Shown: positions 1-21,184 of the stretch, in pieces
How positions within the stretch are numbered: the stretch's first letter is position 1
How the letters are laid out: every line of letters starts with the position of its first letter
From: a virus
Virus record (IMG/VR): IMGVR_UViG_3300042444_000709
Coordinates: 1-21,184 of that record
Length of the DNA stretch: 21,184 nucleotides
Strand: one strand, 5' to 3'
Notes under the pieces: generated by a model
Told to the model about the DNA's origin: nothing
Database searches by the model: none
What the model saw: the letters and a program-made list of their open reading frames with translations, nothing else
Translations under genes and position numbers: made by a program

Positions 1-144
1 TTCGTTGTTGTACTCAATGATGGCGTTGGGCGGCGACGTGACAACCTGCACCGGCACCATGCGGATGCCCTGGCGGACCAGCGGCTCGGGTGCGGTCTGG
101 CACCCGGTGAGCGCTGCGGCGAGGAGGATGGCGAGCGGTTTCAT
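1..144 (-). CDS. Small lipoprotein, N-terminal part (cut by window edge)
   Basis: Reading from an ATG at 144 leftwards gives 48 open codons with no stop before the window edge. The first 15 residues are a lipoprotein signal: MKPLAILLAAALTGC, with a lipobox (ALTGC) and a lipidatable Cys15. The protein should therefore be exported and anchored in a membrane. The visible mature part includes VVTSPPNAIIEYNNE, which loosely resembles PEGA-type surface repeats; that is a guess. The start overlaps the stop of the upstream gene (ATGA at 141-144), so it is the last visible member of the minus-strand operon. Phage lipoproteins are often lysogenic-conversion or superinfection-exclusion products, or Rz1-like spanins; the fragment does not allow a choice. 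Confidence 0.6.
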   Translation of the reverse strand, partial: MKPLAILLAAALTGCQTAPEPLVRQGIRMVPVQVVTSPPNAIIEYNNE

Positions 145-317
145 TCGGCTTCCTCGATGGGTAGCTGGAGCTGCGGATCGGCGGCTTCTTTGCGGGCCAA
201 TTGAACCGTGTGAGCGTGCCGGATGACAAGCTCGGTGAGCTTGAGAGCGGCAGCGATGTCGTAGTCGTGCTGCTCGTTGAATGTGGCGGCAGACTGGGCG
301 ATGGTGTTGATGTTCAT
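141..317 (-). CDS. Hypothetical protein, 58 aa
   Basis: The start ATG at 317 lies one base after the upstream gene's stop (TAA at 319-321). The same TAACATG arrangement occurs at the upstream junction, which supports this start over a longer one at 386. The product begins MNINTIAQSAATFNEQHDYD and is a mostly helical, soluble protein with an acidic end (PIEEAE). No family is recognised. It is a member of the leftward small-gene operon and its 3' end overlaps the lipoprotein start by four bases. Confidence 0.6.
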   Translation of the reverse strand: MNINTIAQSAATFNEQHDYDIAAALKLTELVIRHAHTVQLARKEAADPQLQLPIEEAE

Positions 318-318
318 G

Positions 319-561
319 TTAGGCAGATTCAAGTTGCGAGATGTGCAACTCAGCGGCGGCAACAGCGGCCGATCCGGCACTTGCAAAGCGCACAGGCATC
401 GGAGTGTTTGAGGAATGCGTCCAAGTGAACTCTGGCGGGTAGCTGAGAGTGTCCGTGCGGACGATTATGTAGGGGCGCTTGCCGCCGTGGCGGTGAATAG
501 CAACCGCTAGATTGCTTCCCTCAATGCGGTGCATGATTTGGTGTGTGGTGCGCGTGGTCAT
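319..561 (-). CDS. Hypothetical protein, 80 aa
   Basis: The start ATG at 561 lies one base after the stop of the upstream gene (TAA at 563-565), so translation is probably coupled. A longer reading from 657 would run deep into the neighbour and is not favoured. The protein contains an IVRTDTLSYPPEFTWTHSSN core and a helical C-terminus (SAAVAAAELHISQLESA). It is similar in style to small accessory phage proteins of unknown function; no family is recognised. Confidence 0.6.
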   Translation of the reverse strand: MTTRTTHQIMHRIEGSNLAVAIHRHGGKRPYIIVRTDTLSYPPEFTWTHSSNTPMPVRFASAGSAAVAAAELHISQLESA

Positions 562-562
562 G

Positions 563-892
563 TTAGGCGCGCCCTTCCGCTTTTGAAATTGCCGACCAAA
601 GCGCGCGCAACGCCAGAGAGGCAGAAGAACCAACCCCAAGGGCAAGCAGTTCTTCATTCGCTAAACGCGCGGCATTGAGAAGCTCTGGAGCGGCTGCAAT
701 CAAGTGAGCGTTTGCTTTGGCGCTTTCGTGTTGCGTTGGAATGCTACAAATCATGCCTGTCGCAACGGCCTCGGAGTAGACGCCGCAGGGTTTGGGGTCA
801 TTTTCACCGCATCTGGCAATCGCCCAAGGGCCATGAGTGTGCTGCGCAGCCGTGGTGTCCGCTGCGCCCGTTGTGGTGTGTTGTGTTGTCAT
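563..892 (-). CDS. Small phage protein of the 'HGPW...AHLIAAAPELL' type
   Basis: About 109 aa from ATG 892. An in-frame ATG at 916 would add eight residues, but it lies inside a TTGGCAT box of the 909-970 repeat array, so 892 is preferred. The pattern HGPWAIARCGEN near the N-terminus, followed by SAKANAHLIAAAPELLNAARLANEELL, is a layout I recall from many short phage proteins of unknown function, often found in early or accessory regions. No catalytic motif is visible. It is the first gene of the leftward trio that follows the regulator gene, with the phased box array directly upstream. Confidence 0.65.
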   Translation of the reverse strand: MTTQHTTTGAADTTAAQHTHGPWAIARCGENDPKPCGVYSEAVATGMICSIPTQHESAKANAHLIAAAPELLNAARLANEELLALGVGSSASLALRALWSAISKAEGRA

Positions 893-908
893 GTGGTGTG
901 TAGATGCT

Positions 909-970
909 GTTGGCATCTGTCAGCACTATATGGCATCTGTTGGCATCTGCAAGCAATATTTGCATCTGGT
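909..970. repeat. Phased TTGGCATCTG box array (left)
   Basis: The 10-mer TGGCATCTGT/C occurs at 911-920, 931-940 and 941-950, and a degenerate TGCATCTGGT lies at 961. All four begin at multiples of 10 bp from each other (20, 10, 20), that is, on the same face of the helix. The array lies between the regulator's stop (997) and the start of the next leftward gene (892 or 916). It matches the boxes upstream of the regulator, so it is a likely operator for the 892 gene and its followers. Confidence 0.6.
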
Positions 971-996
971 GTAAAATAGTTGCTTCCCTCTGTAGA

Positions 997-1263
997 TCAG
1001 CGGGTTACTTGCAGCGCTTTTTCCATCCTGTCGGCCATGCCGCCGACATTGCGCAGGATCATCGCCCGGAATTGCTCGGTGAGCGGACCTTGAAAAGCGT
1101 CCTCCAAGTCCATGTAAAACTCGAGCGCCACGGCGACATACTTGGCGGCCTTGTGGTCTGCGGCCGCAGCCCGCCGGTGCATGCGGTCATGCAAGTCGGT
1201 GCTAAGGTTGGCGAAGACGCCCTTGCGGGTGTCTTCTTTGTATCTTGGCTTCTTGGTGCTCAT
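997..1263 (-). CDS. Ribbon-helix-helix-like DNA-binding regulator
   Basis: 88 aa from ATG 1263; a longer reading to 1302 would run into the box array. A basic N-terminus (MSTKKPRYKEDTRKG) leads to a short strand VFANLS (16-21), a helix TDLHDRMHRRAAAADH and a second helix KAAKYVAVALEFYMDLEDA (39-55). This order is expected of Arc/CopG-type proteins, which bind DNA as dimers through a beta-ribbon and often bind tandem short repeats co-operatively. The C-terminal third (61-88) is helical. The gene is flanked on both sides by 10-bp-phased TTGGCAT boxes, which suggests autoregulation. The family call rests on secondary-structure pattern only; another small regulator fold is possible. Confidence 0.55.
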   Translation of the reverse strand: MSTKKPRYKEDTRKGVFANLSTDLHDRMHRRAAAADHKAAKYVAVALEFYMDLEDAFQGPLTEQFRAMILRNVGGMADRMEKALQVTR

Positions 1264-1274
1264 AGGTGCTGCTG

Positions 1275-1460
1275 TTTGCCAATAGACTCCAACGGATGCC
1301 AACGGATGTCAAATAGGGTCTTCGCCCCATGCCAAGGAATGCCAAAAATAATTCTTGCAGTGTTGGCAGTCTTTGGCATTATTTGGCTTTCCGATGCACG
1401 CCCACTTCGTGAATCAAGTCGCCCAAAAGGGTTTACCCACGTTGCCAAGGAATGCCAAGG
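1275..1460. promoter_or_regulatory. Divergent control region with phased GCCAA/TTGGC boxes
   Basis: The 208 bp between the leftward regulator (start 1263) and the rightward HTH gene (start 1472) hold GCCAA-type boxes at 1278, 1288 (TCCAA), 1298, 1308 (GTCAA), 1331, 1341, 1444 and 1454. Reverse TTGGC boxes lie at 1363, 1373 and 1383. Within each cluster the step is exactly 10 bp, and the extended form approximates GGAATGCCAA. The inverted cluster in the middle separates the two outward clusters. TTGGCA/TTGACA-like boxes could double as -35 elements (a TTGACA is at 1312-1307 on the minus strand), so binding would compete with polymerase. No confident -10 was found. Confidence 0.65.
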
Positions 1461-1471
1461 ACTGCCTTTCT

Positions 1472-1663
1472 ATGACAAACACCACACCACAACTGCTCAC
1501 GATCCGCGATGCGGCGAACGCCCTCCGGGTGAGCTATGCACAGACCCGCCTCTGGGTCTTAGAAGGCCGGCTGCCGTCGATTGCCCTTGGGCAACGCACA
1601 CGCCGGATTCCCGCACAGCAACTCGCGAAGTTCATCGCGAACAACACGACGGGAGGAAACTAA
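1472..1663 (+). CDS. Excisionase-like helix-turn-helix protein
   Basis: 63 aa from ATG 1472. The sequence LLTIRDAANALRVSYAQTRLWVLEGRLPSIAL followed by GQRTRRIPAQQLAKFI is the classic MerR/excisionase-type small HTH (helix_turn_helix_17) layout: recognition helix, then a short wing (G.RTRRI) and a final helix. Such proteins act as phage excisionases or early transcription switches. The start has no clear Shine-Dalgarno and is the first rightward gene beyond the control region, suggesting a short or leaderless mRNA. With no integrase in view, a regulatory role in the divergent switch is more likely than excision. Confidence 0.75.
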   Translation: MTNTTPQLLTIRDAANALRVSYAQTRLWVLEGRLPSIALGQRTRRIPAQQLAKFIANNTTGGN

Positions 1664-1783
1664 ATGAGCGCGCTCGAAGTTCTCTCCTACCTGACAGACA
1701 CCACGTTCACCACGGTTGTCTTGCTGACCATCGGCACGTTCGCTGCGTTGCAATTCATCAACAAGATCGGAGGCGCCAAGTGA
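1664..1783 (+). CDS. Small single-span membrane protein, 39 aa
   Basis: ATG 1664 directly follows the HTH stop (TAA 1661-1663), with GGGAGGAAAC just upstream as ribosome site. The sequence has an acidic N-terminus and one hydrophobic segment of about 18 residues (TTVVLLTIGTFAALQFI), then NKIGGAK. It is a one-pass membrane peptide of unknown role; such phage peptides may act in exclusion or lysis. The stop overlaps the next start (GTGA). Confidence 0.6.
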   Translation: MSALEVLSYLTDTTFTTVVLLTIGTFAALQFINKIGGAK

Positions 1784-2073
1784 TCGACCTCAACATCGAC
1801 CGGCCGTATCACCCGGAAGCGCTCTGCGAATGCGGGGATGCCGAATGCCTCGGACCCGCGGACGCTGTCATTCCGGTGGTTGAAGCGCTGGCTGCCACGC
1901 TGCCGCAGTTGCAGTCGCCGATGCTCAAGCTGATCAAGGAGCGGAACGAGGCGCGCGAGCTGGTCAAGCGGATGCACGCTGCGGTCAATGTTGATTCGGT
2001 CGGCGAGGAGTACTACTCGGCGATGCTGGAAGCACACCGCGCGATCATTGCTTGGAAGGGTGGTGCGAAGTGA
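1780..2073 (+). CDS. Hypothetical protein, 97 aa
   Basis: It starts at GTG 1780 inside GTGA, which also ends the previous gene. A far longer open reading to 904 exists in this frame but would run through the control region and antisense to the regulator, so it is rejected. The product begins MIDLNIDRPYHPEALCECGDAEC, with a CxCxxxxC cluster (residues 16-22) that might bind metal. A helical, charged remainder follows (LIKERNEARELVKRMHAAV). No family is recognised. Confidence 0.6.
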   Translation: MIDLNIDRPYHPEALCECGDAECLGPADAVIPVVEALAATLPQLQSPMLKLIKERNEARELVKRMHAAVNVDSVGEEYYSAMLEAHRAIIAWKGGAK

Positions 2074-2273
2074 GCCAGTCGGTCCGCATCCCCAATCGCT
2101 TTGCCATGGAGCAAACCGGCGCCAAGCGCAAGGTCACCAAGAACGCGCTGATGGATCGCCCAGCTACGCGCAAAGACTCCGGCACCAAAGACACCGCCTT
2201 CCGCGGGCGCCGCAAGGCCAAGCGGGTGCGTGCGCGCAAGGCACAGCGTCAAGCGAGGAGGGTGCAACGATGA
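2070..2273 (+). CDS. Very basic small protein, 67 aa
   Basis: GTG 2070 overlaps the previous stop (GTGA). About one third of the residues are Arg or Lys (23 of 67), concentrated in the C-terminal half (RRKAKRVRARKAQRQARR), so nucleic-acid binding is plausible. No fold or family is recognised. It is part of the tightly overlapping early operon; its stop overlaps the ATG of the coiled-coil gene. Confidence 0.5.
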   Translation: MSQSVRIPNRFAMEQTGAKRKVTKNALMDRPATRKDSGTKDTAFRGRRKAKRVRARKAQRQARRVQR

Positions 2274-2509
2274 ACGAGCAAGACAAACGCATCGCCGAGC
2301 TGACAGAGCTGATCCGCTGCCTGCGCCTAGCGCGCGACAGCTACCGCTCCGAGACCTACGCACTGCGCGACCGCATCAGCGAGCTGGAGCAGACCAATGA
2401 TCAGCTCAACGACGACAACATGAACTTGGCCGCCATGCAGCGGTCGGCCTACGCGCGGATGTTTGAGATGCAGCGGGTGGAACGTGAGCGATTGGAGGTT
2501 GCAGCGTGA
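2270..2509 (+). CDS. Coiled-coil protein, 79 aa
   Basis: ATG 2270 overlaps the upstream stop (ATGA) and is preceded by a strong GCGAGGAGGG ribosome site. Heptad-like spacing of L/I residues (IAELTELIRCLRLARD, then ALRDRISELEQTNDQLNDDN) over most of the length predicts a coiled coil, probably dimeric. There are no catalytic residues. Such proteins in early phage operons are usually of unknown function. A similar coiled-coil protein is encoded at 8172-8423. Confidence 0.6.
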   Translation: MNEQDKRIAELTELIRCLRLARDSYRSETYALRDRISELEQTNDQLNDDNMNLAAMQRSAYARMFEMQRVERERLEVAA

Positions 2510-2880
2510 TTAAGCGTCATCCTTGCTGGGCAATTTGGAAGGGCATGAAGCAACGCTGCGACAATGCAAATCGCAAAGACTTCGCCTATTACGGCGGCCG
2601 AGGAATTGGCTACGACCCCAAGTGGTCAACGCTCGCCGGGTTCCTTCAAGACATGGGCGAGCGCCCATCTCTCAGCCACACGCTGGATCGCATCGATGTC
2701 AACGCTGGCTACAGCAAGGCGAACTGCCGCTGGGCCACGCGCAAAGAGCAATCACGCAACCAGCGCAACAACATCATCGTAGACGGCCGCCTCCTCGTTG
2801 AGCTGGCCGAAGAACAAAACGTCAGTCTGCGCGCCATGTATTCGCGCCATTACCGCGGAGGAAAACAATGTGGATACTAA
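2506..2880 (+). CDS. HNH-like small phage endonuclease with C-terminal HTH
   Basis: 124 aa from GTG 2506 (GTGA overlap). The pattern HPCWAIWKGMKQRCDN (5-20), YYGGRGI (28-34), an F/W-rich stretch, then TLDRIDVNAGYSKANCRWAT (59-78) is a signature I recall from a widespread phage family annotated as HNH or AP2-type endonucleases; the LDRID and NCRW blocks stand where catalytic and metal-binding residues lie. Residues 94-119 (RLLVELAEEQNVSLRAMYSRHYRGGK) look like an HTH that could guide DNA binding. The 3' end overlaps the methyltransferase start by 11 bases. It may be a free-standing homing nuclease; activity is not certain because a clear HNH histidine pair is not evident. Confidence 0.65.
   Translation: MIKRHPCWAIWKGMKQRCDNANRKDFAYYGGRGIGYDPKWSTLAGFLQDMGERPSLSHTLDRIDVNAGYSKANCRWATRKEQSRNQRNNIIVDGRLLVELAEEQNVSLRAMYSRHYRGGKQCGY
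2857..2872 (+). promoter_or_regulatory. Shared ribosome binding site for two overlapping starts
   Basis: GGAGGAAA at 2857-2864 precedes ATGTG at 2868-2872. The ATG (2868) opens the frame of the embedded repeat protein. The GTG (2870) opens the methyltransferase frame. Spacing is 5 nt to the ATG and 7 nt to the GTG, so a single ribosome site could serve either frame. It also lies inside the end of the HNH-like gene. Confidence 0.55.
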
Positions 2881-4451
2881 CACCATCAATCACGTCAGCC
2901 TTTGCAGCGGCTACGGGGGCATCGACCTCGGCCTCAAGCGAGCAATTGGCGAGCGCCTGCGCACAGTCGCTTTTGTGGAGGTCGAGTGCTTCGCCGCCTG
3001 CAACTTGGCAGCGAAGGCTGAAGCAAAACTCTTGGACAACGCACCTATCTGGAGCGATCTGCGAACCTTCCCTTGGGGAAAGTTTCACGGACTGGTGGAC
3101 ATCCTTTCTGGCGGCTATCCGTGCCAGCCATTCAGCGCCGCCGGCAAACGCCTCGGCGCCGAAGACCCAAGACACCTCTGGCCGCACATATCAGCCGGAA
3201 TTGCTGCAATGCGACCAGGTGCCTGTTTCTTTGAAAACGTCGAGGGACATATCAGCCTTGGGCTTCCCGACGTGCTGCAAGACTTGGCAGGAATGGGTTA
3301 CAGAACGACGTGGGGCATATTCAGCGCGTCTGAAGTTGGCGCGCCTCACCAGAGGAAAAGAGTCTTCATCTTGGCCCACGATCAGCGTCAACGAGTCGAA
3401 GAACTCGGTTGGCAAATCGCAGGAGCATCGCAATTCGATTCCGCTTGGAACGATGGCGGCGATGCAGTCTTGGCCGACACCGAACGCTCAAGTCTCGCAA
3501 GATGGCGAGTCGCCGGAGACATGGCTCAAGCGCAAGGAAGCGATGAAGGCCAAGGGCTACAACGGCAACGGATGCGGGACGCCGCTGACCATTGCGGTGC
3601 AACTCCATGGCCAAGCCGCCCCGGCGAGCAGCAGTTCGCTTGGGAGCCGCCAAGAGTTGTGGCCGACACCATCAGCGGACGGGGACTCTCGACCGGGAGC
3701 GAATGCCGATCCAGTGAAATGGCAGGAGATAGCCGATGCGAAGAAAGCGCAAGGCATCAACAAGCAGCTTTTCTTAACAACCAAGGTTGCGATGGAAGAG
3801 GCGAAGAAACAGGAACTCTGGTTGACACCAAAAGCCAACGAGTCGGACAGCGATCCGAACTTTGCGGCGAGGAATGCGGATCGCGGGGCGCATTGCCATG
3901 GGACGTTGAGCAGTCAGGCGAAGTCGGAGGAGTTTCCAACGCCTCGCACAACGGATTGGAAATCGACAGCGAATGCGCCATCCAACCCGCAGAGGGTCGA
4001 GGACGGAACGGCAACGCTGGGAGAGTTTGTTCACGCGAAGCAATGGGCAACGCCGAAAGCCAGCGACCCGCAGCACAGCGGGCCGAACATGAGGGACTCA
4101 GCGGGCAACTATGCGCTGCCAGCGCAGGTGACGAAATCATGGCTGACGCCCAAAGTTCCGAGCGGCGGATCACAAGCGGAGCGGACAACAGCAGGCGGCG
4201 GATTGCGGAAGTTGGAAGACCAGACGCAGACACCGACCGGCAAGCTCAACAGCCAATGGGTGACCCAGTTGATGGGACTGAGCTTGGGCTGGGTCTCGCC
4301 GAGTTGTCCGGCCTCAGTCATCAAGAACTGGCCGAGATTCGTGAGTGGATGGTCCGCTCTGACAATCGCACCGATGAGCTGCGACTCCTCGGCAATGGAG
4401 TTGTGCCTGCCACCGCAGAGCGAGCTTTCCGAGTTCTCGTTGGCGAGCTGA
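2868..4451 (+). CDS. Candidate overprinted protein with WPTP repeats, in an alternative frame of the methyltransferase
   Basis: 527 aa open from ATG 2868, two bases before the methyltransferase GTG, spanning nearly the whole gene in another frame. This product is not random: W-P-T-P-like motifs recur at 3372 (WPT), 3471, 3660, 3819 (WLTP), 3933 (FPTP), 4044 (WATP) and 4140 (WLTP). The stretches after the second and third align (W...A.KA.G.N......T..V). It ends with GKLNSQWVTQLMGLSLGWVS. I recall phage proteins with SLKTS, WPTP and LMGxPxGW motifs encoded with C5 methyltransferases, but that is memory, not a search. Translation is unproven; it may equally be a by-product of constraint on the methyltransferase. 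Confidence 0.4.
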   Translation: MWILTPSITSAFAAATGASTSASSEQLASACAQSLLWRSSASPPATWQRRLKQNSWTTHLSGAICEPSLGESFTDWWTSFLAAIRASHSAPPANASAPKTQDTSGRTYQPELLQCDQVPVSLKTSRDISALGFPTCCKTWQEWVTERRGAYSARLKLARLTRGKESSSWPTISVNESKNSVGKSQEHRNSIPLGTMAAMQSWPTPNAQVSQDGESPETWLKRKEAMKAKGYNGNGCGTPLTIAVQLHGQAAPASSSSLGSRQELWPTPSADGDSRPGANADPVKWQEIADAKKAQGINKQLFLTTKVAMEEAKKQELWLTPKANESDSDPNFAARNADRGAHCHGTLSSQAKSEEFPTPRTTDWKSTANAPSNPQRVEDGTATLGEFVHAKQWATPKASDPQHSGPNMRDSAGNYALPAQVTKSWLTPKVPSGGSQAERTTAGGGLRKLEDQTQTPTGKLNSQWVTQLMGLSLGWVSPSCPASVIKNWPRFVSGWSALTIAPMSCDSSAMELCLPPQSELSEFSLAS

Positions 4452-4468
4452 TGGAGCACCAGCCATGA
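2870..4468 (+). CDS. DNA (cytosine-5) methyltransferase
   Basis: Transfers a methyl group from S-adenosylmethionine to cytosine C5, presumably protecting phage DNA from host restriction. From GTG 2870 it is 532 aa. Motif I is SLCSGYGGIDLG (10-21). Motif IV is GGYPCQPFS with catalytic Cys85. Motif VI is FFENVEG with E122. Motif VIII is APHQRKRVF (158-166). Motif X is RLLGNGVVPATAERAF near 505-520. The region between VIII and X (about 170-500), where the target-recognition domain should lie, is long, polar and built around recurring VADT/VDT/SNA/GNA/ADA-type motifs. It is also open in another frame (see 2868-4451). An upstream start at 2798 would overlap the HNH-like gene far more, so GTG 2870 is preferred. 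Confidence 0.93.
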   Translation: MDTNTINHVSLCSGYGGIDLGLKRAIGERLRTVAFVEVECFAACNLAAKAEAKLLDNAPIWSDLRTFPWGKFHGLVDILSGGYPCQPFSAAGKRLGAEDPRHLWPHISAGIAAMRPGACFFENVEGHISLGLPDVLQDLAGMGYRTTWGIFSASEVGAPHQRKRVFILAHDQRQRVEELGWQIAGASQFDSAWNDGGDAVLADTERSSLARWRVAGDMAQAQGSDEGQGLQRQRMRDAADHCGATPWPSRPGEQQFAWEPPRVVADTISGRGLSTGSECRSSEMAGDSRCEESARHQQAAFLNNQGCDGRGEETGTLVDTKSQRVGQRSELCGEECGSRGALPWDVEQSGEVGGVSNASHNGLEIDSECAIQPAEGRGRNGNAGRVCSREAMGNAESQRPAAQRAEHEGLSGQLCAASAGDEIMADAQSSERRITSGADNSRRRIAEVGRPDADTDRQAQQPMGDPVDGTELGLGLAELSGLSHQELAEIREWMVRSDNRTDELRLLGNGVVPATAERAFRVLVGELMEHQP

Positions 4469-4614
4469 ACCACCGCACTATCGACAACATCAACTTCTGG
4501 AAGCTCGTCGCGCGCTATTGCGGCGCCCAGATCACGGACAACTACGGCACTTCGCCGTGCCTGCCTGCTGGCGCACTCCTTGAGGTCTGCCGGCGCCTCT
4601 TCGCCAAGAAATGA
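4465..4614 (+). CDS. Hypothetical protein, 49 aa
   Basis: ATG 4465 overlaps the methyltransferase stop (ATGA) and the stop at 4612-4614 overlaps the next ATG. The product starts MNHRTIDNINFWKLVARYCG, with three cysteines and a helical, basic end (EVCRRLFAKK). It is too short for a family call. Its place in an unbroken chain of four-base overlaps supports it being real. Confidence 0.5.
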   Translation: MNHRTIDNINFWKLVARYCGAQITDNYGTSPCLPAGALLEVCRRLFAKK

Positions 4615-4832
4615 TTAAGGCGACCGCCGCGACCATAGCCTGCCTGCTCTTCTCGGCCTGCGCTGGAGCGAGCTGGCGGGCCACCGCGCCGCACAACGCA
4701 CCGGCAGCTTGGGAGTACAACTACAAGCTCGAGGGCTGGTATTCGCTGCGGGACGGCTGGATGCGGCTGCGGGCGCCGAAGGGATTTGAGTGGGATGATT
4801 TGACGCAGAGTTACCGGGAGAGGTTGAGATGA
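4611..4832 (+). CDS. Small lipoprotein, 73 aa
   Basis: MIKATAATIACLLFSACAG is a lipoprotein signal with lipobox LFSAC (Cys17), so the mature protein of about 57 residues should be lipid-anchored. The mature part is rich in aromatic residues (WEYNYKLEGWYSLRDGWMRL). Start and stop both overlap neighbours (ATGA). Its place in the early operon, far from the late block, fits superinfection exclusion or conversion better than lysis, but that is inference. Confidence 0.6.
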   Translation: MIKATAATIACLLFSACAGASWRATAPHNAPAAWEYNYKLEGWYSLRDGWMRLRAPKGFEWDDLTQSYRERLR

Positions 4833-5209
4833 TCACTAACACGGTTAACCCCAAGACCGGCCTCCCGCGCTATCCTGCGGCGCTGTGCTATTGGAATGTC
4901 GGCGGCAGGCGCTGGTTCTTCCAAAGCCGGGAGCCGAAGCTGTCCGCACTGCTGCGCACGATCAAGGGCGCGCGGCCCTATCTCCGGTCTTGGCAGGGCG
5001 GACATCTGACTGCCTGGGCTATGGATTGCACGGCGACCAAGGCCAGAAGCGTAGTGCGGAGTCTGACCCGTGCGCTTAACGAGATCTCAGCCCATAGCAA
5101 GGGCGCTAAAATCGCGCAGGAGCCGCTTTTATTGAGCGGGCGTGAAGGTGGCGAGAACGACCCAAATTGGGTGCGGCCAGCAGTGCTGCGTGGAGATGCG
5201 GAGGAATAG
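4829..5209 (+). CDS. Hypothetical protein, 126 aa
   Basis: ATG 4829 overlaps the lipoprotein stop, and GGGAGAGG upstream is a good ribosome site. Begins MITNTVNPKTGLPRYPAALC. Aromatic and basic N-terminal half (WNVGGRRWFFQSREPKLSALLRTIKGARPYLRSW), then a helix with ATKARSVVRSLTRALNEIS. It ends acidic. No family is recognised. The stop (TAG 5207-5209) is one base before the next ATG. Confidence 0.55.
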   Translation: MITNTVNPKTGLPRYPAALCYWNVGGRRWFFQSREPKLSALLRTIKGARPYLRSWQGGHLTAWAMDCTATKARSVVRSLTRALNEISAHSKGAKIAQEPLLLSGREGGENDPNWVRPAVLRGDAEE

Positions 5210-5210
5210 C

Positions 5211-5810
5211 ATGGAAACGAAACCAAAGACGAGGCGCAGCAGGCTGCGAGGCAAAGTTGGAAGACCAAAGAACGTGCCCGACGCGCCCAAGGAAGGACCG
5301 CTGGCACCGGAGCGTGTCTACGGATCGACCGGCCTTGGCATTCCCGAGGATCGAGCACAGCGGATTCTCTGCGCAGTTGAGGCTGGCATTCCGCTGACCA
5401 CGATTTGCCGGGAGTTTGCCGTTAGCCACCACACCGTGCACGCCCTCGTTCGCAATCGCCAAGACCTCATGGCGAAAGCCAGTTCAATCATCAAAGGTAA
5501 TTGGGCTTACATCGCCATGATGACATCGGCGGAACTCGCTGCGCGTCTGGCAGATATGCGTGATACAGCACTCACCATGCTGGCCGGTATTGCCGCTGAT
5601 AAGAATCTTCTGATGGGCGGACAGCCGACCCAGCGGATTGAGCACACTGTGGCACCTGCGGCTGATGCTTGGCAGGACTTTGTGAGTGGGCTGAAGAGTG
5701 CGAACGTCATCGATGTGGTCGCTGAACCGGTCGGCCCTCGGGAACCGGACGCGCAAAAGGCCGCGGAATTGCCCGATCGGGCTGATAATGGCGCTATCAT
5801 TAATGCGTAA
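5211..5810 (+). CDS. Helix-turn-helix DNA-binding protein, possibly terminase small-subunit-like
   Basis: 199 aa from ATG 5211, with GGAGGAAT upstream; a longer frame from 5142 would overlap the neighbour. Domain order: basic GKVGRPKNVP linker, then a homeodomain-like HTH (RAQRILCAVEAGIPLTTICREFAVSHHTVHALVRNR, about 48-85), a helical middle (MTSAELAARLADMRDTALTMLAGIAADKNLLMGGQPTQRIEH), and a tail ending DNGAIINA. The HTH plus the 'GIAADKxLLxGxPTxRIEH' block resembles phage small-terminase or HTH proteins I recall. No other small-terminase candidate is seen just upstream of the large terminase. It could instead be a regulator closing the early operon. Confidence 0.5.
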   Translation: METKPKTRRSRLRGKVGRPKNVPDAPKEGPLAPERVYGSTGLGIPEDRAQRILCAVEAGIPLTTICREFAVSHHTVHALVRNRQDLMAKASSIIKGNWAYIAMMTSAELAARLADMRDTALTMLAGIAADKNLLMGGQPTQRIEHTVAPAADAWQDFVSGLKSANVIDVVAEPVGPREPDAQKAAELPDRADNGAIINA

Positions 5811-5814
5811 GTGC

Positions 5815-5842
5815 TTGACCTGCAACAACAACGAGGCATAAC
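5815..5842 (+). promoter_or_regulatory. Possible sigma70-type promoter for the replication genes
   Basis: TTGACC (5815-5820) and CATAAC (5837-5842) are separated by 16 bp, five and four matches to the consensus. They lie in the 185-bp gap 5811-5995 before the replication operon. The gap also holds a short GACCG/CGGTC inverted repeat (5909-5927) around a G-rich loop, and an unconvincing 19-codon reading from about 5880. Nothing else is seen in it. Confidence 0.3.
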
Positions 5843-5995
5843 CCAATACAACATAGATCATTTAAAATCCGCAAAGAGATGAACATCACCACGCACATTC
5901 CTCTGTCCGACCGGGGAGGGGGCGGTCAGTCGTTCTGACTTTTGCAAATACCCCCGACCGCTTCAGTCTCCCGAAATTTTTCACAAAAACACCTT

Positions 5996-6382
5996 ATGAT
6001 CAAGCACATCCTGTCCGCCGCAAAGTCAACCATCAGTCAACCCGAGCCGGTTCCCTCGCCTGCGCCAGAAGCCAAGCCCGAGGCCATCCTCAAAGCCGCC
6101 CCACTGTCTGACCAGCAGCTCGCCGAGACTGTCGCCAAGCAGGTCGGCTACCAACCCGGCGACCAGGTCACCGGCGCCGTTCTCCCCAAGAAGATCCCCA
6201 ACGGACGCCTGCTCTACGTCTCGGTGCCCGACTGGAGCGAGCCAGTGATCTGCTCGGTGCAAAACGCCGCGGACTGGTCGGCCGGCGAGCGGATCAAGTG
6301 TGTGTACGTCAAGGCTGACCCTGAGGGTCGCCTCGTCTTCGAGAACCGCGACGGTATCCGCCGCAACCGGTGGCGCCGATGA
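5996..6382 (+). CDS. S1/OB-fold-like protein, 128 aa
   Basis: ATG 5996 has no clear Shine-Dalgarno; a TTG at 5942 is in frame but less likely. The N-terminus is a Pro/Ala/Glu linker (residues 14-38). From about 50 on, YQPGDQVTGAVLPKKIPNGRLLYVSVPDW...DWSAGERIKCVYVKADPEGRLVFENRDG has the strand rhythm of an S1-like OB fold (G..V.G.V ... G..IKC.V...D.EGRL). The end is basic (IRRNRWRR). It may bind RNA or ssDNA. First gene of the replication operon; its stop overlaps the initiator start (ATGA). Confidence 0.45.
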   Translation: MIKHILSAAKSTISQPEPVPSPAPEAKPEAILKAAPLSDQQLAETVAKQVGYQPGDQVTGAVLPKKIPNGRLLYVSVPDWSEPVICSVQNAADWSAGERIKCVYVKADPEGRLVFENRDGIRRNRWRR

Positions 6383-7218
6383 GCGTAGCCGCCACCAACT
6401 ATGTCTGGACCCAGTCGCCCGCGGAAGGCGCCGACCGGCTTGTCCTGCTGGCCTTGGCAGATTTCGCTGATGAGGCGGGCAACTGCTTCGGCTCTTGGGG
6501 CAAGCTCGAGGAGAAGACCCGCCTTGCCCGCCGGACAGTTGCCGACTGCCTGCGCCGCCTCCAGAAGTCCGGCCAACTGGTTCTGGTTGAGCGCGGCAGC
6601 CGAAAGGTCGCCGGCAGCGGCCTGCAGGCCAGCATCTGGACCATTCCCGGTGTGGCCGAGATGGGTGCAGGAAATGCACCTAAGTCCGAGAGATGGGTGC
6701 AGGAAATGCACCCAAGTGGTGCAAATGCTGCACCTAAGTGGTGCAATTCCTGCACCCCAACAATAGATAACAATAAGAAACGAAATATAAGCGCTGACGC
6801 GCCAGCTCCGGCGATTTCATCGCCTTCGCATCCTTCTTCCTCGGAAGTAGCGGCACCCAAACCAAAACGCGCCGCCGCTCCCAAATTTGACCCAGCATCA
6901 TTGCCCCTGCCCCACGGCCCCGGCCTCGCCCGCGCCTGGGCTGAGTTCGCCCAACACCGCCGCGAGATTAAAGCCCCGCTCACGCCCACCGCGGCCAAGC
7001 GCATCGTGGACGACCTCGCATCTGTCAACGAAGCCGCCGCCGTCGAAGCCCTGCGCAAGAGCGTGAAGCACGGCTGGCGCGGCGTCTTCATCGAAGCGCC
7101 GAAAGCCACCGCGCCCATGCTCGTTACTCTGCCACCCCAAGGCCAACCCAAGCAAACCGCCCTCGAGCGCTCCCTCGCCGAGATGCGCGAGCAGTTCGCA
7201 AAGGAGAACGCAGCGTGA
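6379..7218 (+). CDS. Lambda O-like replication initiator
   Basis: 279 aa from ATG 6379 (ATGA overlap). Residues 5-75 form a winged-helix domain typical of phage replication initiators: NYVWTQSPAEGADRLVLLALADFAD, then FGSWGKLEEKTRLARRTVADCLRRLQKSGQLVLVERG. A low-complexity linker (about 95-175) carries the origin iterons in its DNA. A helical C-terminal domain (180-279, with LARAWAEFAQHRREIKAPLTPTAAKRIVDDLA) probably contacts the helicase. This matches the lambda O plan: N-terminal origin binding, ori in the middle of the gene, C-terminal partner binding. The phage DnaB at 9193 is the likely partner. Confidence 0.8.
   Translation: MSVAATNYVWTQSPAEGADRLVLLALADFADEAGNCFGSWGKLEEKTRLARRTVADCLRRLQKSGQLVLVERGSRKVAGSGLQASIWTIPGVAEMGAGNAPKSERWVQEMHPSGANAAPKWCNSCTPTIDNNKKRNISADAPAPAISSPSHPSSSEVAAPKPKRAAAPKFDPASLPLPHGPGLARAWAEFAQHRREIKAPLTPTAAKRIVDDLASVNEAAAVEALRKSVKHGWRGVFIEAPKATAPMLVTLPPQGQPKQTALERSLAEMREQFAKENAA
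6664..6792. other. Replication origin: four palindromic iterons plus AT-rich unwinding stretch, inside the initiator gene
   Basis: Four 17-bp imperfect palindromes of form GGTGCA-N5-TGCACC lie at 6664-6680, 6696-6712, 6718-6734 and 6740-6756. The arms are perfect in all four; the spacers are GGAAA, GGAAA, AATGC and ATTCC. Starts are 32, 22 and 22 bp apart, with (T/C)AAGT following the first three. Immediately after the last iteron, 6759-6790 is about 80% A/T and purine-rich on this strand. The arrangement copies lambda ori (four iterons, then an AT-rich DUE, within gene O). The initiator dimer would bind each palindrome. Confidence 0.8.
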
Positions 7219-7688
7219 CGCAGCCAATTTTATTCGCGATGGAAGAAGGCATCCACGCTCCGGTGACTGGCAGTGCGGTCAGCCTGTCTTCCAACCGCAA
7301 GGGCGAGATCGCTGAGACCCTTTTTATCGCCGGCGCCATGGTGAACGACTGGGAAATCTTTGTGCCGTTTGGCCACGCGCAGACGACTGATGTTTGCATC
7401 GTTAAGCCGAGCAAAACTCCGGTCAAAGTGCAGGTCAAAATGGCCTCATTGGTTGAGGCTGGTGGCTACCAAATACACACCAAAAAGTCTTCAACTGGCG
7501 ACAAGAAGCACATGGCCTACGAGCCTGGAGACTTTGATGTTCTTGCTGCGTATCTGCAGGACCGCAATCAATTCGTCTTTTGGGCGGCTGAGGACATCAT
7601 CCACAGACAAAGCGTCCGCTACTGCCCTACCCGACACCGTCAACCCGGCAACTGGGTACTCCTAGACCAAGTCGCAACTGCAATCTGA
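7215..7688 (+). CDS. PD-(D/E)XK nuclease-like protein
   Basis: 157 aa from GTG 7215 (GTGA overlap with the initiator). The core shows the PD-(D/E)XK pattern: NRKGEIAETLF (E31/E34 on the first helix), TTDVCIV (D59), then VKVQVK (Q73, K75), followed by YEPGDFDVLAAYLQDRNQFVFW. This resembles the PDDEXK_5 group that includes the intron nuclease I-Ssp6803. It may cut or repair replication intermediates, or be a homing-type nuclease. The last codons lie in the stem of the downstream terminator. Confidence 0.65.
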   Translation: MTQPILFAMEEGIHAPVTGSAVSLSSNRKGEIAETLFIAGAMVNDWEIFVPFGHAQTTDVCIVKPSKTPVKVQVKMASLVEAGGYQIHTKKSSTGDKKHMAYEPGDFDVLAAYLQDRNQFVFWAAEDIIHRQSVRYCPTRHRQPGNWVLLDQVATAI

Positions 7689-7716
7689 GAAACCAGTTGT
7701 TTTTTTTTTTTTTTTT
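7675..7716 (+). terminator. Intrinsic terminator with 17-base T tract
   Basis: CAACTG (7675-7680) pairs with CAGTTG (7694-7699) around a 13-nt loop that holds the stop codon of the upstream gene. A run of 17 T follows directly (7700-7716). The stem is short but the T tract is very strong, so it should end the initiator operon transcript. The following gap (7717-7820) contains a weak TTATCA...TATACG promoter-like pair and nothing else recognised. Confidence 0.55.
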
Positions 7717-7820
7717 CAGCGAAGAACCTCCACGCAGTTATCAACAACCACTAAAACACTTTATACGCCCCTAAGACAGCCAATGTCCTACCCCTGCTTG
7801 TACATTTGACCAGTAACTTT

Positions 7821-8003
7821 ATGAAACCCGCAAAGAAAACCACCAAGACGGCGAGCGCCCGCAAGGCGCCGAAAGCAACCAACCTCCAAGTCAACGTGGA
7901 ATACCTCGAGCAGATCGCCGACGAGGCTATCAGCACAATCATGGTTTTGCGCGCCTTGGTCGCACAGCTTGCCATGAAGCAGGAGGAAAACGATGCACGC
8001 TAA
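7821..8003 (+). CDS. Small protein with basic Lys/Ala N-terminus, 60 aa
   Basis: ATG 7821, first gene after the terminator and without a Shine-Dalgarno. N-terminal MKPAKKTTKTASARKAPKA is a flexible basic tail; residues 23-58 (LQVNVEYLEQIADEAISTIMVLRALVAQLAMKQ) form an amphipathic helix. It could be DNA-binding or an oligomerising accessory factor. The next gene begins 11 bases before its stop. No family is recognised. Confidence 0.5.
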   Translation: MKPAKKTTKTASARKAPKATNLQVNVEYLEQIADEAISTIMVLRALVAQLAMKQEENDAR

Positions 8004-8175
8004 GAACGGCCGCCCCATCAAGCTGGAGGAAGGCGTCCCGGGTTACCCGCAGATGCACCACCTCCAGATTCACCGCGCGTGCGACCGGTTCCTTGAGGGC
8101 CGCGGACTGGCCACGGTCAGAGCGTCCCGCCGCAACACCTGGCTCTTCGGTAAGTCGGCAAGGAGGGCAAAATGA
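7993..8175 (+). CDS. Hypothetical protein, 60 aa
   Basis: ATG 7993 is preceded by AGGAGGAAAAC, a strong ribosome site lying inside the upstream gene. The product (starting MHAKNGRPIKLEEGVPGYPQ) is basic and ends in RRNTWLFGKSARRAK. Its stop overlaps the next ATG (ATGATG at 8172). No family is recognised; a nucleic-acid-binding role is possible from charge only. Confidence 0.5.
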   Translation: MHAKNGRPIKLEEGVPGYPQMHHLQIHRACDRFLEGRGLATVRASRRNTWLFGKSARRAK

Positions 8176-8423
8176 TGGTGCCCGATTTGGTGGTCGGCGA
8201 GATCGGTTTCGGCAATAACTTCGGCTCCTCCGCGGAGCTGGAGTTTATGCGCAGCGAAGACCGCCGGCAGACCGCCGAAATCAAAGACCTACAGGCCGAA
8301 AACCGTGAGCTGATTAAGCGCAACAACCGGCTCAAGCGTGTCCTAGAGCGCTGCGCGGCGCTAACCGATGCCATCGCCAGCGAAAAGCACGAAGCCCTGC
8401 TTGAGGCTGCCCAGCCGCTATGA
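8172..8423 (+). CDS. Coiled-coil protein, 83 aa
   Basis: ATG 8172 follows AAGGAGGGC. Residues 22-65 (AELEFMRSEDRRQTAEIKDL, then QAENRELIKRNNRLKRVLERC) have leucine-zipper-like heptads. The N-terminus (MMVPDLVVGEIGFGNNFGSS) is a separate, non-helical segment. Probably a dimer. It resembles the 2270-2509 product in type, not clearly in sequence. No function is assigned. Confidence 0.55.
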   Translation: MMVPDLVVGEIGFGNNFGSSAELEFMRSEDRRQTAEIKDLQAENRELIKRNNRLKRVLERCAALTDAIASEKHEALLEAAQPL

Positions 8424-8629
8424 GCCTGCGCTACGAACAATATTGGTCCCTCCGGCGCACCCGCCAGCTCCTTGCCGACCTTCTGCACCCCAGCACTCGG
8501 CCAAGGACGGTCAAAGAGCTGCGCGGCCGCGCGTCCGCCTGCCTGCGCCACTTCCCGCTCCTCGAAGAATCTGGCAAGCCGATCTTCTCGCAAGACGAGT
8601 TTGCTTCACCGGAGGGCCACGAACTATGA
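8420..8629 (+). CDS. Hypothetical protein, 69 aa
   Basis: ATG 8420 overlaps the upstream stop and its own stop overlaps the next ATG. MSLRYEQYWSLRRTRQLLADLLHPSTRPRTVKELRGRASACLRHFPLL reads as three short helices with a basic face; the end (SQDEFASPEG) is acidic. It is of the small DUF type common beside phage replication genes. No family is recognised. Confidence 0.55.
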   Translation: MSLRYEQYWSLRRTRQLLADLLHPSTRPRTVKELRGRASACLRHFPLLEESGKPIFSQDEFASPEGHEL

Positions 8630-8886
8630 GCGCCGGCAAAGGCGACAGCCCGCGGCCGGTCAACGGCGACCGCTACCGGGCCAACTACGAGGCGATCTTC
8701 ACGCCGCCCTACCCCGACTGGATCTGCCGCCCATGCGGCCAAGCCCGCGGCCGCGGCATGCCCAAAGGCCACGTCTCGACTTGGCACCAAGACACCTGCG
8801 GCGTCTGCGGCGAGGTCACCTCGGTCACCGAACCCCGAGATTTTCGCCACCTAAAAAAATGGCCCATCCGCCCAAAAAACCCTTGA
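8626..8886 (+). CDS. Zinc-ribbon-like small phage protein, 86 aa
   Basis: ATG 8626 overlaps the previous stop. The N-terminus MSAGKGDSPRPVNGDRYRANYEAIF is a motif recurring in small phage proteins ('GDxPRPVNxxxYxxNYxxIF'). Then come two Cys pairs, CRPCG and CGVCG, separated by about 26 residues with two His (HVSTWH) between them: a likely zinc ribbon. The end is basic. It may bind nucleic acid or protein. The function is unknown. Confidence 0.65.
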   Translation: MSAGKGDSPRPVNGDRYRANYEAIFTPPYPDWICRPCGQARGRGMPKGHVSTWHQDTCGVCGEVTSVTEPRDFRHLKKWPIRPKNP

Positions 8887-8890
8887 TTCC

Positions 8891-8920
8891 CATGCCTACA
8901 TTTGCCAACATATGCCTACA
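8891..8920. repeat. Three 10-bp-phased TGCC(A/T)ACA boxes before the helicase gene group
   Basis: Three consecutive 10-mers (catgcctaca, tttgccaaca, tatgcctaca) start at 8891, 8901 and 8911, sharing TGCC(A/T)ACA at exact 10-bp steps. They fill the only real gap (8887-8952) between the zinc-ribbon gene and the gene pair ahead of dnaB. The core TGCCAA and the 10-bp step match the boxes around the regulator at 909-1460, so this is a candidate second operator. Confidence 0.5.
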
Positions 8921-8952
8921 GAACACGCCACGACAGAAAGTAGTCACCAGTC

Positions 8953-9168
8953 ATGGCTAACCACGAATACCAGCCGCCACCACCGCCCGAACACCACATC
9001 ACGCCATGGCTCGAAGAATCATTTCGCTTAGTCGATGCCGCCTGCGACCGCTGGGAGCGGCGCCGCGCGCAGCTCGCCCGGAGGAAGAAAGAAAATGAGC
9101 GTCAGCGAACTCACGCTTTTGAGCCTGCTGATGTGCGCGCTGATCTTCATTGTCATAGTGATGACTGA
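8953..9168 (+). CDS. Hypothetical protein, 71 aa
   Basis: ATG 8953 follows the phased boxes. N-terminus MANHEYQPPPPPEHHITPW is proline- and histidine-rich. Residues 24-53 are a charged helix (LVDAACDRWERRRAQLARRKKENERQR), and the tail is acidic and His-rich (DVRADLHCHSDD). No family is recognised. The 3' part overlaps a membrane-peptide gene in another frame (9095-9196), so one of the two C-terminal readings may be less constrained. Confidence 0.45.
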   Translation: MANHEYQPPPPPEHHITPWLEESFRLVDAACDRWERRRAQLARRKKENERQRTHAFEPADVRADLHCHSDD

Positions 9169-9196
9169 TGACGACGACGAAGGGAGATTTTCGTGA
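9095..9196 (+). CDS. Single-span membrane peptide, 33 aa
   Basis: ATG 9095 with GGAGGAAGAAAG upstream. The sequence MSVSELTLLSLLMCALIFIVIVM is almost wholly hydrophobic, and is followed by TDDDDEGRFS. Its stop overlaps the dnaB GTG (GTGA), which is typical of coupled genes here and argues that it is real despite its length. A one-pass peptide of unknown role; it may simply couple translation to dnaB. Confidence 0.5.
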   Translation: MSVSELTLLSLLMCALIFIVIVMTDDDDEGRFS

Positions 9197-10575
9197 AGCG
9201 CACCGTTCCCCAATCACCCGCCGTTGAGCAAGCCGTCCTCGGCAGTCTGCTCGCCGACCCGCGCCTCGTTGACGAAGTCGCCGGTCTTCACGCCGATCTT
9301 TTCTTCACACCCGCGCACCGGCTGGTCTTTGAGACCATCACCGAGATTCGCAGCGAGGGCGGCACGCCGAACCTTATCGCCACCACGCAGCGGATCGACG
9401 CGAAGCACAAGCTGAACTTTGTCGGCGGCGCTGGGGCCATCACCGAGTTTCTTTCGCAGTCTGCCGGCGGTCCCGCGGGCGTTGAATATCACGCGCAAAC
9501 ATTGCGCGACCTCCATGCTCGCCGCCGCATCATTGACTCTGCCGTTGCGATGCAGGCGGCGGCGCAGGACATGGCTACGGATGCTGACAGCGTCCTGCAG
9601 CAGTCCGGCGAAGCGGTCTTGAGCCTTTCGCTGACCACCGCCACCGACTCCATGCGCGCACCGAGCGCCATTGTCCCGGGCCTGCTTGACGAACTGGAAG
9701 CCCTCATGTCTGGCGGCCGGAAACTCGGCTTGCAGACCGGAATCCGCGACTTCGACCAAGTCACCGGCGGTCTCCGCGGAGGACAGCTCACGATTGTCGC
9801 CGGCCGTCCCGCCATGGGCAAAAGCGCGTTGATGTTGAATATGGCGGACAACATGGCCCGCCGCGGTGTGCCGGTCGTTTACTTCAGCCTTGAGATGCCC
9901 GCCAACGAGTTGGCCGCTCGCGTTGTCTTGAGCCGCGCCGAGACTAATACCGAGATCATTCGCAACGGATTCCTCACCGCTTCCATGAAGCACCGGATCA
10001 TGGATGCCGCCACGCAGTTTGCCAGCGAACCGCTCTACGTTGATGACCGCGGCGGCCTCACCCTCTTGGACATCCGCGGCCGCGCCCGCCTAGCCGTCCG
10101 CCGCTGGGGCGTGAAGGCAATCTTCGTAGACTACCTGCAGCTCGTCAGCCATTCCGGCGCCCAGTCCCGCGAAAACGAAGTTGGCTTCGTCAGCCGCGGG
10201 CTAAAGGCCATGTCGATGGAACTCGGCATCCCAGTAGTCGCCGCCGCGCAGGTTAACAGGCAGGCCGAAAACCGCAGCGACAACCGCCCCAAGCTCTCCG
10301 ACCTCCGCGAGTCCGGCAGCATCGAACAGGACGCCGACATCGTGTGTTTGGTTCACCGCCCTTGCTACTACGCTGTGCAAGACCAAGAACCCGACCCGCA
10401 AGATGCCGAATTGATCGTTGCCAAGCACCGCGCTGGCCGCACCGGCACACTCAACCTCACATGGCGCCCCTCGCTCACCCGCTTTGAAGGCACTGCCCCG
10501 GTCGGCCGCACCAGCGACAGCGATGGCTCGGTCTACGCGCCGGCGAAACAACTTTGGGAGGCCATCAATGAATAG
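9193..10575 (+). CDS. dnaB: Replicative DNA helicase, DnaB family
   Basis: 460 aa from GTG 9193, with AGGGAG six bases upstream. The N-terminal DnaB domain (about 5-110, with SPAVEQAVLGSLLADPRLVDEV) is followed by a linker and a RecA-type motor. Motifs are Walker A GRPAMGKS (204-211), FSLEMP (231-236), Walker B IFVDYLQL (310-317), the arginine-finger region NRQAENRSDNRPKLSDLRESGSIEQDAD, and a C-terminal VAKHRAGRTG motif. It forms a hexamer that unwinds DNA at the fork and is loaded by the phage initiator (6379-7218). It overlaps the resolvase-like gene by eight bases. Confidence 0.96.
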   Translation: MKRTVPQSPAVEQAVLGSLLADPRLVDEVAGLHADLFFTPAHRLVFETITEIRSEGGTPNLIATTQRIDAKHKLNFVGGAGAITEFLSQSAGGPAGVEYHAQTLRDLHARRRIIDSAVAMQAAAQDMATDADSVLQQSGEAVLSLSLTTATDSMRAPSAIVPGLLDELEALMSGGRKLGLQTGIRDFDQVTGGLRGGQLTIVAGRPAMGKSALMLNMADNMARRGVPVVYFSLEMPANELAARVVLSRAETNTEIIRNGFLTASMKHRIMDAATQFASEPLYVDDRGGLTLLDIRGRARLAVRRWGVKAIFVDYLQLVSHSGAQSRENEVGFVSRGLKAMSMELGIPVVAAAQVNRQAENRSDNRPKLSDLRESGSIEQDADIVCLVHRPCYYAVQDQEPDPQDAELIVAKHRAGRTGTLNLTWRPSLTRFEGTAPVGRTSDSDGSVYAPAKQLWEAINE

Positions 10576-10927
10576 CCGAGCCAAAGGCGCCCGCGGAGAG
10601 CGCATGTGGCGCGACGAATTACGCGAAGCCTTCGGCGACTCCGGCATCCGCCGCGGCCAGCAGTTCTCCGGCCTCGGCGACTCGCCCGATGTCGTCTGCC
10701 CGTGCCTCCCCGACTTCCACTGGGAGGTCAAATTCTGCCAGGTCGTCAAGATCCGCGACTGGATGGCCCAAGCCATCCGCGATGCCAAGGCCAAGCTCTT
10801 CCCGGTCGTCGCCCACAAGCGCAACGGCGAGGAGTGGTTCATCACGCTGCGCGCCACTGACTTCCTCACCATCCTTCGCCGCTCCGATTTTCTAGTCCCA
10901 ACACAAAACCAACAACCAACCACATAA
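10568..10927 (+). CDS. Resolvase-like PD-(D/E)XK nuclease
   Basis: 119 aa from ATG 10568, with TTGGGAGG upstream inside dnaB. The pattern SRAKGARGERMWRDELRE (E11, E20), SGLGDSPDVVC (D38/D41), then FHWEVKFCQ (E53, K55) is the Holliday-junction-resolvase/VRR-like order of a PD-(D/E)XK nuclease. The following WMAQAIRDAKAKLFPVVAHKRNGEEWFITL fits the rest of the fold. It may resolve branched DNA in replication or packaging. Whether it is a true resolvase or another structure-specific nuclease cannot be told. Confidence 0.65.
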   Translation: MNSRAKGARGERMWRDELREAFGDSGIRRGQQFSGLGDSPDVVCPCLPDFHWEVKFCQVVKIRDWMAQAIRDAKAKLFPVVAHKRNGEEWFITLRATDFLTILRRSDFLVPTQNQQPTT

Positions 10928-10932
10928 TAACC

Positions 10933-11505
10933 ATGCCAAATACAACCATAACCACACCCGCGGGCATCGCTCGCTATCCCAGCCTCAACCGCGCCGACAC
11001 CAAGTTCGACGAAATTGGGGTCTTCAAAGTCAACCTTGAGCTGTCCGCGGAGGACGCCAAGCCGTTCATCGATGATGTCGAAGCAATCCTCGCTGAGTTT
11101 GTCGCCGACAAAAAGCGCGAGCTGAAGAAGGACAAGCTCAAGATGCACGCTGCGCCTTGGGAAGAAAACGACGGTGTCGTCCAACTCAAGCTCAAGGTCA
11201 AGGCCATCGGCAAGACCAAAGCCGGCGAAGAGTATTCCCGCCAGCCGAAACTCTTCGGCGCTGACGGCCAGCCGCTTGAAGCAAATGTCGGCGGCGGCTC
11301 CAAGATCAAAGTCGCGGTTGTGCCCTACGCCTGGTACACGGCCAGCCTCGGCGCTGGCATCACGCTGCAGCCGAAGGCGGTGCAGGTGCTTGAACTAGTC
11401 ACCTGGGGAGATGGCGGCAGCGCTGCCAGCTACGGCTTCGACGTTTCGGAAGCCAAGCCCGCCGCAGCCAAGACCGGCACCGACGACGAAGAGATCACCT
11501 GGTAA
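10933..11505 (+). CDS. Phage single-stranded DNA-binding protein, T7 gp2.5-like (DUF2815 type)
   Basis: 190 aa from ATG 10933, with no Shine-Dalgarno. The N-terminus (TTPAGIARYPSLNRADTKFDEIGVFKVNLEL) and middle block (KTKAGEEYSRQPKLFGADGQPLEANVGGGSKIKVAVVPYAWY) are typical of DUF2815/gp2.5-type OB-fold SSBs. The C-terminal tail DDEEITW is acidic and ends with an aromatic residue, as in T7 gp2.5, where it recruits replication partners. It coats ssDNA during replication and recombination, between the resolvase-like and exonuclease genes. Confidence 0.82.
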   Translation: MPNTTITTPAGIARYPSLNRADTKFDEIGVFKVNLELSAEDAKPFIDDVEAILAEFVADKKRELKKDKLKMHAAPWEENDGVVQLKLKVKAIGKTKAGEEYSRQPKLFGADGQPLEANVGGGSKIKVAVVPYAWYTASLGAGITLQPKAVQVLELVTWGDGGSAASYGFDVSEAKPAAAKTGTDDEEITW

Positions 11506-11510
11506 CCCTC

Positions 11511-12281
11511 ATGCCAGCGAAAAACACCACACGCAAAAGGGAGGGGACAAAACGTCCCCTCCCTAAGAAAGCCAAGCCTGCCGAGCCGGATCGCTTCACC
11601 GAGGACGGGCGCAAAATCGTCCGCCTCGAAAAGACCCGCGCCCACCAGAAGTATCCGCTGAAAGACGGCACCGACGTTCCGGGCGCCAGCACCATCGCCA
11701 AGATCGGCGAGGACAGCAGCGGGTTGATCCATTGGGCGTGGAAGCTCGGCATGGAAGGTCAGGATTACCGCAAGGTCCGCGACAAGGCCGCCGACATCGG
11801 GACCATCGCCCACTTCCTCATTGAGTGTTTTCTCCACAACCACGTTGCCGACCTCTCCGAGTTCAGCCCCGCGGATGTCGAGAAAGCGACCATCGCCTTC
11901 AACAACTTCAAGCGCTGGTGGGACGAAGAAGGTCTCACCGTCATTGAGCCAGAAGTGCAGTTGGTCTCCGAAGAATACCTTTTCGGCGGCACCATCGATG
12001 CACCGTCCCGCGACCGTGACGGCAAGATCGTCCTCCTCGACTGGAAGACCAGCAAAGCCATTGTCGGCGCGCACAAGATCCAGTTGGCCGGCTACGAGCA
12101 ACTCTGGAACGAGAACCGCCCGGACATGAAGGTCCAGCGCCGCGGCATCGTCCGCATCGGCAAAGAATCCCCGGATGACTTTGAGGTCGCCTGGATGTTC
12201 TCAGCCGAGCCGTTCTGGAAGGTCTTCCAAGCGCGTCTCGCGCTGCACTACGCGCAGTTGATGCTCAAAAAGGCAGCCTAA
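11511..12281 (+). CDS. RecB/Cas4-like PD-(D/E)XK exonuclease
   Basis: 256 aa from ATG 11511, five bases after the SSB stop. The nuclease order is clear: GTIAHFLIE with H101, LFGGTIDAPS with D163, IVLLDWKTSK with D177 and K179, then KIQLAGYEQLW (QxxxY, 191-195). These residues bind the metal and cut DNA. It is likely the 5'-3' exonuclease partner of the SSB in recombination. The N-terminal 30 residues are basic and encoded over a strong hairpin (11538-11564). The first 48 bases may thus be regulatory as well as coding. Confidence 0.85.
   Translation: MPAKNTTRKREGTKRPLPKKAKPAEPDRFTEDGRKIVRLEKTRAHQKYPLKDGTDVPGASTIAKIGEDSSGLIHWAWKLGMEGQDYRKVRDKAADIGTIAHFLIECFLHNHVADLSEFSPADVEKATIAFNNFKRWWDEEGLTVIEPEVQLVSEEYLFGGTIDAPSRDRDGKIVLLDWKTSKAIVGAHKIQLAGYEQLWNENRPDMKVQRRGIVRIGKESPDDFEVAWMFSAEPFWKVFQARLALHYAQLMLKKAA
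11538..11564 (+). other. Perfect GC-rich hairpin in the start of the exonuclease gene
   Basis: AGGGAGGGGAC (11538-11548) is the exact reverse complement of GTCCCCTCCCT (11554-11564) around loop AAAAC: an 11-bp stem only 27 bases past the ATG. It is preceded by AAA and followed by AAG rather than a T tract, so it is not a standard intrinsic terminator. It codes for the basic N-terminus. It could stall translation, stabilise or cleave the mRNA, or mark a border left by an insertion. Confidence 0.6.
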
Positions 12282-12632
12282 ATGAAACGCACCCGCCGGT
12301 TCGTCGTCCGAGAACAGACATTTGGTCTGGTCGTGGAGTTCTATTGCGGAACGCCACAGGCGTCGGCGATTCGGCGGTGTGCGAACATTCTCCAGCTTGA
12401 CCCCAAAGACCCCGACAACCAGCCCGACGACAGCGACGCCGCCTGGGCGATGTGTTGCGGAGGCCAAGCGGTCGTTTGGATTGAAGACGCCTCAGACACC
12501 GGATCGCTCGTCCATGAGCTGTACCACGTTGTCGCCGACTTTCTCAAACACATCACCAGCAGCGACGAGGAAACCGGCGCTTACTTGATCCAATACCTTT
12601 ACCGAGAAGCCATCAGAAAAAACAAACCATGA
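12282..12632 (+). CDS. HExxH metallopeptidase-like protein
   Basis: 116 aa, starting directly after the exonuclease stop. LVHELYHVVADFLKH carries an HELYH zincin motif (H78, E79, H82). SSDEETGAYLIQYLYREA gives a downstream acidic ligand candidate (E96 or E97), an order I recall from small phage proteins with HExxH and DEExxAYL. It may cleave a phage or host protein; ImmA-type anti-repressors and SprT-like enzymes share HExxH, but this one is shorter. It could also be a zinc-binding relic without activity. Its stop overlaps the next gene (ATGA). Confidence 0.6.
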   Translation: MKRTRRFVVREQTFGLVVEFYCGTPQASAIRRCANILQLDPKDPDNQPDDSDAAWAMCCGGQAVVWIEDASDTGSLVHELYHVVADFLKHITSSDEETGAYLIQYLYREAIRKNKP

Positions 12633-12784
12633 AAAAACCCGCAGGACTATACGCCAACATACACGCCAAAAAAGCCCGCATCGCCGCCGGAAGCGGTGAA
12701 CGCATGCGCAAGCCCGGTTCCGCCGGCGCGCCCACCGCCAAAGCCTTCCGCGCATCCGCCAAGACCGCCAAAGCGCGCCGATGA
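12629..12784 (+). CDS. Small basic phage protein, 51 aa (possibly DUF6321)
   Basis: ATG 12629 overlaps the peptidase stop and the end overlaps the next ATG. The sequence starts MKKPAGLYANIHAKKARIAA and continues GSGERMRKPGSAGAPTAKAFRASAK. The AKxxRIxAGSGExMRxxGxxGAPT pattern recurs in phage genomes and, as I recall, is the DUF6321 family (unchecked). Strongly basic with a Lys-rich end. It may be a nucleoid-type or virion internal protein, or simply ssDNA-binding; the function is unknown. Confidence 0.65.
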   Translation: MKKPAGLYANIHAKKARIAAGSGERMRKPGSAGAPTAKAFRASAKTAKARR

Positions 12785-12936
12785 CCTCCGGCTTCCTCAT
12801 CGCCTTGGTCGGCTTGATCTATTTTACGGTCGCCATTGACCTCGGCCTCATTCAGCACCGCTACTGGCATAGTCTGATTTGGCTCGGCTACGCGGTGGCT
12901 CAGATCGGGCTGTGGAGAGTAACCATTTATGACTAA
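12781..12936 (+). CDS. Two-span membrane protein, 51 aa
   Basis: ATG 12781 overlaps the upstream stop (ATGA). Two hydrophobic stretches, MTSGFLIALVGLIYFTVAI and HSLIWLGYAVAQIGLW, are joined by a short loop (DLGLIQHRYW). Size and topology would suit a holin-like or inner-membrane accessory protein, though no endolysin gene is seen nearby. The next gene overlaps its end (12929). Confidence 0.55.
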   Translation: MTSGFLIALVGLIYFTVAIDLGLIQHRYWHSLIWLGYAVAQIGLWRVTIYD

Positions 12937-13084
12937 CTTCAGCATTCTCACGCCCGAAATCGCCGAACTCGACAAGACCATCACGCTCCTGCGCAGCAAG
13001 CGCGAGAAGCTGGTGGCCAAGGAGGCGAAAAAGAAGGCAGACCAGCTCTGCGCTGAGATGCGCAAGCGCAAACAATCGAAATGA
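12929..13084 (+). CDS. Basic helical protein, 51 aa
   Basis: ATG 12929 overlaps the membrane-protein stop by eight bases, with GGAGAG upstream. The product starts MTNFSILTPEIAELDKTITL and continues as a single charged helix (LRSKREKLVAKEAKKKADQL) ending in KRKQSK; a coiled coil is likely. No family is recognised. It is part of a chain of tiny overlapping genes ahead of the terminase. Confidence 0.5.
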   Translation: MTNFSILTPEIAELDKTITLLRSKREKLVAKEAKKKADQLCAEMRKRKQSK

Positions 13085-13209
13085 CTTTCAAGTTGCAGGC
13101 TCAATCGGGTTCTTGCCGGCATTCCATGTGGTGTGGTGCCGCGGAGCATTCCGGGATGCCCAGCCCCACCGAGCGAGACGAGTGGGGCGCCTGCACATCT
13201 TTTCCATGA
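13081..13209 (+). CDS. Hypothetical small protein, 42 aa
   Basis: ATG 13081 overlaps the upstream stop (ATGA), and the stop overlaps the next ATG at 13206, so it completes an unbroken overlap chain. The start is MTFKLQAQSGSCRHSMWCGA, with CxxxxxC and a third Cys (GACTS). It might bind metal, but it is too short for a family call. A competing reading in the next gene's frame (from 13113) covers the same bases. Confidence 0.35.
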   Translation: MTFKLQAQSGSCRHSMWCGAAEHSGMPSPTERDEWGACTSFP

Positions 13210-13415
13210 TCTCTTGGCCACCCCAAAACTTCCGCGTTGAGGTAGACGGCATCGGCACCTGCCGCGTCCTCTACGTTGTCGCGCAGGGTGGCCTCGAGAA
13301 CGACTACGTCACCGTCTGCCGCGAGGATAGCGGCCGGTGGCTGACTGCGCGCATCGACCAGCTCGCTGCCGCGGAGAATCCGACTTTGGACATTTTGGGC
13401 GCCGCGCCGGCTTAA
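13206..13415 (+). CDS. Hypothetical protein, 69 aa
   Basis: ATG 13206 overlaps the preceding stop. The product looks all-beta: FRVEVDGIGTCRVLYVVAQGG, then DYVTVCREDSGRWLTARIDQL, ending ILGAAPA. No family is recognised. Last small gene before the terminase; the gap 13416-13514 contains AAAGGAG and a short GCGCC/GGCGC inverted repeat, and no small terminase gene. Confidence 0.5.
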   Translation: MISWPPQNFRVEVDGIGTCRVLYVVAQGGLENDYVTVCREDSGRWLTARIDQLAAAENPTLDILGAAPA

Positions 13416-13514
13416 CAACGGCTTCGGGGGAAGCTGGCGTCCGCGCAGACGCACCGGCCGGCGCCCATTTACATTTTAGGAAAGGAGCGCCGCGGAGTCG
13501 GCGCAGTGGAGTGA

Positions 13515-15137
13515 GTGAACGAACATCAAGCACGGTTTAAGCCGTCGCCGCACCCCGTCATGCAGGTCGATCTCGACTTGCTAGAGAAACTGGGGCCGGA
13601 CGAAGGCTGGAAATATCTCAAAACACGCGAAGAACTGATCGCCCGCGAGGCATCAGACCCGTTTCGCTATGGCTACATCCCGCCGGTGTGGAAGCGCGCG
13701 TCCGAATTGCTGGAAAAGCACCGCGAGATCCTCGTCATGGGCGGCAACCGCAGCGGCAAGACCGAGTGGGCAGCGAAGGAAGTCATCAAGACCATGTATT
13801 CCAAGCCCGGGGCCGTTGTCTGGTGCTTTCAAACCACTGCTCCGAACAGCATTGAGCTTCAGCAGCCGCGCATCTGGAAATACATGCCGCCGGAGTGGCG
13901 TAACGCGCGCAAAGGACAGGTCACCAACATCACCTACAGCGTCAAGGGCGGATTTACTGAAGGAAAATTCGTTGCGCCGAACCAAAGCATCTGCGTGTTT
14001 CGTAATTACGCGCAAGATCCGAGCACAATTGAAGGTGGAGAGGTCGATTTCTGCCACGCAGACGAATTGGTGCCTCTTGATGTTTTAGAGACGTTGCGAT
14101 TTCGCCTCGTAGACAGAAACGGCAAGTTGGCCGTCACCTTCACCCCAGTGCAAGGCTGGTCGCCGACCGTTGCCGACTACTTGAGCGGCGCCAAGACCAT
14201 CACCGACACCGACGCCGAGCTGCTCCCACTCAAAAACGACAAGGGCGAGATCTCCGGCTACGACAAAGTGCCCATCGAGCAGCTAAATCCCAAGGGCCGC
14301 CCAATCCTCTACTTCCACACCCAAAGCAATCCCTGGGCCGGCTGGTCCCGCATGAAGAAAGAGCTGCAGAGCGAGACCAAAGAAAAAATCCTCTGCCGCG
14401 CTTACGGCGTCCCGACCAAAGCCATCAGCGGCCGCTTCCCGCTCTTCAACCCCAAAGTCCACGTCATCCGCGCTTCGGATGTCCCGCAGGGCACCCGCTA
14501 CCATTGGGTCGATCCGGCGAGCGGCAAGAACTGGGCGATGATCTGGACAGTGCATGACACGTCCGGCCGCATCGTTGTCTACCGCGAATGGCCCGACCAA
14601 ACGTCCTACATCGAAGGCATTGGTTATGCCGGCGAGTGGGCGTTGCCAGACGGCAAGAAGCTCGACGGCAAGCCCGGACCCGCGCAGCAAGACTTCGGCT
14701 TCGGCCTCGAGCGCTACAAAGACGAGATTCTGCGCGTTGAAGGCGGCGAGGAAATCTTTGAGCGCTGGATGGATTCGCGCTACGGCAACGCCCGCACCCT
14801 CGGCAAGGAATCCCCAACGACCCTCATCGATGAGATGGCCGACCTCGGCATGCTCTTCACGGCGACACCGGGCGACAGCATCGATGAGGGCGTGTCGATG
14901 ATAAATGACGCCCTTAGCTACAACCCCGAGAAGCCGGTGGACGCGCGCAACCAGCCGAAGCTCTACATCTCGGAGAACTGCAAAAACTTAATCTATGCGT
15001 TGCAAACTTACACTGCGGCTGACGGAAAACGCGGAAGCGTTAAGGACTGGATAGATCTTTGTCGCTACGTTGTTCTTTCGGATGCGATGAACGTCGAGGG
15101 CGACATCCTGCGATCAACCGGAGGAGGCAGCTACTGA
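13515..15137 (+). CDS. terL: Terminase large subunit
   Basis: Packaging motor and nuclease, 540 aa from GTG 13515 (GGAG just upstream; ATG 13560 is an alternative start). The ATPase domain has Walker A GGNRSGKT (76-83), Walker B VDFCHADE (177-184) and coupling motif LAVTFTPV (205-212). The nuclease domain starts near 315 with YHWVDPASGKNWAMIWTV (D333 in an RNase H-like strand), later acidic residues in TLIDEMADLG (about 433-442), and SIDEGVSMINDAL. It cuts concatemers and pumps DNA through the portal (19076). Usual length for the family. Confidence 0.95.
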   Translation: MNEHQARFKPSPHPVMQVDLDLLEKLGPDEGWKYLKTREELIAREASDPFRYGYIPPVWKRASELLEKHREILVMGGNRSGKTEWAAKEVIKTMYSKPGAVVWCFQTTAPNSIELQQPRIWKYMPPEWRNARKGQVTNITYSVKGGFTEGKFVAPNQSICVFRNYAQDPSTIEGGEVDFCHADELVPLDVLETLRFRLVDRNGKLAVTFTPVQGWSPTVADYLSGAKTITDTDAELLPLKNDKGEISGYDKVPIEQLNPKGRPILYFHTQSNPWAGWSRMKKELQSETKEKILCRAYGVPTKAISGRFPLFNPKVHVIRASDVPQGTRYHWVDPASGKNWAMIWTVHDTSGRIVVYREWPDQTSYIEGIGYAGEWALPDGKKLDGKPGPAQQDFGFGLERYKDEILRVEGGEEIFERWMDSRYGNARTLGKESPTTLIDEMADLGMLFTATPGDSIDEGVSMINDALSYNPEKPVDARNQPKLYISENCKNLIYALQTYTAADGKRGSVKDWIDLCRYVVLSDAMNVEGDILRSTGGGSY

Positions 15138-15346
15138 TGACCATGTCGCCGCCAGCCCCGCCCAGCCGCCTACGCCCCGGACGCCGCGGCAGTGACACGC
15201 CCAAGTGCGGCGTCTGTGCCAAGCCGCTTCGCATGGGCGATGTTCACGGCCGCGACTATCACCTCGGTGTCATCTGCTGGGACTGCGGCCCGCACCTGCA
15301 GAACGCCATTCATGCGCTGGAAATCATCATAATGCGCCGCGGATGA
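15137..15346 (+). CDS. Zinc-finger-like small protein, 69 aa
   Basis: ATG 15137 overlaps the terminase stop by one base (TGATG), with GGAGGAGG upstream. After a Pro-rich start, CGVCAKPLRMGDVHGRDYHLGVICWDCG holds two CxxC pairs about 22 residues apart plus a His, typical of a treble-clef or LIM-like zinc site. The remainder is a helix (LQNAIHALEIIIM). Position in the packaging block suggests a DNA-packaging accessory, unproven. Confidence 0.65.
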   Translation: MTMSPPAPPSRLRPGRRGSDTPKCGVCAKPLRMGDVHGRDYHLGVICWDCGPHLQNAIHALEIIIMRRG

Positions 15347-15368
15347 CGAATTAGGGCACCTACACCTT

Positions 15369-15653
15369 ATGTTCACAAAAACCAAAACCATCCCAGTTGA
15401 CCTCTACAGCGTCAACGAAGACTTCGACCGCGAGGGCGCCCTCGCCTTCTCCCGCGACCAGGCGCCGCCCGCCTACCTGGCCGTTGTCCTTGAGCTGCAG
15501 GACCGGATCGCTGACGCCAGCACCTTGGTCGCCACCATGGCCACTGCCAAAGAACCCGGCTACCTCGCCCACGCCGCCGGCCAGCTCAACGCCCTGCAGG
15601 AACTCTGGGACACCCTCGAAACCCGCCGCGCCGAAGCCTCGCGTCTGGAGTAG
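15369..15653 (+). CDS. Hypothetical helical protein, 94 aa
   Basis: ATG 15369 lacks a Shine-Dalgarno; the 22-base gap before it holds nothing else. The sequence starts with strands (MFTKTKTIPVDLYSVNEDFD) and is otherwise helical, with two long helices (PAYLAVVLELQDRIADASTL and LAHAAGQLNALQELWDTLE). No family is recognised. It is the last gene before the 476-bp non-coding stretch. Confidence 0.55.
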   Translation: MFTKTKTIPVDLYSVNEDFDREGALAFSRDQAPPAYLAVVLELQDRIADASTLVATMATAKEPGYLAHAAGQLNALQELWDTLETRRAEASRLE

Positions 15654-15804
15654 TTTTTGCGCCGTAGTTCAAGCCACGTTTGAACTATCGGCCATAAATG
15701 AAGCAAGGGTTCACCTGCCGCCGCCAAAGTAAACATCCCGCGACCGGTATTTATCCCCGATCGGGAACCCTGTTATAGAAACAACCCCTTCTTTGTAACG
15801 CGCC

Positions 15805-15874
15805 GTGACACAAATTGCAGGTTGTTTTTGTGTCACAAAAACACCGCACAGAAGGTGACGCAAAGTGTCATCAC
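15805..15874. promoter_or_regulatory. GTGACACAAA inverted repeat with further half-sites
   Basis: GTGACACAAA (15805-15814) and its exact reverse complement TTTGTGTCAC (15827-15836) flank a 12-nt centre. A near copy GTGACGCAAA lies at 15855-15864, followed at once by GTGTCATCAC. Four TGACAC/GTGTCA-like half-sites within 70 bp suggest a protein-binding site for late-gene control. As RNA it is also a 10-bp hairpin, so a structured transcript is possible. Confidence 0.5.
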
Positions 15875-15973
15875 TTGTGCAGAAATGTAGCCGATCCTAT
15901 CCACGCCACACCTGCCAAATGTCTCTCGGCGACACAATCGAAGTATCGCACAACAAGACCTTCCGCCCCATTT

Positions 15974-15994
15974 TGCATTCTGCATTCTGCATTC
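15974..15994. repeat. Three tandem TGCATTC repeats
   Basis: TGCATTC occurs three times head to tail with no spacer (15974, 15981, 15988), followed by an AT-rich TAAATTTT run. It lies 12 bp upstream of the promoter palindrome. It could be a binding site or a slippage-prone microsatellite. Confidence 0.7.
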
Positions 15995-16005
15995 TAAATT
16001 TTCTG

Positions 16006-16034
16006 CTGGACATTTGTCCAGTAGTCGTTATACT
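16006..16034 (+). promoter_or_regulatory. Probable promoter for the head operon with overlapping palindrome
   Basis: TGGACA (16007-16012, five of six to the -35 consensus) and TATACT (16029-16034) are 16 bp apart. The -35 sits inside the perfect palindrome CTGGAC-ATTT-GTCCAG (16006-16021), which could be an operator or a hairpin. Scaffold, capsid and later genes follow after a leader of roughly 90 bases. Confidence 0.5.
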
Positions 16035-16129
16035 AGTAGTATCAAAGTGGAGTAGTGCCCTCATGGCACGCGAGGTTTGATCGGTCTGGATGACGTACAT
16101 CCTGGTTCCTACTTGAGAGGTTTAAGCTC

Positions 16130-17155
16130 ATGGCGACAGATAACGCGGCTCCGGCCGTAGATGTGGAAGATTTCGACGTTATGTCGATCAGCGAAGCGCT
16201 AGTCGGACTGGATCAACCAGCACCGGAAGCGGCTGATCCCAAGACCGACGCCGAAGAAGAAAAGCTCTCTGACAATGACGAGTCGGACGAATCCGAGGCT
16301 GAAAAGCCCGCGGAAGAGTCCGAAGATGAAGATGCCAAGGAAGAGTCTGAGGACGAAGAGTCCGAAGACGACGACGCCCCGGTTCCGCAGGAGAAAGTCC
16401 AAAAGCGGATCGACAAGCTGACGGCGCAGAAAAAAGAAGCCCTCGAAAAGGCTCAGACGCTGGAGACCGAATACAGCGCGGCCAAGACCAAGCTCGCCGA
16501 ACTAGAGGCGCAGGTCAACGAAGCCAGCCGCCCCGTCCTTCAGCCCTCCGCGGACAACCCGCTGGCTGATGTCGATACCGAGGAAGCGCTCCAGGCCAAG
16601 ATCAAGTCCGCGCAGGAAGTCCGCCGCTGGGCGCTCCGTAATACGGACGGCGCCACGGTCAAACGACCAGACGGCACCGAGGTCTACGTCGATTCTGACG
16701 AGGTAAAAAACTACCTTATCAAGGCAGACGATGTCCTCACGACTTACGCCCCTGCGCGCCAGCAATGGCTTGCGCAACGCCAGCCGGCAGTCAATGCCGC
16801 CAAGTCGTTATTCCCCGACATCTTCACCAAGGGCACCGCGCTCAACACGGCCTACCAAGCGACCGTGAAGCAAGCGCCCGAGCTGCTCAAGCTACCCCAA
16901 GTCGAATACTGGGTCGGCCTCGCCCTCTACGGCGAACAGCAGCTCATGCAACGGCAAGAAGCCCAAAAGGCCAAAGCCAGCGCCGCCAAAAAGGTCTCGT
17001 CAGCAAAATCAGAAGCCAAACTTCCCACACCTGCATCCCCGGTTAGCGCAGCCAAATCTGCCACCAAGACAAGCAGCAAAGACGCTGCAAAACGACTCTA
17101 CGAACGAGGCGACCGCCAATCGCTGGAAGCCTTCGCCGAGAGTCTTCTTAGCTAA
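16130..17155 (+). CDS. Capsid scaffold protein
   Basis: 341 aa, immediately upstream of the major capsid gene, where scaffolds usually lie. Residues 30-88 are extremely acidic (many E, D and S, with ESEDEDAKEESEDEES). Residues 86-135 form a coiled coil (EKVQKRIDKLTAQKKEALEK and on). A helical body follows to about 280, then a Lys/Ala/Ser linker and a basic C-terminal helix (KDAAKRLYERGDRQSLEAFAESLL) that could bind coat protein. It would direct shell assembly and then leave. No protease motif is visible, so maturation by a phage protease is not indicated here. Confidence 0.8.
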   Translation: MATDNAAPAVDVEDFDVMSISEALVGLDQPAPEAADPKTDAEEEKLSDNDESDESEAEKPAEESEDEDAKEESEDEESEDDDAPVPQEKVQKRIDKLTAQKKEALEKAQTLETEYSAAKTKLAELEAQVNEASRPVLQPSADNPLADVDTEEALQAKIKSAQEVRRWALRNTDGATVKRPDGTEVYVDSDEVKNYLIKADDVLTTYAPARQQWLAQRQPAVNAAKSLFPDIFTKGTALNTAYQATVKQAPELLKLPQVEYWVGLALYGEQQLMQRQEAQKAKASAAKKVSSAKSEAKLPTPASPVSAAKSATKTSSKDAAKRLYERGDRQSLEAFAESLLS

Positions 17156-17181
17156 CCCAAAAACAGAAAGAACTAATCATC

Positions 17182-18198
17182 ATGGCTACTGGAACTATTT
17201 TTCCTACAGTAGGTCAGCGTGAAGACCTAAGCGACGTTATCACTATCGTCGATGCTAAAAACACGCCCTTCGTTTCGGCCGCCCGCAAAGGCGCCGACAT
17301 CACCAACGCTGCCGTTTACAGCTTCCAAGCTGACAAATACAACGACCCGTCCTTCGACGGCGTCTTGAGCAACTCGGACGTTTCCACGTTCGACGATCCG
17401 GCCAAAAACCGCGCCCTCTTAAGCGCCCGCGGACAGATGTTCCGCCGCGCCGTCAAGGTGGACACCTTCGTCCAAGAGGCCAGCGACATCGCCGGTATCG
17501 GCCGCCGCAAACAGCTCGCCGTTGGCGTAAGCAAGGCTCTTTTGGAAACAAAAAGGGATATGGAGTCCGCCTTTTGCTCCGACCGCGAGTCCCAAGAGCA
17601 AAGCGGCGCCAATGCATATCGCACCCGCGGATTGTTTCGTTGGGTGGATACGGCAGCGCAAAGTGATTTGCCCGTGCCTTCGGCCTACCGCACTCCGACC
17701 GACAGCGTTAACACCGATGCCGCGCCGACTGAGTCTGCCGTGCAGACGCTCCTCCAGAGCATCTACTCGCAGACCGGCCAGATCGACGACATGGTGCTCC
17801 TCTGCGGTCCTTCGCTGAAGCGCTCCTTCACCGAATACACCCGCTTCAGCACCGGCGCTGCCGGCGCTGGCCTGTCCATCCGCACGTTCAACACCTCAGC
17901 TGACGCCAAGAAAATCGTGTCTGCTGTGAATGTGTTTGAGGGCGATTTCGGAGTGCTCCGGTTGCTCCCTAGCCTTTATTTGAGGCAGAACAACTCCAGC
18001 GCCACGGCGAAAAACTCGTCCGGCCTCGTGCTCAACATGGACCAGTGCGAAGTCCGCTTCGCCAAGCGTCCGGCCATGCGGGAGCTTCCCGACCTCGGCG
18101 GCGGCCCTCGCGCGCTGATCGATGCTATCGCTTCGGTCACCTGCTTGGCCCCGCAGTCCCAGGGCAAGTTCACCGCCAACGTGGCGCTCGCAGCCTAA
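17182..18198 (+). CDS. Major capsid protein, HK97-fold (DUF5309/SU10-like)
   Basis: 338 aa. MATGTIFPTVGQREDLSDVITIVDAKNTPFVSAARKG is the characteristic N-terminus of this coat family. TFDDPAKNRALLSARGQMFRRAVKVDTFVQEA, then the A-domain with QTGQIDDMVLLCGPSLKRSFTEYTRF and the later DFGVLRLLPSLYLRQNN and AIASVTCLAPQ stretches, fit the rest. The ribosome site is weak (AAAGAA). The gene sits between scaffold and decoration protein, with the high-expression layout expected for coat. Confidence 0.9.
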   Translation: MATGTIFPTVGQREDLSDVITIVDAKNTPFVSAARKGADITNAAVYSFQADKYNDPSFDGVLSNSDVSTFDDPAKNRALLSARGQMFRRAVKVDTFVQEASDIAGIGRRKQLAVGVSKALLETKRDMESAFCSDRESQEQSGANAYRTRGLFRWVDTAAQSDLPVPSAYRTPTDSVNTDAAPTESAVQTLLQSIYSQTGQIDDMVLLCGPSLKRSFTEYTRFSTGAAGAGLSIRTFNTSADAKKIVSAVNVFEGDFGVLRLLPSLYLRQNNSSATAKNSSGLVLNMDQCEVRFAKRPAMRELPDLGGGPRALIDAIASVTCLAPQSQGKFTANVALAA

Positions 18199-18223
18199 TC
18201 ATTAACCAAGGAAAAAACTTAAA

Positions 18224-18685
18224 ATGAAAGTCTACGAACTGCCCTACGAAAGCAAAGCGGCCTTTGGCTACACCCACAAGGTCATCCTTGACCACAACGA
18301 CCTCGTCGACACCGATGACGCCCAGACGATCAATTTGATCCCTGTCGTTGCCGGAACGGTTGTCAAAGCCGCAGCGACAAACCTGACCGCTGTGTTCGAC
18401 AGCTCGGACGCTGACACCATCACCACCACGGTGAAGATCGGTCACGACGACACGACCGCCGACGACGATGCGTTTATCACGTCTCAGGAGTTGAATCCCA
18501 GCGGAACCGAAGTGTTCTACAAGGTCAACCCCTCTGCGACTCCGTTTGTGTTCGTGGCCGGCACGGCAGCCTCGCCCAAGTATATCCAAGCGGCCTTCGC
18601 TTGCACTACCGGCGACAGCCTTGCGGCTCACAACACCGGCGAGCTGGAGGTCTTCCTCCACATCGCCAACGTCAACGCGCTCTAA
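18224..18685 (+). CDS. Putative capsid decoration or head-stabilising protein
   Basis: 153 aa, starting 25 bases after the coat gene stop with AAGGAAAAAA upstream. The sequence is beta-rich (FGYTHKVILDHNDLVDTDDAQTINLIPVVAGTVV, then DADTITTTVKIGHDD and TGELEVFLHIANV) without catalytic motifs. Similar small beta proteins directly after DUF5309-type coats are usually head-stabilising or decoration proteins; assignment is from position and fold type only. Confidence 0.55.
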   Translation: MKVYELPYESKAAFGYTHKVILDHNDLVDTDDAQTINLIPVVAGTVVKAAATNLTAVFDSSDADTITTTVKIGHDDTTADDDAFITSQELNPSGTEVFYKVNPSATPFVFVAGTAASPKYIQAAFACTTGDSLAAHNTGELEVFLHIANVNAL

Positions 18686-18707
18686 GTCAGACCAAGTCTT
18701 GAATCAC

Positions 18708-18731
18708 CTGCGGCGTCTCCGGGCGCCGCAG
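18708..18731 (+). terminator. GC-rich hairpin after the decoration gene
   Basis: CTGCGGCG (18708-18715) pairs perfectly with CGCCGCAG (18724-18731) around an 8-nt loop, in the 54-bp gap 18686-18739. Only CTTT follows, so termination would be partial. It probably lowers expression of the portal relative to the coat, or protects the 3' end of the coat message. Confidence 0.45.
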
Positions 18732-18739
18732 CTTTCAGG

Positions 18740-19075
18740 ATGGCCGACTCACTCTGGACCGGCATCGCCAACGACCTGGGCGATGAGATGGCCCACCTCG
18801 TCAAAGAGGAACTCCTCACAGGTTGGAACGTCAAGGCCGTCATGGCTGGCCTTGAGCAGCAGCGCATCGCGCAGGCCAACGAGCGCCTCGAGCAATGCGC
18901 CGTTGAAGGCATCGGCCAGCACACCATGAGCATCGACGCCGATGTCTACTGGGCCTGGGAAAAAACCGAACCCGGGTGCTGGGCCGACAAAGGTTGGCGC
19001 GATGACTTCAAAAAGCGCCACCCCGAGACCGCCGTCCACTACACCCCGCGCCGCACCACGGTGCTTGTCCCTTAA
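18740..19075 (+). CDS. Hypothetical protein, 111 aa
   Basis: ATG 18740 lies nine bases after the hairpin; its stop abuts the portal ATG (TAA then ATG). N-terminal helices (DLGDEMAHLVKEELLTGWNVKAVMAGLEQQRIAQANERLE), then IGQHTMSIDADVYWAWEKTEPGCWADKGWRDDFKKRHPE, a Trp-rich and compact region. Likely head-associated by position. The 'YWAWEKxxPGCWADKxWxxxFxxxHPE' region is recognisable as phage-like but has no assigned role. Confidence 0.55.
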   Translation: MADSLWTGIANDLGDEMAHLVKEELLTGWNVKAVMAGLEQQRIAQANERLEQCAVEGIGQHTMSIDADVYWAWEKTEPGCWADKGWRDDFKKRHPETAVHYTPRRTTVLVP

Positions 19076-21184
19076 ATGATCAAAGCACCCGACCGCGACA
19101 AAATCTCCGAGATCCTCTCGGACATCGATGAAGCCGACGCCGATGGCAGCGGCTACGTCCAGCGCAAGCTCCGCAACTGGAACACCCGCTTCTGCATTTG
19201 GGCCGGCCAGACCGACGACGGCCGCAAACACCAAGAAGCCCTCGGCAAGCGCCCATTCCCTTGGGACAAGTCCCTTGATTCTCGCGTGCGCATGGCCGAC
19301 ACCATCGTCCGCGACCACGTTGCCATGCTGACAAACGCCTTCTTCAAGGCGCGCGTCCAAGTCCAGCCCGTCGAGTCCATGGACATCGACAAGCGCAGCG
19401 CCGCGGAGTCCGTCCTCAAGTGGCTCCTCTTTCAGCACGTCTTGGATGACCTCCGGCGCGAAGTGCAGCTCGCCGCCAACTTCCGCGAGACCTACGGCCT
19501 CGCCGTCATGGCCGTCGATTGGATCAAGACCACCCGCACCGAGATCAAGAGCTTCAGCATGGAAGACGCCATGGCCATGCTGCAGGAGTCCCAAGACCCC
19601 AACCTGCAAGCCCTCCTCGAGGTCGTCCTCGACCCCGAGCAAGAAGAACTCGCCGCCCAGCTCATGGGCGAAGTCATCCCAGAACTCGGCAGCACCGCCA
19701 AAGTCCGCGCCTTCCGCGAGAAAGGATTCGTCGAATGGGAGCAGCCCTACGTTTTTGAAAGCCGGCCCCAGTGGACCGCGCTTGAGCCATGGGAAGACAT
19801 CATCTTCCCCGCCCAGACCTACTCATTGCAGCGTGCCGCGTTCGTTGCCCGACGCGAGCTAATGACCGAACCGGAGTTGCGCGAACGTGCCGCTGTAGAG
19901 GGTTGGGACGACAAATGGGTCGAGCAAGTCGTCGAGAAGAAAGGCGACATCCGCCGCATCTCGCTGAACCTCCACCGCAGCGACCAGTTCCTCTACGACC
20001 ACCAGCGCGACATGATCGAGATCTGGCACGTCTACAGGAAGGAGCACGACGACCACACCAAAGCGATGCGCGTCACCCGCACCGTCCTCAGCTACCACGT
20101 CCCGGATCGCACCGCCGTCCACGACATCCTGCCCTACGCCCACGCCCTCTATCCCTTCGTCGAGCTGCCCCGCGAACGCGCCTCACGCCCCATCTTGGAA
20201 TCCCGCGGCGTGCCGGAGATCGTCCAGACCGCCCAGGAGGAAGTCAAAATCCAACGCGACATGCGAGGCGACCGCGCCAGCATCGTCACCTTGCCCCCGC
20301 TCAAAACGCCCGCTGCGCGCGGCAAGATGGACCTCATCATGGGACCGGGCGTCCAAATCCCTGAGCGCCGCCCCGGCGAGATCTCTTGGATGAACCCGCC
20401 GCAGCCCGACGCCGGCAGCATCGAAGTCGAGATGTCCATCCGCAACGACGTGGACAACTACTTCGGCCGCATCAGCGAAGCCGTCCCGCCGCAACGCTAC
20501 ATGCTGCACACCCAAGAGCTGGTCGATTCGTGGCTGCTCGACATGAAGCTCTGCCTCGTCCAGACGCTCGCCCTCTGCCAGCAGTATATGACCGCGGAAG
20601 AAGTCGCCCGCGTCACCGGCAACCCCAACCTCCCGCTTGTTGCCAGCCCCGCCGACATCCGCGGCCGCTTCGACGTGACCTGCGAGTTCGACGCCCGGTT
20701 GCTCGACTCCGAAGCCCTCGGCGCCAAATTAGACTACCTCGCCAAAGTCTTGGTTCCCTTGGACAGCTTCGGCGTCATCGACCGCGCTGGCCTCGTAAAA
20801 TATATGTTCCAGGCGGTTGATCCCAATCTCGCCGGAATCCTCGTCCAAGACATCGGCCAAGCCACAGCCGCCGAGCAAGAGGACGAGCAAGGCGCCTTCG
20901 CAAAAATCGCCGCAGGCACCGAACCGCCACTCAAAGAAGGCGGCCAAAACGCGCAGGTCCGCCTGCAAACCTTGCAGCAAATTATCCAGTCCAACCCCGC
21001 CGTCCAGCAGCGTTATCAGCAGGACGAAATCTTCCGCTCGATGATCGACGCAAGAGCACAAGCCTTCCAGTTCCAATTGCAACAGCAGCAAAACGCCGTA
21101 ATCGGCCGCACCGGCGCCCAGCCCGCGCTGCAAAAGCTCCAGCAAGACCAGCAACTCGGCATGACCGCAGCTCCTTCCGCTTAA
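19076..21184 (+). CDS. Portal protein
   Basis: 702 aa; the stop is the last three bases of the window. The N-terminal WDKSLDSRVRMADTIVRDHVAMLTNAFFKARVQVQPVES and middle WEDIIFPAQTYSLQRAAFVARRELMTEPELRERAAVEGW are typical of portal proteins. So is the DEFL-like core of helices (GPGVQIPERRPGEISWMNPPQPDAGSIEVEMSIRNDVDNYFG) leading to a long helical C-terminus. The last 90 residues are Gln-rich (QQRYQQ, FQFQLQQQQN), resembling barrel or tail-contact regions. It forms the dodecameric channel through which the terminase packs DNA. Confidence 0.85.
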   Translation: MIKAPDRDKISEILSDIDEADADGSGYVQRKLRNWNTRFCIWAGQTDDGRKHQEALGKRPFPWDKSLDSRVRMADTIVRDHVAMLTNAFFKARVQVQPVESMDIDKRSAAESVLKWLLFQHVLDDLRREVQLAANFRETYGLAVMAVDWIKTTRTEIKSFSMEDAMAMLQESQDPNLQALLEVVLDPEQEELAAQLMGEVIPELGSTAKVRAFREKGFVEWEQPYVFESRPQWTALEPWEDIIFPAQTYSLQRAAFVARRELMTEPELRERAAVEGWDDKWVEQVVEKKGDIRRISLNLHRSDQFLYDHQRDMIEIWHVYRKEHDDHTKAMRVTRTVLSYHVPDRTAVHDILPYAHALYPFVELPRERASRPILESRGVPEIVQTAQEEVKIQRDMRGDRASIVTLPPLKTPAARGKMDLIMGPGVQIPERRPGEISWMNPPQPDAGSIEVEMSIRNDVDNYFGRISEAVPPQRYMLHTQELVDSWLLDMKLCLVQTLALCQQYMTAEEVARVTGNPNLPLVASPADIRGRFDVTCEFDARLLDSEALGAKLDYLAKVLVPLDSFGVIDRAGLVKYMFQAVDPNLAGILVQDIGQATAAEQEDEQGAFAKIAAGTEPPLKEGGQNAQVRLQTLQQIIQSNPAVQQRYQQDEIFRSMIDARAQAFQFQLQQQQNAVIGRTGAQPALQKLQQDQQLGMTAAPSA

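Follow-up and report, generated by a model that had tools for sequence, protein, structure and literature searches.

Gene content and box arrays of the locus

The window analyzed in this study, i.e., the whole stretch of DNA, is a record of 21,184 bases from an uncultured virus (IMGVR_UViG_3300042444_000709). Besides a DnaB helicase and an O-like replication protein, it encodes a terminase and a major head protein. Short boxes had first been noted at 909–1460, around a small regulator gene whose neighbors in the window are a phrog_1273 gene and an HTH_17 gene. Genes, promoter-like hexamers, and box arrays are listed in Table 1.

Table 1. Positions of genes, promoter-like hexamers, and box arrays in the window
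Feature	Position	Strand	Remarks
Leftward gene	563–916	-	phrog_1273, function unknown; placed under array A
Array A	910–949	+	TTGGCATCTG TCAGCACTAT ATGGCATCTG TTGGCATCTG; putative promoter region for the leftward gene that follows the regulator
TTGCAG, -35-like	947–952	-	leftward transcription (putative); first T 36 nt before the ATG at 916; from the alignment of relatives
Regulator gene	997–1263	-	88 codons/88 aa, probably RHH-type; ATG at 1263, stop at 997
Array B	1273–1312	-	TTGACATCCG TTGGCATCCG TTGGAGTCTA TTGGCAAACA; putative regulator promoter region, starts with a conserved TTGACA
Array C	1326–1345	-	TTGGCATTCC TTGGCATGGG; between putative divergent promoter regions; missing from several relatives
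TTGCAG, -35-like	1355–1360	+	putative early promoter, rightward; 39 nt from the first T to the ATG at 1394; conserved in relatives
Array C'	1363–1392	+	TTGGCAGTCT TTGGCATTAT TTGGCTTTCC; fills the spacer and putative -10 region of the rightward promoter
Array D	1439–1478	-	TTGTCATAGA AAGGCAGTCC TTGGCATTCC TTGGCAACGT; just upstream of the HTH gene, overlaps its start
First rightward gene	1472–1663	+	63 aa, HTH_17/excisionase-like; PF12728 E 1.9e-8; PHROGs
Array E	8889–8918	-	TAGGCATATG TTGGCAAATG TAGGCATGGG; lies upstream of both gene 8953 and the DnaB helicase gene
DnaB-like replicative helicase	9193–10575	+	PF03796 E 4e-85; downstream of array E

The first-pass annotation had described TTGGCAT boxes in steps of 10 bp on both sides of the regulator gene, and these positions were borne out. 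The boxes stand in a strict 10-bp register, which supports the description as tandem boxes in helical phase. When up to one mismatch was allowed, same-strand TTGGCAT pairs at exactly 10 bp occurred eight times in the window, compared to a mean of 0.12 and a maximum of 2 in 300 shuffles. Six such pairs were counted in the stretch 881–1480, where 2000 shuffles gave a mean of 0.01 and never more than 1, a clear excess over shuffled sequence. The units near 1288 (TTGGAGTCTA) and 1308 (TTGACATCCG) keep the register but are degenerate. Further weak in-phase units, extra to the original list, were found at 920–929 and, as part of array D, at 1459–1478. Both orientations are present as had been described, but they do not simply alternate, as A reads on the plus strand, B and C both on the minus strand, C' again on the plus, and D on the minus strand.

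A weighted scan delineated six arrays, namely A, B, C, C', and D around the regulator gene and E at a distance of 7.6 kb. Array E was absent from the original list and is the best evidence for a phage-wide operator set. The arrays of the window scored from 22 to 39, while the chance level, taken from three shuffles of all 15 sequences, gave a top score of 23.0 and a next score of 20.6. Array C, with a score of 22.5, is therefore within the chance range on score alone, and its status as a candidate array rests on its conservation in relatives.

In alignments of relatives, conserved hexamers starting with TTG precede the boxes: TTGACA at B, TTGCAG-like at A and C', and TTGATT/TTGCCT-like at E. 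The boxes that follow occupy the stretch expected for the spacer and the -10 element. For A, B, and C' (916–952, 1263–1312, and 1355–1394), the first T of the hexamer lies ~35–49 nt before an ATG, so that the start codon would fall near +1. These distances suggest leaderless or nearly leaderless transcripts. A strict sigma-70 scan of the assigned promoters gave zero matches; the assignments were read from the sequence, and the -10 elements are putative and to be regarded as unproven. Between 1394 and 1471, only a short leader ORF (MHAHFVNQVAQ...) is left, which shares the reading frame of the HTH_17 gene that starts at 1472.

The regulator protein

The family profile of the regulator aligned in register with CopG (KGVFANLSTDLH... 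on KRLTITLSESVL...) and outscored all shuffles (60 of 60 and 40 of 40). L352, a diverged homologue of group IV, passed the Pfam HicB cut-off (PF05534, 23.4 vs. 21 bits) with a match that spans the strand and both helices, and the group V regulators almost reached this cut-off. A FitA-like RHH model was touched by 4 of 24 group I members, with a best E of 0.06. The window protein itself gave zero Pfam matches. Matches to CopC, a copper protein, in NCBIfam were discarded as spurious.

The protein is predicted to consist of a strand at residues ~14–20, helices at ~22–34 and ~37–56, and an extra C-terminal helix at ~63–87, with the helix limits taken from low-confidence AlphaFold2 models. Its strand-helix-helix sequence pattern can be aligned to a known member of the RHH class, CopG. 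The proposal that the regulator is an RHH-type protein is thus supported by the CopG alignment and by the homologue above the HicB cut-off, and an assignment to the MetJ/Arc/CopG type is likely. AlphaFold2 monomer models built with family alignments were poor (pLDDT 58 and 64.5) and showed helices only and no strand. As these models are of low confidence, the fold assignment was not based on them. The poor monomers may reflect intertwined dimers together with shallow alignments. A Foldseek search returned zero matches; this outcome, the poor models, and the lack of a Pfam match for the window protein weigh against the role proposed below.

Relatives and conservation of the arrays

The regulator was found in 34 IMG/VR loci and gave zero matches among the INPHARED phages. 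Regulator and terminase searches of 84,980 prokaryote genomes also gave zero matches, and thus neither a prophage copy nor a host. More distant phages were reached with the terminase as query, and in some of them the regulator profile still matches. In 18 related contigs of 20–48 kb, the pattern KGGCA-N5-KGGCA matched 51 times and the backward pattern 0 times.

Arrays A, B, C', and E were found at the same places in relatives, even beside different neighbor genes, and array D was retained where the adjoining gene is swapped. A different HTH gene lies between arrays C' and D in L008 and L012, and exchange between phages seems to have affected the first rightward gene but not the arrays. In all 65 related DnaB loci with enough upstream sequence, array E lies 268–284 nt upstream of DnaB; it occurs there in 28 different versions, every one in the 10-bp step. 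Mean pair identity was 0.84–0.93 for the box cores versus 0.61–0.74 for the 40-nt flanks, a difference seen in all four arrays compared (A, B, C', and E).

The regulator of the window is 99% identical to those of L003 and L006, yet the flank of array A is very different, and the boxes are again in 10-bp step. Comparison with these two loci points to a recombination just past the regulator stop codon (997–1000 of the window and downstream).

The terminase search of INPHARED returned one distant match (34% identity), Phage C75C1 (OQ984151.1); among annotated phage records, a related terminase was found in this one alone, and the record gives no host. Phage C75C1 also encodes DnaB and a DNA methyltransferase. 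Two long overlapping ORFs of 556 and 527 aa lie on the same strand of the window in different frames (2798–4468 and 2868–4451). The 556-aa ORF aligns partly with the annotated DNA methyltransferase region of Phage C75C1, and the 527-aa ORF is probably spurious.

The matches of a DNA-pattern scan of IMG/VR were for the most part unrelated TTGGCACACT-type arrays; a diverged phage, L155, with four arrays was also among them. Unrelated phage contigs (L087, L091, L107, L112, L123, and others) share a recurrent 10-bp array, TTGGCACACT TTGGCACAGT TTGGCATACG ATGACACTGT. In another unrelated contig (L095, 12913–13153), long TTGGCACACC-like arrays of 4 and 13 units at 10 bp were seen.

Box letters and regulator lineage

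Group III regulators carry RRSVHANL in place of the RRSVFANI of group I. Near the regulator and DnaB of group III, phased TGGCA was absent, and phased TGTCC was found upstream and downstream of the regulator as well as upstream of DnaB. In groups IV (KRVTVSL) and V (KKVTVSL), phased boxes of the GGAC/GTCC type stand at the equivalent places. The numbers of distinct phased contexts at the 10-bp step, given as TGGCA-type/TGTCC/YGGAC, were 20/0/0 in group I, 0/14/4 in group III, 0/4/5 in group IV, and 0/10/17 in group V; each of the other steps between 6 and 15 gave at most one. The step specificity was accordingly 20 versus ≤1 for group I, 14 versus 0 for TGTCC in group III, and 17 versus 0 for CGGAC/TGGAC in group V. 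The box centre of group I is TG-S-CA. As TGTCCACA and TGTGGACA are reverse complements, groups III to V share one near-palindromic word, which is used in either direction.

Position 17, a predicted sheet residue that corresponds to Thr6 of CopG by alignment, is Phe in group I, His in group III, and Thr in groups IV and V; the L021 lineage has Tyr at this position, and some of its boxes read TCGGCA. Phe or Tyr at residue 17 thus goes with TGGCA-type boxes and His or Thr with TGTCC/GGACA boxes, an association that would fit a role of sheet residues in DNA specificity but is confounded with phylogeny. A change of boxes that tracks the regulator is what binding of the boxes by an RHH protein would predict. 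It is not proof, as all genes of these lineages diverge together. A tentative extension, which we put somewhat short of an even chance, is that in an entire clade of temperate bacterial phages an RHH protein, and not a CI-type HTH protein, serves as master repressor and assembles along 10-bp direct repeats over several promoters, and that the operator letters (TGGCA vs. TGTCC/GGACA) were rewritten during evolution along with one to three DNA-facing sheet residues. If this is true, the phages would form a natural series from which the RHH recognition code could be read, and different immunity groups would be probable.

Proposed role of the regulator and alternative explanations

A tyrosine integrase/recombinase was present in 10 of 13 contigs, near the regulator where examined, and a search of the contigs for serine recombinases found none. 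None of 14 contigs encodes an HTH_3 or S24 (CI-type) repressor. The regulator gene is divergent from the early operon, and boxes occupy both its putative promoter region and that of the early genes; together with the integrase, this is the layout of an immunity repressor. On the basis of the integrase, the absence of HTH_3/S24, and the divergent placement, the regulator was read as a switch repressor. With a probability of roughly 0.7, the product of 997–1263 is an RHH-type repressor of the lysogeny/early-gene switch of a temperate tailed phage and acts on the 10-bp boxes.

RHH dimers would bind the direct-repeat boxes (core TTGGCAT, near-palindromic at the center) next to one another at intervals of about one helical turn, and this spacing would place them on one face of the DNA. 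We infer that binding would be cooperative and that a filament would form, as the first-pass annotation had suggested. The arrays would cover four promoter regions, i.e., those of the regulator (B), the leftward gene (A), the rightward early genes (C' with C and D), and the replication genes upstream of DnaB (E). Their occupancy would block RNA polymerase, so that the prophage would stay silent and the regulator would limit its own level. The earlier reading as an autoregulated switch gains support on both counts, as array B fills the putative promoter region of the regulator itself and the position of the gene is switch-like.

The regulator might instead be an activator, an antirepressor, or a Cro-like early regulator. 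The search for a prophage copy was negative; still, this alternative appears unlikely, as the boxes fill the stretch from the -35-like element to the start codon, which is the geometry of a repressor, and the HTH_3 and S24 searches of 14 contigs gave no other repressor candidate. Also rather improbable is that the boxes are operators of another protein, either the HTH/excisionase-like product of the gene at 1472 or a host regulator, with the regulator merely adjacent. The HTH_17 protein is likewise DNA-binding and its gene adjoins array D, but some relatives have exchanged the HTH gene located between C' and D for another HTH gene and still retain the arrays. A shared host factor would not account for box letters that vary with the phage lineage while step and places stay constant.

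The location of array E upstream of DnaB and near the O-like replication gene would fit replication iterons or helicase-loading sites, besides or instead of operators. We consider this very unlikely for E and the other arrays, as the same boxes also occur at early genes and in the putative promoter region of the regulator, and E shares the arrangement of TTG-initial hexamer and following boxes with the other arrays. A parC-like partition centromere with an autorepressing ParR/ParG-like protein is highly improbable: ParR is an RHH protein on ~10 bp tandem repeats flanking its promoter (PMC5016525), but the partner NTPase of ParMRC/ParFG systems was not seen nearby (ParA-type ATPase, AAA_31, in 0 of 14 contigs; zero StbA_N matches for StbA/ParM, with a control that was silent too), an integrase is present, and the arrays are distributed among several putative promoter regions that lie as far as 7.6 kb from each other.

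Comparison with known systems

Repression by an RHH protein on the boxes is a mechanism of known kind. New are an unrecognized protein family in bacterial tailed phages, a putative virus-wide set of 10-bp direct-repeat operators, and an apparent natural change of operator vocabulary that tracks the regulator lineage. Phage master repressors known so far are mostly HTH proteins with palindromic operators. Here, a putative virus-wide RHH operator set can be deduced directly from the sequences of dozens of related phages; step and places are shared, but at least two box vocabularies occur. Stacking of RHH dimers at one-turn spacing on direct repeats, and the question which sheet residues set the base preference, thereby become testable on small proteins and short DNAs. 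The escape of group I proteins from Pfam and PHROGs suggests that such immunity systems may have been overlooked.

Mnt and Arc of the P22 immI region are, like the proposed repressor, RHH repressors of a temperate tailed phage. They have palindromic operators and, as a difference from the role proposed here, are accessory to the main P22 repressor C2. CopG of pMV158/pLS1 is an RHH autorepressor and the best sequence match to the regulator family. Its operator is single, short, and palindromic, and it is without the predicted extra C-terminal helix of the regulator. Omega of pSM19035 is an RHH repressor with tandem short repeats at several promoters, which resembles the system proposed here, but its heptads step by 7 bp, compared to 10 bp in the window. 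Membership in the Omega or Arc types was rejected, as the profile comparison gave no alignment over the RHH domain; for Arc, the regulator family showed no similarity. The comparison with Omega made in the first-pass annotation is thus a loose one.

F55 of the archaeal virus SSV1 is a small RHH regulator of lysogeny that is expressed during lysogeny. It represses its own promoter as well as early promoters, to the tandem repeats of which it binds (PMC5569661); the regulator described here would act likewise. RHH dimers are known to bind multiple operator sites cooperatively (PMC5569661). F55 differs in having one or two sites of two repeats per promoter with an 11-base consensus (ATAGATAGAGT), whereas the phage of the window is a bacterial tailed phage whose arrays comprise 2 to 4 or more units of 10 bp. 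In ParR-parC, one dimer binds per ~10 bp repeat and a helical array is formed (PMC5016525); RHH dimers, iterons of ~10 bp, and repeats flanking the promoter are features that our system would share, except that a ParA partner was not found in 14 contigs and the arrays extend over several promoter regions. The first-pass annotation had called a 10-bp step with a 7-bp core, in such number, unusual for a phage switch, but ParR with its 10-bp repeats and F55 with its 11-base consensus show that a spacing of ~10 bp is not unknown among RHH proteins. ParR and SSV1 F55 are therefore closer to the present system than Omega.

Follow-up and report, generated by a model that had tools for sequence, protein, structure and literature searches.

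In the multispecific C5 methyltransferases of Bacillus phages (SPbeta, phi3T, and rho11), the region from motif VIII to motif IX contains several short recognition cassettes, all in a single frame. C5 methyltransferases whose motifs are divided between two chains are also known, and for one of these, M.EcoHK31I, Lee et al. are said to have found in 1995 that the large subunit gene also contains, in another reading frame, the coding sequence of the small subunit. The large subunit of M.EcoHK31I (YGGCCR) carries motifs I to VIII and X, the small subunit carries motif IX, and the predicted recognition domain has been placed in the large subunit (PMC3404938). In M.AquI, the catalytic and recognition parts reside on two polypeptides (PMC3404938).

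Here we analyze IMG/VR virus record IMGVR_UViG_3300042444_000709, a stretch of 21,184 bases that we refer to as the window. We conclude, with a probability of roughly 0.87, that one stretch of this DNA encodes a two-subunit C5 methyltransferase, in which an alpha chain (frame A) carries motifs I to VIII and X and a beta chain (frame B) carries target recognition and motif IX. No earlier report of such a dual-frame layout in phages was found in the literature that we searched.

RESULTS

Gene setting

The window contains a set of tailed-phage genes, including those for a DnaB-like helicase, a T7-type SSB, an exonuclease, the terminase large subunit, and the major capsid protein. An HNH endonuclease-like gene (2506 to 2880; phrog_3377, 3.4e-38) lies directly upstream of the methyltransferase and has the look of a free-standing endonuclease. 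The overlap of its stop codon with the twin start region described below suggests translational coupling. Among the window proteins scanned, none was identified as a restriction partner of the methyltransferase, and we therefore infer that its likely use is to shield phage DNA from host restriction. Dual-frame genes with twin starts as in the window also occur in Geminisphaera colitermitum TAV2 and in a Verrucomicrobia MAG (L134 and L135), an arrangement that hints at a verrucomicrobial host for this group of phages.

Methyltransferase motifs are divided between two overlapping frames

All coordinates below are those of the window, and all features lie on the plus strand. Frame A (2870 to 4468) encodes the 532-aa alpha chain from a GTG start. 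Alpha is a C5 methyltransferase that matched phrog_363 at 1.9e-53 and PF00145 at 1.8e-31, the latter over residues 7 to 183 only. It carries motif I (LCSGYGGID; 2900 to 2926), motif IV (GGYPCQPFS; 3110 to 3136), motif VI (FENV; 3230 to 3241), motif VIII (QRKRVFILA; 3350 to 3376), and motif X (LLGNGVVPATA; 4385 to 4417), and thus has the catalytic motifs I, IV, VI, and VIII that are expected of a PF00145 enzyme. A preliminary description of this DNA, made without database searches, held that the methyltransferase frame has all C5 motifs. The motif positions contradict this on one point: motif IX is absent from frame A of the window gene and is found only in frame B, as LNSQWVTQLMGLSLGW at 4245 to 4292, just upstream of motif X. 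Ordinary C5 methyltransferases combine motifs IX and X with the recognition domain in a single chain; here, motif IX lies only in frame B and motif X only in frame A. The first reading had missed this location of motif IX, which makes frame B the source of an essential piece of the enzyme.

Frame B (2868 to 4451; +1 relative to frame A, with its first codon position at the second position of frame A) encodes the 527-aa beta chain of WPTP modules and motif IX from an ATG start. As first described, it stays open for 527 codons, from the ATG at 2868 to a stop codon ending at 4451. Only 1 of 2,000 synonymous shuffles that kept the A protein gave a frame B open for 527 codons or more (mean longest, 230 codons). 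The bases of motif VI read LKTS in frame B, and motif VIII overlaps the first frame B WPT at 3372. Seven W/F-x-T-P modules, which we infer to be target-recognition cassettes and which have a B-type substitution pattern, extend from 3372 to 4244. Their W/F-x-T-P/I motifs fall exactly at 3372, 3471, 3660, 3819, 3933, 4044, and 4140, as originally noted, and the contention that they are not noise is borne out: seven such motifs appeared in none of 3,000 shuffles keeping frame A (mean, 0.5; maximum, 4). Two details need correction. The sequence TGGCCGACACC, said to occur exactly twice, does so within the gene but has three copies in the window, the third at 19293, and the LMG..GW motif thought to end beta sits 52 residues before the end of frame B.

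Database searches placed beta in phrog_1008 (“DNA methyltransferase”; 1.2e-18), a family matched by the betas of all 43 relatives scanned. Alpha residues 499 to 524, the motif X stretch, match the C-terminal end of this same family, and phrog_1008 therefore probably includes betas of the split type described below. A search of NCBIfam and Pfam with beta returned no family, and a PDB sequence search returned no useful match. AlphaFold2 models were of low confidence both for the window beta alone (pLDDT, 47.8; pTM, 0.26) and for the beta of the shortest relative, L068 (pLDDT, 49.6; pTM, 0.21). A comparison of the beta profile with a classical streptococcal phage methyltransferase paired the two motif IX stretches (KLNPRWVETLMGLP with KLTPRECWRLQGFP) where expected, at a weak E value of 0.17.

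Twin start codons are conserved

The two frames begin at overlapping start codons, ATGTG (2868 to 2872), in which ATG belongs to frame B and GTG to frame A. A GGAGG (2857 to 2861; sequence cGGAGGaaaacaATGTGgat) precedes them and is the putative ribosome-binding site of both, a role that we infer. The arrangement is conserved: in every one of 58 relatives, a B-frame ATG precedes the A start by 2, 5, 8, or 11 nt, compared with 2 of 58 for the control frame, and ATGTG itself recurs in Acidovorax phage Alfacinha3. We propose that alpha and beta would be translated as separate polypeptides off one mRNA from the adjacent starts at 2868 (frame B) and 2870 (frame A). Frame A would yield the catalytic subunit, with motifs I to VIII (cofactor binding, the catalytic PCQ, and ENV) and X, and frame B would yield the WPTP-type recognition modules with motif IX after them; these chains would then assemble into one enzyme for which neither frame alone would suffice. 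Translation of both frames, chain assembly, and enzyme activity are inferences from sequence, without protein-level or activity data.

The order of these elements (frame A up to motif VIII, frame B for the modules and motif IX, and frame A again for motif X) is that of an ordinary single-chain C5 methyltransferase, and single-chain relatives do exist. A single polypeptide could thus be imagined to arise by two programmed frameshifts, one from A to B after motif VIII and a second, returning to A, between motifs IX and X. We consider this unlikely. Motif VIII in frame A and the first module in frame B overlap at 3372 to 3376, which leaves a single shifted chain unable to contain the two; every product would require two efficient shifts; and neither the openness of frame B upstream nor the conserved ATG ahead of the alpha start would be explained. 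The bases common to motif VIII and the first module, and a frame B that is open upstream of them with its own ATG, lead us to favor two chains.

Motif layout among relatives

The first 171 residues of frame A served as the only query for 80 relatives, whose choice was therefore blind to the module region, and genes were filtered by the motif I pattern C[SA]GYGGI. Motif IX was found in frame A of none of the 80. Motif IX lies in frame B and motif X in frame A in 71 of them (69 by pattern, L052 and L070 by inspection), and both motifs lie in frame B in L037 and L067. In L072, L091, L097, and L102, a one-base shift after motif VIII displaces both frames, alpha and beta, together; sequencing error, phase variation, or slippage could explain it. 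In L072, L097, and L102, the shift falls in a C-rich stretch (TPPP) just after motif VIII; in L091, it falls further downstream. The remaining three, L078, L079, and L100, have an HNH endonuclease open reading frame (ORF) in frame B between an IX-like motif and motif X, and frame A continues across it without a stop for about 218 codons. This ORF carries an HNH-like HHKDRNPxNN and zinc-finger CxxC motifs and is similar to the hidden HNH described for the ShiLan methylase (PMC11855218). That paper describes hidden HNH ORFs within phage methylases; neither motif IX nor target recognition turned up in a term search of its text. Paenibacillus polymyxa plasmid pAP1 (L117; 1495 to 2343 and 2416 to 2562, in L117 numbering) has two frame B copies of the motif IX segment, LNPTWVECLMGFPLDW and LNPAWVECLMGFPLGW; the second copy follows a stop codon and is a recent duplication or a decaying copy.

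The dual-frame layout is readable in a wide range of isolates: phage C75C1 and phages Sc-Yong805-2 (Synechococcus), Bloom (Paenibacillus), R9.1 (Lacticaseibacillus), Lc-Nu (Lactobacillus), SEN5 and SI7 (Salmonella), SBP2phi2 (Stenotrophomonas), ZQ26 (Vibrio), and Salado (Klebsiella). In Bloom, both frames are annotated as DNA cytosine methyltransferase, and the beta frame is closed upstream, so its start must fall inside alpha. For Sc-Yong805-2 (L031) and Alfacinha3 (L123), the annotation has only the beta frame and misses the catalytic one.

Two further layouts occur outside the overlap. Nyxis, Samora, and Andrew have split, two-gene forms with motifs IX and X in beta; together with L037 and L067, they indicate that either chain may carry motif X. 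Mycobacterium phage WillSterrel and Propionibacterium phage PFR2 have single-chain forms, in which LLPTP modules, LNPAFPEWMMGWPTGW or LSARFVEWMMGLPDG, and motif X all lie within one methyltransferase frame. The beta profile matched WillSterrel with an E value of 1.9e-6 and aligned with PFR2 at motif IX. Within the WillSterrel gene, the phrog_1008 match begins in frame B and continues in frame A, a pattern that a fusion of the modules to alpha through a frame change would produce. The best evidence that the modules and LNPxWVxxLMG represent a methyltransferase recognition region and motif IX comes from these single-chain forms.

Both frames are under purifying selection

For stop counts, we compared 59 nonredundant relatives with shuffles synonymous in frame A; the relatives share ancestry, so these expectations overstate independence. 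Frame B contains no stop codons in any of the 59, whereas about 320 are expected from shuffling frame A (160 from the start to ENV, 45 from ENV to motif VIII, 87 from VIII to IX, and 30 from IX to the end). The third frame has the expected number. From the start to ENV, a conservative test allowing one draw per alignment column still gave P = 10^-4.5. In the reverse comparison, with frame B held fixed over the modules, frame A also contained no stops, against 316 expected.

The fastest-changing codon position indicates which frame is constrained, and it switches along the gene from A3 before ENV to A1 (equal to B3) over the modules and back to A3 after motif IX. The A1/A2/A3 rates are 0.084/0.065/0.251 before ENV (A-type), 0.255/0.155/0.156 over the modules (B-type), and 0.183/0.107/0.326 after motif IX (A-type). 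The constrained frame thus changes from A to B over the modules and then back to A at motif X. Within module families (580 module pairs), the B1/B2/B3 rates are 0.065/0.033/0.258, a strong suppression of change at the nonsynonymous positions of frame B. Just before motif X, where frame B has motif IX, fourfold sites of frame A change at only 0.005 to 0.048. Upstream of ENV, some 10-codon blocks of such sites are frozen (0.027 and 0.076) and others are free (0.26 to 0.37); the N terminus of beta is therefore constrained in patches, for which an RNA-level constraint could be partly responsible. Both frames are, in short, open and under purifying selection across many divergent relatives.

The preliminary description left two outcomes standing, a dual-coding repeat that might be the recognition domain or an artefact of the kind that fills databases with spurious proteins, and named as grounds for refutation either stop codons in frame B of most homologues with no reduction of its nonsynonymous change or the absence of both standalone WPTP genes and peptides. 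The stop counts, the substitution pattern, and the modules found outside the overlap, in single-chain and split methyltransferases, support the first outcome and reject the second. The idea that frame B is a noncoding shadow ORF, spared stop codons by codon bias and by a conserved A protein, has some initial appeal at 58 to 63% GC, where a +1 frame is stop-poor and shuffling predicts only six stops in the window gene. It nevertheless fails to account for the missing stops across the 59 relatives, for B-type substitution over the modules, or for seven WPTP motifs that never arise from frame A alone; it also leaves A without a motif IX, whereas the single-chain relatives have modules and motif IX in frame with the methyltransferase motifs. 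We regard it as nearly untenable, refuted by the stop, substitution, and motif tests, short of protein-level data.

The converse possibility is that frame A is the shadow over the modules, where only frame B would be functional and alpha would end after motif VIII. Consistent with this, amino acids of frame A are nearly free over the modules, where A1 changes fastest. We find it very hard to sustain, however, given the stops missing from frame A with frame B fixed, the A-constrained motif X beyond the modules, and a frame that remains open even across the HNH ORFs inserted in L078, L079, and L100. Frame A is also constrained within the module region itself: the patch WPSRPGEQQFAWEPPR (3608 to 3655), of the form WPSRPGEQQ(F/Y)xWEPPR, is kept over 16 residues in 56 of 59 relatives, with A-type A1/A2/A3 rates of 0.074/0.082/0.179 and 0.035/0.096/0.190.

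Modules recur in different contexts

The betas of the 59 genes contain 253 W-x-T-P units, 1 to 9 per gene, which fall into 73 clusters; this count is approximate because the shadow of the alpha patch partly joins some clusters (A, C, D, and G). A single module unit recurs with differing neighbors and at differing positions among genes; cluster L, for example, has five left and five right neighbors in five genes. In 264 of 1,128 gene pairs, a near-identical module is held in common, yet no more than half of the modules are shared. Because each module lies between motifs VIII and IX, we infer it to be a target-recognition cassette.

DISCUSSION

The gene has the motif split of the M.EcoHK31I type (PMC3404938), with motifs I to VIII and X in alpha and motif IX in beta. 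Its beta occupies an alternative frame of the alpha gene, as is said of the M.EcoHK31I small subunit, and this +1 frame is open and under selection. The gene differs from M.EcoHK31I in that beta spans all of alpha, begins at a twin start codon, is phage borne, and, across the family, carries 1 to 9 shuffled modules; its inferred recognition domain lies in beta rather than in the large subunit (PMC3404938). The window does not show an M.AquI-type division, with motifs IX and X on the small subunit: its motif X is in alpha, and the overlap of the two frames is full length. Such a division is seen in L037 and L067 and in the split relatives Nyxis, Samora, and Andrew. The methyltransferases of WillSterrel and PFR2 have PTP modules, a motif IX of the form LNPxFxEWMMG, and motif X in common with the window, all in one frame. 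What is already known, then, is the motif split of M.EcoHK31I; what is new is the full-length overlap, the twin starts, and a beta built of shuffled cassettes.

The cassettes of beta occupy the same position as those of the multispecific Bacillus-phage enzymes, a likeness that we treat only as a lead, and those enzymes use one frame. Shuffled cassettes are observed here; a multispecific methyltransferase would in addition need each cassette to have its own target, and no specificity data exist for them. Somewhat short of an even chance, in our judgment, is the further hypothesis that beta is a combinatorial, dual-coded specificity subunit made of exchangeable cassettes, one target each, which phages shuffle, gain, and lose by recombination while keeping both frames open. 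If this is true, each cassette is selected as a protein in one frame and as a stop-free linker in the other.

The two-subunit reading turns a puzzling and poorly annotated group of phage ORFs (the SLKTS/WPTP proteins, phrog_1008), of which annotators often retain one frame of two, into the recognition subunit of a known class of enzyme. It also provides a long same-strand overlap in which each frame shows evidence of selection. Three layouts occur naturally (single chain, split, and dual coded) and offer a direct test of how an overprinted gene originates, and the shuffled cassettes are a ready series with which to test how recognition specificity is encoded.

Follow-up and report, generated by a model that had tools for sequence, protein, structure and literature searches.

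A probable replication origin inside the O-like initiator gene of a freshwater phage, and the variety of its iterons among relatives

Why would a phage gene carry, in the middle of its coding sequence, four copies of one palindrome with an AT-rich stretch directly behind them? Origins inside O-like genes are textbook knowledge for lambda, and a preliminary description of the locus had proposed an origin of this style, with its own iteron sequence, in a gene resembling lambda O. We followed up this proposal in a window of 21,184 bp (the whole stretch of DNA that was analysed), an IMG/VR virus record from a freshwater phage. We conclude that the array is very probably the phage's own theta-replication origin, located inside the gene of its own initiator and bound by that initiator.

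A palindromic array in the linker-coding part of the initiator gene

The preliminary description placed four GGTGCA-N5-TGCACC palindromes, the last three at constant steps of 22 bp, and a 32-bp AT-rich stretch directly behind them, in the linker-coding part of a lambda O-like gene. All of this was confirmed (table 1). The four palindromes are exact, their start-to-start distances are 32, 22 and 22 bp, and the 5-bp spacers that separate the last three are CAAGT and TAAGT. The window holds no further match even when two mismatches are allowed, a count that is not significant by itself since 7 of 100 shuffles reach it. The AT-rich stretch ranks first in AT among the 32-mers of the window. The initiator matches PHROG 678, 'replication initiation O-like' (4.4e-23), and further replication-initiation PHROGs, and its residues 17-65 match Pfam HTH_36 (E = 3.8e-6). 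Two AlphaFold2 models, of modest confidence (mean pLDDT 63, pTM 0.35), place helices at residues 17-28, 40-47 and 51-64, plus wing strands, in a winged-helix domain that spans residues 1-90, and further helices at residues 181-196, 203-214, 218-231 and 261-278 in the C-terminal domain. Between the two lies a disordered linker of low confidence (residues 97-158 in one model and 96-162 in the other), whose coding sequence contains the iterons as well as the AT-rich stretch.

Table 1. Positions of the features discussed, in the coordinates of the window.
Feature	Position	Strand	Basis and remarks
Lambda-O-like replication initiator gene, 279 aa	6379..7218	+	ATG at 6379, stop TGA at 7216-7218; PHROG 678, Pfam HTH_36
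N-terminal winged-helix DNA-binding domain (predicted), residues 1-92	6379..6654	+	HTH_36 match; AlphaFold2 helices and wing strands
Recognition helix, residues 51-64	6529..6570	+	AlphaFold2 helix; contains Arg52 and Asp56, both tracking iteron type
Iteron 1, GGTGCAGGAAATGCACC	6664..6680	none	Exact pattern match
Iteron 2, GGTGCAGGAAATGCACC	6696..6712	none	Exact pattern match
Iteron 3, GGTGCAAATGCTGCACC	6718..6734	none	Exact pattern match
Iteron 4, GGTGCAATTCCTGCACC	6740..6756	none	Exact pattern match
AT-rich stretch, candidate DNA unwinding element	6759..6790	none	81% AT, more than any other 32-mer of the window
C-terminal helical domain, residues about 177-279	6907..7215	+	AlphaFold2; candidate helicase-recruiting part; common to relatives with different iterons
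DnaB-like replicative helicase gene	9193..10575	+	Pfam DnaB_C 4e-85, PHROG 19 2.7e-94; presumed to be loaded at the candidate origin

A chance origin of the four-palindrome array is excluded. When the gene was recoded synonymously, keeping the protein and resampling codons by phage usage, four sites arose in 0 of 20,000 sequences and the maximum of three was reached twice; codon shuffles of the gene gave at most two copies of any 6-N5-6 palindrome. Repeats in a coding sequence could also reflect selection on a repeated linker peptide and not on the DNA. Two of the four sites indeed encode similar peptides, GAGNAP and GANAAP, and GANAAP-like linkers occur in many unrelated relatives. However, the sites occupy frames 0, 2, 0 and 1, and no two of them yield the same peptide (GAGNAP, VQEMHP, GANAAP and WCNSCT). 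Hence, with three reading frames in use and differing peptides, the repeated thing is the DNA. Among relatives, moreover, the linker peptide changes completely with the iteron type while the palindromic repeats persist. We find peptide selection hardly credible as the source of the repeats: the DNA sequence of the iterons is under selection, and the peptide accommodates it.

We then scored families of near-palindromes within genes. The window initiator gene scored 12, which 0 of 200 shuffles reached. The score also recovered the known iterons of two positive controls, being equalled by 0 of 200 shuffles for lambda O and by 1 of 200 for P22 gene 18. Nothing significant was found in lambda P, in P22 gene 12 or in eight other genes of the window. 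The score misses asymmetric repeats that are visible by eye, e.g. those of Vibrio phage H20 and Pseudomonas D14E. Of 53 genes of PHROG 678 taken from bacterial genomes, 17 had significant palindrome scores, against 32 of 409 neighbouring frames; this is a noisy lower bound, as the targets include duplicate loci and the control frames include antisense reads.

The array can also be searched for without using any protein. We scanned all 2.9 million viral contigs for two adjacent GGTGCA-N5-TGCACC sites and matched 102 stretches, whereas the scrambled control GCGTGA, with the same base composition and layout, matched none in the same contigs. An array of GGTCA-N7-TGACC matched 14 times in these contigs. 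A tandem of GGTCTCA-N3-TGAGACC (type B below) gave no matches, because natural type-B arrays are imperfect. A winged helix lies in the open frame spanning the array at 75 of the 80 GGTGCA loci listed, and in 74 it ends just before the array; at the remaining five, the stretch examined leaves little or no open frame 5' of the array. Among 30 diverse representatives of the GGTGCA arrays, a replication-initiation PHROG is matched by 25 and HTH_36 by 23; four of the 30 prove to be winged helices when read in the right frame.

Iteron types and winged helices among relatives

We collected at least 80 related loci (numbered with L below) from viral contigs, with 46-100% identity, and added further relatives by C-domain and alignment searches. 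Some, such as L005, L009 and L059, come from near-complete contigs of about 40 kb. At the same position of the gene, these relatives carry different repeats while the protein backbone is kept. We distinguished nine iteron types: A, that of the window (GGTGCA-N5-TGCACC); B (GGTCTCA-N3-TGAGACC); C (GGTCTAA); D (TGACAATTTGTC, in 5-8 copies); E (TGACGC-N-GCGTCA); F (GGTCAG-N3-CTGACC); G (GTGTCAGCGTGACA); H (mixed GTGTCA and GGTCCA); and I (GTGTCGCCA). In nearly all relatives of every type, the last iteron is immediately followed by the 32 bp of the gene that are richest in AT, with type D varying in their position. The lambda-style order that had been proposed, i.e. winged helix, iterons in the linker, AT-rich element and C-terminal domain, is thus found in the window and in its relatives. 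Phages and prophages of several bacterial phyla show the arrangement, with a large variety of iterons. GGTGCA iterons almost identical to those of the window recur in distant initiators, that of the uncultured human-saliva phage D_HF5_3 (L168, 2447-3370) and those of prophage-like genes in Chloroflexi and Corynebacterium (L169 and L174), by either shared descent or convergence.

It had also been claimed that the protein and its binding site co-evolve in one cassette. We examined this with trees of 74 distinct genes carrying the nine iteron types. (Trees were preferred to clustering, since at 85% the N-domains of types A and B fell together, joined by intermediates.) The N-domain tree needs 8 changes of iteron type, the minimum for nine states (shuffled mean 39.9), against 31 in the C-domain tree (shuffled mean 41.6), and we met no case in which the iterons were not conserved while the domain was. 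The claim is well supported by this difference, and can be refined into two processes. The first is the replacement of the whole cassette between unrelated winged helices. For example, the DNA of L055 (type E) and L004 (type A) is 85-92% identical in the 300 bp 5' of the start codon, 38-64% over positions 0-400 and 74-88% thereafter. The DNA of L026 (type A) and L039 (type B) differs only at about 100-400. C-domains can be identical where iterons differ (L026/L039 and L041/L079, with C-domain identity up to 100%), and the same iteron can accompany C-domains that are only 26-28% identical (L005 and L027). On these comparisons, the exchanged unit is the winged helix plus its iterons, the C-terminal half being retained. 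Since the iterons lie inside the linker-coding part, the winged helix and its site would travel as one exchangeable cassette. The second process consists of a few changes of recognition-helix and wing residues inside one winged-helix family. The fixed differences between types A and B comprise two in the recognition helix (R52A and D56R) and six in the wing region (residues 74, 77, 80, 82, 83 and 88), with none in residues 1-50. Between types B and C, the fixed changes are R56N and Q62R in the helix, none in residues 65-92 and five in residues 1-50.

The C-terminal half is itself a mosaic. In L005, L027, L053 and L063, several unrelated helical domains stand under the same N-terminal cassette, and the C-terminal ends carry two or more tail peptides, TALERSLAEMREQF versus AERRMLALEAL.

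Iteron type might follow the N-domain through physical closeness alone, hitch-hiking on recombination without any functional pairing, given that the winged-helix DNA adjoins the iterons and that the whole 5' part was exchanged in several pairs. Closeness can be held roughly constant by comparing short segments about equally far from the iterons: residues 1-45 of the N-domain need 9 changes, and residues 1-45 of the C-domain need 27. This argues against mere proximity. Hitch-hiking also sits poorly with types A and B, where every fixed difference falls in residues 52-88 (recognition helix and wing), and with the reappearance of the residue-iteron link in distant winged helices. We consider it most unlikely, and favour functional pairing of the winged helix with its iterons.

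Two recognition-helix residues and the iteron sequence

The differences between types point to positions 52 and 56. Across the first 60 clusters, Arg52 is present in 31 of 32 GGTGCA genes and in 7 of 28 others, and Arg56 in 0 of 32 and 18 of 28, respectively; this comparison was made post hoc, on data already seen. Before reading the genes of 11 named phages, we fixed the prediction that Arg52 together with a residue other than Arg at position 56 implies GGTGCA. It was correct in all 11 cases, nine or ten of which belong to one broad group of relatives, so that homology helps the hit rate, although this group holds both outcomes. GGTGCA or TGCACC half-sites were present in PhiR40_1, PhiR49_2, Ayreon, AsXd-1 and PseuP_222; GGTGCA half-sites were absent from ZF40, V039C, BUCT708, S107, SI5 and V1.266. 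The Ayreon protein combines Arg52 with Asn56.

In an enlarged set (n = 87) the table reads 39/3 versus 6/39, the 27 added genes contributing 8/2 versus 2/15. The rule fails for L344 and L328, which were predicted to have GGTGCA where none was found, and for L317 and Vibrio H20, which were not predicted and have two half-sites each (on a loose count). After correction for relatedness, the number of supported independent pairs was one for the first set and six for the enlarged set, where about 4.6 agree and none is opposed (p about 0.06). This tree-corrected support is suggestive, and makes the two-residue rule a strong lead, short of proof.

We propose the following rule for the winged-helix superfamily, and rate its chances of holding about equal to those of failing. 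Arg52 would read G4 of the half-site (GGTG), with small or polar residues going with other bases (GGTC), and residue 56 would set the inner bases. As part of this joint rule, Arg56 would accompany GGTGACA or GGTCTCA, Asn56 would accompany GGTCTAA, and a residue other than Arg at position 56 combined with Arg52 would give GGTGCA. In DNA recognition, Arg usually prefers guanine and Asn adenine, and the change of half-site from GGTCTCA to GGTCTAA alongside that from Arg to Asn would fit these preferences. Three initiators with both Arg52 and Arg56 (L320, L321 and L488) share palindromes of the GTGACA type, a hint of a further rule. If the rule is true, the specificity of an initiator could be read from its sequence and re-addressed by two changes.

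The unit of protein and site has been swapped among relatives so frequently that the letters of the site can largely be predicted from two amino acids. In each O-like gene a protein is accompanied by its probable DNA target, and the family thus supplies natural winged-helix/DNA pairs for asking how a DNA-binding domain shifts its specificity yet keeps its origin. It would also allow the origin of many uncultured phages to be located from sequence alone.

Proposed origin function and relation to known systems

By analogy with lambda, we envisage each 17-bp palindrome as a binding site of the N-terminal winged helix, which would most likely act as a dimer and place a recognition helix on either GGTGCA half-site. 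The four complexes, at 32, 22 and 22 bp (about 3, 2 and 2 helical turns), would assemble into an O-some-like body beside the AT-rich stretch, which would melt, and the C-terminal domain would recruit and load the phage-encoded DnaB helicase, a role suggested for this domain by the gene content. Major capsid and terminase genes lie further downstream of the DnaB-like gene.

Three other features of the window deserve mention. The gene at 7215-7688 overlaps the end of the initiator gene and encodes a PD-(D/E)XK nuclease-like product (PF11645, 1e-12). Directly 3' of it, a run of about 17 T (7701-7717), unusual for a phage with 60% GC, may represent the tail of a terminator or have arisen in assembly. 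Finally, a 527-aa open frame at 2868-4451 matches PHROG 1008 (DNA methyltransferase) in two stretches (1e-18) and is without a Pfam match.

Cumulative GC skew, which the preliminary description had named as a check on the origin, gave no clean support. The G-C maximum, at position 5813, precedes the first site by about 0.85 kb, and to its right the + strand has more C than G, opposite to the usual leading-strand sign. A peak 0.55-0.7 kb 5' of the initiator gene, with this unusual sign, is found in the window and in six of eight relatives. The contig is a fragment, and there may be a second origin elsewhere in the genome. A turn upstream of the gene, and not at the repeats, would suit a winged-helix protein for which the repeats are operators only, repressing transcription through its own gene, with replication starting elsewhere. 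Spaced palindromes with winged helices are also typical of repressors, and Foldseek with the initiator model retrieved generic winged helices only, MarR-like regulators being the best and none having E < 0.001; a sequence search of solved structures with the initiator found no relative. However, the sites are not at a promoter but some 0.3 kb into the gene, they are fixed to the linker, and an AT-rich stretch follows them in nearly every relative. The array representatives of the protein-blind scan match replication-initiation families. Furthermore, the proteins with this layout in other phages, lambda O, P22 gp18 and SPP1 gp38, bind origins (PMC7466680, PMC6316719). A role as operators only is very unlikely in our judgement, and we retain the origin as the preferred reading.

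The initiator is homologous to known ones: PHROG 678 is common to it, lambda O (1.7e-35) and P22 gp18 (2.5e-38). The window combines a winged helix of the O family, inverted-repeat iterons in the linker and an adjoining AT-rich element, and by these sequence features its candidate origin belongs to the lambda O/P22 gp18 kind, with an iteron of its own. Lambda has four iterons of 18 bp and an AT-rich stretch of 38 bp (PMC3349717), Stx phages have 4-6 iterons, and lambda O binds its iterons as a dimer, the AT-rich stretch being opened (PMC7466680). The window resembles lambda O/ori-lambda and the Stx phages P27 and 933W in having inverted-repeat iterons in the middle of the gene (four, as in lambda) with the AT-rich stretch directly behind. 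As had been stated, its 17-bp iteron is unlike that of lambda. Moreover, neither of the lambda O models phrog_277 and phrog_2365 matches the C-terminal half, and the gene order departs from the lambda O-P subtype: the next gene encodes the PD-(D/E)XK product, a DnaB is encoded by the phage itself, and Pfam and PHROG recognised no lambda P in the window outside the small genes at 7806-9168.

With its own DnaB and no recognised lambda P, the window is closer to the P22 gp18-gp12 model than to lambda. The origin of P22 is annotated within its O-like initiator gene (gene 18), a phage DnaB homologue (gene 12) lies downstream, and P22 gp18 matches PHROGs 678 and 345, as does the window initiator. 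The DnaB-like gene of the window is likewise downstream and on the same strand. The two differ in their iterons, which have TTTACC arms in P22, and in the position of the helicase gene, which overlaps the initiator gene in P22, whereas about 2 kb with small genes and the PD-(D/E)XK gene intervene in the window.

Other systems are more remote. In SPP1, oriL is located inside gene 38 (PMC6316719). The likeness is one of layout; SPP1 differs in having another origin, oriR, besides oriL and in loading its helicase with a separate protein, gp39. RepA_N/DnaD-type plasmid initiators of Gram-positives have a DnaD-like winged-helix N-terminus and iterons inside the rep gene, and Foldseek gave weak matches to the initiator entries 4pql and 4pt7 (E 0.05-0.08) and to 5kbj. 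As Pfam DnaD_N scored 13.3 bits on the window initiator against a cut-off of 27 (E 0.096), we treat these plasmid initiators as analogues and not as relatives. Iteron plasmid Rep proteins (Rep_3, RepE or pi type) are set apart by the absence of a Rep_3 domain among the Pfam matches of the initiator up to E 0.1. An exchange of the winged helix with retention of the C-terminus was already known from Gordonia phages, for which the available portion of one report describes near-identical initiator C-termini with unrelated winged-helix N-termini in close relatives; that portion differs from our account in making no mention of a DNA site moving with the winged helix (PMC10684548). In the literature searched, which covers few subscription journals and may have missed earlier reports, the known cases are exceeded in two respects, the breadth of iteron types found in a single gene family and the link of this variety with two residues of the recognition helix.
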